Below, in pieces: positions 1 through 64,000 of a stretch of DNA of 64,000 bases. Position 1 is the stretch's first letter, and each line of letters begins with the position of its first letter. Source of the stretch: Betaproteobacteria bacterium. Its GTDB lineage: Bacteria > Pseudomonadota > Gammaproteobacteria > Burkholderiales > Burkholderiaceae_F. Location of the stretch: positions 1-64,000 of the forward strand of contig VBCK01000135.1 in assembly GCA_005882215.1 (NCBI GenBank), given 5' to 3'. The translations under genes and the position numbers were made by a program. Under the pieces are notes generated by a model. It saw only the letters and a program-made list of their open reading frames with translations, had not been told where the DNA came from and made no database searches.

Positions 1-2739
1 GTCAAGACGGATCTGCGGCCGGGCCGACAGCACCGCCCGCATCACTTCCGCGTTCAGCGGATTGTCTTCGAAGTAGGCAACGCGCTTGCTGCAATAGTGC
101 GCATCGATCGGCCTGCCGGCCGGCGGCCTGACCGCCGGCTCCGCATGCGCGGCGGGAAGGCTGACCGCGAATGTGCTGCCCTGTCCTTCGACGCTGCTGA
201 CCTCGATCCGTCCGTTCATCAGTTCGATCAGTTTCTTGGTCACGACCAGACCGATCCCGGTGCCGGGCGTCGGTCCGGAATCGCGGCCGAGCCGGTTGAA
301 GGGCTGGAACAGCTCGGAGAATTGCGCCGGCGACATGCCCTGGCCCGTGTCCGACACCGTGATGACGATCTCGTCGCGGTCGCTTCGGCGTGCGGTTACC
401 GTGACCGTGCCGCCGGGCGAGTTGTACTTGATCGCGTTGCTGATCAGATTCGCAAGCACCTGCTTGAGCCGCGTGCCATCGGCCAGCACCCGGTCGGCTT
501 CGGTATCGATGTCGGCGCGAACCGTGGCGGCCTGCTGGGCGGCCGCGCCCGACAGCATCGTCACGGTCTCCCGCACCACCAGACCCAGAGCGATCGGTTC
601 CACGGACAGCCGGACGGTTCCCGCCTCGATCCGCGACAGGTCGAGCAGATCGTCGATCATCGCCAGCAGATGCCAGCCGGCGATCTCTATATGCTCGACG
701 CGCGCGCGCTGCTGTCCGGAAAGAGGCTCGGCGGGACTTCCGAGCAGGACCTGGGCAAATCCGAGAATCCCGTTCAGGGGAGTGCGCAGCTCATGGCTCA
801 TCCTCGACAGGAATTCGTCCTTGGCACGCGTGGCTTCCTCGGCAACCAGCCGGGCGCGCTCCGCTTCGCGCAGCCGGACCCTTTCCGTGATGTCCTCGGT
901 CACCGTCACCGCATAAGCCGGCCCGTCGGGTTCATCCCGACCGAGCGCCACGCGCATCTGCACATTGACGATGGTTCCGCCCTTGCGCACATAACGCAAC
1001 TCGCGTCCTGCATCCGGCACCGCGGTCACCTGCGCTGAATCCTGGGCCGGCCAACCGTCACCCGGCCTGCGGTCGGCCGGGTGGATCAGGTCCGTGCAGC
1101 GCATCCGATAAAGCTCCTCGGCCGAGTAGCCGGTAATCTCGCAAAAGCGCGGGTTGACCCGCAGGAAACGGCAATCAGGACCGTGAATCGCGATTCCAAC
1201 CGACGCGTGGTCCAGGATCTTGCGCAGCAGCTCCTCGCTGCTGCGAAGCGCGGCTTTCTCGCGCTCGAGCTCGGCGGTGCGGTACAGAACCAGCTGGCTG
1301 ATCGTCTGAGCGCGGCCCGTCAGAAGCAGCAGGAAGATGCCGATCGCACCGATCGCAAAGACCGTCACGGCCGAGAACGCCCAGGTGCCCCAGCTGCGCA
1401 GCGCCCCCAAATATTTGGGTGTGGCCACGACGCGGATCAGCCAGTCCCTTCCCCAGAGCGGGATCGCCACCTCGTGCTTGAGCGGCTGGCCCTGGACCGG
1501 GCGCTCGCAATCGAGCGGCCCGGCAATCCGATGGGCCGCCCCTCCTCCGGTTCGGTCCACCCAGCAAATCGCGAGGCCGCCTCCGTCGTTGACCAGCAGT
1601 CTTGGATCGAGCCGATTGATATTGATCACCGCGTAAGCGAGCTTCCGTGCCGCGGCGCCCGCACCGGACGGCGGCTCGGAATCCGGAATCCAGACCAGGA
1701 ACTCGGCCTGCTGGTCCGCGCCACTGCCGATGGTCCAGGGTTCGCTCGCAGCCACCTGCCCCGAAGCCAGAGCGCGTTCCAGCGCAGCCTGAACCGAGGC
1801 ATCGGCCAGGATGCGCTCGTCCTCGGCGCGCCCTCTCGAGGCCTCTTCGACGACCGGAAGGGCCGGGGCGCCGGCAGCGGCCCCGGTCGATACTCGACCG
1901 ATCGAGCGGATCGACGGCGCCTCGTTCATCCATCGCGGCGGCTCGGATCCATCGGTCAGACGCGCTTGGCCATGCGCTGCCGCCTGGACCGCGAGCACGT
2001 CCAGCCTGAGCTCGCTGCGAAACGCGTTCACGAGCTTCTGGGCGTCGAAGCCGAATCGCCCCTCGATGCGTTGATCTTCCCAACGGGCGATCATGGCGGC
2101 GGTGAGCGCTCCCAGGCCGATCATCACGAGCAAGGGAATCGCCACCGTCCATCGGCGCGCTCTCCAATGTTCACGCGGCCTGCCAAGTAGCGCGAGGACG
2201 ATCGGAACACCGACCAGCATCCCGAGCGTGTCACCGAGCCACCAGTTCCACCAGTAGAAAAATCCGCTGATCGGCGCAGCGATGCCGGATTTCAACAGCG
2301 CCAAGGTCGAGATGCTCGCGCTCACCAGCGCAGCAACCGGGCACAACAGCACAAAGCGGACGATCGTGGCGGGTGTGTCGAGCGCAGGCGACGCTCCGCA
2401 CAGCCCCTTCACCAGCCGCGTACCCACGGCGGCCTGGAGCATCGCGGCCAGTGCGACGATGACGCTCACCCATTGCAGCGTCGTGTGTCCGGCGGACACC
2501 CCGCTGAATGCAGTCAGCCTCAACAGCAGCGAACCGAAAAACGCGGCTGGCAGAACGCCGTAGCCGTAGATCACGCCGGCCGCGAGCATGATGCCCGCAG
2601 GAGGAAATATCGGCGCCCCGTAACCGGGTGGAATGGCAAGCTGCAGCGCGGGCACGCCCACGACGGCATACGCGATCGTCAACAGCGCGATGCGCAGAAG
2701 TGTCACCGGCAATCGGCGCCAAGCGGCCCACGTCGCCAC
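1..2739 (-). CDS. Hybrid sensor histidine kinase (MASE1-CHASE-like-PAS-HisKA-HATPase-REC), 3' end outside window
   Basis: Membrane sensor kinase read on the minus strand and open at the left edge. The N-terminus is a run of hydrophobic segments of MASE1 type (PPAGIMLAAGVIYGYG). It is followed by an extracytoplasmic CHASE-like region, a last membrane segment near residue 450, and a PAS domain near residue 500. The HisKA box MSHELRTPLNG lies near residue 648. ATPase boxes NLISNAIKYN, DTGQGM and GTGIGL follow. A receiver domain begins at VAYFEDNPLNAE (about residue 885) and is cut by the window edge before its phosphoacceptor can be read. There is no ATG near the 5' end; the GTG at 2739 is my choice because an in-frame stop lies at 2824-2826. 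The ligand is unknown. Family assignment is firm, the start is uncertain. Confidence 0.88.
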   Translation of the reverse strand, partial: MATWAAWRRLPVTLLRIALLTIAYAVVGVPALQLAIPPGYGAPIFPPAGIMLAAGVIYGYGVLPAAFFGSLLLRLTAFSGVSAGHTTLQWVSVIVALAAMLQAAVGTRLVKGLCGASPALDTPATIVRFVLLCPVAALVSASISTLALLKSGIAAPISGFFYWWNWWLGDTLGMLVGVPIVLALLGRPREHWRARRWTVAIPLLVMIGLGALTAAMIARWEDQRIEGRFGFDAQKLVNAFRSELRLDVLAVQAAAHGQARLTDGSEPPRWMNEAPSIRSIGRVSTGAAAGAPALPVVEEASRGRAEDERILADASVQAALERALASGQVAASEPWTIGSGADQQAEFLVWIPDSEPPSGAGAAARKLAYAVININRLDPRLLVNDGGGLAICWVDRTGGGAAHRIAGPLDCERPVQGQPLKHEVAIPLWGRDWLIRVVATPKYLGALRSWGTWAFSAVTVFAIGAIGIFLLLLTGRAQTISQLVLYRTAELEREKAALRSSEELLRKILDHASVGIAIHGPDCRFLRVNPRFCEITGYSAEELYRMRCTDLIHPADRRPGDGWPAQDSAQVTAVPDAGRELRYVRKGGTIVNVQMRVALGRDEPDGPAYAVTVTEDITERVRLREAERARLVAEEATRAKDEFLSRMSHELRTPLNGILGFAQVLLGSPAEPLSGQQRARVEHIEIAGWHLLAMIDDLLDLSRIEAGTVRLSVEPIALGLVVRETVTMLSGAAAQQAATVRADIDTEADRVLADGTRLKQVLANLISNAIKYNSPGGTVTVTARRSDRDEIVITVSDTGQGMSPAQFSELFQPFNRLGRDSGPTPGTGIGLVVTKKLIELMNGRIEVSSVEGQGSTFAVSLPAAHAEPAVRPPAGRPIDAHYCSKRVAYFEDNPLNAEVMRAVLSARPQIRLD

Positions 2740-2871
2740 GGGTGCCCCGCGTTGCGGCTTACCAGATGCGAGCCGCGGCCGGCCAGTTGCTGCCGCAAAC
2801 CGCGTCGCTTGTAGATGGTACCCCTAAGCCCCCGTCTTCAGCATGGGTTGTGTCAGCCTGGCGGGTCGCGG

Positions 2872-3594
2872 CTAGAACCGGCGACGCAAGCCGACCAGAA
2901 TCGCATGGGGCATCACGCTAAGCACCAGCGGGCTGTCCCGTTGATGCGCGTAATACCCAGCCGCAGTTCCGATCGCAAGGCCGGCCAGAACGTCGGTTTG
3001 CCAGTGCGCCTGCACTTTCATCCGCGCGATCGCGTCGTAGAGCGGCAGCGCTTCCAGCGCCCACACGCCGGGTTGCTGGTTGCGGTACTCGAAGACGAAC
3101 GGCGTGACGATCGAGCTGACGGCCGCCACCTCGCCGCTCGGAAAGCTGTAGTGAGAGCCGCCCTGGAACCAGGCGTTCGGGTCGTTACGCTGAATCGGCC
3201 GCGCCCGAGTGAAGACGTACTTGAGCACCTGCGCCGAGGCGCTTGCGATCAGCGACGAATCGATCGCGCGCCAGCAGGTGTTGCCGAAACGGGTCTGGCC
3301 GCCTTCCCACAAGCCGCAGAGGACCTCGCCCCCGATCAGCGAGTCCATCAGGATCCGCTGGTTGCTCCGCCTCCAGATGCCGCTGTCGTCGTAGGCCCAG
3401 CGATGGTCGATGCCGAGCGGCCCACCGGCCCACGAAGGCGACGACACGCCCAGCGCAGCTGCGGCCGCGAGCGCGGCTGCGGCGCGCGCTGACGCCGCCG
3501 GTGCGGCTCTGCCGCGCCTAGAGGCATTGATTGGCCTTATTCGACCACTCCAGCTGTACCGTGTAGTCGCCGACCTTCTTGGTCTTCCAGGCAC
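2872..3594 (-). CDS. Exported PAP2-superfamily (phosphatidic acid phosphatase-like) protein
   Basis: About 240 residues with an Ala-rich hydrophobic stretch ending in SSPSWA that looks like a signal peptide or N-terminal anchor. The three PAP2 signatures are in order: KYVFTRARP (K-x6-RP), SFPSGEVA, and R-x5-H-x3-D in ARMKVQAHWQTDVLAG. The usual PSGH histidine is glutamate here. In the family this histidine acts as general acid, so activity may be changed or lost, although I believe relatives with PSGE/PSGD exist. The ATG at 3594 overlaps the upstream gene by 77 bases; no nearer ATG exists, so the true start may be an internal alternative codon. It probably acts at the periplasmic face on a lipid phosphate or similar substrate. 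Confidence 0.8.
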   Translation of the reverse strand: MPGRPRRSATTRYSWSGRIRPINASRRGRAAPAASARAAAALAAAAALGVSSPSWAGGPLGIDHRWAYDDSGIWRRSNQRILMDSLIGGEVLCGLWEGGQTRFGNTCWRAIDSSLIASASAQVLKYVFTRARPIQRNDPNAWFQGGSHYSFPSGEVAAVSSIVTPFVFEYRNQQPGVWALEALPLYDAIARMKVQAHWQTDVLAGLAIGTAAGYYAHQRDSPLVLSVMPHAILVGLRRRF

Positions 3595-4324
3595 AGATGT
3601 CGCCGATCTCGCCGTTGGCGTCGTCGTACCAGCCCTGCCCTGGGATCGGATCGGTGATCGCTTCGCACAATTCGTGCGACGTGGTCGAGGTCAGCGCCTC
3701 CCAGGTCGAGAGGCTGCCGCTGCAGCCGGCGCAACCCGGATAGGGCATCACCGCGTAAAAGACCTGGCCCGAGATATCGTTGTGGTACCCGCAGAATGCC
3801 TGGCAGGATGCCGAGCCGCCCTGCACGACGCGCACGCCCGGCGGCACATAGACGAAATACAGCGTGTTCGGCCCGGGAGGCGGCACTCCCGGGTGACTGG
3901 AGATCAGCTGCTGCAGCATGTGCTGAATCGCCGTATCGGACACCGACTGTTTCAGCGGCGGGGCCGTAATCGCCAGCGTGCCGGTGCGCTTGCCGTGTCC
4001 GATGGTCCACCCGGGCGCGCTGTATTCGGCCAGCTGGTCGATCAGCGCGCTGGTCAGGATGATGTCGAAAAACGCGTTGACCTGGGCCGGCACTGCGTTG
4101 AGCGCCGTGCTTTGCCAGTCCGAACCCCAGAAAATCGTGAACACTTCGACCGCTTCAAGCAGGGGCCCGTTGCGGTACGTCAGCTGCGGAGCCGTGGCTG
4201 GCCCGGCTCGGACGGCCGGCTGAGCCGGCCCGAGCATCGCCTCGGGCAGGCTCATCGGGACGATCCGGATCGCATCGCCCGGGCCTGGATAGATCTTCTT
4301 GGCCGGATGCATTTGTTCCGTCAT
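3518..4324 (-). CDS. Putative metal-binding/protease-like protein with HELCEAITDP motif, function unknown
   Basis: 268 residues. The ATG at 4324 overlaps the stop codon of the upstream reductase (TGATG), so the two are translationally coupled; longer readings upstream are noise. The C-terminal third carries TSHELCEAITDP followed by GWYDDANGEIGDICAW. This His-Glu...Asp/Glu-Ile-Gly-Asp pattern recalls a zincin-like metal site and is loosely reminiscent of the EXORDIUM/PHI-1 type proteins. Several cysteines (CQAFCGY, CAGCSG) could form disulfides, yet no signal peptide is evident at this start. I do not recognise a characterised homologue, so catalytic activity is inference only. Confidence 0.7.
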   Translation of the reverse strand: MTEQMHPAKKIYPGPGDAIRIVPMSLPEAMLGPAQPAVRAGPATAPQLTYRNGPLLEAVEVFTIFWGSDWQSTALNAVPAQVNAFFDIILTSALIDQLAEYSAPGWTIGHGKRTGTLAITAPPLKQSVSDTAIQHMLQQLISSHPGVPPPGPNTLYFVYVPPGVRVVQGGSASCQAFCGYHNDISGQVFYAVMPYPGCAGCSGSLSTWEALTSTTSHELCEAITDPIPGQGWYDDANGEIGDICAWKTKKVGDYTVQLEWSNKANQCL

Positions 4325-5283
4325 CACGGTCTCCCGCTCGCCCGACGCAGCTCGTACGTCTTCAGATGCAGATAGGCGACCTCCAGCACCGACAATTCGC
4401 TCGTCGGCGGGCTTGCAGGCCGAAGCCCGGAGGGCGAAGGCGGGCGGCGCGCCAGCAGATCGCCGATGATGTGATCGGCCTCGGTTCTTGCGCCGCGCTC
4501 GAGATCGCGCAGCATCGAGGCGGCCAGCGTCGAGTCCGCGTCCGTCAGTATCGCTTCGACCCGGCCAAGCGCCTGCGGCCGCGGGGCGAACCCTTGCGCG
4601 CCAGCGATCGCGGCGCATTCGCGAGTCATACGCCGCATCAGATCGACCCCGCCGCTGCGGACGATGTCACCGATGGCGCCCCGCATCAGGCAGGTCGTTC
4701 CGGCCAGCGCGGCGATGAACACCCATTTCTCCCACATCTCCTGCAGGATCGCGTCACTGCGGTGCGCCTCGAACTTCGCCTTCGAAAACAAGGCCTCGAT
4801 GGCCAGCGCGCGCTCGCTGCGCGGATTTTTTTCCAGCTCACCGAACGCAAGCTGGTGAAAGTCGCTCAAATGAATCACATTGCCGTCGTCGGCGAGCGTC
4901 ACGGAGATCTGGCATTGCCCGCCCAGAACCGGCTCCGCCCCGAACCGGTCCTTCAGCGCGTCCAGATGGCGCATCCCGTTCAATAACGGGACTATGGCGG
5001 TTTCCGGACCGACCGCCGGCGCGAACGAGTCGATCGCGCCGGCCAGGTCGTAGGCCTTGCAACTCAACAGGACGACCCCGAATCCCTTTTGCAACCGTTC
5101 CGCCGTCACCGTCGGTGGAGGTCCCAGCCGGATGTCGCCTTTGGGGCTTTGTACGGACAAACCCTGCCGAAGCTGAGACTCGCGCTTCGGCCGCACCAGA
5201 AAGGTCGCATCGACGCCGGCTTCCAGCAGCCTCGCACCAAAGTACGCGCCGATCGCACCGGCGCCGACTACGAGCACCTTCAT
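4324..5283 (-). CDS. Ketopantoate reductase family oxidoreductase (PanE/ApbA-like)
   Basis: 319 residues with an N-terminal Rossmann fold, MKVLVVGAGAIGAYFGARLL, giving the NADP-binding GxGxxG. A helical C-terminal domain has the family pattern around WEKWVFIAALAGTTCLMRGAIGD. Family enzymes reduce 2-dehydropantoate to pantoate with NADPH in coenzyme A synthesis, but many paralogues act on other 2-oxoacids. The neighbours do not include other pantothenate genes, so I do not assign panE. The start at 5283 places the Rossmann strand at residue 2; a longer reading to 5313 is possible. Its stop overlaps the next gene's ATG. Confidence 0.85.
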   Translation of the reverse strand: MKVLVVGAGAIGAYFGARLLEAGVDATFLVRPKRESQLRQGLSVQSPKGDIRLGPPPTVTAERLQKGFGVVLLSCKAYDLAGAIDSFAPAVGPETAIVPLLNGMRHLDALKDRFGAEPVLGGQCQISVTLADDGNVIHLSDFHQLAFGELEKNPRSERALAIEALFSKAKFEAHRSDAILQEMWEKWVFIAALAGTTCLMRGAIGDIVRSGGVDLMRRMTRECAAIAGAQGFAPRPQALGRVEAILTDADSTLAASMLRDLERGARTEADHIIGDLLARRPPSPSGLRPASPPTSELSVLEVAYLHLKTYELRRASGRP

Positions 5284-5381
5284 CACGTCACCCAGTCTAG
5301 TCGTCGCCGGCATCCTGCCGGATCGCAGATTTCCGCGGTGCCGGCGTGATCATGCGGCCGCCACGCGACACCCGTGTCAGA

Positions 5382-5891
5382 TTACGCAGCTGCCATCGGA
5401 GAGCGCACCGACGGATGGAAGCGCCTCAGGGCGAGCACCGCGGCCCAGATGAAAGCTGCCAGAACGAGCACCTGAGTGACCACGAACGGAGGCTCCGAGC
5501 CGGTCGGCGCCAGCGGATGCAGGAACGCCAGCTTCTGGAAGGCCTGCACGACCGCGACGAACACGTTCAGGTACAAGGCCATCACGGCACACGATACGTA
5601 GATCCACCGCCACGCGCCCGCGAGCCGGGCGTAATACAGCCCGAAGAGAGCGGCCGCCAGCGCGACCAGTGAAATCAACCCGACCGCGCGGGCAGGGGTA
5701 AATTGTTCCGATGGAAACATGAAGCCCGTCACGCTCGTGGCGACCGTGGTCGCCAGAAACACGGCAGTCCATCCCTGCGGCGTCCTCGCATTCCACATCT
5801 GGAACACAACGACCGCGCCCGCCAAGATGCCGATCAGACTCAAGATGACATGCAAGGCCGTAAAGGCAGCAACTGACATTCCCAGGACCAT
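5382..5891 (-). CDS. Five-TM integral membrane protein, unknown function
   Basis: 169 residues with about five hydrophobic helices: residues 7-31, 41-60, 70-90, 93-117 and 140-160. Strong ribosome-binding site GGAGGGGAGATC directly before the ATG at 5891. Short polar loops and no recognisable motif. It is probably a monocistronic inner-membrane protein. I do not recognise a family. Confidence 0.75.
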   Translation of the reverse strand: MVLGMSVAAFTALHVILSLIGILAGAVVVFQMWNARTPQGWTAVFLATTVATSVTGFMFPSEQFTPARAVGLISLVALAAALFGLYYARLAGAWRWIYVSCAVMALYLNVFVAVVQAFQKLAFLHPLAPTGSEPPFVVTQVLVLAAFIWAAVLALRRFHPSVRSPMAAA

Positions 5892-6059
5892 GATCTCCCC
5901 TCCTCGTGCGCAACGGCCTGAAATGGGTCAGTGCCGGCGGGTCTGCGTTGACTTCAGGTCCCGTGCGGGTCCACGGGCATAAGCTTCCCGGCCGCGCACG
6001 TCCGGACGACGTCAGGAAGGTCGCGCTTTATCTCAGCCGACTCATCCGGCCTGCGAACG

Positions 6060-8648
6060 TCATCGGCTGACCTGCAGCACCCGCGCAAGGCTGGCCGCAA
6101 GCTCCTGCGTCGAAAGCGGCTTTTTCAGCACATCGTCCGCGCCCGCCTCCCGGGCCCGCTGTGTCACGGCGGCGCCCAGATAGCCGCTGACCAGCAGCGC
6201 CGGGATGTGCGGCCGGATCTTGCGGATCTCGCGGATCAGCTCCGATCCCGACCTACCCGGCATGCTCTCGTCGGTGACGACCGCATCGAACCCTTGCGGA
6301 TCCGCGCTAAAGGCGACGAGCGCGGCCGGGCTCGAGGTGAATCCGACCGGCGTGTAGCCCAGACGTGCCAGCGCCCCGGTCACCAGATCCACCAGCGGTG
6401 TTTCGTCGTCGATCACCAGAATGCGCTGCCGATTTCCACGCGACATCCTGGACGGCGCGGGCATCCTGGCCTTGTCGGCCCCGACCGCCTGGCCGAAACG
6501 GGGCAGATAAACGGTAAAGGCGCTGCCCGTTCCCAGCGTGCTCGCCATGTCGATGGCGCCGCCGAGGCCGGTTACGATGCCGTGCACCAGGGACAGACCG
6601 AGTCCGGTCCCAACGCCGACCTCCTTGGTCGTGAAGAACGGATCGAAGATCCGCTCCCGGATCTCGGCGGGGATACCCGTTCCGCTGTCGGCCACCTTCA
6701 GTACGACATACTCGGCGGCCAGCAGCGAGCCCATCGTGGCCGCGCGCTGGGACTCGATATGGACGCGGTCGAGCGACACGCGCAGCGTGCCGCCGGAAGG
6801 CATCGCGTGCAAGGCATTTGTGACCAGATTCATCAGTACCTGATGGATCTGGGTTGGGTCGCCCATCGAGGCGCTTCGGCCGGCGCGCAACCGCTGTTCG
6901 ATGCGAACGCCCTCGGGCAGCTTGGCCGCGACGAGTTTCAGCGTTTCGCGGACAATCTTCTGAACTTCGACCGCGACGCGCTCGCCGACCCCGCTTCTGC
7001 TGAATGCGAGAATTCGATCCACCAGCGCGCGCCCGCGCTCGCCGGCGACGATGATGTTTTCGATGTCGCGACGCAGCCGGCTGCCGGCTGGCGCCTCGCC
7101 CAATGCCATCTCGCCATAGCCGAGAATGGCGCCCAGCAGATTATTGAAGTCGTGTGCGACGCCGCCGGCCAGCGTGCCCATCGCTTCCAGGCGCTGCGCC
7201 AGCCGCAGCTGGGCCTCCATCGTCCTCAGTTCCTCCTCCGCGATGCGCCGCTCCGTGACGTCCAGCATGAATCCGACGATTTGCGCCGGCTGTCCTTCGG
7301 AATCGAACAGCAGCCGACCCTTCACCTGCAGCCAACGGATAGCGTCGTCTTTGTGCAGGACCCGGTACTCGGCGGCGACATCGCCCGTTTGCCGGGCGCG
7401 CTCGATCGCCGCCCTCACGGCCGGCCAGTCGTCCGGGTGCACCAGCCTCTTCCAGGCACCGTAGGTCCCGTCGTAGCTGCCGGGCGCCAGCCCGTACATC
7501 GCTTCCAGATCGGGCGACCAGCGATTCTGTCCGTCTCCGGCGCCGATGCGCCACTCGAAGGCCACCGCGCGCGCAGCCTTCTGCGCCAGGTCCAGCATCT
7601 GCTGGCGGGCGCGCAGTTCCTCTTCGGCATGCTTGCGCTCGGTCACGTCGCTGACCGAGCCGGCCCACCGCGCCGGCGCGCCCCCTTCGTCGCGCAGGCA
7701 CAAGCCGGTCATATGGAGCCAGCGCGTCTCGCCGTTGCGCACGATCCGCATTTCCGTCTCGAGCCGGGCGTTGGGGCCGGCCAAAAGCGCCTGCACCGCC
7801 GCCTCCCACTTCGACCGATCATCCGGATGGAAAGGGACCAGCTCGAGAAATTGCGCCCGGCTCGAAAACGTCGAGTCCGGCGACAGTCCGAATATCTGCA
7901 GCAGCAGCGCCGACGCGTAGAAGTCGTCCGAGGCGACGATCCAGTCCCAATGGCCCTCTCCCGAGGACGCCATCGCGAGCGCATAGCGCTCTTCGGATCG
8001 CCTCAGAGCGTCGAGCGCGTGATCGCGCTCGATCGCAATGCTGGCCAGGTGCGTGAACTGCTGCAGGTGATACTGCTGTTGCACGGTGGGCCCGCCCGGC
8101 TTGCGCGCATAGATCGCAAACGTGCCAAACACCTTGCCCTCGGAAGACGTGATGGGCGTGGACCAGCACGCGCGAAGGCCATGCGCCAGCACCAGCGCCC
8201 GCACTTGCGGCCATCGAGTCTCCGAGGCGAAGTCGGGCACGATGACCTGCCGGGCCGAGTGCGCGGCCGCCGCGCACGGACCGATCGCCGGATCGACCGC
8301 ACTGCCATCGATCTGACTCGTGTAGCTGTCCGGCAGGCTGGGTGCCGCGCCGTGCCAAAGGCGCTCGCCCCGGGCATCGAGCAGCAAAATGGAAACGCTT
8401 GAGTCGCGAAATATCTCTTCGACGAAGCCGCACAGGGCATTCAGCGTCTGCTTCAGCGGGCTGCCCTTGGCGATCATCTCCAGCAGCCGCTTTTCCGCGG
8501 CCAGCAGCGTCTCGGTCCGCTTGCGCGCCTCGAGGTCGGTGCGGCGCCGGTACGACCCGATCTGATCGTTCACGGGCTCTCTTTCGGCATGCTGGCGGCG
8601 CCGCTCACCCGGAAGGGACCGCCCGGACGAGCGCGCCGGCGACGACAT
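6060..8648 (-). CDS. Cytosolic hybrid histidine kinase (GAF-PAS-PAS-HisKA-HATPase-REC), module copy 1
   Basis: 862 residues without membrane segments. A GAF domain (about 45-205) is followed by two PAS domains (about 215-335 and 345-470), each closed by a DVTER motif. The phosphoacceptor histidine is near residue 499 in GGVAHDFNNLLGAILGYGE, the CckA-like type of HisKA. ATPase boxes NLVTNALHAM, DSGTGIP and GTGLGLSLV follow. A C-terminal receiver (from ILVIDDE, about 745) has its aspartate in VVTDESMPG and its lysine in LKKPLS. The ATG at 8648 overlaps the stop of the upstream receiver gene (TGATG). It most likely phosphorylates its own receiver, the stand-alone receiver next door and/or the divergent OmpR-type regulator. 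Signal unknown. Confidence 0.9.
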   Translation of the reverse strand: MSSPARSSGRSLPGERRRQHAEREPVNDQIGSYRRRTDLEARKRTETLLAAEKRLLEMIAKGSPLKQTLNALCGFVEEIFRDSSVSILLLDARGERLWHGAAPSLPDSYTSQIDGSAVDPAIGPCAAAAHSARQVIVPDFASETRWPQVRALVLAHGLRACWSTPITSSEGKVFGTFAIYARKPGGPTVQQQYHLQQFTHLASIAIERDHALDALRRSEERYALAMASSGEGHWDWIVASDDFYASALLLQIFGLSPDSTFSSRAQFLELVPFHPDDRSKWEAAVQALLAGPNARLETEMRIVRNGETRWLHMTGLCLRDEGGAPARWAGSVSDVTERKHAEEELRARQQMLDLAQKAARAVAFEWRIGAGDGQNRWSPDLEAMYGLAPGSYDGTYGAWKRLVHPDDWPAVRAAIERARQTGDVAAEYRVLHKDDAIRWLQVKGRLLFDSEGQPAQIVGFMLDVTERRIAEEELRTMEAQLRLAQRLEAMGTLAGGVAHDFNNLLGAILGYGEMALGEAPAGSRLRRDIENIIVAGERGRALVDRILAFSRSGVGERVAVEVQKIVRETLKLVAAKLPEGVRIEQRLRAGRSASMGDPTQIHQVLMNLVTNALHAMPSGGTLRVSLDRVHIESQRAATMGSLLAAEYVVLKVADSGTGIPAEIRERIFDPFFTTKEVGVGTGLGLSLVHGIVTGLGGAIDMASTLGTGSAFTVYLPRFGQAVGADKARMPAPSRMSRGNRQRILVIDDETPLVDLVTGALARLGYTPVGFTSSPAALVAFSADPQGFDAVVTDESMPGRSGSELIREIRKIRPHIPALLVSGYLGAAVTQRAREAGADDVLKKPLSTQELAASLARVLQVSR

Positions 8649-9010
8649 CAGCGGTCGGCGACCGCTGTCCCGACCGCAACGAGCAACTCTTCGCGTGTGA
8701 ACGGCTTGGGCAACACATGGCTGACATCCAGACGATGTGCCGTCGCGATCGACCCGCCCAGGCCGCGCCGGAATCGTGCGGACAGCGCAAGGATCGGGAC
8801 ACGATACGCCGCCCGCAGATCCTCGATTGTTGCACCGGCACAGCTCGGGTCGGAAACATCGGCGATCACGAGGCTCGGAACTACCGCAGTGACGGCATGA
8901 GTCTTGGCCGCAAAGAGCACCCCGTAACCGGCTTCCCCGAGCCAGCGCTCGATCAGCTGCCGAATGAGGTCGTCCGGCTCGACAACGACGATCCAGCCCT
9001 TGAGCGACAC
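8648..9010 (-). CDS. Stand-alone receiver-like protein, module copy 1
   Basis: About 120 residues, a single receiver fold with no output domain. It begins GWIVVVEPDDLIRQLIERWL. The acidic pocket reads EPDD instead of the usual DDD. The likely phosphoacceptor aspartate sits in LVIADVSDPS and the conserved lysine in VLPKPFTREEL. The GTG at 9010 is preferred because AAGGAAG lies nine bases upstream and because the length then matches its paralogue at 14710-15081; an ATG at 9070 is an alternative. It overlaps the kinase start by TGATG, so it is likely a phosphorelay intermediate or phosphate sink for that kinase. Confidence 0.78.
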   Translation of the reverse strand: MSLKGWIVVVEPDDLIRQLIERWLGEAGYGVLFAAKTHAVTAVVPSLVIADVSDPSCAGATIEDLRAAYRVPILALSARFRRGLGGSIATAHRLDVSHVLPKPFTREELLVAVGTAVADR

Positions 9011-9188
9011 TGGTTGCGCTTCCTTGAAGTGCGAAGTCGGCACGTCTGCCGTCGATCCGCACCAGACCATTTGACCCTGGGAGCGTCTCGACAATATGCC
9101 AGTTCCACGGGGTCCGATGTCAGTTGACACGATCGCCCGGTCGGGCGACAAATCGCTGTAGCGGCCAGTCGCCACCGTCCAGTACCCT

Positions 9189-9962
9189 ATGGCGATCAGT
9201 GACTCTCCCCGGAAAGCGAACCCCGAGGTGGAAGCAGCGCCCAGGCACATTCACGTCCTGGCAGTCGATGACGATCCGTCGATCCGCCGGATGATCGCCG
9301 ACTATCTCGGCGACAACGACATTCGCGTTACCGGTCTCGAAAGCGGGTTGCAGATCGAACAGGCCATGGCGGGCGATTTCGTGGATCTGCTTCTTCTGGA
9401 CCTGAAACTGCCCGGCGAGGATGGAATGAAGATCGCGCAGAATATTCGCGCCAAATCGGATATTCCGATCATCATGTTGACGGGCCGCAAGGATGAGGCC
9501 GACCGCGTGATGGGCCTGGAGCTCGGCGCGGACGATTACCTGGTCAAGCCCTTCTCGCCGCGGGAGCTGCTGGCCCGCATCCGCGCGCTGTTGCGGCGGT
9601 CCCGGACGCACGAAACCGTGGCTGATGGTCTGGCCCGGATCCGGGCCTATCGTTTCGCCGGCTGGGAGTTAAGCGTGCGGCTGCGACGACTGACCTCGCC
9701 GCGCGGCGAGCCGGTTGCACTGACCAACAGCGAATTCAACCTGCTGGTCGCCTTTCTGGCGGCGCCACACCGGGTCCTTTCGCGCGAACAACTGCTCTCG
9801 TTGTCCCGGCTTCATGACGACGAGGTGTACGACCGGTCCATCGACGTTCAGGTGGGTCGCCTGAGAAAGAAGATCGACGCCGACGAGATCGGGATTCCGC
9901 TGATCCGCACCGAACGGGGCGCAGGATACGTCTTCACGGCACCGGTCGAGGTCGTGAGGTGA
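9189..9962 (+). CDS. OmpR/PhoB-family response regulator, module copy 1
   Basis: 257 residues. The receiver domain (about 22-135) has VDDDPSIRRM, phosphoacceptor LLLLDLKLPGEDG and VKPFSPREL. A winged-helix DNA-binding domain (about 155-250) has NSEFNLLVAFL and RSIDVQVGRLRKK. It is transcribed divergently from the receiver-kinase pair, with about 180 bases between the start codons, so that gap should hold both promoters. The regulator may autoregulate the module. Close paralogue at 15126-15854 with the same helix order and linker style. Confidence 0.93.
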   Translation: MAISDSPRKANPEVEAAPRHIHVLAVDDDPSIRRMIADYLGDNDIRVTGLESGLQIEQAMAGDFVDLLLLDLKLPGEDGMKIAQNIRAKSDIPIIMLTGRKDEADRVMGLELGADDYLVKPFSPRELLARIRALLRRSRTHETVADGLARIRAYRFAGWELSVRLRRLTSPRGEPVALTNSEFNLLVAFLAAPHRVLSREQLLSLSRLHDDEVYDRSIDVQVGRLRKKIDADEIGIPLIRTERGAGYVFTAPVEVVR

Positions 9963-10126
9963 CCGGGCCGCGATCGGCCTGAATGCAGGGCAAATCGGAA
10001 TCCGTGCCGTGTCCGTGAACACGGACCTGAACGGCTCGGCGGCGAGGACGGACGCGTACTATTGCGGTATTCGCGGGGCGCGTCGGCCGGAAAAGTCAAT
10101 ACAACTGCGTAAGGAGAACGAAACAA

Positions 10127-10657
10127 ATGAACGTCAAGTCATCCTCCGTCCACCGGACGGCCGCGCTGGACACGCCGAAGGGCCTGGGATCGGAAGCGAC
10201 GCGCGACATCTCGGCGGCGCTGAACGCCTTGCTGGCGGACTTCTTCTCCTTGTATCTGAAGACGAAAAATTTCCACTGGCACGTTTCCGGCCCGCACTTC
10301 CGCGATTACCACCTGCTGATGGACGAGCAGGCCGATCAGCTTTACGCGACGACCGACCCCATCGCCGAGCGCGTGCGCAAGCTCGGCGGATTGACCTTGC
10401 GTTCGATCGGACACATCGCGCGCCTGCAACGGGTCCTGGACAATGATGCCGAGTACGTGACGCCTCTGGACATGCTGGCCGAGCTGCGCGAGGACAACCA
10501 GCGTCTGGCGCAGCGGATGCGCGAGACGCACAACGTGTGCGACGAGCATCGGGACGTCGCAACAGCCAGCCTGCTGGAGGTCTGGATCGACGAGGCCGAA
10601 CGACGCGCATGGTTCCTGTTCGAGGCAAGCCGGCCAGGCGAAACGGCGAGCCGCTAG
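10127..10657 (+). CDS. dps: Dps-family DNA-binding ferritin-like protein
   Basis: 176 residues. The hallmark ferroxidase-site sequence is NFHWHVSGPHFRDYHLLMDEQ followed by D-x-IAERVRKLGG, which provides the inter-subunit His/Asp/Glu iron ligands. Dps proteins form dodecamers that oxidise Fe2+ with peroxide, store it, and protect DNA in starvation or oxidative stress. Good ribosome-binding site AAGGAGAACG before the ATG. The stop codon TAG overlaps the first copy of a 39-bp direct repeat whose second copy ends the neighbouring ORF6N gene. Confidence 0.93.
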   Translation: MNVKSSSVHRTAALDTPKGLGSEATRDISAALNALLADFFSLYLKTKNFHWHVSGPHFRDYHLLMDEQADQLYATTDPIAERVRKLGGLTLRSIGHIARLQRVLDNDAEYVTPLDMLAELREDNQRLAQRMRETHNVCDEHRDVATASLLEVWIDEAERRAWFLFEASRPGETASR

Positions 10658-10758
10658 CGTTTCTTCCCCTCCAGGTCCGCCGTAAATCCAACCCGCCTTC
10701 GCCCTACGGGCTTCGGCGGGCTAGCGTTTCTTCCCCTCCAGGTCCGCCGTGAATCCAA
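10653..10758. repeat. 39-bp direct repeat (two copies, 67-bp period) with intervening hairpin
   Basis: Copies at 10653-10691 and 10720-10758 differ at one base (A at 10684, G at 10751). The second copy is the 3' coding end of the minus-strand ORF6N gene; the first overlaps the Dps stop codon. Between them, 10692-10720 can fold (CCCGCC pairing with GGCGGG and an inner GCCC/GGGC), which may serve as a bidirectional terminator for the two convergent genes. The arrangement looks like a small tandem duplication. Confidence 0.85.
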
Positions 10759-11275
10759 TCGGCCGGCTCTTGCGCGCCGGCGGAGCGGCGGCCAGGCGCC
10801 GGATCGCGTCGATCAGTTCGGCGATGGCTTCGTCGTGTCCGCCGACCGTGCGTTCGAGCTCGTTCAGCTTCGCGGCGAGGTCCTTATGGGTGGACAGCAT
10901 CTGCCGGATCGAGACGAACGTGCGCACGACGAGCAGGCTCACCTCGATCGCTCGCTCCGAGTTCAGCACGTTGCCGAGCATCAGCGTGCCGTGTTCGGTA
11001 AAAGCCAGAGGCAGAACCGGCGAGAACTTCAGCCGGGCGAGGTGATCACAATGCGTGATCACCTCCTGCTTCTCGGCCCGCGTCAGCTGGAACATGAACT
11101 CGGCCGGAAACCGCTCGCGGTTGCGGCGCACGGCCTGGTTTAGCACGCGCGTTTGGACCCCGTACAGCTCGGCCAGGTCGGCATCGATCATCACGCTTCG
11201 GCCCCGAACCGTCAGTATCCGGTTTTCCAGCGATGCCGCGACCAGTTCGGCCGCGCGCGACTTCTTCGGGTCCAT
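10721..11275 (-). CDS. ORF6N-domain (KilA-N/phage antirepressor-like) protein
   Basis: 184 residues from the ATG at 11275, preceded by GGGGGAG. The N-terminal ORF6N signature reads VRGRSVMIDADLAELYGVQT, then NQAVRRNRERFPAEFMFQLT. The middle contains LAFTEHGTLMLGNVLNSERA, typical of the family found in phages and chromosomal islands. A coiled region follows (LAAKLNELERTVGGHDEAIAEL). ORF6N proteins are thought to bind DNA; the chromosomal copies are uncharacterised and often accessory. The 3' end lies within the second copy of a 39-bp direct repeat. It may be a phage-derived remnant still intact as a gene. Confidence 0.88.
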   Translation of the reverse strand: MDPKKSRAAELVAASLENRILTVRGRSVMIDADLAELYGVQTRVLNQAVRRNRERFPAEFMFQLTRAEKQEVITHCDHLARLKFSPVLPLAFTEHGTLMLGNVLNSERAIEVSLLVVRTFVSIRQMLSTHKDLAAKLNELERTVGGHDEAIAELIDAIRRLAAAPPARKSRPIGFTADLEGKKR

Positions 11276-11428
11276 AGCTCCCCCTGACACCCGGTTCGGA
11301 ATAAACCGGAATTGCCGCGCCATTTTCGACCACGACGGCGGCGCCATTCTGGAGCAAAATCCCGATGTCGAACGTGCCTTTGTGCGCGCGAGGGTGTCAT
11401 AGACACGATCTTAAGCTGGGCAAACCCC

Positions 11429-12616
11429 GTGCGAATTGCGGGTCTCGCGTTCGTGTGCGTGTTGCTCAGCGCGTGCGCGGGCCCCCGCCCTGCGGCAGAA
11501 CCGCCCGCATTCCTGTTCAAGGACGACGCGTTCGCGGCACCCGAAGAGAGCTTCGCCGCCAGCGACCTGTTCGCGCTGAACGAGCAGATGCGGCGCTTCC
11601 TGGCGCACGACATCGCGGTGCAGCTGCATTCATCGGGACCGACCAACGGACTGATCGAGGCGCTGTACAGCAAGAACCAGCTGAAGCTGAGTTATGACGC
11701 AGCGAGGACCCGCAACGCGGCGGAAGCGTTCAACGCGCGCGCGGGAAACTGCCTGTCGATGGTCATCATGACGGCAGCGTTCGCAAAGGAACTGGGCCTG
11801 CCGGTCGAATACAACGCCGCTGGATACGAGGAGGTCTGGAGCCGAAGCGGCGATTTCCTGCTCGGTAGCGGGCACGTCAACGTCAGCGTGGGCGCGAGGG
11901 ATTCGGACATCGGGCTGCGCGTGGTCGGGCGGCCGCTGACGGTCGATTTTCTGCCGCCCGAGGACATCCGCGGGCTGCCGTCACGGGAGATCCCGGAGCA
12001 GGTGATCGTTGCGATGTACATGAACAACAAATCGGTCGAGTCGTTGATGCGCGACGAGCTGGACGAGGCCTACGGATGGGCGCGTGAGGCGATCCGGCGA
12101 AGCCCCGAATTCGCCAGCTCGTATAACACGCTGGGGATCGTTTACCTGCACCGCGGCGATCCGGCTCAGGCGGCCCGGGTGTTTGCATACGCACTCGAGC
12201 AGGCGCCGGACAACACGTCGGTGATGGCCAATCTCGCCGACGTTCTGAGCCGGCTGGGAGACGAAGCGGGAGCCGCCGCGCTCCGATCGCGCCTGGCGCG
12301 GATCGATCCGAACCCGCCGTATCACTTCTTCAACCTCGGCATCGCGGCGATGCAGGAAAACGATTTTTCAACCGCCACCAAGATGTTCGCCAAGGAAGTG
12401 TCGCGCGCAGACTACAACCAGGAATTCCACTACTGGCTGGGTGTGGCTTACTTCAAGCTCGGTGAAATCGAGCGGGCGCGACGCCAGCTTTCGCTGGCAA
12501 TGGAAAAGAGCACGACTCGCGGCGATCACGACCTGTACGCGGCCAAACTCGCCTGGCTTCAGACGATTGCGGGCGGATCGGGCGGGCTGCGGCCCGTGAT
12601 CACGCCGGCCCAGTGA
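11429..12616 (+). CDS. TPR-repeat lipoprotein with transglutaminase-like N-terminal region
   Basis: About 395 residues if the GTG at 11429 is used. This start gives a textbook lipoprotein signal (RIAGLAFVCVLLSAC) with lipobox LSAC; earlier TTG/GTG readings place a long unlikely tail before it. The middle contains RAGNCLSMVIMTAAFAKELGL, the cysteine-containing pattern of transglutaminase-like folds, followed by GSGHVNVSV. The C-terminal half has three to four TPR-like helical pairs (ASSYNTLGIVYLHRGD, HYWLGVAYFKLGEIERARRQ). Probably an outer-membrane-anchored assembly or scaffold protein; the substrate is unknown. Confidence 0.82.
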   Translation: MRIAGLAFVCVLLSACAGPRPAAEPPAFLFKDDAFAAPEESFAASDLFALNEQMRRFLAHDIAVQLHSSGPTNGLIEALYSKNQLKLSYDAARTRNAAEAFNARAGNCLSMVIMTAAFAKELGLPVEYNAAGYEEVWSRSGDFLLGSGHVNVSVGARDSDIGLRVVGRPLTVDFLPPEDIRGLPSREIPEQVIVAMYMNNKSVESLMRDELDEAYGWAREAIRRSPEFASSYNTLGIVYLHRGDPAQAARVFAYALEQAPDNTSVMANLADVLSRLGDEAGAAALRSRLARIDPNPPYHFFNLGIAAMQENDFSTATKMFAKEVSRADYNQEFHYWLGVAYFKLGEIERARRQLSLAMEKSTTRGDHDLYAAKLAWLQTIAGGSGGLRPVITPAQ

Positions 12617-12628
12617 TCGGGCTGGCGT

Positions 12629-12874
12629 TCACGCCGGAACGAAGCCCGGGACGGTCAGCCGCGGCGGCGCCTGGAAATCGAAACACTCCCACAGATCTCC
12701 GGACGGATCGCCCGCCTGCAGCGCCGGCGCACCCCAGGCCGGCAGGCCGAACAGCCGCAGGCAGAATTTCACTACGCTCACGTGCGAATACATCCGGCTC
12801 ACGACCTGCTTGCGGGCATACGGGCTGACGAATGTGACCGCGGGGGCTGGCTCGGCGGGGATTACCGGGTTCAC
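12629..12874 (-). pseudogene. C-terminal fragment of a phospholipase C/phosphoesterase-family gene
   Basis: The frame reads VTFVSPYARKQVVSRMYSH, SVVKFCLRLFGLP and then LWECFDFQAPPRL before a stop. This is the conserved C-terminal block of bacterial phosphoesterase/phospholipase C family proteins (VSPYAKxGYVSHxxYEHxSxLKFIE...FDF). Family members are 400-700 residues; only about 75 remain, joined directly to the 3' end of the neighbouring kinase remnant with no start of its own. A decayed gene fragment left by a deletion or rearrangement. Confidence 0.7.
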
Positions 12875-14705
12875 GCGTCAATCGGTTCTGCGTGCACGGT
12901 GCTGACCCGACCCGCGAAGACCTCTGCCAGGCATTCGGCCAGCCGCGCAGCTTTCAGCGGCTTCAGCAGAAACGCGCTGGCGTCCACGGCCGCCGCGACG
13001 GCCTTCAAGTTTGTTCCGCAAAAGCCGCTCATCAGGATCACCGGAAGCGCCGGATTCAACTGGCGCAACTCGGTCGCAAGCTCCGGGCCCGTCGTGCCCG
13101 ACATCACCACGTCGGTCAGCAGCGCATCGAATCGCTCCGGCTGCGCCCGGAATCGAAGATCCGGCCGAACACGTCGGGGGCAATTCCGGCTCCGGTATCG
13201 GTGACCTGCAGCAGGCCATAGTCGCCCGGCCACAGCCGGCCCGCCGCCAGATCGCGCGTGGACTCGACCTGAATGGCTTCGACCGAGACGCCGATCCGGC
13301 CGTTCCCATCGACCGCCTGGACTGCGTTCGACAGCAGATTTCCGACCACCTGGTGAAGCTGCGCCGCATCGCCCATCACGACGACCGGTTCCTCGGGAAG
13401 CTTCGTATCGACCCGCACGTCGTGCGGCAGCGACAGGCGCATCAACTCGATCGTCTCGCGTACGACCTGCTGAAGAACGATCGGGCGCGGCGCGTTGATC
13501 CCGGGCCGGCTGAAAGCGAGAATGCGGGCAACCAGATCCCGCGCGCGGTTTGCGGCCAGCACGATGTTATCGACGTAGCGGCGCTGCCCGCTGCCGGGGG
13601 CTGCATCCTGCTGGGCGAGTTCCCCGTAACCGAGGATGGCGCCCAGGATGTTGTTGAAATCATGCGCGATGCCTCCGGCCAGCGTGCCCAGGGCCTCGAG
13701 CTTCTGGGACTGGTGCAGGTGCGCGGCCAGGCGCTCGCGCCGCCTGAGCTGAAGCAGCAATGCGATCAGCAGGATCGCCGCCAGCGCCGTGATCGCAAAG
13801 GTGCGCGCGGCGTTCGTCCAGGCGTCCTGGACCCAGCCCTGAAGCATCGTCGCCTCGCTGCGCCCGACGGCCACTACGGCCGGGTATCCGGGCACGCGGC
13901 ACAGGCTCACGTGCGAGCGGCCGATGCGCGGATCGTCGATCTGCACGGCGGCCACGCGCGCCTGCCCCGCCCCTCCCATCGCCCGCACCGCGCCGGCGAG
14001 CGCCTGCGGCGCGGTGCTCACAGACTCCTCATCCCTGCTGACCAGCGACACGCCATCGGAGCGCAGCAAGTCGACCGTGCTTCCGGCCCCGAGCTCCAGT
14101 CTTCGATAGAAATTGCGAAAGTAGTCGACCCTGACCGAGGCGGCGACGATGCCGCGAAAGCGCTCACCCGGCAGGCGCCGGCTCAGCACGAAGGTGGCGT
14201 TGCCGACGGTCCGGCTGATCAGCGGTTCGCTGACGAAAAGGCCCGCGTCCTTGCGCGCGGCCTGGATCGTGAAATATGCGCGGTCGGAAAGGTCCAGATA
14301 CGCCGAACCTTGCCCGGAGCTCACGTAAAGATGCCGCGCGGGGTCGTACAGGATCAGGCCTTGCACCTGTGGCACCCCGCTCACCTGGATTCGCAGCAAG
14401 TCAGGAATGCGGCGCTGGTCTGCGGCCGAAGGCGCGCCGCTCGGATCGAGCAGTTCGGCCTGCCTCAGGATCAGGTCGATCGCCTGCAGCGAACGGGCCG
14501 ACTGCTCGGCCAGCGCGTGTGCCACGTTGTCGTGCTGGCGCTCGGCCATATCCAGCACGATGGCCCGGTGGTGAACCGTGTCCAGCAGGGCCGACAGCCA
14601 GACGGCGCCGCAAACCGCCACCACAACCAGAATGAAAGACGCCCGCAGCCCGATGCCGGTCGGCTCCCGGTAGGGTATCGACGTCCCCTTGTTCGATCGC
14701 AGCAT
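12871..14705 (-). pseudogene. Broken hybrid histidine kinase (internal deletion plus frameshift), module copy 2
   Basis: From the ATG at 14705: a membrane segment near the N-terminus, an extracytoplasmic Cache/PAS-like sensor (about 45-285), a second membrane segment, then HisKA with GGIAHDFNNILGAILGYGEL (His near residue 347). The ATPase domain reads NLLSNAVQAV, then DTGAGIAPDVFGRIFD, where the frame jumps and soon stops (13116). In another frame the sequence resumes immediately inside a receiver domain, at FRAQPERFDALLTDVVMSG...LLKPLKAARL, ending at 12871. Against the intact kinase at 6060-8648 about 110 codons are missing: the G2 ATP-binding box, the linker and the first half of the receiver. 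The product should lack kinase activity. Confidence 0.8.
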
Positions 14706-14709
14706 GCTC

Positions 14710-15081
14710 TCAGCGACCCGGACGCGTCACGCCGAGCGCAGCGTAAAGTTCGTGGCGCGTATAGGGCTTGGCCAAAACCTTGGTCACGGCGAGTCTACCC
14801 GCCATGGCATCATTCGCATCGTCGCCGGCCGGAAGGCGCGCCGATGCGGCAATGATGTCCGCCTCGGGGAAGATGCGTCGCCAGGCCCGTAAGACCGGGT
14901 CGGCGTGCGGAGGATTCGGAATGTCGATCACGATTGCGCCGATGCTGCCCAGTGTCGCGGTCGCCTCGCACGGTCCGGTCGCTGCAAACACGGCATGAAC
15001 CCCCACCTGCTCGAGCCACTCGGCAACCAGTGTTCGCAGCAGCCCATCGGGCTCGACCACGAGCACGCGTCCCGGTTTCAT
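14710..15081 (-). CDS. Stand-alone receiver-like protein, module copy 2
   Basis: 123 residues, single receiver fold. It starts MKPGRVLVVEPDGLLRTLVAEWL. The acidic pocket is EPD, the probable phosphoacceptor aspartate is in AIVIDIPNPP and the lysine in VLAKPYTRHEL. It ends four bases before the ATG of the broken kinase, as its paralogue does at the first module. If phosphorylated at all it now needs another kinase, for example the intact copy at 6060-8648. Confidence 0.78.
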   Translation of the reverse strand: MKPGRVLVVEPDGLLRTLVAEWLEQVGVHAVFAATGPCEATATLGSIGAIVIDIPNPPHADPVLRAWRRIFPEADIIAASARLPAGDDANDAMAGRLAVTKVLAKPYTRHELYAALGVTRPGR

Positions 15082-15125
15082 GCCGGGACCTGCGGTGCAT
15101 CACCCGGCAACCCGGGGCAGCCATC

Positions 15126-15854
15126 GTGACGCAGGAAATCGGCCCCCACGTGATGGTCGTCGACGACGACGCGGCGCTGCGCCAGGTGGTACGCGAGTAT
15201 CTGGGTGAAAACGAATTCCGCGTCAGCGAAGCAGCCAGCGGCGCGGAGTTGATCGACGCGTTCGCCTCTCAGGTCATCGACCTCGTGCTGTTGGACTTGA
15301 GGCTCGGAGCCGAGGACGGCATGCGCCTTTTGCGCCACCTGCGAGACCAGTCCCAGGTACCCGTGATCGTGCTGACCGGGCGTACCGAGGAGGCCGACCG
15401 CATCATGGGACTGGAACTGGGCGCGGACGACTACCTGACGAAGCCGTTCAGCCCCCGCGAGCTGCTGGCCCGCATTCGTACCGTACTGCGCAGGACTTAC
15501 GCCGGGCAGGAGGTTCACGGCGCAAAGGTATGTCGCGCCTACCGCTTCCCGGGTTGGGAGCTGAACCTCAGGACGCGCCGGCTCGCCGACGGGGAGGGCC
15601 ACCAGGTGCCACTGAGCAACGGCGAATTCAATCTGCTGGCCGCGTTGCTGGCCGCGCGCGGCCGCGTGCTGACACGCGATCAGCTGATCGAAATGAGCCG
15701 GCGCTACGACAACGAGGTCTACGACCGCGCGGTCGACGTGCAGATCCTGCGCCTGAGGCGCAAGATCGAGCCCGATCCGCGCCAACCGAGGTACATCGTC
15801 ACCGAGCGCGGCGTCGGCTACAGCTTCGCGGCGCAGGTGGATGCGGTGTACTGA
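15126..15854 (+). CDS. OmpR/PhoB-family response regulator, module copy 2
   Basis: 242 residues from the GTG at 15126, which sits just after GGGGCAG; upstream reading is in the divergent gene and looks non-coding. The receiver has VVDDDAALRQV, LVLLDLRLGAEDG and TKPFSPRELLARI. The DNA-binding winged helix has NGEFNLLAALLA and RAVDVQILRLRRK, ending near VTERGVGYSFAA. Divergent from the receiver/kinase pair with only about 45 bases between start codons. Strongly similar in order and motifs to the regulator at 9189-9962. Confidence 0.92.
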   Translation: MTQEIGPHVMVVDDDAALRQVVREYLGENEFRVSEAASGAELIDAFASQVIDLVLLDLRLGAEDGMRLLRHLRDQSQVPVIVLTGRTEEADRIMGLELGADDYLTKPFSPRELLARIRTVLRRTYAGQEVHGAKVCRAYRFPGWELNLRTRRLADGEGHQVPLSNGEFNLLAALLAARGRVLTRDQLIEMSRRYDNEVYDRAVDVQILRLRRKIEPDPRQPRYIVTERGVGYSFAAQVDAVY

Positions 15855-16118
15855 CCGGCGGTCCCCGGCACCCTGCCGCCCTCGTTCCCTCATCGCAAGT
15901 TCCGCTCGGCCTTCGGCGCCCGGGATCGCTGATCGGTCGACACTGTCGTACCGGCCGTTTACGACGCAATTGCGGATCATGTTTCACCTGAAACGTGCCG
16001 GTGGCGGTTTGCAATCCCACCGGGCGAGTCTGGCCCTAGGCTGCGTGCTGGCGTTGCACAGGGCCCGACGTCGGCGCACGGAGTGCCCGAGCATCGCAAC
16101 CCGGGGGGAAAACCAGAC

Positions 16119-17021
16119 ATGGATCGGGATATCGGCTTTATCGGGCTCGGCAACATGGGCGAGCCCATGGCACGCAATCTGTTGCAGCGTGGATTCAGGC
16201 TGCGCGTGTACAACCGCACCGCGGCCAGGACGCGGGAGCTCGTTCGCCTCGGCGCCGTGGCCGTGGAAGTGCCCGCGGATGCCGTTCAGGCCGACGGTCT
16301 GGTCATCACGATGGTCTCCGACGACCAGGCGCTGCAGGCAGTCACGACGGGACCGGGCGGAATCGGCGCCCGCCTGGGTCGCGGCGGTTTGCACGTGTCG
16401 ATGAGCACGGTCTCGCCGGAGCTGGTCCGCAAGCTCGCCGAGCAGCACTCGCGGGCCGGCGCTGCGCTGGTGTCTGCGCCCGTTTCGGGGCGACCCGACG
16501 CGGCCGAGGCCGCCAGCCTGACCGTGTGGCTGGCCGGCGCGGATCAGAACAAGCAGCGCGCGCGCCCGGTGCTGCAGGCGATGGCCGGTGCCATTCACGA
16601 CGTCGGTGCCGAGCCGGCGGCCGGCAACGTCGCAAAGCTCGCCGTCAACCTGATGGTGCTGAGCAGCGTCGAGACGCTGGCCGAAGTGCTGGAGCTCGCC
16701 GCACGCGGCGGCGTCGATCGCAGGGCGCTCGCCGCGGCCTTGACCGAACGGCTGTTCACGGGGCCGGTGATCACCGGGTACGCCATGCGATTGGCGAGCG
16801 GCTTGTCCGAGGAAAAGGGATTCAAGGTGGCGCTGGCCCTGAAGGACATCGACCTCGTGCTCCGGGCGGCTGCCGCGGCCGACGCGTCGCTGCCGTTCGC
16901 TCAGGTCCTGCGCGAGCGCCTCAGATCCGTCTACCTCAGAGGCCTGGGCGAGCGCGACGTGTCGGCGCTGGCGGCCGATCTGGCGCCGGCTCCGAGGACG
17001 GGCGTCGCGGCCGGCGCGTGA
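16119..17021 (+). CDS. 3-hydroxyisobutyrate/beta-hydroxyacid dehydrogenase family protein
   Basis: 300 residues from the ATG at 16119 behind GGGGGGAA. The NAD(P)-binding site is IGFIGLGNMGEPMARNLL; the substrate loop resembles SAPVSGRPDAAEAASL; the catalytic lysine region is GNVAKLAVNLMVLS. Family enzymes oxidise 3-hydroxyisobutyrate, tartronate semialdehyde or related acids, or reduce short aldehydes. It lies 41 bases before the RND permease gene in the same orientation and may be cotranscribed, but a functional link is not obvious. The upstream gap 15855-16118 shows no gene. Confidence 0.85.
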   Translation: MDRDIGFIGLGNMGEPMARNLLQRGFRLRVYNRTAARTRELVRLGAVAVEVPADAVQADGLVITMVSDDQALQAVTTGPGGIGARLGRGGLHVSMSTVSPELVRKLAEQHSRAGAALVSAPVSGRPDAAEAASLTVWLAGADQNKQRARPVLQAMAGAIHDVGAEPAAGNVAKLAVNLMVLSSVETLAEVLELAARGGVDRRALAAALTERLFTGPVITGYAMRLASGLSEEKGFKVALALKDIDLVLRAAAAADASLPFAQVLRERLRSVYLRGLGERDVSALAADLAPAPRTGVAAGA

Positions 17022-17062
17022 GAGCTTCCATCGTTCGGATCCGGATGCCGGGCTGACACATC

Positions 17063-20000
17063 ATGTGGATCGTCGCATTGGCGCTGCGGCGCCCGTACAC
17101 GTTCATCGTCCTTGCCGTGCTGATCCTGCTGCTGGGCGTGTTCGTGATCCTGCGCACGGCGATCGACATCTTTCCGAATATCAAGATCCCGGTGGTCGCG
17201 GCGATCTGGAGCTACACGGGCCTGTCGCCCGACGAGATGTCCAAGCGGATCGTGCTGTTTTCCGAGCGCGTGGCGCAAACGACGGTCAACGATGTGCAGC
17301 ACACCGAGTCGCAGTCGCTGAACGGCATCGCGGTGGTGAAGTATTTCTTCCAGCCCACGGTCAACGAGGAGCTGTCGTACGCGCAGATCACGGGCGTGTC
17401 GCAGACGCAGCTGCGATTCGCTCCGCCGGCCACCAACCCTCCGTTCATCCTCGCGTACAACGCCTCGACCGTTCCGATCATCCAGCTGGCGCTGTCCAGC
17501 GACGAGCTGTCCGAGTCGCAGATCTTCGACCTGGGCAACAACGTGCTGCGCACGTCGCTCGCGACCATTCCGGGCGCCGCGCTTCCGTTCCCGTACGGGG
17601 GCTATCAGCGCCAGGTGCAGGTGGACCTGGATCCGAAGGCGCTGCGCGCCAATGGGCTTTCAGGCACCGACGTGACCGCAGCCATCGGCCAGCAGAACCT
17701 GATTCTTCCCGCGGGCACGCAGAAGATCGGCGATCTGGAGTACTTCGTATCGATCAATGCAAGTCCCACCAAGATCGACGAATTGAACGACCTGCCGATC
17801 ACCACGCGCAATGGCAGCGTCGTGTACGTGCGCGACGTGGCTCACGTGCGCGATGGCGGACCGCCGCAGACCAACATGGTGCGGCTGGAGGGCCATCGGG
17901 CCGTGCTGATGAACGTGCTGAAGACCGGCGGAGCTTCCACGCTGGATGTGATCACGGAGGTCCAGCGCAGGCTGCCGCAGATCCGGGCGACCCTGCCTCC
18001 CAGCCTCAAGATCCAGGTGCTGGGCGATCAGTCGATCTTCGTGCGCTCGGCCGTCTCCGGCGTGGTGCGCGAGGCGGTGATCGCGGCCGCGCTGACCGGC
18101 CTGTTGATCATGCTGTTCCTGGCCAGCTGGCGCAGCACGCTGATCATCTGCATCTCGATTCCGCTGTCGATCCTGGCCTCGATCATCTGCCTGTCGGCCA
18201 TCGGTGAAACCATCAACATCATGACGCTGGGCGGCCTGGCGCTGGCGGTCGGGATCCTGGTCGACGACGCGACCGTCACCATCGAGAACATCAACTACCA
18301 CCTGGAACAGGGCAAGGACGTCGAGACCTCGATCATGGACGGCGCCCACCAGATCGCGCTGCCTGCGCTGGTGTCGACGCTGGCCATCTGCATCGTCTTC
18401 ATCCCGATGCTGCTGTTGAGCGGGATCGCGCATTACCTGTTCATTCCGCTGGCCGAGGCGGTCGTGTTCGCGATGCTCGCCTCCTACATCCTGTCCCGGA
18501 CCCTGGTGCCCACGCTCTCCAAGTACTGGATCAGGGGAAGCTTGCACCTTCACATGGACGAGCAGGCCGGACTGATGATGCGCCTGTTCGCGTGGTTCGA
18601 ACACCGGTTCGAGCGCGCGCGCGACGCCTATCGCGCTCTGCTGCAAGCGGCGCTGCAGGCCCGCCTGCGATTCATCGGGCGCTTCCTGCTCGCGATGGTC
18701 GCCGTCTCCTTGCTCGTGATTCCGCTCGGCCGCTTCTGGCCGGGTCTGGGCCAGGACTTCTTCCCGAGCGTTGACGCAGGCCAGATCAAGCTGCATTTGA
18801 GAGCGCGCACCGGGCTGCGGATCGAGGAGACGGCCGCGCTGTGCGATGCGGTCGAGGCGGCGGTCAGCCAGGTCATCCCGAAGGCCGAGCTGGCGAACAT
18901 GGTCGACAACATCGGCGTGCCGTACAGCGGCATCAACCTGGCCTACAGCACCTCGGCGCCGGTCGGCCCGGGCGACGCCGACATCTTCATCACGCTGACG
19001 CCGGACCATCACCCGACCGCCGACTACGTGAAGGCGCTGCGGCTCAGGCTGAATCAGGAATTCCCCTCGACGACGTTCGCGTTCCTTCCGGCCGATATCG
19101 TCAGCCAGATCCTGAACTTCGGCCTGCCCAGCCCGATCGATGTGCAGATCTCGGGCTTCAATATCGAGGGCAACCGCCGGTTCGCCGACACCTTGCTGCA
19201 AAAGCTGCGCGAGATCCCGGGGGCGGTGGACCTGCGCATCCAGCAGGCCTTCGACTATCCGCTGCTGCAGGTCGATGTGGACCGCAGCAAGGCGCAGTTG
19301 ATGGGGTTGACCCAGCGCGATATCGCCTCCAACCTGCTGGTGTCGCTGTCGGGAAGCTTCCAGACCACGCCGTCGTTCTGGATCGATCCGGCCTCCGGGA
19401 CTCAATACAGCGTCAGCACGCAAACGCCGCAGGCGCGCCTGGACTCGCTCAATGCGCTGGCGACGACGCCGCTGAGCGGCGGCGCCGGACAGGCGCCTCA
19501 ACTGCTCGCCAACGTGGCGAGTTTCCACCGTGGCGTGAGTCCGGCCGTGGTCAGCCACTATGACGCCGCCCCGGTGATCGACATTTACGGGGCGGTCCAG
19601 GGAATGGACCTGGGGTTCGTGTCCTCGCGGATGGACCGCATCATCGCCGGCATGAAGGACCAGCTGCCGCGCGGTTCGCGCATCTCCGTGCGCGGTCAGG
19701 TCGAGACGATGAATACGTCCTTCGATGGCCTGCTGCTGGGCCTGGCCGGAGCCATCATCCTGGTCTATCTGCTGATGGTGGTGAACTTCCAGTCATGGCT
19801 GGACCCGTTCATCATCATCACCGCGCTGCCGGCGGCGCTGGCCGGCATCGTCGCGATGCTGTTCGCGACCCACACGACGATCAGCGTGCCGGCGTTGACC
19901 GGGGCCATCATGTGCATGGGGGTGGCGACCGCCAACAGCATCCTGGTCGTCAGCTTTGCCCGCGAGCGCCTGAACGCCGGCGAGGACGCGGCGGCGGCCG

Positions 20001-20230
20001 CGCTGAGCGCCGGCGCAACGCGCTTTCGCCCCGTTCTGATGACGGCGCTGGCGATGATCATCGGCATGGTGCCAATGGCGCTCGGCTTTGGCGACGGCGG
20101 GGAGCAGAACGCACCATTGGGCCGTGCCGTGATCGGCGGCCTGATCTTCGCGACGGCGGCAACGCTGCTGTTCGTGCCCTGCGTGTTCGCAATGATCCAC
20201 GGCCGCCGGCCGCGGGTTCGGACCCCTTGA
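17063..20230 (+). CDS. RND efflux transporter permease (AcrB-like), pump 1
   Basis: 1055 residues with the two-fold RND layout: TM1, a large periplasmic loop, TM2-7, a second large loop and TM8-12. TM4 keeps the proton-relay aspartate pair in LAVGILVDDATVTIEN (about residues 401-402). The TM10 lysine of AcrB (in SAKN) is replaced: the segment here reads MGVATANSILVVSF. It begins an operon permease-adaptor-outer-membrane factor (17063-23013), with the adaptor 15 bases downstream. Inner-membrane, proton-driven export of drugs, solvents or other small molecules. Likely controlled by the TetR gene downstream. Confidence 0.93.
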   Translation: MWIVALALRRPYTFIVLAVLILLLGVFVILRTAIDIFPNIKIPVVAAIWSYTGLSPDEMSKRIVLFSERVAQTTVNDVQHTESQSLNGIAVVKYFFQPTVNEELSYAQITGVSQTQLRFAPPATNPPFILAYNASTVPIIQLALSSDELSESQIFDLGNNVLRTSLATIPGAALPFPYGGYQRQVQVDLDPKALRANGLSGTDVTAAIGQQNLILPAGTQKIGDLEYFVSINASPTKIDELNDLPITTRNGSVVYVRDVAHVRDGGPPQTNMVRLEGHRAVLMNVLKTGGASTLDVITEVQRRLPQIRATLPPSLKIQVLGDQSIFVRSAVSGVVREAVIAAALTGLLIMLFLASWRSTLIICISIPLSILASIICLSAIGETINIMTLGGLALAVGILVDDATVTIENINYHLEQGKDVETSIMDGAHQIALPALVSTLAICIVFIPMLLLSGIAHYLFIPLAEAVVFAMLASYILSRTLVPTLSKYWIRGSLHLHMDEQAGLMMRLFAWFEHRFERARDAYRALLQAALQARLRFIGRFLLAMVAVSLLVIPLGRFWPGLGQDFFPSVDAGQIKLHLRARTGLRIEETAALCDAVEAAVSQVIPKAELANMVDNIGVPYSGINLAYSTSAPVGPGDADIFITLTPDHHPTADYVKALRLRLNQEFPSTTFAFLPADIVSQILNFGLPSPIDVQISGFNIEGNRRFADTLLQKLREIPGAVDLRIQQAFDYPLLQVDVDRSKAQLMGLTQRDIASNLLVSLSGSFQTTPSFWIDPASGTQYSVSTQTPQARLDSLNALATTPLSGGAGQAPQLLANVASFHRGVSPAVVSHYDAAPVIDIYGAVQGMDLGFVSSRMDRIIAGMKDQLPRGSRISVRGQVETMNTSFDGLLLGLAGAIILVYLLMVVNFQSWLDPFIIITALPAALAGIVAMLFATHTTISVPALTGAIMCMGVATANSILVVSFARERLNAGEDAAAAALSAGATRFRPVLMTALAMIIGMVPMALGFGDGGEQNAPLGRAVIGGLIFATAATLLFVPCVFAMIHGRRPRVRTP

Positions 20231-20245
20231 GCGACGGAGCGCGCG

Positions 20246-21454
20246 ATGTCGGAGCAAGCCTTCACCCAGCCGGACCGAGCTCGATCGGGGCGCCGGAAGC
20301 TGTATGCGATCGGCGCACTGGTTGCTTGCCTGGGCCTGTTCGCCTGGACCATCGTCAGCCGCGCCATGACGCGCGTCGCGCTGCGCGAGCAGACGATCGC
20401 GACGGCGACCCCGACGGTGGCGACCATCCGGCCGCAGCATGGTCCGGCCGACGAAGAACTCGTGCTGCCCGGCACGGTGCAGGCGCACAACGAGGCTCCC
20501 ATCTACGCGCGCACCAGCGGCTACCTGAAGATCTGGTACACCGACATCGGGGCGCACGTAGCGCGCGGTCAGGTTCTGGCCGAGATCGACAGCCCGGAAG
20601 TGGACCAGCAGTTGAGGCAAGCCCAGGCGGACCTGGCCACCGCGCAAGCCAATTACGAGCTGGCCAAGACCACCAACCAGCGCTGGCAGGGATTGCTGGC
20701 GACCGAATCCGTGTCGAAGCAGGATGCCGAACAGAAGGCGAGCGATGAGGCCGCCAAGCAGGCCGCGCTTGCATCGGCCGGCGCCAATGTCGCGCGGCTG
20801 CGCGATCTGGAATCGTTCAAGCGCGTGGTGGCGCCGTTCGACGGCGTGGTCACGGCCCGCAATACGGACATCGGTGCCCTGATCAACGCCGGTCAGAACT
20901 CGGGCGCAGCGCTGTTCCGGATGGCCGATACGCGCAAGTTGCGGATCTACGTGCAGGTGCCGCAGCCCTACGCCGGAGCGGCGGTGCCGGGCGTGGGTGC
21001 CCAGTTGAAGTTCGCGGAGCATCCCGGCAAGGCCTACCCGACCCAGGTCGTGCGCACCGCGCAGGCGCTGGACCCGGCGTCGCGGACGCTGCAAGTGGAG
21101 CTGCAGGTCGACAACTCGAAAGGCGAGCTGTTTCCCGGTTCGTATGCCGAAGTCCATTTCAAGCTGGCCGGCAACGGCGACTCGCTGAGGCTGCCGATCA
21201 ACGCCCTGCTGTTCAGGTCGGCCGGCCTGCAGGTCGCGGTCGTCGGGGCGAACCACGAGGTCCACTTGCAGAACATCACGTCCGGCCGCGACTTCGGAAA
21301 GTCCATCGAAGTGCTTTCGGGGCTCGAGGCGACCGATCAGGTCGTGCTGAACCCGCCGGACTCGATCACGGAGGGAGCCTCGGTGCGGATTGCCGCAGGA
21401 CCCGAGAACCTGGCATCAGAGCCTGCGCCGCAGCGCCGTGACAAGGGTTCGTGA
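20246..21454 (+). CDS. RND efflux periplasmic adaptor subunit, pump 1
   Basis: 402 residues with one N-terminal membrane anchor (about 15-35) and no lipobox cysteine. Lipoyl half-motifs flank a helical hairpin: GYLKIWYTDIGAHVARGQVL before, VVAPFDGVVTARNTDIGALI after. Beta-barrel and membrane-proximal domains end near SGLEATDQVVLNPPDSITEG. Adaptors of this family bridge the inner-membrane permease to the outer-membrane channel. The stop overlaps the GTG start of the channel gene. Confidence 0.93.
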   Translation: MSEQAFTQPDRARSGRRKLYAIGALVACLGLFAWTIVSRAMTRVALREQTIATATPTVATIRPQHGPADEELVLPGTVQAHNEAPIYARTSGYLKIWYTDIGAHVARGQVLAEIDSPEVDQQLRQAQADLATAQANYELAKTTNQRWQGLLATESVSKQDAEQKASDEAAKQAALASAGANVARLRDLESFKRVVAPFDGVVTARNTDIGALINAGQNSGAALFRMADTRKLRIYVQVPQPYAGAAVPGVGAQLKFAEHPGKAYPTQVVRTAQALDPASRTLQVELQVDNSKGELFPGSYAEVHFKLAGNGDSLRLPINALLFRSAGLQVAVVGANHEVHLQNITSGRDFGKSIEVLSGLEATDQVVLNPPDSITEGASVRIAAGPENLASEPAPQRRDKGS

Positions 21455-23013
21455 GCATGGACCCGCGGCGTTTTGCGGCGATCGCGTTCGGCGGCGTGCT
21501 GGCGGGGTGCTCGCTGGCGCCTGCCTACCGCGTGCCGGAAACGGCGCCGGCGGCGCCCGCTTACAACGAGGCGCCGGACTGGAAAGCAGCCGCGCCCGCC
21601 GATGCGACTGCCCGCGGACCGTGGTGGACCGTCTTTCATGACGAGCCGCTCGCTGCACTCGAAGCGCAGGTCGCCGATGCGAACCAGGACCTGAAGGCGG
21701 CTCTGGCCCGTCTCGAGCAGGCGCGCGCGCTGACGCGCGCTGCGCGCTCGGCATATTTTCCGACCGTCTCGGCCGGCGCCAACGTGACGCGGGCGCGAAC
21801 ATCGCTGAACTCGCCCCGATTCGCGGCCAGCAAACCCGGCACGGTCAACGATTTCGTACTCAATGCCGACGTTTCCTACGAGGTGGACCTGTGGGGTCGC
21901 CTGCGCAACGCGGTGGCGGCGGCGAAGGCGTCCGAGCAGGCAAGCACCGGTGACCTGGCGACCCTCGATCTGAGCCTGCGATCGGAGCTCGCGATCGATT
22001 ACTTCACGCTGCGCAGCCTCGACACGCAGCAGGCCCTGCTGGAGCGGACCGTGGTCGACTACGCGGACGCGCTGAAGCTGACCAGCAACCTGTACCAGGG
22101 CGGCGCCGGCGTGATCGCCGATGTGCGGCAGGCCGAAGCGCAGCTTGAAACGGCGCGTACGCAGGCCGAGGACACGCGCCTGCGGCGCGCGCAGACCGAA
22201 CACGCGATCGCGACCCTGGTGGGTCGCGCCGCAACCGGTTTTCACATCGAGCCAACTGCCCTGCCCCTGAATGTCGAACCGCCGGCCATCGACCCGGGCC
22301 TGCCCTCGACCCTGCTGGAGCGCCGGCCGGACGTGGCAGCCGCGGAACGCCGGGTGGCGGCGGCCAACGCGCAGATCGGCGTGGCGCGCGCGGCGTACTT
22401 TCCGGTCTTCACGTTCTCGGCCACCGCCGGCTTCGAAAGCGTCGCCGGGAGCAACTGGATCGAAGCGCCGAGCCGGATGTGGGCGATCGGCCCTTCGTTG
22501 CTGCAGACGGTTTTCGACGGCGGGCTTCGCCGCGCGCAAAGCGACTTCGCAAGGGCCGCCTACGACCAGCAGGTCGCCCAGTATCGCGGCACGGTGTTGA
22601 GCGCCTACCAGGAAGTCGAGGACGCTCTGGCCGCCTTGCGGCGCCTGGCCAACGAAAACACCAGCGAGCAGGCCGCCGTGATCGCGACGCAGGGCGCGCT
22701 GCAACAGGCCGAGTACCGCTACAAGGGCGGCGCCGCGACGTACCTGGAGGTCGTCTCGACCGAGAACGCAGCGCTGGCCGCGCGCCTGTCAGCCACCGAT
22801 ATTCAATTGCGCCGGATGACCGCCGCCGTGCTGCTGGTGAAGGCGCTGGGCGGAGGCTGGAGCGCCGCCGGGTCGGATACGGTTGCAACCGCCTCCACGG
22901 CTCGAGCGACGAGCGGCGCGCCGGAATCGACCGCGCCGCTCGATCTGGAATTTTGCGATTCCTGCATCGAAATCGCACGCATCTGGTCCCTGACCGGGGT
23001 GTACCAGGAGTGA
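21451..23013 (+). CDS. Outer-membrane efflux lipoprotein (NodT/OprM-like), pump 1
   Basis: 520 residues. Lipoprotein signal ends in GGVLAGCSLAPAY (lipobox LAGC). Two repeated TolC-type halves: first around PWWTVFHDEPLAALEAQVADAN, second around LLERRPDVAAAERRVAAANAQIG and PSLLQTVFDGGLRRAQ. Start is the GTG at 21451 (overlapping the adaptor stop) or the ATG at 21457. The last about 40 residues, including CDSCIEIARIW, go beyond the usual family end. It completes a tripartite pump. Confidence 0.92.
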   Translation: MSMDPRRFAAIAFGGVLAGCSLAPAYRVPETAPAAPAYNEAPDWKAAAPADATARGPWWTVFHDEPLAALEAQVADANQDLKAALARLEQARALTRAARSAYFPTVSAGANVTRARTSLNSPRFAASKPGTVNDFVLNADVSYEVDLWGRLRNAVAAAKASEQASTGDLATLDLSLRSELAIDYFTLRSLDTQQALLERTVVDYADALKLTSNLYQGGAGVIADVRQAEAQLETARTQAEDTRLRRAQTEHAIATLVGRAATGFHIEPTALPLNVEPPAIDPGLPSTLLERRPDVAAAERRVAAANAQIGVARAAYFPVFTFSATAGFESVAGSNWIEAPSRMWAIGPSLLQTVFDGGLRRAQSDFARAAYDQQVAQYRGTVLSAYQEVEDALAALRRLANENTSEQAAVIATQGALQQAEYRYKGGAATYLEVVSTENAALAARLSATDIQLRRMTAAVLLVKALGGGWSAAGSDTVATASTARATSGAPESTAPLDLEFCDSCIEIARIWSLTGVYQE

Positions 23014-23017
23014 GCTG

Positions 23018-23230
23018 ATGAGGCGCCCGAATCGTCCGCTCTCGATCGAACAGTTCAGTTCTCTCTTGCTCGGTGCGCCCGACGGCGAACGCTGCATGAA
23101 CGCCCAGTTCCTGTTGCACCTGGAGCGGGCCGTGCGCGAGATCCGGCGCGAACGCCGGCATCCGACCCGTCGCTCTGCCTCCGCCAAGCGGGCTCCCCAA
23201 TCCGTACCGTACGGTACGGAACTACGCTGA
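23018..23230 (+). CDS. Possible small protein downstream of the RND operon
   Basis: 70 residues. The ATG lies four bases after the channel gene and has AGGAGTGAGCTG before it, a good ribosome-binding site. The first 45 residues look protein-like (LSIEQFSSLLLGAPDGERCM, FLLHLERAVREIRRERR); the rest is basic and low-complexity and runs through a palindromic operator. No family recognised. It could be a real small gene or a chance reading frame. Confidence 0.42.
   Translation: MRRPNRPLSIEQFSSLLLGAPDGERCMNAQFLLHLERAVREIRRERRHPTRRSASAKRAPQSVPYGTELR
23201..23220. promoter_or_regulatory. Perfect 20-bp palindrome, candidate TetR-family operator
   Basis: TCCGTACCGTACGGTACGGA reads the same on both strands over all 20 bases. 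It lies between the RND pump operon and the SEGGDTWS gene/TetR gene, about 60 bases before the ATG at 23282, where a repressor would block a promoter. TetR-family dimers bind palindromes of this size. Assignment to the TetR gene at 23759 is inference. Confidence 0.6.
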
Positions 23231-23281
23231 CGCTTCACGGTCGAAAGACCACCAGATTTACAGCGTTGAAGGGAGTTCACC

Positions 23282-23677
23282 ATGAAGATGCATATTCTTG
23301 CTGCGGCGTTCCTGACGGCACTGGCCGCGCGCGGAGCCTCCGCGTCCAGCGAAGGCGGCGACACCTGGTCCGCGCTCGAGCCCGTTCAGCGGTCGACCTT
23401 GGTTCTGCAGGCCCCGCCGCATGCCGCCCCCACGGCCTCCGGTCTGGACGCCCGCTGGGACGGCTCCGAGGGCGGCGACACCTGGTCGCACCTGCAAGCC
23501 CTGCGCCAGGCGGGCAGCGGACAGGCCAGCTCCGAGGACCGTGCCGCCTCGAGCGACACCGGGACCGCAAGCCCCACGGCCGCTTCCGAGGGCGGCGACA
23601 CCTGGTCGCGCCTTCAGCCGCGGAAGCAGGGCGGGCCGGCGCAGACCGCGGGCCTGGCGGCGAAGCCGATGCTCTGA
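23282..23677 (+). CDS. Secreted SEGGDTWS-repeat protein (member A)
   Basis: 131 residues. Signal peptide about 1-22 (ILAAAFLTALAARGASAS), then three copies of SEGGDTWS at residues 23, 62 and 102, each followed by an xL(E/Q)xx stretch; the period is 39-40 residues. Linkers are rich in Ala, Pro, Ser, Gly and Gln, so the mature protein is probably unstructured between motifs. No C-terminal domain. Ribosome-binding site GAAGGGAG. Two relatives lie at 56948-57526 and 61006-61407. Placed between an RND pump and a TetR regulator, downstream of the 20-bp palindrome. I do not know a function; a periplasmic stress or metal role is a guess from the relatives' context. Confidence 0.75.
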   Translation: MKMHILAAAFLTALAARGASASSEGGDTWSALEPVQRSTLVLQAPPHAAPTASGLDARWDGSEGGDTWSHLQALRQAGSGQASSEDRAASSDTGTASPTAASEGGDTWSRLQPRKQGGPAQTAGLAAKPML

Positions 23678-23758
23678 GCAACATTGGCCGAGCGTCTCGA
23701 CGTCTGATCCGAACCGCTTCGGTATCATCTGCTCCAGAGGAACTGCGCAAAGTGAGCG

Positions 23759-24385
23759 ATGGCGATCTTGCAGGCACGTTCGGTCAGGAAGCGCGCCGAA
23801 TTGCTGCGGATCGCCACCGACATGTTCCTCGAGCAGGGTTACGAGGCGGTCAGCGTCGAGGCGATCGTCCAGCGCGCGGGCGGCACCAAGACCAACGTCT
23901 ACAAGCACTTCGGCGGCAAGGCGGAACTGTTCGCGGCCGCCGTGGAAGCGCTCTGTCACGAACTCGTCCGTTCGATCACCCAGGTCGATCTGGACGGTCT
24001 TGAAATAGAAGACGCGCTGCGCGCCTATGGGCGCGCGTTCCTGCGAACCGTGCTGGGCGAGCGCGCGCTGAAACAGCACCGGATGATGGTCGCCGAAAGC
24101 GCGCGCTTTCCGGATCTGGGGCGGCGCTGGATCGCAGCCGGTCCCGAAGCGGCGTACCGCTCGCTGGCCGTCTATCTGGCGCAGCAGCAGGCCGCCGGCA
24201 AGCTGCAGCCCGGGCCGCCGCGCCGGCTCGCCGCATTGTTCCTGGACATGCTGACCTTCGACCTGCATCACCGTTCGCTGGTCGCCGGCGCGTCTCCGCC
24301 CAGGCCGCAGGAGCTTCGCAGAATCGTCGATGACGCGGCTCAGATCTTCCTGTACGGCGCCGCTCTGAAGCGTCCACGCGCCTAA
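23759..24385 (+). CDS. TetR/AcrR-family transcriptional regulator
   Basis: 208 residues. N-terminal helix-turn-helix: LLRIATDMFLEQGYEAVSVE, IVQRAGGTKTNVYKHFGGKAELF (about residues 14-60). The C-terminal ligand domain is of the TetR_C type found with AcrR-like efflux repressors, with an AFLRTVLGERALKQHRMMVAE segment. Position and orientation after the RND operon suggest it represses the pump and/or the SEGGDTWS gene through the palindrome at 23201-23220. Convergent with the MFS gene that follows. Confidence 0.9.
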   Translation: MAILQARSVRKRAELLRIATDMFLEQGYEAVSVEAIVQRAGGTKTNVYKHFGGKAELFAAAVEALCHELVRSITQVDLDGLEIEDALRAYGRAFLRTVLGERALKQHRMMVAESARFPDLGRRWIAAGPEAAYRSLAVYLAQQQAAGKLQPGPPRRLAALFLDMLTFDLHHRSLVAGASPPRPQELRRIVDDAAQIFLYGAALKRPRA

Positions 24386-24409
24386 GAGGCTGAAACAGGG
24401 AAATATCTC

Positions 24410-25684
24410 CTACAAATACTTCACCCTTGTCCTTAGCGGTTTGAGCACCGCAATCGCAAGAATCGCCGCCAGCAGATCGAGCGCGATCACGACTTCGAAG
24501 ACGGGAATCCAGCTTCCCGTGACGTCGTGCAGCTTGGCGGCCATCGGCCCGCCCAGAACGGACCCGACGCCCTGCGCCATGTACAGGAATCCATAGTTCG
24601 TCGTGGCGTGGCGTTCACCGAACGTGTCGGTCAATGTCGAAGGAAACAGCGAGAAGATCTCGCCCCATCCGAAAAACACGACTCCCGAGAGCAGGATGAA
24701 CAGGATCGGGTCCGTGCGGAACTGCAGCCACGCCGCCATCGCGAGCCCCTCGAGCAGGAAGGCGATGAACATCGTGTTCTCCCGGCCGATCCGGTCCGAC
24801 AGCCAGCCGAAGAACGGGCGCGTCAGACCGTTGGTGACCCGGTCCAGCGTCAGGGCGAGCGGCAGCGCCGCGTAGCCCCACACGATCGCCGAGGCCACGC
24901 CGAAATCCCGCGCGAACGCGGCAGTCTGCGAGATCACCATCAATCCAGACGTCGACAGCATCGTCATCATCACGAACAGCAGCCAGAAGACCGGCGTCGT
25001 CAGCATCCGCCCGGGGGGCGCGCCAGGCAGCCGCTCCCGGTGTCCGGTTCGAAGGGCCTCCTGTTCATGCGGGGAGCGCTTCAGGCCCTGAGACGCCAGC
25101 AGCCCGACGATCGCGAAAATGAGTCCGTACGTCCACAGCGTCGGGCGATAGCCGGCACTGGCAATGCTCGATGAAACCGGGATCGTGGTCAGGATCGCGC
25201 CCATGCCGTAGCCGGCCGCGACCATCCCGACCGCAAATCCCCGCCGCTCCGGAAACCACTTCACCATCTGGCTGACCACGCCGATGTAGACGATCCCCGT
25301 CCCGATGCCTCCGAGCAGCCCATAGGTCAGGTACAGCCCGGTCAGCGTGTTCGCATACGAGGCCAGCATCCAGCTGGCGCCGCTGAGCACCGTACCGGCT
25401 GAAATCAGAAAACGCGGACCGAAACGGTCGACCAGGAAGCCTTGCAGCGGCGACAGGAAGGTCTGCAGCACGATCAGGATGGAAAACGTCACCTGCAATT
25501 GCGGCAGCTTGACCGCCAGCTCCGTACTGAGCGGCTTGGTGAACAGCGTCCAGGTGTACTGCGGGCTGGATATCGCCATCATGCATACGATCCCCAGCAC
25601 GAGCTGGATCCAGCGCGTCCACCCGCCGGCGCCGGCCCGGGTACTCGCGATCAGGGTCTCGGTACCTGCCTGGATGTTCGACAT
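24410..25684 (-). CDS. MFS transporter, OxlT-like (oxalate/formate antiporter family)
   Basis: 424 residues with twelve hydrophobic helices. N-terminal segment RWIQLVLGIVCMMAISSPQYTW and helix 4 region GLLGGIGTGIVYIGVVSQMVKWFPERRG are typical of the oxalate:formate antiporter family. A long central loop (about 200-225) separates the halves. Ribosome-binding site GGGAGGG directly precedes the ATG at 25684. Members exchange oxalate for formate or carry other monocarboxylates. No oxalate-degrading genes (frc, oxc) are in this window, so the substrate is open. Confidence 0.87.
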   Translation of the reverse strand: MSNIQAGTETLIASTRAGAGGWTRWIQLVLGIVCMMAISSPQYTWTLFTKPLSTELAVKLPQLQVTFSILIVLQTFLSPLQGFLVDRFGPRFLISAGTVLSGASWMLASYANTLTGLYLTYGLLGGIGTGIVYIGVVSQMVKWFPERRGFAVGMVAAGYGMGAILTTIPVSSSIASAGYRPTLWTYGLIFAIVGLLASQGLKRSPHEQEALRTGHRERLPGAPPGRMLTTPVFWLLFVMMTMLSTSGLMVISQTAAFARDFGVASAIVWGYAALPLALTLDRVTNGLTRPFFGWLSDRIGRENTMFIAFLLEGLAMAAWLQFRTDPILFILLSGVVFFGWGEIFSLFPSTLTDTFGERHATTNYGFLYMAQGVGSVLGGPMAAKLHDVTGSWIPVFEVVIALDLLAAILAIAVLKPLRTRVKYL

Positions 25685-25853
25685 GGGGCCCTCCCGCCTG
25701 GCGTCGTCGCCGCATCATTCTTCTGGATGCGTCAAAAACAAGCAAGATCGGTGATGTTCGGTTCCCCGCATGACGGACCCGTGACAATCCCGGATAAAGA
25801 ATCCCGACGGCCGGCCGTTCGCCCGCAGACGCCGAGGCCGGTGCCGCGGCCCG

Positions 25854-27236
25854 CTAAAGGAGCCGGGCGCGCTTGACCGCGTGATAGTGGTTGACCAGCG
25901 CAACCGGCAGCTGGGAGGGCTCCACGTCGATCGCCAGCGGATCGGAGCCGACCATGCGCCGGAACGCATCGCGGCGCGATTGCTCGAACAGGTGCGCCCC
26001 CGCCGTCACGACCGCGTCGATCGGCTGCTTCAACGGCTGCTCGGCCAGCTCGCGTTGAATCCGCTCGCGCAGACTCGCCAGCAGCACCAGGTGGCGTGTG
26101 CGCAGAAGCTTCAGCGCCGGCTGCAGCTCGGGCACGTCTTCGTCGCGAAAGTTGGTCATCAGGATCACCAGCGCGCGCTTCGGATGCGCGCGCATCAGGT
26201 TCCGGGCGGCCAGCTGATAGTCGGAATGCGAGACACCGGGCTCGATGTCGAACAGCCGGGCCATGATCGCATTCAGCGTGGCAACCCCTTTGCGCGGGGC
26301 GAAGTCGCGCTCGGCTCCGCCCGGCGAACCGAAGGTCATCGCGCCCACCTCGTCGCCCTCCTTCAGCGCCACGTAGCTCAGCAGCATCAGCGCATTCAGG
26401 GCCTGGTCGAAATGGCTGCCATCGACGCTGCGCGTTCCCTCGTCGGCACGCATCCGCCGCCCGCAGTCGAGCAGGAACAGCACGCACTGGTCGCGCGAAT
26501 CTTCGAATTCGCGCACGATCGGCTTGGCTGCGCGCATCGTGGCCTTCCAGTCGATGTGGCGAATCGGGTCGCCCTGCCGGTACTCGCTCAACTGCTTGAA
26601 GTCGGTACCGGCACCACGCCGCACGTAGGTCTTGATGCCGATCTGCGTCAATCGCCGGTCGCCGGAGAGCCACGCGTAGCGCGCAACCGCCGCGAAATTG
26701 GGGTACACACGCAGCTCGTGAACGGCCCCGGCCTGGCGGCGCAGCTCGAACAGGCCCCAGCGCGACCGCACTTTCAGTTGTGTCGCGCCGAATCGGACGC
26801 TTCCGCGCTGTCGCGGAACGATCGAGTAACTCACCTCGACCCGGCGGCCGGCCGGCACCAGCAGCGACTGCGGCAGGCCGTCGAATCCCACTCCGGCGCC
26901 CACGCCGTCGAACAGCGAGATCCTCCAGGCCGTGCGACCCTCGTTGACCACGGTCGCGGCCAGAACGCGTCGCACTCCGAGCGCGAGCGCTTCGGGCCAG
27001 CGCCGTTCGATCCGCAGCGGGCAGGCGCGCCAGGCGCGCAGACTGAGCCAAAGATCGGCGCCCGCCCAGGCCGCCGCCAGCACGAACCATCCCGCGGCGG
27101 CGATTGCGACCGGCTCCGCAGGCGCCTGAGCGAGCAGGGCCAAAGCGGACGCCAGGGCGAGGCCTGCTGCGCCAGACAGCGCCAGGCGGGTCGGAATCAG
27201 ACTCGGAATCGGCGTGGGTCGCATAGCGTGGTGCAC
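25854..27236 (-). CDS. DUF58 domain protein (MoxR-associated)
   Basis: 460 residues with two N-terminal membrane helices, then a cytoplasmic region carrying the DUF58 signature YRQGDPIRHIDWKATMRAAK and a VWA-like end (FLLDCGRRMRADEG, ALVILMTNFRDED). DUF58 proteins accompany MoxR AAA+ ATPases and are thought to take part in assembly or activation of envelope or metal-containing complexes. Last gene of a run of eight tightly spaced minus-strand genes, eight bases after moxR. Start GTG 27236 or ATG 27224. Confidence 0.88.
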   Translation of the reverse strand: MHHAMRPTPIPSLIPTRLALSGAAGLALASALALLAQAPAEPVAIAAAGWFVLAAAWAGADLWLSLRAWRACPLRIERRWPEALALGVRRVLAATVVNEGRTAWRISLFDGVGAGVGFDGLPQSLLVPAGRRVEVSYSIVPRQRGSVRFGATQLKVRSRWGLFELRRQAGAVHELRVYPNFAAVARYAWLSGDRRLTQIGIKTYVRRGAGTDFKQLSEYRQGDPIRHIDWKATMRAAKPIVREFEDSRDQCVLFLLDCGRRMRADEGTRSVDGSHFDQALNALMLLSYVALKEGDEVGAMTFGSPGGAERDFAPRKGVATLNAIMARLFDIEPGVSHSDYQLAARNLMRAHPKRALVILMTNFRDEDVPELQPALKLLRTRHLVLLASLRERIQRELAEQPLKQPIDAVVTAGAHLFEQSRRDAFRRMVGSDPLAIDVEPSQLPVALVNHYHAVKRARLL

Positions 27237-27244
27237 GCTCGTCG

Positions 27245-28243
27245 TCAGAGCCTGGGAGCGTCGATGCTGTCCACCGCGCTCGCGAGCAAGATATCGACAT
27301 CGCGCCCCTCCAGTTGCGCGTCGGGAGCGAGCGCGACGCGGTGGCGCAAGGTCGGCAGCGCGTAGCGCTTCACGTCGTCGGGCGTCGCGTAGTCCCGGCC
27401 CTCCAGCAGCGCGGCGGCGCGCGCCAGCCGCACCAGCGCGATCGCCCCTCGTGGGCCGGCTCCCGTGGCAAGACCCGGCCAGTCGCGCGTGGTCCGCGCG
27501 ATGCGTACCGCGTAGTCGGCCACGCGCGGGTCGACACGGACGAACGCCGCGATTCGCTGCAGCGCTTGCGCCGCCCGCTCGTCCAGTTGCGCCGTGACCT
27601 CAGCCAGCGGCAATTCGTCGCCGGTTGCCTGCTCGGTCGTCCTGCGGACGATATCGCTTTCTTCCTGGTGGGTCGGGTAACCGATCCTGATCTTGACCAG
27701 GAAGCGATCGAGTTGCGCTTCGGGCAGCGGATAGGTTCCTTCGGTCTCGATCGGGTTCTGGGTCCCGATCACGACGAACGGTCGCGGCAGCGGCATGGAG
27801 CGGCCCTCCAGCGTGACCTGGTACTCCTGCATCACCTCCAGCAGCGCGCTCTGCGTCTTGGCCGGCGCCCGGTTGATCTCGTCGGCCAGCAGCAGGTTCG
27901 TGAATACCGGGCCACGGACGATGCGCAAGGTGCCCGCACTGCCGGGGCTCTCGCCGCGCGGATCGCGGTCCAGCACCGCATGGCCCGTGATATCGGTGGG
28001 CATCAGGTCGGGCGTGAATTGCACGCGCGTGAATCCGAGCGTCATCGCCTTGGCGAGCGCTCGCGCAAGCAGCGTCTTGCCCAGTCCCGGAACCCCCTCG
28101 ATCAGCACATGGCCTGACGCGACGAACGCGGCCAGGGTCTGATCGACGACCTCGCGCTGACCGACGACCGCCTTCGACAACTCCCGCCGCAGCGCTTCCA
28201 GCACCCCGATCACCCGCGCGAGGTCCTCTGAACTGATGCTCAT
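27245..28243 (-). CDS. MoxR-family AAA+ ATPase
   Basis: 332 residues from the ATG at 28243, which overlaps the upstream stop as ATGA. Walker A is GVPGLGKTLLARALA, Walker B LLLADEINRAPAKTQSALLE; sensor 1 is in VIGTQNPIETEGTYPLPEAQLDRF, the MoxR hallmark. The C-terminal lid contains the GPRGAIALVRLARAAALLEGR segment. MoxR ATPases act as chaperone-like motors with VWA/DUF58 partners; the partner DUF58 gene follows directly. Confidence 0.94.
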   Translation of the reverse strand: MSISSEDLARVIGVLEALRRELSKAVVGQREVVDQTLAAFVASGHVLIEGVPGLGKTLLARALAKAMTLGFTRVQFTPDLMPTDITGHAVLDRDPRGESPGSAGTLRIVRGPVFTNLLLADEINRAPAKTQSALLEVMQEYQVTLEGRSMPLPRPFVVIGTQNPIETEGTYPLPEAQLDRFLVKIRIGYPTHQEESDIVRRTTEQATGDELPLAEVTAQLDERAAQALQRIAAFVRVDPRVADYAVRIARTTRDWPGLATGAGPRGAIALVRLARAAALLEGRDYATPDDVKRYALPTLRHRVALAPDAQLEGRDVDILLASAVDSIDAPRL

Positions 28244-29508
28244 CGACTCCCCTCCGGAGCGAAGGTCGGGATCGCGCGGCGGCTCCCGATCGACGGTGCC
28301 GGCGTGCGCGCCTGCTGGAGCAGACGGCGCCGAGCCGTCTCGAGCGTTGTCAAAACGCGAGGCAGCGCGTGGGCACCCTCGACCGCCGCAGGATTGAGCG
28401 CCCTGGCCAGAGCGGGGGCGCCGATTCCGGTGGCGGCGGCGATGGCGGCGGCCCGATCGACGCGGTCGAGCCGGGCGTACTCGCGCACCCGCAGCGCCGC
28501 GGCTTCGTCGAGCGCACGCACCTGCGCCGCATGCAAGGCCTCGGGGCTGCGGCGCCACAGGAAGGTCGCCGTTCCGCCGATCTGTTCGCTCATCGATCGG
28601 CGTGCGACGGGCGGCGACGCCTCGATCGGACCGAACCGCGCCGACGCGCGCCACAACCAAAGCGCGAGAGCGAACAGTCCCAGTACGACGGCGACCCGCG
28701 CCCGGCTCCACAGCCAGGCGAGCAGCGGCTGTCCGCCGCGTCCGGAAACCAGCCAGACCTCGGCACCGGGGCGGGCCTGCAAAGCGGCCACGGCGATCAG
28801 TGCATTGTCGCCAGACAGGATGCGCGAATTGCCGAACAGGCTGAACTGAGTGTCCGGCCAGCCGAAGCTCCAACCCCGGACGACCGTCACGGTACCGGCT
28901 TCGAGCGCGACTCGCAGCAAGTCGTTGCCGTCTTCGCTGGCGAGTGCCCAAAGCGGCGTCTCGCGCGTCGAAAGAGGCGCCCCGGCCGAAATGCACAGCC
29001 TGAAGCCGGGTGCGGCGCCTTCGCCTGGATAGGCCGCAGGGACTCCTTCGGGCTCGGCGACTCTCGCGCACTCCTTTTCGAATCGCGACGAAGTCGCCTT
29101 GCTGTCCTGGCTCTGGAGAGGAACCAGATTGATCGGAATCCAGTTCGCGCTCCTCGGGCGTGAAACGAGCATGCTTGCTTCGATCACCAGATGGCCGCCC
29201 TGCTCGACCCAGGCACGCAGCGCCCGGTCGCGTTCGGGCAGAAGATCCCAGATCCACCCCCTCAACAGAAGCGTCGCGCCCGGCGGCGGAAGCTGCGACA
29301 GATCGTCCCGTTTCACAGTCTTGACGCCGACCCTCTGCAGAACCCGTTCCAGCGCGTAGAGATCGTCCAGCGCGGCCTTGCCGGTCAGCGGGCGACGAAC
29401 ATCCTCGTCCACCCACTCGCTCGTCGAGACCACCCACAGGAACAGGGCAGTCAGGACGGCGGCGATCAAGGCCCCCGGCAGCCAAGGACGCCAGCGTTGC
29501 AGAGTCAA
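28240..29508 (-). CDS. DUF4350 domain membrane protein
   Basis: About 422 residues. The TTG at 29508 overlaps the upstream TGA (TTGA) and places a membrane helix (WLPGALIAAVLTALFLWVVS) near the start; the earlier in-frame start lies inside the upstream gene. The N-terminal half contains the DUF4350 feature of a GATase-like fold (ERDRALRAWVEQGGHLVIEAS). A second helix lies at about ARVAVVLGLFALALWLW. A cytoplasmic tail of about 120 residues follows. Frequent partner of MoxR/DUF58/DUF4129 operons; no biochemical role known to me. Confidence 0.85.
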   Translation of the reverse strand: MTLQRWRPWLPGALIAAVLTALFLWVVSTSEWVDEDVRRPLTGKAALDDLYALERVLQRVGVKTVKRDDLSQLPPPGATLLLRGWIWDLLPERDRALRAWVEQGGHLVIEASMLVSRPRSANWIPINLVPLQSQDSKATSSRFEKECARVAEPEGVPAAYPGEGAAPGFRLCISAGAPLSTRETPLWALASEDGNDLLRVALEAGTVTVVRGWSFGWPDTQFSLFGNSRILSGDNALIAVAALQARPGAEVWLVSGRGGQPLLAWLWSRARVAVVLGLFALALWLWRASARFGPIEASPPVARRSMSEQIGGTATFLWRRSPEALHAAQVRALDEAAALRVREYARLDRVDRAAAIAAATGIGAPALARALNPAAVEGAHALPRVLTTLETARRRLLQQARTPAPSIGSRRAIPTFAPEGSR

Positions 29509-30311
29509 CCGGCGTCCTTCGCTGCGGTCGATCCCCCGAGAAGAAGATCGAACTGGTCGCACAGCGACAGCACCCGGTCCGCTTCAGGGGCACGGCCTGC
29601 ATAGACCGCGAGCTGCCAGACCGAAACCAGCCGGGCAAAGAAAGCAGCCGGGTCCTGCTGGAGCCGACCCTGCGCCAGCCGGACACACTCGGATTCGGTG
29701 TGCGCGGCCCGGATCGGAACGCAATGAACGTGGATCAGGCGCGACAGCGCGCCCCGGTACAGCAACGACAGGCAGGCCAGCTGCTCACCGCGCTGCCACA
29801 ACGAACGCGCGTGCGACCCGATCCGATCGGGCAGGCTCTCGGGTCGAACATCGAGGATACCGACCTGGCTCGGCAGCGGCGGCAATGGATCGGCTTCGGC
29901 GTCGGCGCGCTCCTTGGACCATCGGCGCACCGACAGCAGGATCAGCGCCACCGCCAATGCGCCCAGCAGCCAGATCAGCCAGCGGCTTGTTGCAGCGAGC
30001 CACGCAAACGCCTCGGCCGTCCAGCGCCTCGACTGGTCCCACCACGGAGGCGGCGCCTTCTGCTCGGTTTGCTTGAAATGCAGGATCCTGGCTCGACGGG
30101 TTGTCTTCAGGTCCGGGTCCGCGCGCAAGCCTTCGACGATCGCGTTCACCTCGCCCCGTGAGGGCAGCTCGCCGGAACGAGCCGCGCCGGCGCCGGACAG
30201 GCCGAGCAGGAAAACTGCCGCCAGCGAGAAAACTGCGGCCAAAGCGGTCGAAGCCGCGCGGGGCCGGTTCAGGCGCCGCGCCGCCGATGGTCCCGGGTCA
30301 GCCGAAGGCAC
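29505..30311 (-). CDS. DUF4129 domain membrane protein
   Basis: 268 residues from a GTG at 30311 that overlaps the upstream gene by 14 bases. N-terminal signal or anchor (ALAAVFSLAAVFLLGLSGAGAA), periplasmic region, a central helix (LIWLLGALAVALILLSV), and a C-terminal DUF4129-like cytoplasmic domain with SLLYRGALSRLIH and TESECVRLAQ. DUF4129 is usually found next to transglutaminase or MoxR genes. Part of the eight-gene operon. Confidence 0.83.
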   Translation of the reverse strand: MPSADPGPSAARRLNRPRAASTALAAVFSLAAVFLLGLSGAGAARSGELPSRGEVNAIVEGLRADPDLKTTRRARILHFKQTEQKAPPPWWDQSRRWTAEAFAWLAATSRWLIWLLGALAVALILLSVRRWSKERADAEADPLPPLPSQVGILDVRPESLPDRIGSHARSLWQRGEQLACLSLLYRGALSRLIHVHCVPIRAAHTESECVRLAQGRLQQDPAAFFARLVSVWQLAVYAGRAPEADRVLSLCDQFDLLLGGSTAAKDAG

Positions 30312-31026
30312 GGCGAAATTCCTGCTCGACGTCCCACGCTTCGAGCTGCACGCGGCGATTCAGATACATCGCAAAGCCGGCGGCAACGTAGAACGGTTCG
30401 ACGAACAGCACGACGCCGGCGTAGGCAAGGCTCAGCAGGAACGCGGCGGACGTCGAACCGCCGGTGAGCCAGGTGATCGCCGTCGACTGGCGGCCCGGCA
30501 GCGAGAACCACGCGGCCGTCGCAAACAGCCCCGCAGCGAATACGAGCTCCAGGTTGGCAAAAGCCAGCTGCATGGCGGTGGCTCCTCCGCGCTGTCCGCT
30601 CAGTATCGTTTTGCACCGCGCGCGCAGTGCCGATCCGCGCTGGCCTTCCAGCTGGTAGACCGGCTGCGTGTAGGAGCGCCACAACGAAAACCGGTGCACG
30701 CTCAGCGCCACGAGCACCCCCTGCCGCCACACGGCCTTGCGCGCACGCCACAGGTCGCCCAGGCCGGTGGCCTGGCCGAATACGGCACGCGACAATACGA
30801 ACAGCAGCGTGCGATCGAGCCACGGCTTGGACCAGAAAATCAAAAGGCCCGGCAGCCACGGCCAGGCCTCGACGCTCGACAGGGCGAGCGCGGCCACGAC
30901 GGCATGTACGGGTGCGAAACATGTCCAGGTCGAACGCGCATGGGTCTGCGCCATCCGGATGCCCAGGTCCGCCGCCTCGTTCATCGAGCGTGGGCGCAGC
31001 TCGAGGGTCAGTGCGTCAACCTTCAT
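30298..31026 (-). CDS. Integral membrane protein of the MoxR operon, unknown function
   Basis: 242 residues from the ATG at 31026, overlapping the upstream gene by 11 bases. Three to four hydrophobic stretches (FAPVHAVVAALALSSV, LVFAAGLFATAAWFSL, AFLLSLAYAGVVLFVEPFYVAAGFAMY) and a C-terminal amphipathic tail ending EAWDVEQEFRRAFG. In related operons an unnamed membrane protein occupies this slot between SpoIIM and DUF4129. I cannot name the family. Confidence 0.78.
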   Translation of the reverse strand: MKVDALTLELRPRSMNEAADLGIRMAQTHARSTWTCFAPVHAVVAALALSSVEAWPWLPGLLIFWSKPWLDRTLLFVLSRAVFGQATGLGDLWRARKAVWRQGVLVALSVHRFSLWRSYTQPVYQLEGQRGSALRARCKTILSGQRGGATAMQLAFANLELVFAAGLFATAAWFSLPGRQSTAITWLTGGSTSAAFLLSLAYAGVVLFVEPFYVAAGFAMYLNRRVQLEAWDVEQEFRRAFG

Positions 31027-32071
31027 CGGGCTCGCCATCCTGAACGGCGGGGGAATTGGAGCGCGGGCGGCCTTGCCACGCGAGGTAGGACACCACGGCG
31101 GCCCAGCCGAGCGCTGCAACGGCCAGCTTGATCGGCGGCAGGATCCACTGTGCAGAAGACCAGAATGCCTCGATCGCGGCCGCCACGACCAGCAGCGCGA
31201 ACACCGCGTAAACGAGCACCACCGCTTCCAGGGCGGCGCGCTTGAGCGCATCGAGCCGGCTTCGACGGCCCGGGCAGATCCATGCGTGGCCCAGGCGCAG
31301 TCCGGCTGCACCCGCGAGCACGATCGCGGTGAATTCGAAAGCCGAGTGCGTTGCCACGAAGGAGTAGAAATTCGGCCCTTCGCCGTCTGCGGTCAGGAAG
31401 CCGGCCACCGCGCCACTGAAAGCACCGTTGTAGGCGAGATAGAACGCGCTGATGACGCCCGCGAAGATGCCGGCGGCAAAGCACTGGAAGCCGAGCCCGA
31501 TGTTGTGCATCAGGTAGAAGCCGAACATCGACCAGTCGGTCTCCGCGGTGCGCAGGCGCCCCAATGCCCCGAAGCGGTCGCCAAAGGCGCTTTTGAAGCC
31601 CGCCAGCTGCTGCGCATCGAGCACGTGCAGCGCGAATTGCGGGTCGCGATAGGTGGCCACGCCGACCAGCAAGGTCGGAACCACGAACAGCAGCGCCGCA
31701 ACGAGCAGGTAGGCCCGGTGCGCGCGAACGGCCTGCGGCATTTCGACCAGCAGGAGCCTTTTCAGTCGGGCCGCGCCGTAGTCGCGGCGGCCATAGATCA
31801 GGCGATGCGCGCGATACGTCAGATCCTGCAGGCGCCGGGTCAGGCCAATCGGATAGGCGCGCGCCTGGGCGAGCGACAGGTGCTCGCAGCAGCGTCGGTA
31901 CAGCGCAGCCAGGCGCGCCGGGCCGACGGGCGGGCAGTGCGGCCGCGCGGCGCCGCCCGCTCCGCGGTCGTAGTGCGAACGTTCGGGCCGGCCGCGTTCG
32001 ATCTCGTCGAGCGCCGATTCCAGCTCGCGCCACAACGCGCCGTATTCAGCCTCGAAGCGTACCGGCGTCAC
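31016..32071 (-). CDS. SpoIIM-like (stage II sporulation protein M family) membrane protein
   Basis: 351 residues. The GTG at 32071 overlaps the upstream stop as GTGA. A cytoplasmic N-terminal helical region (FEAEYGALWRELESALDEIE) precedes five to six membrane helices. The family core reads FYLMHNIGLGFQCFAAGIFAGVIS and ATHSAFEFTAIVLAGAAGLRLG. In Bacillus the founder acts in septal peptidoglycan remodelling; in non-sporulating Gram-negatives the gene is a regular partner of RDD, DUF58 and MoxR, so sporulation is not implied. Confidence 0.87.
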   Translation of the reverse strand: MTPVRFEAEYGALWRELESALDEIERGRPERSHYDRGAGGAARPHCPPVGPARLAALYRRCCEHLSLAQARAYPIGLTRRLQDLTYRAHRLIYGRRDYGAARLKRLLLVEMPQAVRAHRAYLLVAALLFVVPTLLVGVATYRDPQFALHVLDAQQLAGFKSAFGDRFGALGRLRTAETDWSMFGFYLMHNIGLGFQCFAAGIFAGVISAFYLAYNGAFSGAVAGFLTADGEGPNFYSFVATHSAFEFTAIVLAGAAGLRLGHAWICPGRRSRLDALKRAALEAVVLVYAVFALLVVAAAIEAFWSSAQWILPPIKLAVAALGWAAVVSYLAWQGRPRSNSPAVQDGEPDEG

Positions 32072-32799
32072 GAAGCGGCTCCGTCGCGGCGACCGATCAG
32101 CCACTGGGCCACGCCCAACAGCACCGCAGTGTCGCCGCCCTCAGCCCCGGCTCGCGCGGCCGCTTCCTGGCCGGCCCGGCCCTGCGTCACGGGCCGCGCC
32201 ATCCGGGCGAGCTCCTCGAGCCGCTCCGCCGTCAGGCTGGCCGCCCTACCCGCCCACGACACGATGGCCGCCTGCTCGCGCAGCGACAGCGGTCTCGCCG
32301 GCGCCACCGGCGCGCCCGGCGGCAGGTCCGCGTGCAGCGATACCGGCGCTGCGTGCACCACGATCGTTCCGGCGGCCAGGTCGCCCAGGCGCTTGAAGTC
32401 GCGCCGCAGCAGCATCGAGACGGCTCCGAAGGCGTAGGCCACCGGCAGGAAGTCCGCGGCCCGCAGCAGATTGCGCGTGATCGAAGCGGCCGGGGTCACG
32501 GGAAGACCGGAATCCATCACAACCTGCAGTCCGAGCGCACGCTTGCCGGGGGTCGCCCCTCCCATCGCCAGTTCGAACGCGATCGGATAGATCCACTCGA
32601 TCGCGAAAAAACTGATATACAGCAGCGCCCTGCCGAGCCCCCCCAGGAATGATGTCGCGGTAATGCAGGCGATCCAGAGGCCGATTTTGAGCAGGGTATC
32701 GATCAGCAGCGCCCAGAAACGCGCGACCGGGCCGGCAGGGCTCAGCGACAGCGCGATGCCCTCGGGCGTCTCCGCCAGGTACACCGTATCAAGGGCCAC
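32068..32799 (-). CDS. RDD-family membrane protein (first copy)
   Basis: 243 residues from a GTG at 32799. The RDD signature residues Arg, Asp, Asp appear in GPVARFWALLIDTLLKIGLW and later FKRLGDLAAGTIVV. Three to four membrane helices; PGKRALGLQVV is the conserved cytoplasmic loop of the family. The C-terminal 90 residues form an extra soluble tail (LSLREQAAIVSWAGRAASLTAERLEEL). Function of RDD proteins in MoxR operons is unknown; some RDD proteins act in ion homeostasis. Confidence 0.85.
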   Translation of the reverse strand: MALDTVYLAETPEGIALSLSPAGPVARFWALLIDTLLKIGLWIACITATSFLGGLGRALLYISFFAIEWIYPIAFELAMGGATPGKRALGLQVVMDSGLPVTPAASITRNLLRAADFLPVAYAFGAVSMLLRRDFKRLGDLAAGTIVVHAAPVSLHADLPPGAPVAPARPLSLREQAAIVSWAGRAASLTAERLEELARMARPVTQGRAGQEAAARAGAEGGDTAVLLGVAQWLIGRRDGAAS

Positions 32800-32831
32800 G
32801 ATCGCTCAGGCCGCCGATCGAAGCGGGGACG

Positions 32832-33347
32832 TCAAGTACGTACGACAATCGTGTCGGCAATCTCATCGTGAAGACAGCGGCGGGACATGCGGAAGATCAT
32901 CAGGCAGTCGGCAAATCCGTAAAGGCCGCCCAGCACGGGAACCACGTTTGCGGCGTAACCGACACCGTATCGCAGGCCGAGGACCCGGGCCCCGGAAACC
33001 TTCGAGCCGTCCGGCCGAACGATCCGCATGTCGAGTGCCACCTTGCCGACCGTTTGGCCGCGTGCAACCAGCAAATACCCGTTGAGCAGGAGAAACAGTA
33101 CCGCACCGGGCAACGCCGCCCGATTGAACGCAAAGATGCCTAGCGGCGAGAAGATATTGAAGTCATGCCACACGGTCAGGCGCACGAGCGGCGCCGACAG
33201 CGCCATCAGCAGGTACAGAGCGAGCGAGTCGATAAAGACGCCAAAAAAGCGCCGCCATCGCGACGCCAGAACCAAGCCCTGCGGGGCGGCAATGTCGGCA
33301 ACGCTGGCGCTGGGCGGTGCGTAGCGGCTGTCGCCGTAAGAGGCCAT
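32832..33347 (-). CDS. RDD-family membrane protein (second copy)
   Basis: 171 residues. RDD core: SRWRRFFGVFIDSLALYLL, then GQTVGKVALDMRIVRPDGSK, then CLHDEIADTIVV. Three to four membrane helices. First gene of the operon; 32 bases separate it from the next RDD gene. It lacks the C-terminal tail of that neighbour, so the two may be diverged duplicates with separate roles. Confidence 0.85.
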   Translation of the reverse strand: MASYGDSRYAPPSASVADIAAPQGLVLASRWRRFFGVFIDSLALYLLMALSAPLVRLTVWHDFNIFSPLGIFAFNRAALPGAVLFLLLNGYLLVARGQTVGKVALDMRIVRPDGSKVSGARVLGLRYGVGYAANVVPVLGGLYGFADCLMIFRMSRRCLHDEIADTIVVRT

Positions 33348-33498
33348 CGTTGTCGGCGAGCCGGGAATTCGACGTTTGCCCGCAAGATTATGCGCAGGAC
33401 CGTCGCGGATTAATAGTGCGCTTCGTGGCCCGGCGCCGGAATGCGCGTGTAAGTCGTTGATTCTTTATGCTGCGACGCGGCTGTGCAGAAGCCCTCGG

Positions 33499-34458
33499 CT
33501 AGCTCGCCGAAGGCAGTGTCTTCGCCCACGTCTGTCCAACCAGGTCGCGGCCGAAACTGTGGTGAGGCTCCTCGCTCACGAGCTGCCAGCCGTTGCGCTC
33601 GTAGATGCGGCGCGCGGCATGCAGCACGGAGTTGGTCCAGAGCGTCATGTTCCGGTAACCCGCGCTCTGCGCGAAGCCCTCGCATTCGCGCACGAGCCGA
33701 TCGCCCAATCCATGCCCGCGAGCGGCCGGGTCCACCAGCAGCAAGCGCAGCTTCGCAACGCCCTCGCCGTACTCCGCAGGCGGCGCCCGCATCACGAACA
33801 CGCATCCGACGTTCACGCCGTTGCGCCGCGCGATCCAGCCGCGCTCCGAGCCGGGTCGAAACCCTTCGATGAAATCGGCGGCAATGCGCGCGACAAGCGC
33901 TTCGAAGCGGCTGTCCCAGCCGAACTCCTCTGCGTACAAGGCGCCATGCCGCTGCACGACCCAACCGATGTCGCCGGGGCCGGGTTCATCCAGCGTGAAC
34001 TGCGCGGACTGCGCCGGCGGCGTCATCAACAGGCGAACCGTATCCATCGCGCCGACGAGGAGCCGTTGAGACGATCCGGACAGGTGGCCGATGATGCCTG
34101 CCACCTGGCGAGCCGAGGCCAGGTCGAGCTGGGCGAAGACGCGGCGACCCTTCGTGGTCAGCGACAGCCAGTGCGCGCGCGCATCCTCGCGCGAGGCCTG
34201 GGCGCGCACCAGGGCGGCCGCGCGCAAGCGGCGCAAGACGCGGCTGAGGTAACCGGCGTCGAGTCCCAGGTCCCGGCACAACCGGCTCGCCGTCAGCGGC
34301 GCGTTCTGGGCAAGCTCCCACAGCACACGCGACTCGGTCAACGTGAGGCCGCTGGCCAGCAACTCCCGCTCCAGCAGGCCCAGACGCTGCGTGTAGAAAC
34401 GGCTGAATCCGCGTACACCCGCCACGCAGTCCGGGTTCGCATCGGCTTCGGGATTCAT
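33499..34458 (-). CDS. MarR-type regulator fused to a GNAT acetyltransferase domain
   Basis: About 319 residues from the ATG at 34458 (longer readings to 34593 exist). The N-terminal half is a MarR winged helix: LTLTESRVLWELAQNAPLTASRL, LDAGYLSRVLRRL, TTKGRRVFAQL. The C-terminal half is a GNAT fold with the acetyl-CoA loop LLLVDPAARGHGLGDRLVRECEGFA and NGWQLVSEE. Fusions of this type are common in Burkholderiales; the acetyl-CoA domain may be sensor or enzyme. A near-palindrome 14 bases upstream suggests autoregulation. Divergent from RND pump 2, which it may control. Confidence 0.87.
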   Translation of the reverse strand: MNPEADANPDCVAGVRGFSRFYTQRLGLLERELLASGLTLTESRVLWELAQNAPLTASRLCRDLGLDAGYLSRVLRRLRAAALVRAQASREDARAHWLSLTTKGRRVFAQLDLASARQVAGIIGHLSGSSQRLLVGAMDTVRLLMTPPAQSAQFTLDEPGPGDIGWVVQRHGALYAEEFGWDSRFEALVARIAADFIEGFRPGSERGWIARRNGVNVGCVFVMRAPPAEYGEGVAKLRLLLVDPAARGHGLGDRLVRECEGFAQSAGYRNMTLWTNSVLHAARRIYERNGWQLVSEEPHHSFGRDLVGQTWAKTLPSAS

Positions 34459-34471
34459 CGGCCACCCGAAT

Positions 34472-34488
34472 AGTTGCCTCAAGCAAGT
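34472..34488. promoter_or_regulatory. Candidate MarR operator (AGTTGC-N5-GCAAGT near-palindrome)
   Basis: The 17 bases AGTTGCCTCAAGCAAGT form an inverted repeat with six-base arms and one mismatch, immediately upstream of the MarR-GNAT start at 34458. Size and placement suit a winged-helix MarR dimer. Short and imperfect, so tentative. Confidence 0.4.
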
Positions 34489-34694
34489 ATCCATATCCCC
34501 GGTCAGCCTGTCAACGCGGGCGCAATCCTGCATGGATTGCGGCTTGGAAAAGCGCTCGGCGGGCCGCCTTCCGTTCATCGCGTCCGCGGTCATTTCATCC
34601 CGGCCGGCGGCAATTCGTCGGATCGCCTACCGTACTCGCAGGTGACGGTCTAGGATGCGCGGTCTCCCCGCGGCGCCAAGCCCAGAACGACATC

Positions 34695-37600
34695 ATGGAA
34701 TCCCTGAACTGGTCGACCCGCAATCCGGTCGCGATGGTCGTGCTGGTGGTGTTCGTCGGTCTGCTGGGGCTGCTGAGCCTCAGCCATCTGCCGCTGCAAT
34801 TGTTCCCGGACATCGACCGGCCGCAAATCACGATCAAGGCGGCCTGGTCGACCGCATCGCCGGAAGAAATCGAGTCCGAGATTCTCGAACCGCTCGAGAA
34901 AGTACTGCAGGGGCTGCCCGGCGTCGAGGAGCTCGAAGGCAACGCAAATGCCGGCGAGGCCGCGATCACGCTGCGCTTTTCGATCGGCACCGACATGCGC
35001 AACGCGCTGATCGAAGTGCTGAGCCGGATGAACCGCCTGCAGCCGCTGCCGCGCGATTCGGACCGGCCCGTCGTCACGCTCGGCGGTGACGACAACTCCA
35101 ACGACACCCTGTCCTGGTTTTTCGTGCAGCTTCTTCCCGGTTCTCCCGGTCCGATCGAACGCCATCGCCGTTTCATCGAGGACACGGTGCGCCCCAGGCT
35201 CGAGTCGATCCCGGGGGTCGCCTCCGTCACCGTCAACGCCGGGCCGTCCGACAACGTGCACATCACCGTCGACCCTGCGCGGGCCGCGGCGCAGGGAGTG
35301 GGGCTGCCGGACATCGCGAGCCGCGCCGCGAGCCCCAACAACGTCTCGGGCGGCCAGCTCGACGTCGGCCGCCGTCAGTACGCGCTGCGATTCACCGGTC
35401 GTTTCGATCCTGAGCAGCTCGGCAGTCTGGTGCTCTCCTGGCGGGACGGCCGGCCCGTGCATCTGTCGGACGTCGCAAGCATCGATGTCAGTCCGCCGAC
35501 TCGGCAGTTCTTCGCGTATCAGAACGGCAATCCGGCGTTCGGCATTCAAATCCGGCGCGCCAACGGCGCCAACGTGCTGGCGACGCTGGATGCGGTGAAG
35601 GCAGCGGTCGCCGAGCTGCGCGAAGGGCCGCTGAAGGCGCGCGGACTTGGCATCGAACAGTCTTTCGATTCGTCTCTCTTCATTCGCCGGGCCGTGAGCC
35701 TGCTGACGGAGAACCTGGTGATCGGAACGCTGCTGGCACTGGGCGTCGTCTGGTGGTTCATGCGCGAACTTCGGATCACCGGGCTGATCGCGGCGGCGAT
35801 TCCGCTTTGCCTGTTCGGAACCTTCATCACGCTGGCCCTGCTGGGCCGCAGCCTGAACGTGATTTCCCTGGCGGGACTGGCATTCGCGGTCGGCATGGTC
35901 GTTGAAGGCGCAATCGTCGTGTCCGGAAATATCGTTCGCCTGCGCGAGACCGGGCTCGCATTGCCGCAGGCAGCGCGGGAAGGGGCGCGCCAGGTCGCAG
36001 GGGCCCTGTTCGCATCCACCGCGACCACGATCGCCGTCTTCGTGCCGGTGCTGTTCCTTAAGGACGTCGAGGGGCAGCTGTTCGGCGACCTGGCTCTGAC
36101 GATCTCGATCGCGGTCGCGATCTCGATCGTGCTCGCGCTGACGCTGTTGCCCTCGGCCGCGGTGTACGTGATGAAGGGCATCTCCGGCAGCTCGGGCTAC
36201 GGCCACGGCTGGCCGCGCTTGACCGACTGGATCCTGAAGGCGACCGATTCCCGGACCAAGCAACTCTCCTGGATCGCCGGCTTGCTGGTGGTGCCGCTGG
36301 CAGGGGCCGCGTGGCTGCTGCCTCCGCTCGATTACCTTCCTCCGGTGAAGCGGGCCGCGATCGACGCCTTTTTCACCTTCCCGCCGGGGATGAGTCCGGA
36401 GACCGTGAACCGGGAGCTGCTGCCGGTATTGCTGCAGCGGATGAAGCCGTACATGGACGGAACGGCCGAGCCGCGGCTGAAGAACTGGTACGTCCTGAGC
36501 TGGCCCGGGGGCGGGACCATCGGTGCCCGCGTTCGCGACGAGACACGAATCAGGGACCTCGAGACGCTGGTGCGCGAGCGGATCATCACGGATCTGCCCG
36601 ACACGCGGGCATTCGCGTTCGAAGGAGAGCTGTTCGAAGGCATCGGTGGGTCGGCCCGTTCGATCGGTATCCACCTGCAAAGCGAGGACTCGGCGACGCT
36701 GAATCAGGTTGCCTTGCGTGGCCGGACCCTGCTTGAGAAGGCCTTCCCGGGGTCCGCGGTGCAAAGCTTCCCCAATCCCGAGGCGGCCGCGCTCGAGCTG
36801 CGCGCCGTGCCCGACGATCGGCGCATCGCCGAAGTCGGATGGGACCGTCCGACGCTGGGCACGGTCGTGCGCGCGCTTGGCGAGGGGGCCTGGCTCGGCG
36901 AATACTTCGACGGCCACGCGCGCTTGCCGATCATGCTGCGCGTGGCAGGCGGCACAACGCCGGAGCAGCTCGCGGAAACGCCGCTTTTCACGCCGTCCGG
37001 ACAGCAAGTGCGGCTGGGAGACCTCGTGAAGCTGTCGACCGTGCTCGGCCCTCCCGGGATCCGGCGCATCGACCATCGACGCACGGTCACCCTGACGATC
37101 GATCCGCCCGCGTCCCTGTCCCTGGAGGAAGCGCTGCGAACGATCAACCGGGAGGTCCTGCCGAAAATCCGGGCCGAAATGCCGGTGGACGGCTCGATCC
37201 GGATGGCGGGCAGTGCCGACAGCTTGAGCCGCACGCTCGTGACGATGGGGCGCGTCTTCGGGCTCGCGCTGTTCGTGCTGTTCCTGTTGATGACTGCCCT
37301 GTTCCGCTCGGTGCGCGACAGCGCCGTCGTGCTGCTGACGGTACCCCTGGCGCTCGTCGGCGGAATGCTGGGGCTGCGGGTGCTCGGGCTGGTCGCGTTC
37401 CAGGCGCTCGATCTGCTGTCGATGATCGGGTTCGTGATGATGATCGGCGTGATCGTGAACCATTCGATTCTGCTGGTCGCAGCGGTCCGTGGCGCGCAAG
37501 GCAGCGGCGTCACGCTCGAGGAAGCGATCCGCCAGGGCTTGAATCAGCGGCTTCGTGCTATTCTGGCCAGCACGCTGACCGGCGCGTTGGGCGCATTGCC

Positions 37601-37775
37601 GATGGCGATCAATCCAGGGCCGGGGAGCGTCATCTATCGCGGACTGGCCGCCGTCAACATCGGCGGCGTGATCGTGAGTCTCGTGTTCAGCCTGATACTG
37701 ATTCCAGCACTGATCCGCCTGTTCGGCGCGCGACACGCCGTTGCGGAGCCGATCGGCGCGGCGGCCGCATCCTGA
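34695..37775 (+). CDS. RND-superfamily permease lacking the TM4 Asp-Asp pair, pump 2
   Basis: 1026 residues with the duplicated RND layout (TM1, loop, TM2-7, loop, TM8-12). The N-terminus reads NPVAMVVLVVFVGLLGLLSL...LFPDIDRPQI. In TM4, where AcrB has LVDDAIVV, this protein has FAVGMVVEGAIVVSGN (Glu404-Gly405), so the proton-relay aspartates are absent. TM10 has MIGVIVNHSILLV, without the lysine. Related permeases I recall keep at least the first aspartate. It precedes its adaptor gene with a TGATG overlap; no outer-membrane channel gene accompanies them, so it may borrow another TolC-like protein. Substrate unknown. Confidence 0.88.
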   Translation: MESLNWSTRNPVAMVVLVVFVGLLGLLSLSHLPLQLFPDIDRPQITIKAAWSTASPEEIESEILEPLEKVLQGLPGVEELEGNANAGEAAITLRFSIGTDMRNALIEVLSRMNRLQPLPRDSDRPVVTLGGDDNSNDTLSWFFVQLLPGSPGPIERHRRFIEDTVRPRLESIPGVASVTVNAGPSDNVHITVDPARAAAQGVGLPDIASRAASPNNVSGGQLDVGRRQYALRFTGRFDPEQLGSLVLSWRDGRPVHLSDVASIDVSPPTRQFFAYQNGNPAFGIQIRRANGANVLATLDAVKAAVAELREGPLKARGLGIEQSFDSSLFIRRAVSLLTENLVIGTLLALGVVWWFMRELRITGLIAAAIPLCLFGTFITLALLGRSLNVISLAGLAFAVGMVVEGAIVVSGNIVRLRETGLALPQAAREGARQVAGALFASTATTIAVFVPVLFLKDVEGQLFGDLALTISIAVAISIVLALTLLPSAAVYVMKGISGSSGYGHGWPRLTDWILKATDSRTKQLSWIAGLLVVPLAGAAWLLPPLDYLPPVKRAAIDAFFTFPPGMSPETVNRELLPVLLQRMKPYMDGTAEPRLKNWYVLSWPGGGTIGARVRDETRIRDLETLVRERIITDLPDTRAFAFEGELFEGIGGSARSIGIHLQSEDSATLNQVALRGRTLLEKAFPGSAVQSFPNPEAAALELRAVPDDRRIAEVGWDRPTLGTVVRALGEGAWLGEYFDGHARLPIMLRVAGGTTPEQLAETPLFTPSGQQVRLGDLVKLSTVLGPPGIRRIDHRRTVTLTIDPPASLSLEEALRTINREVLPKIRAEMPVDGSIRMAGSADSLSRTLVTMGRVFGLALFVLFLLMTALFRSVRDSAVVLLTVPLALVGGMLGLRVLGLVAFQALDLLSMIGFVMMIGVIVNHSILLVAAVRGAQGSGVTLEEAIRQGLNQRLRAILASTLTGALGALPMAINPGPGSVIYRGLAAVNIGGVIVSLVFSLILIPALIRLFGARHAVAEPIGAAAAS

Positions 37776-38872
37776 TGACCAAACTGCGGATCGCGAGAGC
37801 ATCGCTGCTGATCATCGCGGCGCTCGCTGCCGGATCTGCGCTCGGCGCGGGTCCGGCCGGCTCCTCGGTTTCGGTCGAGGTGGCCACGGCGCGCACCGCC
37901 CGCGTGGCTCCGCATGCGTGGATTCCCGGCTCCATCGTCAGCCGCGATGACGCACGCATCGCCGGCATCGTGGCGGGCCGCGTGGTCTGGATTGCCGAGG
38001 TCGGACAACGGTGCGGCGCGGGCGCCACGCTGGCGCGGCTGGACGACACCGTGGTCAAGCTTCGCGTGGCTGACCTGCAGGCGCAGGTCGCGCGCGCCCA
38101 GTCGCAGGCCGACCTGGCGCGCACTCAACTTGACCGTTATCAGAGTCTCGCCGCGACCAAGATCTATCCCGCGAGCCAGCTCGATGAGGCAAGTGCGCAG
38201 CTGGAGATGGCCAAGCACGACGTCGCACGGCTGACCGCGCAGCTCCGGCAGGCCGAGTACGAAACGCAACAATCCGAAGTCCGGGCGCCGTTTTCCGGCG
38301 TCGTGACCGAACGCTTCGCGCAGCGGGGAGAGTATCTGCAGATCGGCGCCGCCGTCGTTCGACTGGTCAATACCGACGACGTGGAGGCGCGGGCAACCGC
38401 CGCGCTCGCGTTTGCCGGCAACGTCAAGCCCGGCCAGATCGCCGCGCTGCGCGTCGGCAACGACGAACGGCGCGGCAAGGTGCGGGCGATCGTGCCGGTC
38501 GGCGATGACCGTTCGCGGCAGTTCGAAATCCGGGTCGCACTGACCAGAGTGAGCTGGCCGGTCGGGACCGCGGTCGAGGTCAGCGTGCCCACCGGTGCGG
38601 ACCGCACCGCGGTGGTCGTCCCGCGCGACGCGATCGTGATCCGGCAGTCGCACTCGTACGTGATGCGCGTGGCCCAGAACGGAACCGTCGAGCGCCGCGA
38701 GGTCGAGTCCGGCAGCGCCATCGAGGACCTGGTCGAAATTCGAAACGGCGTCTCGGCGGGCGATCGGCTGGTGGTCCGCGGCGCCGAGCGATTGGAGCCG
38801 GGACAGGCGATCATCATCACGGATCCGCGTCCTGCCGCGGACAGAACGCCCCTCAAGGGCGAGCAAGGCTAG
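37775..38872 (+). CDS. RND efflux periplasmic adaptor subunit, pump 2
   Basis: 365 residues. The ATG at 37775 shares bases with the permease stop (TGATG). Signal peptide about 1-26 (ASLLIIAALAAGSALGA). Lipoyl halves IAGIVAGRVVWIAEVGQRCGAGA and VRAPFSGVVTERFAQRGEYLQI flank a coiled hairpin with AQSQADLARTQLDRYQSL. C-terminal barrel ends around GVSAGDRLVVRGAERLEPGQ. Here the permease gene comes first, as in pump 1. Confidence 0.9.
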   Translation: MTKLRIARASLLIIAALAAGSALGAGPAGSSVSVEVATARTARVAPHAWIPGSIVSRDDARIAGIVAGRVVWIAEVGQRCGAGATLARLDDTVVKLRVADLQAQVARAQSQADLARTQLDRYQSLAATKIYPASQLDEASAQLEMAKHDVARLTAQLRQAEYETQQSEVRAPFSGVVTERFAQRGEYLQIGAAVVRLVNTDDVEARATAALAFAGNVKPGQIAALRVGNDERRGKVRAIVPVGDDRSRQFEIRVALTRVSWPVGTAVEVSVPTGADRTAVVVPRDAIVIRQSHSYVMRVAQNGTVERREVESGSAIEDLVEIRNGVSAGDRLVVRGAERLEPGQAIIITDPRPAADRTPLKGEQG

Positions 38873-38968
38873 TTCAAGGGCTTGCCGCATCGGCGGGTCG
38901 GACGATCGATCAAGCAGCGCGCGCCGGCCGTTGCTAGATTGACTTCACTGCACAACGAGGAGTCGATC

Positions 38969-39802
38969 ATGTCGATCACCGACAAGGCCCTTTGGGTGAT
39001 GGAGCGCAACTCGGAGCGCTCCCTCACCTTGAACACGATCGCAAGCGCGTGCGGCGTATCGCGTTCACATATGGCATACGCTTTCGGCACGGCCACCGGC
39101 CTGCCGGTGATGAAATACCTGCGCGCCCGGCGCCTGAGCGACGCCGCGCGTGCGCTGGCCGACGGCGCGCCGGACATCCTTGCCGTCGCGCTCGACGCGG
39201 GTTATGGGTCACACGAGGCCTTCACGCGCGCATTCCGCGAGCAGTTCGCCGTCACGCCGGAGAGTGTGCGCGATCGCCGCAGCAGCGATGGCGTCGCGCT
39301 CGTGAGGCCGCTGGAATTGAACGCAAAGGCGGGCAAGCGCCTGGAGCCGCCACGCCTGATCGAGCAGGGCGTAGTGCGCGTGGTGGGCCTGTCCGAGCCG
39401 TGTTCGTTCGAGACGACGATCCAGATCCCGGCGCAATGGCAGCGCTTCATGTCCTACTACGACACCCTCGCCGACAAGCTCGACCGGATACCGCTCGGCG
39501 TGAGCCAGGCCGCGGACGAGGAAGGCCAGTTTCGCTATATGTGCGCGGTCGAAGTCGCCCGCTTCGGCGACAGCCCGAAGGAACTCGCGAAGCTTGAAAT
39601 CGCGCCCCAAACCTACGCCGTGTTCGAGCATCGCGAGCATGCCTCGGCCATCCCGGAGACCTACTTCGCGATCTGGAACGAAGCGCTGCCGGCCCTCGGC
39701 CGCACCGTCGTGGACGATCCGATTCTGGAGCGGCACAATCCGACCTTCGACCCGCGCACCGGCGAGGGCGGAGTCACGCTATGGATTCCTGTGACGCAAT
39801 GA
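38969..39802 (+). CDS. AraC-family regulator with GyrI-like effector domain
   Basis: 277 residues from the ATG at 38969, preceded by GAGGAG. N-terminal AraC double helix-turn-helix: LNTIASACGVSRSHMAYAFG, LPVMKYLRARRLSDAARAL, ILAVALDAGYGSHEAFTRAFR. The C-terminal GyrI/Rob-type small-molecule domain (about 130-277) includes RVVGLSEPCSF, YMCAVEVARFG and YAVFEHREHAS. Rob/SoxS-like architecture with DNA binding first and effector binding second. It follows pump 2 in the same direction and may govern efflux or the DoxX gene. Confidence 0.9.
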   Translation: MSITDKALWVMERNSERSLTLNTIASACGVSRSHMAYAFGTATGLPVMKYLRARRLSDAARALADGAPDILAVALDAGYGSHEAFTRAFREQFAVTPESVRDRRSSDGVALVRPLELNAKAGKRLEPPRLIEQGVVRVVGLSEPCSFETTIQIPAQWQRFMSYYDTLADKLDRIPLGVSQAADEEGQFRYMCAVEVARFGDSPKELAKLEIAPQTYAVFEHREHASAIPETYFAIWNEALPALGRTVVDDPILERHNPTFDPRTGEGGVTLWIPVTQ

Positions 39803-39921
39803 CGTCCGCCGCTCAAAATAACTGAACAAAGCGGGGGTTCGGAGTAGGAAACTCCGACCGGAAGCGGCGCCGAATGGAACGTTCCGGCGCTTTCGTGGGG
39901 GACCTACTTGGGGAGACTTGA

Positions 39922-40308
39922 ATGAACTCGTTCTTGAACTTTGCCGGCCGATTGCTGCTGGCGCAGCTGTTTTTGCTTTCCGGCTTTTCCAAGATCATGG
40001 GCTACGCAGGAACCCAGGGTTACATGGCGGCCAAGGGGCTCCCCGGCGCGCTGCTCCCGCTGGTCATTTTGCTGGAGGTGGGCGGCGGGGTTGCGCTCGT
40101 GATCGGATTTCAGACGCGATGGGTGGCGATCGCGCTGGCAATATTCTCCGTCCTGGCGGCATGCATTTTTCATCTCGCCCCTGGCGACAAGATGCAGATG
40201 ATCAATTTCATGAAGAACCTGTCCATCGCAGGGGGCTTGCTGGTCGTCGCGCAGACCGGCGCCACGAGTTTCGCGGTGGACGCCCGCACTCGCGCCGGTC
40301 ACGCCTAG
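39922..40308 (+). CDS. DoxX-family membrane protein
   Basis: 128 residues, four membrane helices. Signature: AGRLLLAQLFLLSGFSKIMGY and later PLVILLEVGGGVALVIGFQTRW. GGGGAG precedes the ATG. DoxX/DoxD relatives are linked to quinol oxidation, thiosulfate oxidation or detoxification, but most small DoxX proteins are uncharacterised. Upstream (39803-39921) contains the short palindrome GGAACGTTCC, a possible regulatory site. Confidence 0.88.
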   Translation: MNSFLNFAGRLLLAQLFLLSGFSKIMGYAGTQGYMAAKGLPGALLPLVILLEVGGGVALVIGFQTRWVAIALAIFSVLAACIFHLAPGDKMQMINFMKNLSIAGGLLVVAQTGATSFAVDARTRAGHA

Positions 40309-40386
40309 CGAGGCCCGGTCACGTCGACACTACGGAATGAAACCGTCGGGCCAATCAAGGGGACTTGCGACCGGCAATCGCGCGGC

Positions 40387-40734
40387 TTACTCGTACTTCA
40401 AGCCGAGCCACAGGCGCACGATGATCGTTGCCGCCACCAGCGAAACGCTGGTCAGGCAATAAAGCGCGCTCGCCATGTAGTTCAGAGACAGCGCCTTCTC
40501 GAACGAAGCGCCCAAGGCACAGCTGCAGATGACCAGCATGATCCATCGGCGCAGATAGACGAGCAGGTAGTGGCGCATTTGACGGTTGAACCGCAATGCG
40601 CTTTCCCTTTCCAGCAAGGTGCCGTGCGAGGTGTCTCGAAACAGCCAGTCGAAAAAGAAGTATCGGTAAAGCAGCTCCCGAAAGGGTTCCACCGGCAGGC
40701 TGCGTTCCGACCTTTGATGCTCGCCGGCGTGCAT
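40387..40734 (-). CDS. Small membrane protein of unknown function
   Basis: 115 residues. Hydrophilic first half with aromatic FRELLYRYFFFDWLFRDTS, then two membrane helices (about 62-80 and 88-108). No motif recognised. Protein-like composition and a clear two-helix end support a real gene; the start is not strongly marked. Convergent with doxX. Confidence 0.6.
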   Translation of the reverse strand: MHAGEHQRSERSLPVEPFRELLYRYFFFDWLFRDTSHGTLLERESALRFNRQMRHYLLVYLRRWIMLVICSCALGASFEKALSLNYMASALYCLTSVSLVAATIIVRLWLGLKYE

Positions 40735-41251
40735 TGAGCAGATTCCGTCTCGATGGAAGCTTGTCGATTGGACCGTGTTCTTCCACCAAGTATCCGCGTT
40801 TCCGCGTTGCTGCGTTGCTGCGCTGCGAAATCCGGCCGTTCGTGCTTTTCAACACCCGCAGCACGGCTATGCCGGCGGCGGTGCGGGCTGGCCAGTTTGG
40901 TACATCTCCGTTCTGGCCGGCTATGGAGGCGGCGTCGGCGGCGACGAGCTCTTCGACTACGGTTGGCGCTTCGGCGAAGCTGGCGGCCATGGGCATGCCG
41001 AAGTACGACGATCTGAGTGTCGAAGATATGCGCGCGATCTTGTACGCCACGGCGCGCGCCAGGCCGCTCTCTCCGTCAGCAAGTAGAACAACCAGGCGTC
41101 GCGTCCGACCGCAGCGCCAGCTTGTCCTTGAACTGGTCAACTCATCCGTGAGCCGGCCGCATCCACTTAGCGGTGAGAAGCGGCGAAGCCGTTACAATGG
41201 TTCGGCCAGCGCGATTCAGAAAAGAACCATCTCGATCGCGGGCCGCACGCG
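40735..41251. other. 517-bp stretch without a convincing gene; likely decayed DNA
   Basis: No frame looks like a complete protein. One plus frame (about 40982-41065) reads GMPKYDDLSVEDMRAILYAT, which resembles the C-terminal end of a c-type cytochrome or quinoprotein dehydrogenase, then becomes unstructured. A short GTTGCTGC-rich repeat lies near 40800-40830. The stretch ends where a truncated acyl-CoA dehydrogenase begins, so it may be rearrangement debris. Confidence 0.35.
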
Positions 41252-42193
41252 TTGAATGTCTTCGCGCCCGACGAAGGCAACATGCATCTGCTCGAAGTGG
41301 TCGCGAAGCCCGAGCACAAGGAACGGTGGCTGCGGCCCTTGGCCCAAGGCGATATCCGGTCGTGTTTCTGCATGACCGAGCCGCCGCCAGGCGCCGGGTC
41401 CGATCCCTCGATGATGCTGACCACCGCGCGGCGCCACGGCGATCACTACGTGATCAACGGCCGCAAGTGGTTCATCTCCGGCGCGGTCGGCGCGAGCGTG
41501 GCCATCGTGATGGCGAAGATCGAGGACGGGAACGCGACGATGTTCCTGGCCGACATGGCATCGCCGGGCATCGTGGTCGAGCGGGTCATGCACAGCCTTG
41601 ACACCTCCTTCGCGGGCGGTCACGCCGTCGTGCGCTTCGACGATCTGCGGGTGCCTGCGGACGATATCCTCGGCGCCCCCGGCAGGGGCTTTCACTACGC
41701 ACAGGTGCGGCTCTCCCCTGCCCGCCTCACGCATTGCATGCGCTGGCTCGGCGCCGTTCGCCGCGCGCACGATACCGCGCTCGAATACGCGCGCCGGCGC
41801 GAGGCCTTCGGCAAGCGCATCGGCGAGCACGAAGGCGTCGGTTTCATGCTCGCGGACAACGAGATGGACATGCACCTGGCCCGCCTCGTGATATGGCACT
41901 GCGCGTGGGCACTCGACCAGGGCGATCTGGCCTTGCATGAGTCGAGCCGCGCGAAGGTCATCGTGTCGGAGGCCTTGTGGCGCGTGGCCGATCGTTGCGT
42001 CCAGGTCCTCGGCGGCCAGGGCGTCACCGATTCGGAAGTGGCTCGCATTTTTGCCGACCTGCGCGCGTTCCGTATCTACGACGGTCCGTCGGAGGTGCAC
42101 CGCTGGAGCATCGCCAAGCGGCTGCTCAAGGGCACGCATCCCGCAAGCCGCGAGCGCCCACCGCAATTGCCGACCCCCGACGCCGGGCACTGA
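41252..42193 (+). CDS. Acyl-CoA dehydrogenase, N-terminally truncated
   Basis: 313 residues from a TTG; an in-frame stop lies at 41174-41176. The frame opens inside the family's N-terminal helical domain (NVFAPDEGNMHLLEVVAKPEHKERWL). It keeps the FAD/substrate middle domain (CFCMTEPPPGAGSDPSMM, INGRKWFISGA), the C-terminal helices with RREAFGKRI, and the flavin-binding LGGQGVTDSE. Relatives of the ACAD10/11 type have about 400 residues, so roughly 90 are missing. It may be a pseudogene or a remnant at a rearrangement border, although the rest is intact. Followed by phosphotransferase, DUF6285 and acyl-CoA synthetase, the normal partners. Confidence 0.78.
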   Translation: MNVFAPDEGNMHLLEVVAKPEHKERWLRPLAQGDIRSCFCMTEPPPGAGSDPSMMLTTARRHGDHYVINGRKWFISGAVGASVAIVMAKIEDGNATMFLADMASPGIVVERVMHSLDTSFAGGHAVVRFDDLRVPADDILGAPGRGFHYAQVRLSPARLTHCMRWLGAVRRAHDTALEYARRREAFGKRIGEHEGVGFMLADNEMDMHLARLVIWHCAWALDQGDLALHESSRAKVIVSEALWRVADRCVQVLGGQGVTDSEVARIFADLRAFRIYDGPSEVHRWSIAKRLLKGTHPASRERPPQLPTPDAGH

Positions 42194-42224
42194 TGGCCCG
42201 CTGCGAGCCTCGGCAGATGGACCG

Positions 42225-43277
42225 ATGAGCCCCGTTGCTGCTGCCGCATCCGAAGATCGATCTGTCGAGGCCGCCACCGTCGCTCGCTGGCTCGCGCACG
42301 AGACCCGCGCGCGCGAGGTGCTCGTCACGCGCTTGGAACGGCTGCCCGGCGGCGCGATCCAGGAAAACTGGGCGTTGGACGTGACCATCGATGCAGGGCC
42401 CTGGAGCGGCTCGCACGAGTGGCTCCTGCGTACCAACGCCCGCTCCTCGGTCGCGGCAAGCCTCACGCGGACGCAGGAGTTCGCTGTATTGCGTGCGGCG
42501 CATGCGCACGGCGTCGTCGTGCCGCAGCCGCTTTTCCTTTGCAGCGACGCGAACGTGACCGGCAGCGAGTTCTTCATCATGAAGCGCGTTGCGGGGGTCG
42601 CTGCCGGCCATCGCCTCACGCGCGAGGCCGAACTGGTGCCGGACGCCGACGCGCTCGCGCAGGAACTGGGCGCCAATCTGGCCCGCCTGCATGCGATCGT
42701 GCCGCCGCAGCCAGCGCTGGACCAGGTCCTGGCGCCGCCGAAACCGGACTACGCGCTGAGCACCGTTCGGGAATATCGCGCGTTCCTCGATACGCTGGCT
42801 GACACTTACCCCGCCCTGGAATGGGCGCTGCGCTGGTGCGAGATTCATGCACCAACGGATGCACCCGTCGCGCTGATCCACCGCGATTACCGCACCGGCA
42901 ACTACATGGTCGACGCGGGACGGCTGGCCGGCGTTCTCGACTGGGAATTCGCCGGCTGGGGCGACCCGCGCGAAGACATCGGGTGGTTCACCGCGCGCTG
43001 CTGGCGCTTCGCGCGAGCCGATCTGGAAGCAGGCGGCATCGGCCGCCTGGAGCCTTTCCTGCGCGGCTACGAGCGCGCCTCGGGCCGGCGCATGACGGCC
43101 GGCGATCTCGACTACTGGCAGGTGATGGCCCACGTCCGCTGGGCGGTCATCGCTCTGCAGCAGGCTCGACGCCATATGTGCGGGCGGCAGCGATCGCTGG
43201 AGCTGGCGCTGACGGGACGCATCGTGCACGAGCTGGAATACGAAGCGCTCGCCATCATCGAGAAGGCGGCCCGATGA
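42225..43277 (+). CDS. APH-like phosphotransferase family protein (ACAD10/11-type kinase)
   Basis: 350 residues from the ATG at 42225. The protein-kinase-like fold shows the catalytic loop LIHRDYRTGNYMVD and the metal-binding LDWEFAGWGDPREDIGW. In ACAD10/11 systems such a kinase domain phosphorylates 4-hydroxyacyl-CoA, and the dehydrogenase then removes phosphate during 4-hydroxy acid catabolism; that role is inferred from neighbourhood. Its stop overlaps the next ATG as ATGA. Confidence 0.87.
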   Translation: MSPVAAAASEDRSVEAATVARWLAHETRAREVLVTRLERLPGGAIQENWALDVTIDAGPWSGSHEWLLRTNARSSVAASLTRTQEFAVLRAAHAHGVVVPQPLFLCSDANVTGSEFFIMKRVAGVAAGHRLTREAELVPDADALAQELGANLARLHAIVPPQPALDQVLAPPKPDYALSTVREYRAFLDTLADTYPALEWALRWCEIHAPTDAPVALIHRDYRTGNYMVDAGRLAGVLDWEFAGWGDPREDIGWFTARCWRFARADLEAGGIGRLEPFLRGYERASGRRMTAGDLDYWQVMAHVRWAVIALQQARRHMCGRQRSLELALTGRIVHELEYEALAIIEKAAR

Positions 43278-43672
43278 GCGATATCTCGGACGCGGCGGAC
43301 CTGCTCGCCACCGCGCGCGAGGCGCTGGCCCACGAGCTCCTGCCGCTGCTGCCCAAGGAGCGGCGGTACGTCGGCCTGATGATCGGCAACGTGATCGGTA
43401 TCGCCATCCGCGAACTGCAGGCGGGCGCGGCCGCGATGGCGGGCGAAGCGGAACGGACGGCGGCACTGCTCGCCGCCGGCGGCATCCCGCCCCGGCGCGA
43501 CACCGCACCCGGCGCGGGCGCGCCGAGGGAGCTGCGTCGCGCGCTGTGCGCGGCCATTCGCACCGGCCGCTTCGACGAGCCAGCCGCGAGCGCTGCGCTG
43601 ATGGCGCATCTGACCAGAACCGCCGCGGACTGGGTCGCGATCAGCAATCCCAAGGCGCTGCGGTCGAGCTAA
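43274..43672 (+). CDS. DUF6285-like small protein
   Basis: 132 residues, mostly helical: DAADLLATAREALAHELLPLLP, YVGLMIGNVIGIAIRELQAG, LRRALCAAIRTGRFDEP. Genes of this type follow the APH-like kinase in acyl-CoA dehydrogenase clusters; no activity is known to me. The ATG overlaps the kinase stop (ATGA), so it is cotranslated. Two bases separate it from the synthetase gene. Confidence 0.78.
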   Translation: MSDISDAADLLATAREALAHELLPLLPKERRYVGLMIGNVIGIAIRELQAGAAAMAGEAERTAALLAAGGIPPRRDTAPGAGAPRELRRALCAAIRTGRFDEPAASAALMAHLTRTAADWVAISNPKALRSS

Positions 43673-43674
43673 GC

Positions 43675-45237
43675 ATGCCCGCCGCGATCAGTTTCGAGCC
43701 GCTCACCCCGACCGCATTCCTGCGCCGGGCGGCGCAGGTTTTTGGCGACAGGCTCGGGGTGATCGACGCCGATGCGCGTTTCACCTACGCGCAGTTCCTC
43801 GAGCGCAATCTGAAGTTCGCGGGGGCATTGGAGAGGCTCCGCGTAGCGCCCGGCGATCGCGTCGCGCTGCTGGCGGGAAATTCCCACGTGATGCTCGCCG
43901 GCCATTACGCGGTGCCATTCGCCGGTGCGGTGCTGGTGGCACTCAACATCCGCGCGACGGCAGCCGACATCGCCTACATTCTCGATCACGCGGGCTGCTC
44001 GGTCCTGATCTATGACCAGCAGTACGAGGACACCGCGGTCAAGGCGGCCGAGCAGGCGAACGGCGCCGTGCGGCTGATCCGCGCCGGAGGCAAGCGGGAC
44101 GAACTGGAGCCGTTGATCGCGGCCGCTGAGCCCCACTGCGTACCGGTGAGCGACGAGCGAGGCCTGCTGGCGATCAACTACACGAGCGGCACTACTGCGC
44201 GTCCCAAGGGAGTGATGTACCACCACCGCGGAGCTTATCTTCAGGCGCTGGCGATGGCGCTGCATCTTCAGCTCACCAGCGACTCCGTCTACCTGTGGAC
44301 CTTGCCCATGTTTCACTGCAACGGGTGGTGCTTCAGCTGGGGTGTCACGGCGGCCGGCGCCGTCCATTTGTGCCTGCCGAAGCTGGAGCCGGCGCTGATC
44401 TGGCGCCACATTCGCGAATCCGCGGTCACCCATTTCTGTGCGGCACCGACCGTACTCACGATGACGATCTGGGATCCCGAAGCGGCCAAAGGCAGGCCAC
44501 CGCGGGCTGTGCACATCGGCACGGGAGGCGCACCGCCGACCCCCACACTGTTGGAGCGCCTGGCGGAGCTCGGCATGGACATCACCCACCTGTACGGATT
44601 GACCGAGACCTTTGGTCCGGCGGTGATCTGCGACTGGCGATCGGAGTGGCGCAGTCTTCCGCTGGCCCAGCAGGCTCGTCTGAAGTCGCGGCAGGGTGTC
44701 GGAAATGTCATCTCGACCGAAGTGCGCGTGGTGGACGAAGGCGGCAAGGATGTGCCGGCCGACGCAACGACGCTGGGCGAGATTGCGATCCGCGGCAATA
44801 ATGTGATGCTGGGCTACTACCGCGACGAGGAAGCGACTCGCAAGGCCGCACCCGACGGCTGGTTCCGGACCGGCGACCTGGGTGTCATGCATCCGGACGG
44901 TTACGTCGAGCTGCGCGATCGTGCCAAGGACATCATCATCTCCGGTGGCGAGAACATTTCGTCGGTGGAAGTCGAGCAGGCGCTGGCGTCGCATCCGGCC
45001 GTGGCCGAGTGCGCTGTCGTTGCCGCACCGGACGAGAAATGGGGCGAGGTCCCGGTCGCCTTTGTCACGCTCAAGCCGGACGCTTCTGCCACTGGCGGCG
45101 AGCTCCTCGAGCATGTCCGCGCCCAGCTGGCTCCGTTCAAGGCACCGAAGCGGGTCCTGTTCGGACCGTTGCCCAAGACCGCCACCGGAAAAGTCCAGAA
45201 AGGCGTGTTGCGAGCCCAACTGAAGCAGAACGGCTAA
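43675..45237 (+). CDS. Acyl-CoA synthetase / AMP-dependent ligase
   Basis: 520 residues. ANL-superfamily motifs: phosphate loop INYTSGTTARPKGVMYHHRG, substrate region TLPMFHCNGWCF, YGLTETFGPAV, GWFRTGDLGVMHPDGYVELRDR, hinge and C-terminal KDIIISGGENISS, catalytic lysine in PKTATGKVQKGV. Converts a fatty or short organic acid to its CoA ester with ATP, feeding the dehydrogenase of this operon. Ends convergently with the ComB-like gene, overlapping by four bases. Confidence 0.92.
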   Translation: MPAAISFEPLTPTAFLRRAAQVFGDRLGVIDADARFTYAQFLERNLKFAGALERLRVAPGDRVALLAGNSHVMLAGHYAVPFAGAVLVALNIRATAADIAYILDHAGCSVLIYDQQYEDTAVKAAEQANGAVRLIRAGGKRDELEPLIAAAEPHCVPVSDERGLLAINYTSGTTARPKGVMYHHRGAYLQALAMALHLQLTSDSVYLWTLPMFHCNGWCFSWGVTAAGAVHLCLPKLEPALIWRHIRESAVTHFCAAPTVLTMTIWDPEAAKGRPPRAVHIGTGGAPPTPTLLERLAELGMDITHLYGLTETFGPAVICDWRSEWRSLPLAQQARLKSRQGVGNVISTEVRVVDEGGKDVPADATTLGEIAIRGNNVMLGYYRDEEATRKAAPDGWFRTGDLGVMHPDGYVELRDRAKDIIISGGENISSVEVEQALASHPAVAECAVVAAPDEKWGEVPVAFVTLKPDASATGGELLEHVRAQLAPFKAPKRVLFGPLPKTATGKVQKGVLRAQLKQNG

Positions 45238-45956
45238 CCCCGAACGAGCGCCGGGCCGATCAGGCGCGCCACGGTATTTTCGCTGTCGATCTGGCCGGCG
45301 TATTCGATTTCGTGGCGCCACCGTCCCGCCAATCGACGCCCCGTCCGGGATTGCAGCAGGGTGGGAATCGGCTCCGCATGGCTGCAGCGTAGAGCGGCCT
45401 GGGCGCTGTCGGACAGCGAAGCCGCGTCGCTCAGCGTCAGGAAGTGGCCCACGAGGATGCCGGCGGTGAAGAAATCCTCCAGGTTGAAGGCGCCGGCGGA
45501 ACCGGCGCACAGCAGGATCACGCTTCGATCCGGCTGCCGCGCCGAAGCGTCCGCCACGGTGGCGCGAGCGTTGCGCAAGCAGGCCGCGTAGACCGCGTGC
45601 CCGGTCTGGGCGCGACGCAGGGCGATCGTGCCATTGGTGGTCGAATAAACGACGGTCTTGCCCTGCAGACCCGATGCGGACAGCGCCTGTGGAGTGGCGT
45701 GCGCGAATCCGGGCAGTGTCTCGCCGTTGAGTTCTCCGGCCAGGACCAGCTCCGCACCGGCTCCAGCGGCCTGCGCGATGTTGCGCGCCTCGTTGTGGTT
45801 CAGCGCAGGCAGGACCTGGCGGGCGCCATGCGCGAGAGCCGTCACGATGGTGGTAGTCGCAAAAAGCGTGTCGATCACCATCACGATCTTGTCGGCCAGC
45901 CGCTCCGGATAAACATCCTCCTTGCGCAGAACGACGTGCACCTTGCGGTCCGGCAT
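45234..45956 (-). CDS. 2-phosphosulfolactate phosphatase family protein (ComB-like)
   Basis: 240 residues. ComB fold signature at the start: VMVIDTLFATTTIVTALAHGARQVLPA, then LAGELNGETLPGF and KTVVYSTTNGTIALRRA, and LLCAGSAGAFNLEDFFTAG. ComB hydrolyses 2-phosphosulfolactate to sulfolactate in archaeal coenzyme M synthesis; bacterial homologues are frequent but their substrates mostly unknown. It lies seven bases after the ABC permease of a sugar-type importer and with a class V aminotransferase upstream. Confidence 0.85.
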   Translation of the reverse strand: MPDRKVHVVLRKEDVYPERLADKIVMVIDTLFATTTIVTALAHGARQVLPALNHNEARNIAQAAGAGAELVLAGELNGETLPGFAHATPQALSASGLQGKTVVYSTTNGTIALRRAQTGHAVYAACLRNARATVADASARQPDRSVILLCAGSAGAFNLEDFFTAGILVGHFLTLSDAASLSDSAQAALRCSHAEPIPTLLQSRTGRRLAGRWRHEIEYAGQIDSENTVARLIGPALVRG

Positions 45957-45963
45957 CTGCGGA

Positions 45964-46863
45964 CTACTCCTTGACCGCCCCGGTCATGCCGGACACGTAG
46001 TACTCGACGAAGAGCGAGTACAAGAGTACGACCGGAAGCGAGCCGAACAGCGCGCCCGCCATCAACGGACCCCAGTGATAGACGTCGCCCTCGACCAGTT
46101 CTGTGATCACACCGATAGGGACCGTCTTCACCTCGGAAGACGAAATGAAGGTCAGCGCGTAGATGAACTCGTTCCACGACAGCGTGAAGGCGAAGATTCC
46201 GGCCGAAATCAGCCCGGGAACCGCCAGCGGCAGGACGATCTTGCCGAGGATCTGCAGGCGGCTCGCGCCGTCGATCAGCGCGCACTCCTCTAACTCGAAC
46301 GGGATCGACCTGAGGTAGCCCATCAGCAGCCAGGTGCAAAACGGGATCAGGAAGGTCGGGTACGTGAGTATCAGCGCCAGACGCGTGTCGAAGAGCTGCA
46401 GCCTGTAAACCACGGCGGCGAGCGGAATGAACAGGATCGACGGGGGCACCAGGTAGGCCAGGAAGATGCTCATGCCGACGTATCGCGCGCCGCGAAAACG
46501 CAGGCGCTCGATCGCGTAGGCGGCGAGCACGCTCGCAACGAGCGACAGGAAGGTCGCGACGACGGACACCAGAAGCGTGTTCCAGAGCCAATCCGGGTAA
46601 GCGGTGTCGAACAGCAGCTTTTTTACATGGACCAGGGTCGGACTGTGAACCCAGAACGGATTGCCTTCGTGCGACAGCAGCTCCTCGTTTGGCTTCAGGG
46701 CGGTCATCACCATCCAGTAGAACGGGAACAGCAGCACGAACAGGAAGACGCCCAACGGCAAGTAGACCGTGACCACGCGCCTGGGCATCGTCACCAGATA
46801 ATCCATCGCCTGCGCACCGGCCGCCACGCGCAGCTCGCTGCGGGCGCTGGTTCCTTCACTCAC
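45964..46863 (-). CDS. ABC transporter permease (MalG/UgpE type)
   Basis: 299 residues from a GTG that overlaps the other permease's stop (GTGA). Six membrane helices and the EAA loop ECALIDGASRLQILGKIVLPLAVPGL, which contacts the ATPase. Carbohydrate-uptake-1 type. Works with the permease, binding protein and ATPase at 46860-50261. Confidence 0.92.
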   Translation of the reverse strand: MSEGTSARSELRVAAGAQAMDYLVTMPRRVVTVYLPLGVFLFVLLFPFYWMVMTALKPNEELLSHEGNPFWVHSPTLVHVKKLLFDTAYPDWLWNTLLVSVVATFLSLVASVLAAYAIERLRFRGARYVGMSIFLAYLVPPSILFIPLAAVVYRLQLFDTRLALILTYPTFLIPFCTWLLMGYLRSIPFELEECALIDGASRLQILGKIVLPLAVPGLISAGIFAFTLSWNEFIYALTFISSSEVKTVPIGVITELVEGDVYHWGPLMAGALFGSLPVVLLYSLFVEYYVSGMTGAVKE

Positions 46864-47780
46864 CGGTCCGCCCCACCCTGTTGCCAGGCGCGACGCTGCA
46901 GACCGAAATAGGAAAACATGATCGCCCCGAGCAGAAACGGAACCATCGCGGTCGCGATCGCGGCACCTTCGCCCAGGTACCCGCCGGGAATGGCGCGCTG
47001 GAACGACAGCGTGGCCATCAGGTGCGTCGCGTTGAGCGGCCCGCCGCGCGTGAGCACGTAGATCAGCTGGAAGTCGGTGAACGTGAACAGCACTGAAAAG
47101 GTCATCACGACCGCGGTGATCGGAGCCAGCAGGGGCAGGGTCACGTGGCGCAACTGCTGCCAGCCGGAGGCACCGTCCAAGCTCGCCGCTTCGTAGTACG
47201 ACGGCGAGATGGTCTGCAGGCCGGCCAGCAGGCAAATCGCAACGAACGGCACGCCGCGCCAGATGTTGGCCGCGATCGTCGCCAGACGCGCATGCCATGG
47301 CTCACCGAGAAACTCGATGTACTGGTCGATGACTCCAAGCTTCATCAGCGCCCAGCTGATGATCGAGAACTGGGAATCGTAGATCCACCAGAAGGCAATT
47401 GCCGACAGCGCGGTGGGTACGATGAACGGCAGCAGCACGACCGCGCGCACGACCGATTTCAGCGGCAGGCGCTGATTCAGCAGCAGCGCCAGCCACAGGC
47501 CGAGCGCGAACTTGATCACACTCGCCACCAGCGTGTAGAAGAACGTGTTGAAGAGCGCCAGGCGGACAATCTCGTCGTCCCAAATCGAGATGAAATTCTC
47601 CAGTCCGATCCACGCTCCCGCGCGGCCGATCTTCGCGTCCGTGAAGCCGAGGTAGACACCCAGCCCGAGCGGATAGGTCAGGAACAGCAGCAGGAACGCG
47701 GCGGCCGGGATCAGGAACAGCGCGCCCAGCAGATGTCGATTGTCAAGCGCGCGGCGTAGCGCGCCGACGCCGGCGCTCAC
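46860..47780 (-). CDS. ABC transporter permease (MalF/UgpA type)
   Basis: 306 residues from the GTG at 47780; earlier in-frame codons lie in the upstream gene. Six helices, starting LLGALFLIPAAAFLLLFLTYPLGLG; EAA loop YYEAASLDGASGWQQLRHVTLPLL. Pairs with the MalG-type permease as a heterodimer. Confidence 0.91.
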   Translation of the reverse strand: MSAGVGALRRALDNRHLLGALFLIPAAAFLLLFLTYPLGLGVYLGFTDAKIGRAGAWIGLENFISIWDDEIVRLALFNTFFYTLVASVIKFALGLWLALLLNQRLPLKSVVRAVVLLPFIVPTALSAIAFWWIYDSQFSIISWALMKLGVIDQYIEFLGEPWHARLATIAANIWRGVPFVAICLLAGLQTISPSYYEAASLDGASGWQQLRHVTLPLLAPITAVVMTFSVLFTFTDFQLIYVLTRGGPLNATHLMATLSFQRAIPGGYLGEGAAIATAMVPFLLGAIMFSYFGLQRRAWQQGGADR

Positions 47781-47820
47781 GGGGCAACCCGTAAACGTCG
47801 CAAGGGCGTGGCGCAGATCA

Positions 47821-49137
47821 TCAGACCTTGTAGTAGCGCTCGGCGCGCTTGCGCGCGCGTTCCGCCGCCTCCTTGGGCGTCTTCGATCCGCTCGCCGCCT
47901 CGGCCACCATATCCAGGATGATGAAGTCGGCAATGCACGCCGCCGATGCGGATCCCATCTCCCCGGCGTAACCGACCGGAAGCATCACCTTGGTTGCGTC
48001 GCGATACGGCGTGTGCTTCGGGTCGACGGTCCAGATGGGATTGGCCTCGTAGGCTTTCAGCGGGTGGCAGACGTAACCGATCGAGGCTTGCATCCAGGGC
48101 GAGAATTGTTCCTCCTCCATCATGAAGCGCAGGAATTCCTTCGCGGCGTTCGGGTACTTGGTGTGCTTGTAGATCATCTGGTTGAAGAAGATGTTGAATT
48201 CCGTCGGCCGGCCCACCGGTCCCACGGGGAAGTTGGCGTGCTGGATGTCGGCCGCCATCTCCTTGAGCCGGGGATCGGTCGAGTTCTTGGCCGCGTAGTA
48301 GATCGAGATGCCGTTGGCGGTCGCGCTGATCTGGCCGTCCAGGAAGGCCTTGTTGTTGCTCGGATCGAGCCAGGACAGGGTTCCCGGCACGAAGGTCGGA
48401 TATAACTCGCGCGCGAACTCCAGCGCTCTCAACGTCTCCGGGCTGTCGATCGCGACCTGGTTCTTATCGTTGACCAGCTTGCCCCCGTGCGCCCAGACCA
48501 GCCAGTGCGTCCAGGCCTGGTCGCCGCTGGCATGACCGAGTGCGAAACCGGGCGGCGTGCCCCGCTCCTTCAACGCCTTCATCAGCTTCATGAAGCCGGC
48601 CAGGTCCTTGGGAAACGCGCTGAAGCCGGCGGCTTTGACGTGGCTTTCGCGGTAGACGATCGCATTGCCGGCGCAGCCCAGCGGAACGCCGATCCAGTGC
48701 CCCCTGTGCTTCAAGTACTGCTCGCAGACCGGATACCAGCCTCCGTACTTCTGGCCCAGGTAATCGCACAGATCGGTCACGTCGACCAGCTTGTCCGGAT
48801 AAAGATCGGCATCGTCGTTGGTCGACAGGATGATGTCGGGCCCTGCTCCCGTGTTGGCCGCCACCGCGGCCTTCGGTCGCACGTCTTCCCAGCCTTCGTG
48901 ATCGACCCGGACCTCGATGCCGAACGTGTCGGTGAATTTCTTCACGTTCGCCATGTACTGGTCCTCGTCGCCCTGCACGAACCGCTTCCAGCGCAGCACC
49001 CGTAGCTTCGCCGCCTTTTCGGGCTCGTTGCGCCACTGTGCAGCGGCCTGCTTGACCCAGATGAACGGCCCGACCACCGCACCGGTCGCAAGGGTGGCGC
49101 TTGCCTTCAGCACGTCTCGACGCTTGTTCGCACTCAT
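47821..49137 (-). CDS. ABC transporter extracellular solute-binding protein (family 1), Tat-type signal
   Basis: 438 residues from the ATG at 49137 behind GGGAGGG. Twin-arginine signal: KRRDVLKASATLATGAVVG, cleaved near AAAQ. Mature part has the family 1 lobes (ILSTNDDADLYPDKLVDVTDL, GVPLGCAGNAIVYRE, EFLRFMMEEEQFSPWMQ). Tat export implies that it folds in the cytoplasm before transport. Ligand not predictable from sequence; candidates are sugars, glycerol phosphates or small sulfonate/phosphonate compounds in view of the neighbours. Confidence 0.9.
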   Translation of the reverse strand: MSANKRRDVLKASATLATGAVVGPFIWVKQAAAQWRNEPEKAAKLRVLRWKRFVQGDEDQYMANVKKFTDTFGIEVRVDHEGWEDVRPKAAVAANTGAGPDIILSTNDDADLYPDKLVDVTDLCDYLGQKYGGWYPVCEQYLKHRGHWIGVPLGCAGNAIVYRESHVKAAGFSAFPKDLAGFMKLMKALKERGTPPGFALGHASGDQAWTHWLVWAHGGKLVNDKNQVAIDSPETLRALEFARELYPTFVPGTLSWLDPSNNKAFLDGQISATANGISIYYAAKNSTDPRLKEMAADIQHANFPVGPVGRPTEFNIFFNQMIYKHTKYPNAAKEFLRFMMEEEQFSPWMQASIGYVCHPLKAYEANPIWTVDPKHTPYRDATKVMLPVGYAGEMGSASAACIADFIILDMVAEAASGSKTPKEAAERARKRAERYYKV

Positions 49138-49184
49138 CGGACCCTCCCTGTCAGGGGCCATCTCTCAGCGAATGTCCGCTCGGT

Positions 49185-50261
<1,077 letters not shown>

Positions 50262-50453
50262 TGTGTTCAATCCCCAGGCCCGCCCTACCGAAGCTGGCAC
50301 CGCCGCCGATGAGCGACCGTTTCCCCAACGCGTTCGTCGACAGGGATCAAGGGTCGGGGCCCACCGCGTTCGATCCGGCTTGCCCTCCGCTTGTCTTCTT
50401 GTTAGTCGCGGTCGCAGGCCGAAGTGCAATTTACGCTGGCACGGAAAGCAAGG

Positions 50454-51608
50454 TCAAGCACTCGTGCCTTGAGGGTCCACTCCTAGGATGCGCCCCAGCG
50501 CCGCGTCGAGGCTTCCCACAGTTCGATCCACGTTATTCAGCTTATCGAGTCCGAACAGGCCGATGCGGAAGGTCTTGAAGTCCGCCGCTTCACCGCACCG
50601 TAGAGGCACGCCTGCAGCAATCTGCAGACCCTGCCCAGCGAAGGCCTTGCCAGTGTGCAGCCCGTCGTCGTCGGTGTAGCTGACGATCACGCCCGGCGCC
50701 TGATAAGCCTCCGCTGCGACACTGGGCAGCCCCTTGTCCGCAAGCAGCGAACACACCTTTCGACCCAAATCGATCTGCCTTGAGCGCAGCGTCTCGAAGC
50801 CGCATGCGCGGGTCTCGAACATCGCGTCGCGCGTGCGTGCAAGCGCATCGGTTGGTAGCGTCAGGTGGTACGTCTGGCCGCCGCCCTCATAGGCCTGCAT
50901 GACCTGCAGCCACTTCTTCAGGTCGGCGGCGAAGCTGGTGCTGGTCGTGCCATCCATCGCGCCGCAAGCCCGCTCGCTGAGCATGACAAAAGCGCAGCAG
51001 GGTGAGCCGCTCCAGCCCTTTTGCGGCGCGCTCACCAGAACATCGACGCCGGTCAAGTGCATGTCGATCCAGATCGCGCCGGACGCGACGCCGTCCAGAA
51101 CGAACAGTCCACCTACATCGTGCACGGCTTGCGCCGCGGCACGCAGGTAGTCATCGGGCAGAATGATCCCGGCAGCCGTCTCCACGTGCGGCGCAAAGAC
51201 CAGATCGGGCCGCTGCCGATGGATTGCGGCAACCACCTCGTCGACAGGGGGCGGCGCAAACGGCGCCTGACGGCCGCTGCGCACGGGCCGGGCCTCGAGC
51301 ACGATTTGCTCGGACGGGATACGACCCATCTCGAAGATCTGCGTCCAGCGATAGCTGAACCAGCCGTTACGGATGACCAGCGTCCTGCGGCCCGTTGCGA
51401 ACTGGCGCGCCACGGCCTCCATGCCGAACGTGCCGCTGCCAGGCACGACAATGGCGCAGTGCGCGCGATAGGTCTCCTTGAGAATGCCGGAGATGTCGCA
51501 CATCACGCTCTGGAATTTCCGGGACATGTGATTCAGCGCGCGGTCGGTGAAGACGACCGAGTATTCGAGCAGGCCTTCGGAGTCGATCTCGGGCCGCAGG
51601 CTTGGCAT
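50454..51608 (-). CDS. Class V aminotransferase (alanine-glyoxylate / serine-pyruvate type)
   Basis: 384 residues from the ATG at 51608 behind GAGAGGAC. PLP enzyme of fold type I: GSGTFGMEAVARQF, FVLDGVASGAIWIDMHLTGVDVLVSAPQKGWSGSPCCAF, the last holding the Schiff-base lysine. Related enzymes transfer amino groups from alanine, serine, 2-aminoethylphosphonate or cysteate to glyoxylate or pyruvate. Linked in direction to the ABC importer and ComB-like gene, so it may process the imported compound. Precise substrate unknown. Confidence 0.87.
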   Translation of the reverse strand: MPSLRPEIDSEGLLEYSVVFTDRALNHMSRKFQSVMCDISGILKETYRAHCAIVVPGSGTFGMEAVARQFATGRRTLVIRNGWFSYRWTQIFEMGRIPSEQIVLEARPVRSGRQAPFAPPPVDEVVAAIHRQRPDLVFAPHVETAAGIILPDDYLRAAAQAVHDVGGLFVLDGVASGAIWIDMHLTGVDVLVSAPQKGWSGSPCCAFVMLSERACGAMDGTTSTSFAADLKKWLQVMQAYEGGGQTYHLTLPTDALARTRDAMFETRACGFETLRSRQIDLGRKVCSLLADKGLPSVAAEAYQAPGVIVSYTDDDGLHTGKAFAGQGLQIAAGVPLRCGEAADFKTFRIGLFGLDKLNNVDRTVGSLDAALGRILGVDPQGTSA

Positions 51609-51751
51609 GGAAGTCCTCTCTGAGGAAGTCGAACCCCGGGGGCGGTTCAAGCGATCGCCTGGCACAAGGTCAGTGGAACTGTAAGCGCAATTCGAACGGA
51701 CCGTCCCGATTCCTGCTGTCGCCCGCCACGCGGTCTCTACGGCATCTCAAC

Positions 51752-53164
51752 TCAGTTCGCCTCCCGCAATTCACCGCGGCTGACGCTGTCCCCATCGTGC
51801 GCGCGCAGCGTGCGAAACAGCAAAGACGACAGCACCGTCACAACGCCCAGCGTCACGAACGCATGATGCAGCGCATCGGTCACGGCAGCCTGATCGGTCT
51901 GCGGCCGGTTGCCGAGGTACCAGGCGGTGATCAGCGAGCCGCATGCCAGCCCGAAGCTCAGCGACAGCTGTTGCAGCGAGCTCGCGATGGTGGCGGCCAT
52001 GCTGCTGTCGGCGCTCTCGACGTCGGCGTAGGCCATCGAGTTCATCGACGAGAACTGCAGCGAGTTGAAGAAGCCCTGCGCCAGTCCCAGCGCGATGATC
52101 AGGGGGACCGGCGTGGCTGGCGTGACTTGTCCAAACAGGCTGATCGTGACTCCGATCATCAGCGTATTGACCAGCAGCACCCTGCGATAGCCGTAACGCT
52201 GGAGCACCCGGGTCGCGCTGAACTTCATCGCCATCGCCGCCGCGGCAGCCGGCATCATCAGCAGGCCCGACTGCCAGGCCGGCAGCCCGAGGCCCAGCTG
52301 GTAGAGCAGCGGCAGCAGGAGCGGCAGCCCACCGATCCCGAGGCGGGTGATGAATCCGCCCACGACCGCAACGCGGAACGTGCGCAGCCGGAACAGCGTC
52401 AGGCGCAGCAGCGGGAATGAGAGCTGGCGTGCGTGCCAGCCGTAAGCGGCCAGCAGGCTCATCGACAGCAGCAGCAGGACCCCGGCCGAGGTCGTATCGA
52501 TGTCGTGCTCGCCGAAGATCTCCAGCAGCCACGACAGCAGCGCGATGCCGCAACCGAACAGCACCAGGCCGACCAGGTCGAGCGGTCGCGCGGCCTCGCC
52601 GCGATAGTCGGGCATGTAGCGTCGGATGACGAGCAGCGCGGCCAGGCCGACCGGCACATTGACGAAGAAGATGTCGCGCCACGACAGCCAATGGACAATC
52701 AGACCGCCGACCGTCGGGCCGAGCAGCGGGCCGATCAGCGCCGGGATGATGACGAAGTTCAAAGCGCGCAGTAGCTCCGACTTCGGGAACGTGCGCACGA
52801 TCGCCAGCCGGCCGACCGGCATCATCATCGCCGCGCCAGCGCCCTGCACCACGCGCGCGGCCACCAGCATTGGGGCGTTGACCGCCAGCCCGCATAGCAC
52901 CGAACTCAGCGTGAAGACCGCGACCGCGATCGCGAACACGCGCCGGCTGCCGAAGCGGTCGGCCATCCACCCGCTCATCGGAATGCACACCGCCAGGCTC
53001 AGGATGTAACTGGTCACGACCGCCTTCAGGCTCAGCGGCGCCACATGCAGGCTGGCCGCCATCGCGGGCACCGCGGTGTTGACGATTGTCGAATCGAGCT
53101 GTTCCATGAACAGCGCGCAGGCCACAACCCATGGCAGGTAGATCTTGATCAGCGAAGCGTGCAT
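51752..53164 (-). CDS. MFS drug transporter, DHA2 (14-TM, EmrB-like) family
   Basis: 470 residues from the ATG at 53164; longer readings lack protein-like character. Fourteen helices. Motifs: MEQLDSTIVNTAVPAMAASL (TM1), GWMADRFGSRRVFAIAV (motif A) and GAGAAMMMPVGRLAIVR, all typical of EmrB/QacA proteins. Probably exports lipophilic toxic compounds by proton antiport. No EmrA-like adaptor is next to it. Confidence 0.9.
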   Translation of the reverse strand: MHASLIKIYLPWVVACALFMEQLDSTIVNTAVPAMAASLHVAPLSLKAVVTSYILSLAVCIPMSGWMADRFGSRRVFAIAVAVFTLSSVLCGLAVNAPMLVAARVVQGAGAAMMMPVGRLAIVRTFPKSELLRALNFVIIPALIGPLLGPTVGGLIVHWLSWRDIFFVNVPVGLAALLVIRRYMPDYRGEAARPLDLVGLVLFGCGIALLSWLLEIFGEHDIDTTSAGVLLLLSMSLLAAYGWHARQLSFPLLRLTLFRLRTFRVAVVGGFITRLGIGGLPLLLPLLYQLGLGLPAWQSGLLMMPAAAAAMAMKFSATRVLQRYGYRRVLLVNTLMIGVTISLFGQVTPATPVPLIIALGLAQGFFNSLQFSSMNSMAYADVESADSSMAATIASSLQQLSLSFGLACGSLITAWYLGNRPQTDQAAVTDALHHAFVTLGVVTVLSSLLFRTLRAHDGDSVSRGELREAN

Positions 53165-53235
53165 CCCGGTCTGTGGCGGGCTGAAGGCGCGATCGGCGCT
53201 ACCATTGAACCAGATCGAGGCCACCGCCCTGAACT

Positions 53236-53370
53236 GTGCGAAAGATACGAAAGTCAGAGGCCAAGACACCCGGCTCTCTGATCTACGAACCGTTCGGTCT
53301 TGTGCATCAGTGGGGAAATCCGGGTGACGTGCCTCTGACCTTCTTGGCGTTCAGCGGTGAGGCGATGTCA
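53236..53370 (+). pseudogene. Cupin-domain gene fragment
   Basis: A short plus-strand frame reads LIYEPFGLVHQWGNPGDVPLTFLAFSG, the second half of a cupin barrel (PxGxxHxxxNPGDEPLxFL). Nothing cupin-like precedes it, and downstream the frame runs antisense into the DHFR-like gene. A remnant of a deleted cupin gene is the simplest reading. Confidence 0.45.
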
Positions 53371-54015
53371 CGCCCGCCTGCGCAGAAAGACGTGGGTCGC
53401 ACGTTCGCCCGCGACGGACTTGGCGCATTCATAGCCCAAAGCGCGCATGTCGATGCCCTGCAAGAGATGCTCCCCCGAACCGAGTAGGACGGGTCGGATC
53501 GCGAGATGCAGCTCGTCGATCAGGGCCGCGCGCAGATATTGCCGAATGGTGGACACGCCACCGCCGAGGCGAACGTCGCGGCCGCCCGCCGCGGCGGTCG
53601 CCTGCTCCAAGGCAGCGTGAATGCCTTCGGTGACAAACCGAAACTCCGTGCCTCCCGCCATCGGGAGGGGCGCCCGCGGGTGATGCGTCAGCACGAAGAC
53701 CGGCGTGTGATATGGCGGCTCGTCGCCCCACCAGCCTTTCCAGCTGTCGTCCGGCCATGGGCCCCGGACCGGACCGAACATGTTGCGCCCGAGAATCCAG
53801 GCACCGAATCCGGCTAAACCTTGCTCCGCGATTCCGTTATCGACCCCCGTCTCTCCATCGTCAAAGCCGTGCATCCTGCGCCATATGCGTGTCTGGAAAA
53901 ACCACTCCATCAACTCAGGACCCCTGACGCCGAGCGGATTCTGCAGATTCTGGTTCGGCCCGGCACCGTAGCCGTCGATGGAAATCGCGAAGCTTTGGAC
54001 GCTCAGTTTCGACAT
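53368..54015 (-). CDS. Dihydrofolate reductase-like / RibD C-terminal domain protein
   Basis: 215 residues with the RibD-C fold pattern: SVQSFAISIDGYGAGPNQN at the start, GFGAWILGRNMFGPVRGPW, PVFVLTHHPRAPLPMAGG, DVRLGGGVSTIRQYLRAALIDELHLAIRPVLLGSGEHLL. Such proteins are NADPH-dependent reductases of unclear substrate, often standalone. Ends overlapping the cupin remnant on the other strand. Confidence 0.87.
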   Translation of the reverse strand: MSKLSVQSFAISIDGYGAGPNQNLQNPLGVRGPELMEWFFQTRIWRRMHGFDDGETGVDNGIAEQGLAGFGAWILGRNMFGPVRGPWPDDSWKGWWGDEPPYHTPVFVLTHHPRAPLPMAGGTEFRFVTEGIHAALEQATAAAGGRDVRLGGGVSTIRQYLRAALIDELHLAIRPVLLGSGEHLLQGIDMRALGYECAKSVAGERATHVFLRRRA

Positions 54016-54076
54016 TACAGATTTATCTGGGGTTGCTGTCAGCTGGAATCATAGGACATTTGCTTTGCAGCAACCA

Positions 54077-55417
54077 TCAGTTCGCGTCTCTTCCCTGGAC
54101 GATCAGGAAATTGTCGACGACAAAATCGGCGACATCACGACCCAGCCGGTGACCCGCGGTCAGGTCAAAGCGGAAATGCTGTCCGGCGAAAATCCGGCTC
54201 AACGACGCCTCCTCGGACGCGGCCGCGAAGCTCGTGAACGAACGCTGCACGCCGGGCAGGACTTCAGAAGTCACGTTGAATTCGAAGTGATCCGCCTCGA
54301 AGAATGAATCGAGTACCTCTGCCGCTGCCGCGCTGATGACGGCATGGGCGCCGGGATACGATGGATCGGGTGCCGTTTTGCCGGCCTGCGGCAGCCAATT
54401 CGCGTCGGCCAGCGCGTCAGGATTGTCCTCGGTGTCCGCTGCCCTTATTGCCGTAACCGGCCGCCAGAAATTGTAGGCGTACTTTGCATCGTAGAAAGCG
54501 ATCACGCTGTCCGCGAAGCTCAGATTAAGGAGCGCAAACAGTCTGGCGCTCTGCGCCGTCGACAGCTGGCGTCCGGCTGAAGCCGTCTGTGCAATCTCGT
54601 TCCAATAATTCTGTATCGCCCCGTTCCAGAATCGACCTGTGAGGGCCTCGTCGGCGGTCGCTGTCGTGCTGCCGGCGATCCCCATTGATTCGACCTCATC
54701 GAGATCGTCGGCGTACTTTTCGCTGCGCAACGCGGGAGGAGGCCCCGGCCGGAACTGGTCTGCCCGCGGCAGAGCAAAAGGCTTCACATGCGGCCAGTGC
54801 GTGAACTGCGGTTGAGGCGGAAAATTCGGCGGCGTGGACTGGTAGTCACCCGGAGCCTGTCCAAAGACATACGGAATTGGCCGCGCATTGGCCCCGTCGT
54901 TGGCCCTCAACTGCAGCAGCCGGCCCGCAACCGTTGTTCCGATCCGCGCGCCCTCCGACTTGTCGGGTCCATCCGGAATCGCCGCCAAGGACTGCGCGAG
55001 TCCCGTATCCAGCATGTTCCTGAAAGCCGGATACAAGGCGGCCAGGACATCATGCGCTGCGGTCGATGCCGCCGCATCCTTCGAAGCGCTTTGTGACGCA
55101 TCCGCTACACGGACCCGATATACCGTGTGCTTCCCGTCTATCGCATTGACCGCGTCATAGATGGCGCCATGCATAATGGCAAAGCTGTGAGTCGTGTGAA
55201 CGGTCGCAGGCTGAGCGTTGGGAGTGCGGACAATGATGAGCAGGATCTTGTTCCATTGAGTAACGGGATTGACGCCCTGATCTGCTGCGGCTTGCGCGTT
55301 GGGTTGCAAGTTGGAGCTTCCTGCAGCGTGTGAGTCCGCTGCCGGGAAGGCGTTACCCACGAACGGCGTAACGAACAGAATCATCAATCGCAGCACGGGC
55401 GAGCGGAGGCTGAGCAT
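54077..55417 (-). CDS. Vanadium-dependent haloperoxidase-like (PAP2-fold) secreted protein
   Basis: 446 residues with signal peptide (LRLMILFVTPFVGNAFPAADSHA). The vanadate/phosphate pocket motifs are present: KYAYNFWRPVTAIR, SYPGAHAVISAA and R-x5-H in RIFAGQHFRFDLTAGH. This is the layout of bacterial vanadium haloperoxidase-related acid phosphatases, which either oxidise halides with peroxide or hydrolyse phosphate; the split is not readable from sequence. It lies 39 bases after the porin gene, so it probably shares the ECF-type promoter at 56908-56934. GGGAG precedes the ATG. Confidence 0.86.
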   Translation of the reverse strand: MLSLRSPVLRLMILFVTPFVGNAFPAADSHAAGSSNLQPNAQAAADQGVNPVTQWNKILLIIVRTPNAQPATVHTTHSFAIMHGAIYDAVNAIDGKHTVYRVRVADASQSASKDAAASTAAHDVLAALYPAFRNMLDTGLAQSLAAIPDGPDKSEGARIGTTVAGRLLQLRANDGANARPIPYVFGQAPGDYQSTPPNFPPQPQFTHWPHVKPFALPRADQFRPGPPPALRSEKYADDLDEVESMGIAGSTTATADEALTGRFWNGAIQNYWNEIAQTASAGRQLSTAQSARLFALLNLSFADSVIAFYDAKYAYNFWRPVTAIRAADTEDNPDALADANWLPQAGKTAPDPSYPGAHAVISAAAAEVLDSFFEADHFEFNVTSEVLPGVQRSFTSFAAASEEASLSRIFAGQHFRFDLTAGHRLGRDVADFVVDNFLIVQGRDAN

Positions 55418-55456
55418 TCGTTGCTCCCAGAAGGTTGGATGGGTCTGAAGGTGTGC

Positions 55457-56866
55457 CTAGAAGTTGAACCGCCCGCCGATCGTTGGATCGATCGTCCAGC
55501 TGTTCAGGTAGCCGGCAGCGATACCGTCGGCGACGTGGGACCACATGAAGCCGGCGTAAGCGTCGAAGCGGCGGTCGAACTTGTAGTCGGCTACCAGCGA
55601 GTAGGCATCGAGCCTACCGCTGCAAGCCCCGGAGTCCCTGGTTCCGCCAGGGCACTTCGCTGTGACGTTGTAATTGTTCTGGTTGTAGTGGTACCAGGCG
55701 CCGATCAGATCGAAACTCTTCGTAAACGAGCACTTCGCGCCCAGCCAGCTGATCTGCAGCGTCTTCGCACCGTTCGGGTACGCGTTGTTGTTAACGAACC
55801 CGAGCGTGTAGCCGCCGATGTCGGGCGAGCCGGCCGCGAGCGGCGTCTGCGGATTGCGGAAATGGATGTCCTCGTAGCCCATCGAGGCTTTGACGCGGCC
55901 GTAAACATATGACGCATCCAATGACCAGGTCCAGTCGTCCGATACTGTCGCGGCAACCGCGGTGTCCGACGAGATACCGGCCGGAAGGCAGTTGACCGCC
56001 GAACTGGCGCCGCCGAAAGCGGGTGTCGTGGGACACCTTGCGAGCGCGACGCCCAGCGGTGCAGCCAGGATGGCGCCCTTCTTGTTGACGTAAGCTGCAT
56101 CGACCGACAGGCCGGGGAGGAAATCGCCGCCCAGGTCGAACTCGGTCGCGTTGCCGCCGGAACCGGTGCCGCCGCCGGACTGGAACTGGGCGCCGATGCG
56201 GAACAGTCCGACCTGGTTGATGTACTTGACCGAGTTGTCCAGCCGCGCATCCTGCGTATCGCCCGAGCCCGCGGCCGCTCCCGAGTACCCGATCACCGAA
56301 AACGCATACGAGCCGCCCAGCGGGTCGTACTTCAGCACGTTGTCCAGCAGCAGCCCGTTTTGCCGGCCGACGGTCAGCGTGCCGTACACCGGCGAACTGA
56401 CTCCCCCATACGCCGCTCCCTGGAACGGCTGACCGGCCCGACTCGAGTCACCTTGCGTCGTCCGGTTGGCCAACGGAACTCCGTTGTTCTGCGTTATCGC
56501 CTTGAGCGCATCGGACAGATTGGCCGACAGCGGGTTGAAGCCGGTCTCCAGCTTGAAGATGCCCGCCCACCCTTCCAAAAACTCGCGGGTGCCCCTGAGG
56601 CCGATCTTCGACTGGCTCAACCCGTTCTCGGACAGGGACGAAATCGACCTATTGTTCGATGGCTGAATAAGGTACTGCAGGCCGGTCGGGAAGTAGTCGT
56701 TCAGCGGGGTGCCGCGGTTCTGATACGTGTAGCCGACGTCGACGGTTCCATACAACGTGACGCCGAACCAGGTCAGGCTTTCGTCCGCGCCGTCCGCGGC
56801 GTATGCGGCATTGGCCCAACCGGCCAGAACAGTCAGGGCGCTGGCGTATGCGAGAAACTGTTTCAA
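55457..56866 (-). CDS. Outer-membrane porin (Gram-negative trimeric porin family)
   Basis: 469 residues starting at a TTG (56866) with GGGAG seven bases upstream. Signal peptide KQFLAYASALTVLAGWANAAYA, then SLTWFGVTLYGTVDVGYTYQN and GLRGTREFLEGWAGIFKLETGFN, the burkholderial porin pattern, and terminal phenylalanine in GGRFNF as needed by the Bam machinery. Expression is probably under the ECF promoter directly upstream, with the haloperoxidase-like gene as second cistron. Longer than typical 350-400-residue porins owing to extended loops. Confidence 0.93.
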   Translation of the reverse strand: MKQFLAYASALTVLAGWANAAYAADGADESLTWFGVTLYGTVDVGYTYQNRGTPLNDYFPTGLQYLIQPSNNRSISSLSENGLSQSKIGLRGTREFLEGWAGIFKLETGFNPLSANLSDALKAITQNNGVPLANRTTQGDSSRAGQPFQGAAYGGVSSPVYGTLTVGRQNGLLLDNVLKYDPLGGSYAFSVIGYSGAAAGSGDTQDARLDNSVKYINQVGLFRIGAQFQSGGGTGSGGNATEFDLGGDFLPGLSVDAAYVNKKGAILAAPLGVALARCPTTPAFGGASSAVNCLPAGISSDTAVAATVSDDWTWSLDASYVYGRVKASMGYEDIHFRNPQTPLAAGSPDIGGYTLGFVNNNAYPNGAKTLQISWLGAKCSFTKSFDLIGAWYHYNQNNYNVTAKCPGGTRDSGACSGRLDAYSLVADYKFDRRFDAYAGFMWSHVADGIAAGYLNSWTIDPTIGGRFNF

Positions 56867-56907
56867 GTACGTTCTCCCTCAACCCCGGTTGCACCGGTTC
56901 TGATGCC

Positions 56908-56934
56908 ATACCGCCACCACGCCCCGCTTATTCC
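56908..56934 (-). promoter_or_regulatory. ECF-type promoter of porin/haloperoxidase genes
   Basis: On the minus strand: GGAATAA, exactly 14 bases, CGGTAT. Both boxes and the spacing match the promoter before the ECF sigma gene; the downstream bases GGCATCAGAACCGGTGCA also match it closely. Located between the CzcE-like gene and the porin start, about 40 bases before the TTG. Confidence 0.75.
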
Positions 56935-56947
56935 GTCATTGGATACA

Positions 56948-57526
56948 TCACCCTCCGCGATACCGCGAATCCGGGGCGACGAAGATGCGGACGTTCTGGG
57001 CAGGAAGGTCCGCCGGAGCGACGTCACTCAGATCGAGATGAGTCAAGACGGGTGACACGTCGAAGCGCCAGGCGAACGATCGCTCCAAACCGTTCGTACC
57101 GTTGACGATGAACTTCACCGTTTCGCCATAGGCGACGTTGATCGAGCGGGAGTCGGGTCCCAGCCGCACGATCCTGTCCGCGAAATCGACCTGCGCCGGC
57201 GTGCCGTAGACACTCGCGTATTCACGCTGCAGCGTGCTCAAAGGCGCGGTCGTTGCCAATACGGGCGACTGGCTCGAACCTGCATAGGGCTGCGGTTGCA
57301 ATTCCGACCACGTGTCGCCGCCCTCGGAGCGCGGAGGCGCGCCGTACAGGTAGTCGCGCTGCAAGCTGCTCACGGGCGCGGGTGCTGGCACCGTGAACGG
57401 CCGCTTCGAACGTGCAACCGGTTCCGGTTGCAGTTCCGACCACGTGTCGCCGCCCTCGCTGCTCGCAAATGCGGCGTGCGAGCACAGAGCGGCAAACGCT
57501 GCCACCAATACGAGATGCATCTTCAT
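56948..57526 (-). CDS. Secreted SEGGDTWS-repeat protein with CzcE-like domain (member B)
   Basis: 192 residues. Signal peptide 1-21 (VLVAAFAALCSHAAFA). SEGGDTWSELQP motifs at residues 23 and 67. The C-terminal part (about 113-192) reads FADRIVRLGPDSRSINVAYGE, VKFIVNG, SFAWRFDVSP, LDLSDVAP, IFVAPDSRYRGG, the pattern of CzcE, a periplasmic copper-binding protein of Cupriavidus. The link of repeat region and CzcE domain suggests a periplasmic metal sensor or buffer. Its upstream 86 bases are duplicated before member C. The ECF promoter of the porin starts right after its stop. Confidence 0.85.
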   Translation of the reverse strand: MKMHLVLVAAFAALCSHAAFASSEGGDTWSELQPEPVARSKRPFTVPAPAPVSSLQRDYLYGAPPRSEGGDTWSELQPQPYAGSSQSPVLATTAPLSTLQREYASVYGTPAQVDFADRIVRLGPDSRSINVAYGETVKFIVNGTNGLERSFAWRFDVSPVLTHLDLSDVAPADLPAQNVRIFVAPDSRYRGG

Positions 57527-57612
57527 CGAAAGCTCCCTTGTCTGGTTGACGTCGTGCCATTTGGCAGATCGTGACGTGCAGTACCGGTCGGTTTGCCACG
57601 ATATTCAAACTT
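57527..57612 (-). promoter_or_regulatory. Conserved 86-bp upstream block of member B (copy 1)
   Basis: From AGTTTGAATATCGTG to the ribosome-binding site GGGAGC this block is nearly identical to 60920-61005 on the other strand. It contains TGCCATTTGGCA (57555-57566), a one-mismatch version of the perfect palindrome in copy 2. Conservation of non-coding DNA points to a shared promoter, operator or leader structure. Confidence 0.7.
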
Positions 57613-57847
57613 TTCGTCACCGAAGGTCTGCAACGATCGCGGATCGGCCGGCACACTTGCCGCCGTGGCATCAGAGCCGACGCAGGCTGAGTCTGTCGCG
57701 CGCGCGATCAGACCCGGCGGGCATCGCGTTGTCAACGCGTGCCGCTCGGCTGGAGCATTGAGTCCGGCGTGGGGCCGAAAACGACCAGAGTACGGGAGGG
57801 TTGTACGAAGACGCCGTCTTTACCGCCCGAGCGCCATCGAGCTCGGC
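57613..57847. other. Intergenic stretch with no gene seen
   Basis: 235 bases between the conserved leader of the CzcE-like gene and the cupredoxin stop. No reading frame looks coding and no family is recognised; there is no obvious terminator with a T tract. Confidence 0.5.
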
Positions 57848-58222
57848 TTATTGCTTGCGTACATGCACGACGGCGGTCATGAACGGATGAATGGTGCACG
57901 TGTAGTTAAAGTCACCTTCGCTGGCAAAGGTGTGCTCGAACTTGTCGCCGGTATCCAAGCCCTTCGAGGCAAAGCTCTTGTTGTTGCTGGTCACGGTATG
58001 CGGCGTTTCGTCTCGATTGATCCAGACGATCGTGGTGCCGGGTGCAATCGTGACTTCCTTCGGCACGAACGCGAACTTCGAGATATTCAGATCGACGGTC
58101 GCTGCGGGTGTGGCCGCCGCCGCGCCAATGGCAGCCATCGCCAAGGCCGCACCGAAGACCGGCATTAGAGCGGCCCAGGCGCGAAGCGGGCGAGTGGCGT
58201 TGCGAGCAAAAGCGTAGCTCAT
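57848..58222 (-). CDS. Cupredoxin (plastocyanin/amicyanin-like blue copper protein)
   Basis: 124 residues from the ATG at 58222 behind AGGGAGAA. Signal peptide ends about residue 38 (AMAAIGAAAATPA). Type 1 copper ligands are in place: His75 in DETPHTVTS, Cys109, His112 and Met115 in YTCTIHPFMTAVVHV. Single-domain periplasmic electron carrier or copper acceptor. Neighbour of a metallophosphoesterase and an ECF sigma/anti-sigma pair, a combination I associate with Burkholderiales. A long inverted repeat lies upstream. Confidence 0.92.
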   Translation of the reverse strand: MSYAFARNATRPLRAWAALMPVFGAALAMAAIGAAAATPAATVDLNISKFAFVPKEVTIAPGTTIVWINRDETPHTVTSNNKSFASKGLDTGDKFEHTFASEGDFNYTCTIHPFMTAVVHVRKQ

Positions 58223-58250
58223 GGGATTCTCCCTGTCGGTATCCAAGATT

Positions 58251-58315
58251 TTGCAAAACCGCGCCGCCTGCGCTCGATGCGACGGCACCTCCCAACGCCC
58301 GAAGCGGTTTTGCAA
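58251..58315. promoter_or_regulatory. 12-bp inverted repeat upstream of the cupredoxin gene
   Basis: TTGCAAAACCGC (58251-58262) and its exact reverse complement GCGGTTTTGCAA (58304-58315) are 41 bases apart. They could pair in RNA as a terminator-like stem after the phosphoesterase gene or be two half-sites for a regulator of the cupredoxin gene. Each arm extends a TTTTGCAA core. Confidence 0.6.
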
Positions 58316-58331
58316 GCAATTCGAATGAAAA

Positions 58332-59297
58332 TCAGCGATCGAGCGGCGTGTCGAGCAGCGCGAGTTCATGCCCTCCGCGCACAACGCTCAGCTGGCGCGT
58401 TCCGAGCAGCTTGCCGAGTTCGCCGGCCGGCACTTTGACCGGGCCGGGCTCGCCGATGCCCTCTTGTCCGGGTGTTGGCAGTGGGTAGGCGAGCGACATC
58501 GCGGTGTGCAGCGCGATATGGCCCTCGACCTTCTGCAGCACTTGATGGATGTGTCCGTTCAGTACCGTGACCGATCCGAACGGACGCAACAGCGCCATCG
58601 CCTGCGCGGAATCGGCCGTGCCCCAGCCCCAGGGCTCCCAAATCGTCCACAGCGGAATATGCGCCAGCACCACGATCGGTGTCGAGCGGGAGACGCGCGC
58701 CAGATCGCCTTTCAGCCAGGCGATCTGCTCATCGCCGAGCGCCGCCATCGTACCCATCTTGAAGTTGAGCACGTTGTTCAAACCGATGAAATGCACGCCA
58801 CCCTGGTCGAAGCTGTACCAGGACTTGCCTTTGCCGTCATGATCGAAGAACTTCAGATAACCGGTCACGCCTTCATCGATCGTGTCGTGTTCGCCCGGAA
58901 TCGTGTGCACGCGAGCGACACGGATTTCCTGCAGTACCTCGCGCGCCTTGCCGAATTCCTCGGGTTTCGACAAATGGCTCACATCGCCCGTGTGCACCAC
59001 GAAGGCCGGCGCTTGCGGCAGTGCGTTGATGTCGGCGATCGCGCGGCGCAGGCTGCCGACAACGTCGGGATTGGCTTCCTTGTGAAAGCCGATATGCGTA
59101 TCGCTGATCTGCACGAAGGTCAGCGCATTCTTCGCCGCCACTGCCGTGGGACTACCCTCGCTCGTGGCGCCGAGCGCGCGCGGCACGCCACCGGCAACCG
59201 TCCAGACGACGGCGGCGCCGGTCCACGTGGCAAGGCAGCTCAATGCCTGGCGGCGGGCCGGTCTATGGCCGGGCCCGGTAGGGTCGTTCGTGCTCAT
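58332..59297 (-). CDS. Tat-exported calcineurin-like metallophosphoesterase
   Basis: 321 residues. Twin-arginine signal at RPARRQALSCLATWTGAAVV (Arg15-Arg16). Metal-site motifs in order: Asp66-x-His68 in ISDTHIGFH, Gly104-Asp105, GEHD at 135-138 (family GNHD), His213 in LAHIPLW, GHIH at 248-251. The fold binds two metals and hydrolyses phosphoesters; substrate unknown. It has its own ECF-type promoter at 59341-59367, just after the anti-sigma stop, so it is a target as well as a neighbour of the sigma factor. Confidence 0.92.
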   Translation of the reverse strand: MSTNDPTGPGHRPARRQALSCLATWTGAAVVWTVAGGVPRALGATSEGSPTAVAAKNALTFVQISDTHIGFHKEANPDVVGSLRRAIADINALPQAPAFVVHTGDVSHLSKPEEFGKAREVLQEIRVARVHTIPGEHDTIDEGVTGYLKFFDHDGKGKSWYSFDQGGVHFIGLNNVLNFKMGTMAALGDEQIAWLKGDLARVSRSTPIVVLAHIPLWTIWEPWGWGTADSAQAMALLRPFGSVTVLNGHIHQVLQKVEGHIALHTAMSLAYPLPTPGQEGIGEPGPVKVPAGELGKLLGTRQLSVVRGGHELALLDTPLDR

Positions 59298-59340
59298 GGG
59301 TGGTTCCTCGCAGTGGTGGTGGGAATGCCTATATCGGGCA

Positions 59341-59367
59341 ATACCGACAAGAGCGAGGATTTATTCT
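59341..59367 (-). promoter_or_regulatory. ECF-type promoter of the metallophosphoesterase gene
   Basis: Minus strand: AGAATAA, 14 bases, CGGTAT. One base differs from the sigma and porin promoters in the -35 box; spacing is the same. It lies partly in the gap after the anti-sigma gene, about 45 bases before the ATG at 59297. Confidence 0.7.
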
Positions 59368-59372
59368 CGACA

Positions 59373-60176
59373 TCAGGCGGCGGAAGCGGATCGAATCAAC
59401 GCCATCAGGTGCTGCAGTTCGTCCGGCTCGACATCGGATACGGCGCAAAAGTTCATCCCGCCCGCGCTCCAGCGCACCACGTTGTATCCCCGGCTGGCCC
59501 GCGTCAGGCTGGATACTCCGGAGACGCCGCGCGCAACGGGCCAGATGAACACGTCGATTTCGTGCTGGCGCTTGCGGTAAGCCAGAACCGCAACACGCGT
59601 GTGATCCAGGTAATCGAGTCGCCCGCCGATCAGCGGAAATCCGTCGGCGCCCAGATCGTGCACGGGCGGCGAGAAATCCAGCTTGCCGGCGAACCACGGC
59701 TTGACCGTATGCTGGTCGGACGAGGCCACGTCAAAGGCGTGATCCGTCACGAGGGCCCGCGCGTGGTCGCCGACTGTTTCATCCAGCAGGCGATCATCGG
59801 CCGACGGCCCCGCAAACTGCACTCCGACCGTGAAGGCCAGAATCGCGGCGGCCACCGGGACGGCGGCGCCCATTCCCCAACTGGGCCACCAGGACGGCAG
59901 CGAGAAGCTCGGCGCGCTTCGCGTGGGCTTGCCTGTGCGGGTGGCAGCACGCGGCTCGGCTCGAATCTGCGCCCCGATTCGTGACCGCAGGTCCGGCGGC
60001 GCACGAAAGTACTCGGCTTGGGCGCGCAGCGACCCCGACAAATCCTGCAGGTCTTTCAGCGTGGCCTGGCAATGCGTGCACGCAGCCAGGTGCGCTTCCA
60101 CGTCCCGGCTCTCGCGCGCGCCCAGCTCGCCGTCGAGCAGCGCCGATTGCAGTTCCAAAGCATCATTGCAGCGCAT
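59373..60176 (-). CDS. Zinc-finger anti-sigma factor
   Basis: 267 residues from the ATG at 60176, overlapping the sigma gene by 14 bases. N-terminal anti-sigma zinc-finger: LLDGELGARESRDVEAHLAACTHC with His29-x3-Cys33-x2-Cys36. One membrane helix (about 102-122, GAAVPVAAAILAFTVGVQFAG). The periplasmic C-terminal part (GYNVVRWSAGGMNFCAVSDVE) matches the usual end of ECF-linked anti-sigma factors near cupredoxins. It should hold the sigma factor at the membrane until a periplasmic signal arrives. Confidence 0.9.
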   Translation of the reverse strand: MRCNDALELQSALLDGELGARESRDVEAHLAACTHCQATLKDLQDLSGSLRAQAEYFRAPPDLRSRIGAQIRAEPRAATRTGKPTRSAPSFSLPSWWPSWGMGAAVPVAAAILAFTVGVQFAGPSADDRLLDETVGDHARALVTDHAFDVASSDQHTVKPWFAGKLDFSPPVHDLGADGFPLIGGRLDYLDHTRVAVLAYRKRQHEIDVFIWPVARGVSGVSSLTRASRGYNVVRWSAGGMNFCAVSDVEPDELQHLMALIRSASAA

Positions 60177-60741
60177 CGGCGCCTCCCACATTTTCTTGCC
60201 GGAGGTATCGCCCCAGCAGTTGTCGGCCGCGCGAAAGGCGCGACATCACCGTGCCGATCGGAATTGCCTGAACCGCAGCGATTTCGCGGTATGACAAATC
60301 TTCGAGCTCACGCAGCACGACCGCCTCGCGCAGCTCGATCGGCAGCCGCGCCAGCGCGTCGTTGATCGCACGCCGATCCTGCGTGCGCATTGCGTGACGC
60401 TCCGGGGTCTCGGGCTCGGGGCCATTCTCCGCGCGGGCATCGCCGTGGATGTCCTCTTCGTACGGCACCTGGACGTTCGGGGGGCGGTTCTTTCCCAGCC
60501 AGGTGAACGCCGTGTTGCGCACGATCGCCAGCAACCACGGGCGGGCGTTGTCGCCCCTGAATCCTCCGAACGCGCGGAAAGCCCGCAAGAACGCGTCCTG
60601 AACGATGTCGTTCGCGTCGTCGTCGTTGCGAACCAGCCAACGCGCCAGGTTATAGGCCGCATCCAGGTGCTGCAGCGCCAGCGTCTCGAAACGCTGTCGC
60701 TTGTCTCCATCGGAAGAATCTTCGCCCCGTTCGCTCGTCAT
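60163..60741 (-). CDS. ECF-family RNA polymerase sigma factor
   Basis: 192 residues from the ATG at 60741. Region 2 is LDAAYNLARWLVRNDDDANDIVQDAFLRAFRAF; region 4 is LPIELREAVVLRELEDLSYREIAAVQAIPIGTVMSRLSRGRQLL. An earlier GTG at 60849 would leave a leader of only a few bases after the promoter at 60863-60889, so I prefer the later start. Recognises the shared (G/A)GAATAA-N14-CGGTAT promoters (inference); its own gene has one, so positive autoregulation is likely. Confidence 0.92.
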   Translation of the reverse strand: MTSERGEDSSDGDKRQRFETLALQHLDAAYNLARWLVRNDDDANDIVQDAFLRAFRAFGGFRGDNARPWLLAIVRNTAFTWLGKNRPPNVQVPYEEDIHGDARAENGPEPETPERHAMRTQDRRAINDALARLPIELREAVVLRELEDLSYREIAAVQAIPIGTVMSRLSRGRQLLGRYLRQENVGGADALQ

Positions 60742-60862
60742 GCACGCCCCCGCTGAGGGGAAGATCGTCGGAACCCTCGTCTTGGGCATCGGGGGAGCCG
60801 CGGAGCCCTTGCCCAGTCTGATCGCGATCACGACAAGCTCCCTTTGCACCGATTCTCATGCC

Positions 60863-60889
60863 ATACCGACCCGCGCCCCGATTTATTCC
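60863..60889 (-). promoter_or_regulatory. ECF-type autoregulatory promoter of the sigma gene
   Basis: Minus strand: GGAATAA, 14 bases, CGGTAT, followed by GGCATGAGAATCGGTGCA, almost the same as before the porin. About 120 bases before the chosen sigma start. The divergent SEGGDTWS gene starts at 61006 on the other strand. Confidence 0.78.
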
Positions 60890-60919
60890 CGATAGTTGCG
60901 AATCCCGGTGTCAGGGAAG

Positions 60920-61005
60920 AGTTTGAATATCGTGCCAGCCCGATCAGTACTGCACGTCACGATCTGCCAATTGGCACGACGTCAACCCAGACAAAGGAGC
61001 CTTTC
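60920..61005 (+). promoter_or_regulatory. Conserved 86-bp upstream block of member C (copy 2)
   Basis: Nearly identical to the block before member B. Contains the perfect 12-base palindrome TGCCAATTGGCA (60965-60976), about 20 bases before the ribosome-binding site AAAGGAGC. Either a dimeric regulator site or a leader hairpin shared by the two SEGGDTWS genes. Confidence 0.72.
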
Positions 61006-61407
61006 ATGAAGACGCATCTTGTAATGGCGGCAGCGTTTGCCGCTCTGTGCTCGCACGCCGCGTTTGCCGCCAGTGAAGGCGGCGACACCTGGTCGGAACT
61101 GCAACCGCAATCCGTCGCACGTTCGACCGGGTCGCTCGCGATCGCAACCGCCGCCTCATCGCCCAGCCCGCAAAGCTCTTCGATTCCAGCCAGCGAAGGC
61201 GGCGACACCTGGTCGGCGCTGCAACCGCAATCCGTTGCAGGTTCGGCCCGGCCGCCCGCGATCGCAACCAGCGCGCCAATGACCAGCCCGCAGGGCTTTC
61301 CGGTCCCCGCCAGTGAAGGCGGCGACACCTGGTCGGAATTGCATCCGCAAGGTGCTAAGAATGTTCGCGCCTTTGTTACTCCGGATGCGCGGTACCGCGG
61401 AGGATGA
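61006..61407 (+). CDS. Secreted SEGGDTWS-repeat protein without CzcE core (member C)
   Basis: 133 residues. Signal peptide 1-22 almost identical to member B (VMAAAFAALCSHAAFA). SEGGDTWS at residues 23, 63 and 103, exactly 40 apart; each is followed by (E/A)L(Q/H)PQ. The end, AKNVRAFVTPDARYRGG, matches the last residues of member B (AQNVRIFVAPDSRYRGG), but the roughly 65-residue CzcE core is missing. It looks like a copy of B in which the repeat expanded and the domain was lost. Divergent from the ECF sigma gene. Function unknown. Confidence 0.82.
   Translation: MKTHLVMAAAFAALCSHAAFAASEGGDTWSELQPQSVARSTGSLAIATAASSPSPQSSSIPASEGGDTWSALQPQSVAGSARPPAIATSAPMTSPQGFPVPASEGGDTWSELHPQGAKNVRAFVTPDARYRGG
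61072..61350 (+). repeat. 120-bp tandem coding repeat in the SEGGDTWS gene
   Basis: Units begin at 61072, 61192 and 61312, two full and one partial. The strongest identity is at GAAGGCGGCGACACCTGGTC and the following CTGCAACCGCAATCCGT. Exact 120-base spacing keeps the 40-residue protein period, as expected for slippage or unequal crossing over. Confidence 0.85.
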
Positions 61408-61789
61408 TGCATCCGATCAGCCTCGCGCACATCCACCGGGGGGACCTGGCGACCGACATGGATGGGCTCGCGTGGGCGAGCCCGTCCGACCACGGTCGTC
61501 AGCGCGGCCGCCCTCGTCACCGACCGCTTCCCAGGATATCGAAATGCTAACCCTTGCCCGCTTCCGCCTTGGCCGAGTCCTCCTTCACCTGCTCGCGATG
61601 CTGGGCGATCGATGCGTGCGCTTCCACGTCGCGGGCATCCTCAGGGACTTGGGGTGCGGCAGCACGAACCGTCGCCCTATCGAAAGGCCACTGGTGGCAT
61701 GGCGCTGGCTTGCCGCGGTCGCGCCATTGAAGATGACGCCGGCGCTGGGTTGGGTTGTGCTTTGGGCGGCGCGCCTTGCCTGGCTCGCC
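61408..61789. other. Intergenic region with a strong hairpin and an unassigned minus-strand frame
   Basis: 382 bases. At 61464-61483 GGGCTCGC-GTGG-GCGAGCCC forms an eight-pair stem, a possible terminator for the SEGGDTWS gene though without a T tract. On the minus strand a frame ending at 61547 reads VPEDARDVEAHASIAQHREQ and KEDSAKAEAGKG and could be the tail of a small or decayed gene after the ABC permease. No start codon or family can be given. Confidence 0.4.
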
Positions 61790-62563
61790 TCAGGAACGAG
61801 CGTGGGTTGAACGACGCAGCACCAGCGCTCCGAGCATCGCGCATACGGCCAGGGTCCAGACGATCACGGCGCCCGAAGGAAGGTCGAAGAGCGCCGACAG
61901 CGCCAGCCCGAACGCGTAGCCGGCCGCTCCCAGCGCGTAGCCTGTGAAGGTGCGCCTCGGTCCGCGAAGCGCGCGCGTCGCCAGCGCGGGGATGATCAGG
62001 CTCGAGAACACCAGGTAGACGCCGACCAGCTGCACCGAGGCAGTAATTGCCAGCGCGAAGGCGCCGTAAAAGCCGAAGCGGCCGAGCCGCAGCACCCAGC
62101 CCAGCCGCAGCGCCACCAGCAGCGGCACGGTGACCACCGCCAGCCAGAACAGCTGTCTGGTACTGACCCATAGGATCTGCCCGACCAGCAGATTCTGCAG
62201 GTGCTCGCCGCCGTGCGGATTGCTGGCCAGCAGCAGGATGCCTGCGCAGGCTGCCAGGATGAACATCACGCCGATCAGCGCTTCCTGTTGCTGCGGCATG
62301 CGACGCTCGGACCAGGTCAGCAACAGCGCGCCAAGCTGAGCCGCGCACAGCGCCGCCAACTGCACTTCGAGGCCGCCCTCGGGCACTCCCAGCGCATCGG
62401 CGGCAATCACGCCGAGCCCAGCGATCTGCGCAATCGCCAGATCGATGAACACAATGCCGCGGTCCAGCACTTGAGTGCCCAACGGCACGTGGGTCGCGAG
62501 CACCAGGAGCCCAGCGATCATCGCGGGGCCAAGAATGCCCCACTCGAGCGCGCTCCAGTTCAT
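61790..62563 (-). CDS. Metal ABC transporter permease (ZnuB/MntB type)
   Basis: 257 residues from the ATG at 62563, which overlaps the binding-protein stop (ATGA). Seven to eight helices, family pattern GTQVLDRGIVFIDLAIAQIAGLGV and LVFSSLIIPALATRAL. Imports zinc or manganese with the binding protein upstream. No ATPase gene is adjacent within the window; it may lie elsewhere or beyond the right edge. Confidence 0.88.
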   Translation of the reverse strand: MNWSALEWGILGPAMIAGLLVLATHVPLGTQVLDRGIVFIDLAIAQIAGLGVIAADALGVPEGGLEVQLAALCAAQLGALLLTWSERRMPQQQEALIGVMFILAACAGILLLASNPHGGEHLQNLLVGQILWVSTRQLFWLAVVTVPLLVALRLGWVLRLGRFGFYGAFALAITASVQLVGVYLVFSSLIIPALATRALRGPRRTFTGYALGAAGYAFGLALSALFDLPSGAVIVWTLAVCAMLGALVLRRSTHARS

Positions 62564-63474
62564 TTCTGAGCCTCCGCGGCCAGCAATCGGGCCAGCGTGT
62601 CGTCGAAAAGACCGAACAAGTCCTTGGCGCCTTCGGTTCCGCCCACCGTGAATGGCAGCTTCACCGCCGGAATCGCGGCGTGGCTGCTGAGCCATTCGGA
62701 TGGCCGTGGATCCAGGTAGGCGGCGTACAGCACCATGCGCACCCGCGTTCCCTTTAGCGTAGCCAGCACCTGCTCCAGGTGAGAAGCGCTTGGCTCCACG
62801 CCGGGCTTGGGTTCGAGCACGGCCACTTCCTTCATGCCGAGCCAGTCGTACAGGTAGGAGAAAGCCTTGTGCTGGGAGACCACGGGAACGCTCTTGAGCA
62901 GCGCTCCTTGTGCGGTCCAGCGGGCGATCGCGTCCCGCCACCTCTGCATGAAGTCGGCCTGGCGTTGAGCGTACTGGCTCGCGTTCGCCGGATCCACCTG
63001 CTGCAGACGAGCCCCGAGCGCGGCGGCCACCAGGGCGATGTTGCGCGGATCGGTCTGGATGTGAGGATTGCCCGATGCATGCACGTCGCCCTGAGAACGA
63101 TCGACCTGGCCCGGCACTTCCAGCTTGCGCACGTAATCGGCCGCCGCGAAGTTTCCGGGCTGGCCGGGTTGAACCTTCTCGTTGCCCGACTGTTGCAGCA
63201 GCACGGGCAGCCACCCGATTTCCAATTCGGCGCCGGTGCACACGACGAGGTCGGCGCTGCGCATGCGCGCGATCAGGCTCGGCTTGGCTTGGATCTGGTG
63301 CGGATCCTGCAGCGCGCTGGTGGCGACCGCAACGTCCACCAGGTCACCTCCAAGAGCCCGGGCCAGTGCGCCCCATTCCGGCTCGCAGGCGAGGATGCGA
63401 AGCGCCGCGTGGGCCGGCCATGCCGGCAGAGCCAGCGCAATCGCGCTCAGAGCGGTGAACCATGCGCGTTTCAT
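62560..63474 (-). CDS. Metal ABC transporter substrate-binding protein (ZnuA type)
   Basis: 304 residues with signal peptide (WFTALSAIALALPAWPAHA). Cluster A-1 fold: ILACEPEWGALARALGG, metal-ligand histidines in LQDPHQIQAKPSLI and ASGNPHIQTDPRN, and SQHKAFSYLYDWLGM. It lacks the His-rich loop of many ZnuA proteins. Periplasmic Zn2+ or Mn2+ capture for the permease that follows. Confidence 0.9.
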   Translation of the reverse strand: MKRAWFTALSAIALALPAWPAHAALRILACEPEWGALARALGGDLVDVAVATSALQDPHQIQAKPSLIARMRSADLVVCTGAELEIGWLPVLLQQSGNEKVQPGQPGNFAAADYVRKLEVPGQVDRSQGDVHASGNPHIQTDPRNIALVAAALGARLQQVDPANASQYAQRQADFMQRWRDAIARWTAQGALLKSVPVVSQHKAFSYLYDWLGMKEVAVLEPKPGVEPSASHLEQVLATLKGTRVRMVLYAAYLDPRPSEWLSSHAAIPAVKLPFTVGGTEGAKDLFGLFDDTLARLLAAEAQK

Positions 63475-63502
63475 CAGGTTGGCTTCCTGGACGGTAGAGT
63501 GT

Positions 63503-64000
63503 TCAGAAGGTATGCGCGCCGTGCGCGCCCAGGCTCATCTGGTATTGCACAAAGAACTGGTTGTCCTGGAAGCTCTCGTGGGCGGCATCGTGTGCGAACT
63601 GCAGACGCACGCGGGAAAACTCGCTCGGGCTGTAGTCGATCATCAGCGAGTTCTTGTGCGGCCTGTAATCGATGCGCGGGAGCAAGGTCGCATTCAACCC
63701 GTAGTCCGGGGTGCCCGGGCTCACCTGCTCGGTGCGCAGGCCCACACGCCAGTAGCGGATCGGCTGGTAGACGCCCTGCAAGTACCAGCCGGATTGGAGC
63801 GCCCGGTACGCGCCGGCCTGGTCGATGCCGGCGACGTCGTAGTCCAGTGTGCCACTGCGGATGCTGCGCAAAAACTCCCCTTGCAGCTTGAAGTTCGTGT
63901 ACACGGCATTGCCGTGCGGCGCCCATTTCCAGATCGCATCGGCGACCCAGACCCGGGTGCTGCCACTGAAGGCGTTGGTGACTGTGCGGCCGGAGGTGTT
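63503..64000 (-). CDS. Outer-membrane beta-barrel protein of the metal-ABC locus, N-terminal part outside window
   Basis: The visible C-terminal 165 residues have alternating barrel strands: VYTNFKLQGEFLRSI, SGWYLQGVYQPIRYWRVGLR, SLMIDYSPSEFSRVRLQFAH, DNQFFVQYQMSLGAHGAHTF ending in Phe. Proteins with this ending occur beside zinc-type ABC importers in proteobacteria and may be zinc-regulated outer-membrane proteins. It is open at the right edge. The binding-protein gene starts 28 bases after its stop, so they are likely one operon. Confidence 0.8.
   Translation of the reverse strand, partial: NTSGRTVTNAFSGSTRVWVADAIWKWAPHGNAVYTNFKLQGEFLRSIRSGTLDYDVAGIDQAGAYRALQSGWYLQGVYQPIRYWRVGLRTEQVSPGTPDYGLNATLLPRIDYRPHKNSLMIDYSPSEFSRVRLQFAHDAAHESFQDNQFFVQYQMSLGAHGAHTF

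Follow-up and report, generated by a model that had tools for sequence, protein, structure and literature searches.

Candidate ECF sigma promoters linking a sigma/anti-sigma operon to genes for exported proteins in a betaproteobacterial genome

The question raised by this locus is whether a promoter-like sequence repeated around an ECF sigma gene marks the targets of that sigma factor and, if so, which neighboring genes belong to its regulon. A first-pass annotation of the window (the whole 64,000-nucleotide stretch of DNA analyzed) had described (G/A)GAATAA-N14-CGGTAT in three unrelated intergenic regions, and had proposed a regulon comprising the sigma gene, a Tat-exported metallophosphoesterase (MPE), a porin and a haloperoxidase-like enzyme. 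All three positions are exact (Table 1). The cupredoxin, the CzcE-domain protein, two further sites and two sigma paralogs had gone unmentioned, as had the ECF26 promoter type known from the literature. Judging from sequence comparison, the sites are very probably promoters of RNA polymerase carrying the window ECF sigma factor or either of two close paralogs, and they would define a regulon made of the sigma operon itself and of exported proteins that handle metals.

Table 1. Genes and candidate promoters of the locus (window coordinates).
Feature	Position	Strand	Basis
Vanadium-haloperoxidase-like PAP2-superfamily protein (KX6RP, PGAH)	54077..55417	-	PAP2 Pfam match, motifs
Porin-like protein, signal peptide, TTG start	55457..56866	-	Name from reading the sequence
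Candidate promoter GGAATAA-N14-CGGTAT, porin/haloperoxidase-like genes	56908..56934	-	Within 47-bp block common to sigma promoter
EGGDTW-repeat protein, C-terminal CzcE domain	56948..57526	-	PF16986
Candidate variant promoter TGAATAT-N14-CGGTAC, CzcE-domain gene	57581..57607	-	Motif variant, block comparison
Cupredoxin (plastocyanin/azurin family)	57848..58222	-	Domain match
Calcineurin-like MPE, Tat-type N-terminus, GEHD for GNH(D/E)	58332..59297	-	Pfam, fold, alignment
Candidate promoter AGAATAA-N14-CGGTAT, MPE-cupredoxin	59341..59367	-	Outside copied block; kept before MPE elsewhere
Anti-sigma factor	59373..60191	-	zf-HC2 domain, helix 111-125, RseB/MucB small-domain fold
ECF sigma factor	60163..60831	-	Sigma-70 regions 2 and 4; nearest NCBIfam model PRK12533
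Candidate promoter GGAATAA-N14-CGGTAT, sigma/anti-sigma	60863..60889	-	Motif match, copied-block comparison
Candidate variant promoter TGAATAT-N14-CAGTAC, divergent repeat-protein gene	60924..60950	+	Motif variant, block comparison
EGGDTW-repeat protein, signal-peptide-like N-terminus, divergent from sigma	61006..61407	+	Repeats

Motif sites in the window and in the genome

The three matches in the window compare with a computed mean of 0.00 in 100 dinucleotide-preserving shuffles. The 4.55-Mb assembly holds six exact matches and none to the reversed control pattern, which places the motif above chance genome-wide; the three outside the window are C139:3151, C197:8144 and C69:14803, the last immediately 5' of a paralogous sigma/anti-sigma pair. 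Tolerating one mismatch (GAATAA-N14-CGGTAT) raises the genome count to 14, versus 2 for the controls. Two variant sites lie before the CzcE-domain gene and the divergent repeat-protein gene. A relaxed core pattern, picked once both variants were known and counting two sites whose upstream regions are mutual copies, gives five window matches, all inside 4.1 kb, where 0.02 are expected. The CzcE domain itself is clear (PF16986, E 4.6e-16, 59.2 bits, cut-off 30), and the divergent repeat protein had no match in the Pfam search. GAATA-N15-CGGTA (up to one mismatch) was absent from 6 of 10 CzcE/repeat-gene loci (L231, L233, L235, L236, L238 and L239). A chance-match reading of the motif was ruled out by the shuffles, the genome controls and the excess seen with the relaxed pattern.

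Conservation upstream of phosphoesterase genes

Comparison with relatives supported the candidate promoter. In genomes other than that of the window, a match with the 14-nt gap and at most two mismatches occurred within 260 nt upstream of the MPE gene, on the same strand, in 34 of 58 loci (missing in 24), and on either strand in 44 (missing in 14); the reversed pattern gave 0. Wrong-gap controls in the GTDB set yielded 6/27 at gap 18 and up to 2 at the others. The dyad GGAAT-N16-CGGT(A/C) stood upstream of MPE in 17/31 loci and in none at 12 other gaps. Upstream of sigma it occurred in just 5/46 (2/46 at a wrong gap). Many sigma genes in this 46-locus set sit downstream of MPE in tandem.

Among 299 genomes of the order, counted without that of the window because its MPE site starts with AGAATAA and the searched pattern with GGAATAA, 25 carry the motif, 27 an MPE relative and 10 both, versus 2.3 expected (hypergeometric 9e-6, relatedness ignored). 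The distance between the two is at most 535 bp in all ten genomes and at most 180 bp in nine. Away from MPE, exact motifs in the other genomes of the order (19 versus 11 reversed controls, tallied by eye) are not far above background. One congener, G066, has an MPE gene with an exact site and no sigma gene within the 8 kb examined, which points to action in trans. In another genome, G145, the MPE is 89% identical and the sigma factor just 52%, and both genes have sites at one or two mismatches. Not every related gene is so equipped: the genome's own MPE on C95 has no match within two mismatches, just GGAATTT-N14-CGGTAC, and a cytochrome c peroxidase/MPE pair on C139 has no coding-strand site upstream. 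In the family member G062, an exact match occurs with no cluster gene in the 9 kb examined. Distant genomes, too, have the boxes and the 14-nt gap ahead of MPE, sigma or both, and the core of the predicted circuit is found again in many other proteobacteria. MPE, cupredoxin, sigma and anti-sigma follow in that order in 17 of 80 GTDB loci, and the cluster ranges from Methylobacterium to Burkholderiaceae.

Calcineurin-like metallophosphoesterases share the motif set SD.H, GD, GNH(D/E), H and GH.H. The window MPE, which matches the family in Pfam and fold, has GEHD in place of GNHD, as do 32/32 related MPE ORFs, with the remaining motifs present. It resembles GpdQ/Rv0805-type enzymes in fold (GpdQ 3d03, E 2.4e-16) and more distantly in sequence, and differs from them, as its relatives do, by GEHD and by the N-terminal RR motif, invariant in 25/25 aligned proteins, from which the Tat signal was read. 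The cupredoxin gene is probably co-transcribed with MPE. These comparisons give good support to one regulon that would comprise the sigma/anti-sigma pair, the Tat-type phosphoesterase and the accompanying cupredoxin.

The sigma/anti-sigma pair and known systems

The sigma factor has only sigma-70 regions 2 and 4 and an adjacent anti-sigma gene, as expected of the ECF group (group 4); it scores 229.6 bits against PRK12533, below the cut-off of 248. Its gene starts with GTG 31 nt past the -10 box, with a Shine-Dalgarno-like AAAGGGAGC. The anti-sigma factor has a zf-HC2 domain (33.3 bits, cut-off 22.2) typical of zinc-binding class I anti-sigma factors, matched at E <= 1 in 31/33 aligned proteins, and it resembles RsiW (E 2.8e-7). 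Helix 111-125 is read as membrane-spanning, giving a presumed inner-membrane topology. Residues about 167-272 fold like the RseB/MucB small domain (Z 9.1, 95 aligned, rmsd 3.0; the Foldseek E is just about 0.002); a search for sequence homology to RseB was negative, with an hhalign probability of 1.1% for the genome's own RseB-like protein. The anti-sigma fold is a MucA-like domain fused to an RseB/MucB small domain. Like E. coli RpoE-RseA-RseB and Pseudomonas AlgU-MucA-MucB, the system has a cytoplasmic anti-sigma domain and the RseB/MucB small-domain fold; in contrast to them, it unites both parts in one polypeptide. A separate rpoE-like locus of this genome (C12) encodes an RseB-like and a DegP-like protein, so named from their sequences.

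The kind of system, with an ECF26-type promoter, is already known. The window promoter matches by sequence the -35 GGAATA/-10 GT consensus given for ECF26 in a passage of PMC6180224, and it stands before its own operon. Passages on the ECF26 members of Sinorhizobium meliloti (RpoE1, RpoE3, RpoE4 and RpoE6) describe the same promoter type, a downstream anti-sigma gene and a small regulon: RpoE1 activates its own operon, and RpoE4 controls a sulfite oxidase-cytochrome-pseudoazurin operon, likewise a periplasmic redox set (PMC6180224, PMC3511301). Neither of these two papers uses the word "phosphoesterase" in its main text. Among the matches listed in open-access full text there was no paper on the phosphoesterase/cupredoxin/sigma/anti-sigma cluster, and the gene combination that the first-pass annotation did not know as described was likewise not found there. 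On pSymA, GGAATAG-N14-CGTTCT, at the identical gap, points away from a gene, unannotated in the record, that we take to be RpoE6 by its position. The window sigma factor is 37% identical to its product, the sole ECF26 member included in our tree, which falls on a long branch outside the window sigma's clade. Brucella BcrS was considered as a counterpart and rejected on its boxes, TGTAAC/GCGAAT in the part of PMC8315932 that gives them.

The predicted promoter would have a -35 box GGAATA(A) and a -10 box CGGTA(T/C) at a fixed gap. The sigma factor would be held at the inner membrane by the anti-sigma factor, and the distal RseB/MucB-like domain suggests that a periplasmic signal, most likely metal (copper) or oxidant stress, probably triggers release. 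Freed sigma would transcribe its own operon and the genes for MPE-cupredoxin and for the CzcE-domain and repeat proteins. More tentatively, and at slightly less than an even chance, proteobacteria may widely share an envelope response, so far undescribed, whose anti-sigma factor carries its own RseB-like domain. This factor would control a Tat-exported phosphoesterase with a metal site altered to GEHD, together with a cupredoxin, and the response would recruit further targets, here a porin and a haloperoxidase-like enzyme, by placing copies of a short block of its own promoter before them. A recurring, apparently uncharacterized cluster gains a testable function, and the promoter predicts targets in the genomes that carry it.

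The copied block and the porin branch

The three intergenic regions are not all unrelated, as had been supposed. The phosphoesterase site stands on its own. The porin and sigma sites have in common a block of 47 bp (85% identity) that begins at the -35 box, so that the porin site looks copied from the sigma promoter and the three window sites do not amount to three independent cases. Three further regions match that of the sigma/porin block: C139:3151 (80% over 110 bp), C197:8144 (77% over 382 bp) and C139:10793 (73% over 56 bp; two mismatches to the motif). Some sites could then be unused passengers of segment duplication, as repeated blocks surround the sigma/repeat-gene intergenic region and C197:8144 precedes just a C-terminal anti-sigma remnant. 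We consider this unlikely: no such block links the MPE and C69 site regions to the sigma/porin region, the boxes are preserved among copies and relatives while the spacers vary, and the porin copy is a single short block that extends from the -35 box across the leader. It is very unlikely indeed that the motif serves some other regulator as its binding site or is a housekeeping promoter. Sigma binding is a prediction, which leaves that reading some room, but the agreement with the ECF26 type, the fixed gap and the association with sigma/anti-sigma/MPE loci of distant genomes argue against it.

If the sites are true ECF promoters, those of the porin/haloperoxidase-like and CzcE/repeat genes might still be read chiefly by a paralogous sigma factor, a possibility about which we are rather doubtful. 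Two related sigma genes (C69 and C197; 51-53% identity) lie elsewhere in the genome. In favor of the promoters as such, each of the three most similar sigma genes (window, C69 and C197) has a site of this kind. That of C197 is GGAATAC-N14-AGGTAC, its boxes kept with a different spacer in the congener G066; the C69 site is not preserved in its closest ortholog, also in G066. The CzcE/repeat sites share the GTAC end of the C197 sigma site, whereas the window sigma, MPE and porin sites end in GTAT, and overlapping regulons are described for S. meliloti RpoE1 and RpoE4 in a passage of PMC3511301. Against this, the porin site lies in the block common to the local sigma promoter.

Under our preferred reading, the porin/haloperoxidase-like pair would be a local target gained through the copied sigma promoter block, in the direction that we infer; if so, the copied blocks would be a clear case of sigma regulon growth by short duplications. 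Of the proposed regulon, the autoregulated ECF sigma and the Tat-type MPE held up, with boxes and gap conserved elsewhere, and the porin/haloperoxidase branch is supported only locally: a haloperoxidase-motif search found 26 matches in other genomes, and 0 of the 14 examined as loci with flanks had the motif nearby (up to two mismatches). The porin-like protein had no match in the Pfam search. Vanadium haloperoxidases carry the motifs KX6RP, PSGH and SRX5HX4D; the window protein has KYAYNFWRP, and PGAH where PSGH is expected. In one other genome (G322), about 1.6 kb separates the cupredoxin-MPE-sigma cluster from a haloperoxidase-like gene, which has no site of its own.

Probable promoter sites in the window and the genome

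The first-pass annotation had described three promoters of identical architecture, (G/A)GAATAA-N14-CGGTAT, in three unrelated intergenic regions preceding the ECF sigma, metallophosphoesterase (MPE) and porin genes. All three sites were found exactly where it had placed them. The whole-genome scan that it had proposed (4.55 Mb, 302 contigs) returned six exact matches and none for the reversed pattern, our control. With relaxed box ends, the 64-kb window holds five sites against 0.02 expected, all within 56.9-61.0 kb. KGAATAW-N14-CRGTAY, which excludes the AGAATAA site upstream of the MPE gene, gave eight genome matches and no control match. These relaxed patterns were picked post hoc, the two extra window sites having already been seen. 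Every recognised transcription unit between 54.1 and 61.4 kb therefore has a site, provided that the cupredoxin gene is co-transcribed with the MPE gene. The -10 box lies 31 nt from the start codon for sigma, 43 for MPE, 41 for porin, 54 for the CzcE-domain gene and 55 for the repeat-protein gene.

Coordinates of sites, genes and neighboring features
Feature	Position	Strand	Remark
Sigma gene	60163-60831	-	ECF type
Anti-sigma gene	59373-60191	-	
MPE gene	58332-59297	-	GEHD subfamily with Tat-type N-terminus, together with 32 related ORFs
Cupredoxin gene	57848-58222	-	
CzcE-domain (PF16986) protein	56948-57526		Pfam match
Extra window site	57581-57607	-	precedes CzcE-domain gene
Extra window site	60924-60950	+	precedes divergent repeat-protein gene
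EGGDTWS-type tandem repeats	57218-57477		first of two proteins
EGGDTWS-type tandem repeats	61061-61350		second of two proteins
EGGDTWS-type matches	23282-23722		two overlapping, of 10 in the genome
ZnuA-family zinc-uptake protein (Pfam) and membrane protein	61790-63474		adjoin the island
Sigma promoter joined to last anti-sigma codons	L035:8144-8430		contig C197, same genome
Di-haem cytochrome c peroxidase, then another GEHD MPE	L034:6394-8903		contig C139, same genome

The independence of the three regions did not hold. When the surroundings of 11 sites (up to 800 bp each) were aligned pairwise, the sigma promoter block recurred at the porin site (85% of 47 bp, starting at the -35 box), as well as at C139:3151 (80% of 110), C197:8144 (77% of 382) and C139:10793 (73% of 56). 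The block does not include the MPE site or that on C69, which like C197 carries a sigma paralog. Since the sigma block recurs at the porin gene and the MPE site lies outside it, there are two independent cases and one copy. The CzcE and repeat-gene promoters lie within a different duplicated segment; the C197 copy of this gene type has CGAATAC-N14-CAGTAC in the equivalent place. Among the ten such loci of the genome, six lack a site even with one mismatch allowed, which counts against the proposed regulon.

The block copy at C197:8144 stands before a C-terminal anti-sigma fragment (residues 194-271, 78% identity), which leaves this copy with no sigma and little of anti-sigma. Judged from its sequence, this stretch seems to be what a deletion left of a second copy of the sigma/anti-sigma locus. 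The promoter type and sigma/anti-sigma layout of the window match the published ECF26 kind, and its sigma is a candidate member of ECF26 proper. Neither the gene combination nor the copied promoter blocks had a match in the open-access full text searched.

Recurrence of the motif in other genomes

Scanning GTDB gave 220 sigma relatives, of which the best 80 were compared; 17 of these 80 loci have MPE, cupredoxin, sigma and anti-sigma in tandem, and divergent MPE/sigma pairs were seen in others. Motifs were counted in 41 of these GTDB loci, namely L064-L103 plus L105, each of which has an anti-sigma match, in 27 order loci (omitting those of the window's genome and the second G344 copy) and in four family loci. 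In 14 of these 41, MPE was missing or too little sequence lay upstream of it, leaving 27. Within 260 nt upstream of MPE, at gap 14 and up to two mismatches, a same-strand motif occurred in 13/27 order, 17/27 GTDB and 4/4 family loci (either strand: 18/27, 22/27 and 4/4), these counts being partly non-independent, as some species are closely related. The reversed pattern was absent from all three sets. Wrong gaps from 8 to 20 gave 0-2 each, but gap 18 gave 6/27 in the GTDB set. Many alphaproteobacterial sites end in CGGTCT.

Upstream of sigma the signal is weaker (strict dyad in 5/46 loci), which is expected at loci with sigma behind MPE in tandem. Of five plasmid loci taken from 14 hits, four carry a site with up to two mismatches ahead of sigma, in one case at a distance of about 370 bp. 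In the congener G066, the aligned counterpart of the C197 sigma promoter, GGAATAC-N14-AGGTAC, reads GGAATAG-N14-CGGTAC, with a diverged spacer; by contrast, and against the proposed regulon, the C69 promoter has no counterpart at its closest ortholog there.

Among 300 order genomes, GGAATAA-N14-CGGTAT occurs in 26 and an MPE relative (E <= 1e-20) in 28. Leaving out the window's genome, both occur in 10 of 299, against 2.3 expected, the motif lying 89-174 bp from the aligned MPE with one exception at 535 bp. Other order genomes hold 30 exact matches, 11 of them at MPE; many of the remaining 19 may be due to chance, because reversed controls numbered 11. In the family, 4 of 67 genomes have the exact motif and 9 an anti-sigma relative (E <= 0.001); in G062, which is among the four, the 9-kb segment around the match is free of cluster genes.

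In three loci from Rhizobium and relatives (L079, L090 and L092), a metallo-beta-lactamase-fold protein with a Tat-like N-terminus (Pfam run on L090 alone) is divergent from sigma and has the same promoter type upstream; MPE was not detected at any of the three.

Site-linked proteins and the candidate signal

The sigma protein has regions 2 and 4 (NCBIfam PRK12533, 229.6 bits against a cut-off of 248), and the anti-sigma protein a zf-HC2 domain. MPE is calcineurin-like with a Tat-type N-terminus, and the cupredoxin was assigned to the plastocyanin/azurin family. Elsewhere in the genome, sites near paralogs accompany a C197 protein that is YHS-like at 20.9 bits, under its cut-off of 30.3, a C197 di-haem oxidoreductase (behind GGAATAAATCTCGCTCGCCTACGGTAA) and a C139 DUF676-type esterase. 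From these families we infer copper and redox binding as the common theme.

In the structure predicted for anti-sigma from 33 sequences (mean pLDDT 83.1), residues 167-272 match RseB/MucB chains (Z 9.1; next other entry, 1vr8, Z 8.2) and the N-terminus matches MucA/RslA (Z 7.3 and 6.8). Because Foldseek E-values for RseB/MucB were no better than about 0.002 and sequence comparison was negative, the likeness is one of predicted fold. His161 and His210 are conserved in every aligned sequence and His143 in nearly all, a pattern that would suit metal sensing without proving it. Envelope metal or oxidant stress is the candidate signal, with perhaps an even chance of being correct.

MPE carries GEHD in place of the metal-site GNH(D/E), as do 32/32 related ORFs and 25/25 aligned sequences including that of the window, whereas GpdQ, which provides the nearest solved structures, has GNHD in the alignment. 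At L205, a locus from another family (G145, contig C5), MPE and cupredoxin are 89% and 75% identical to those of the window and sigma just 52%, which suggests that the MPE and cupredoxin genes were transferred horizontally as a pair.
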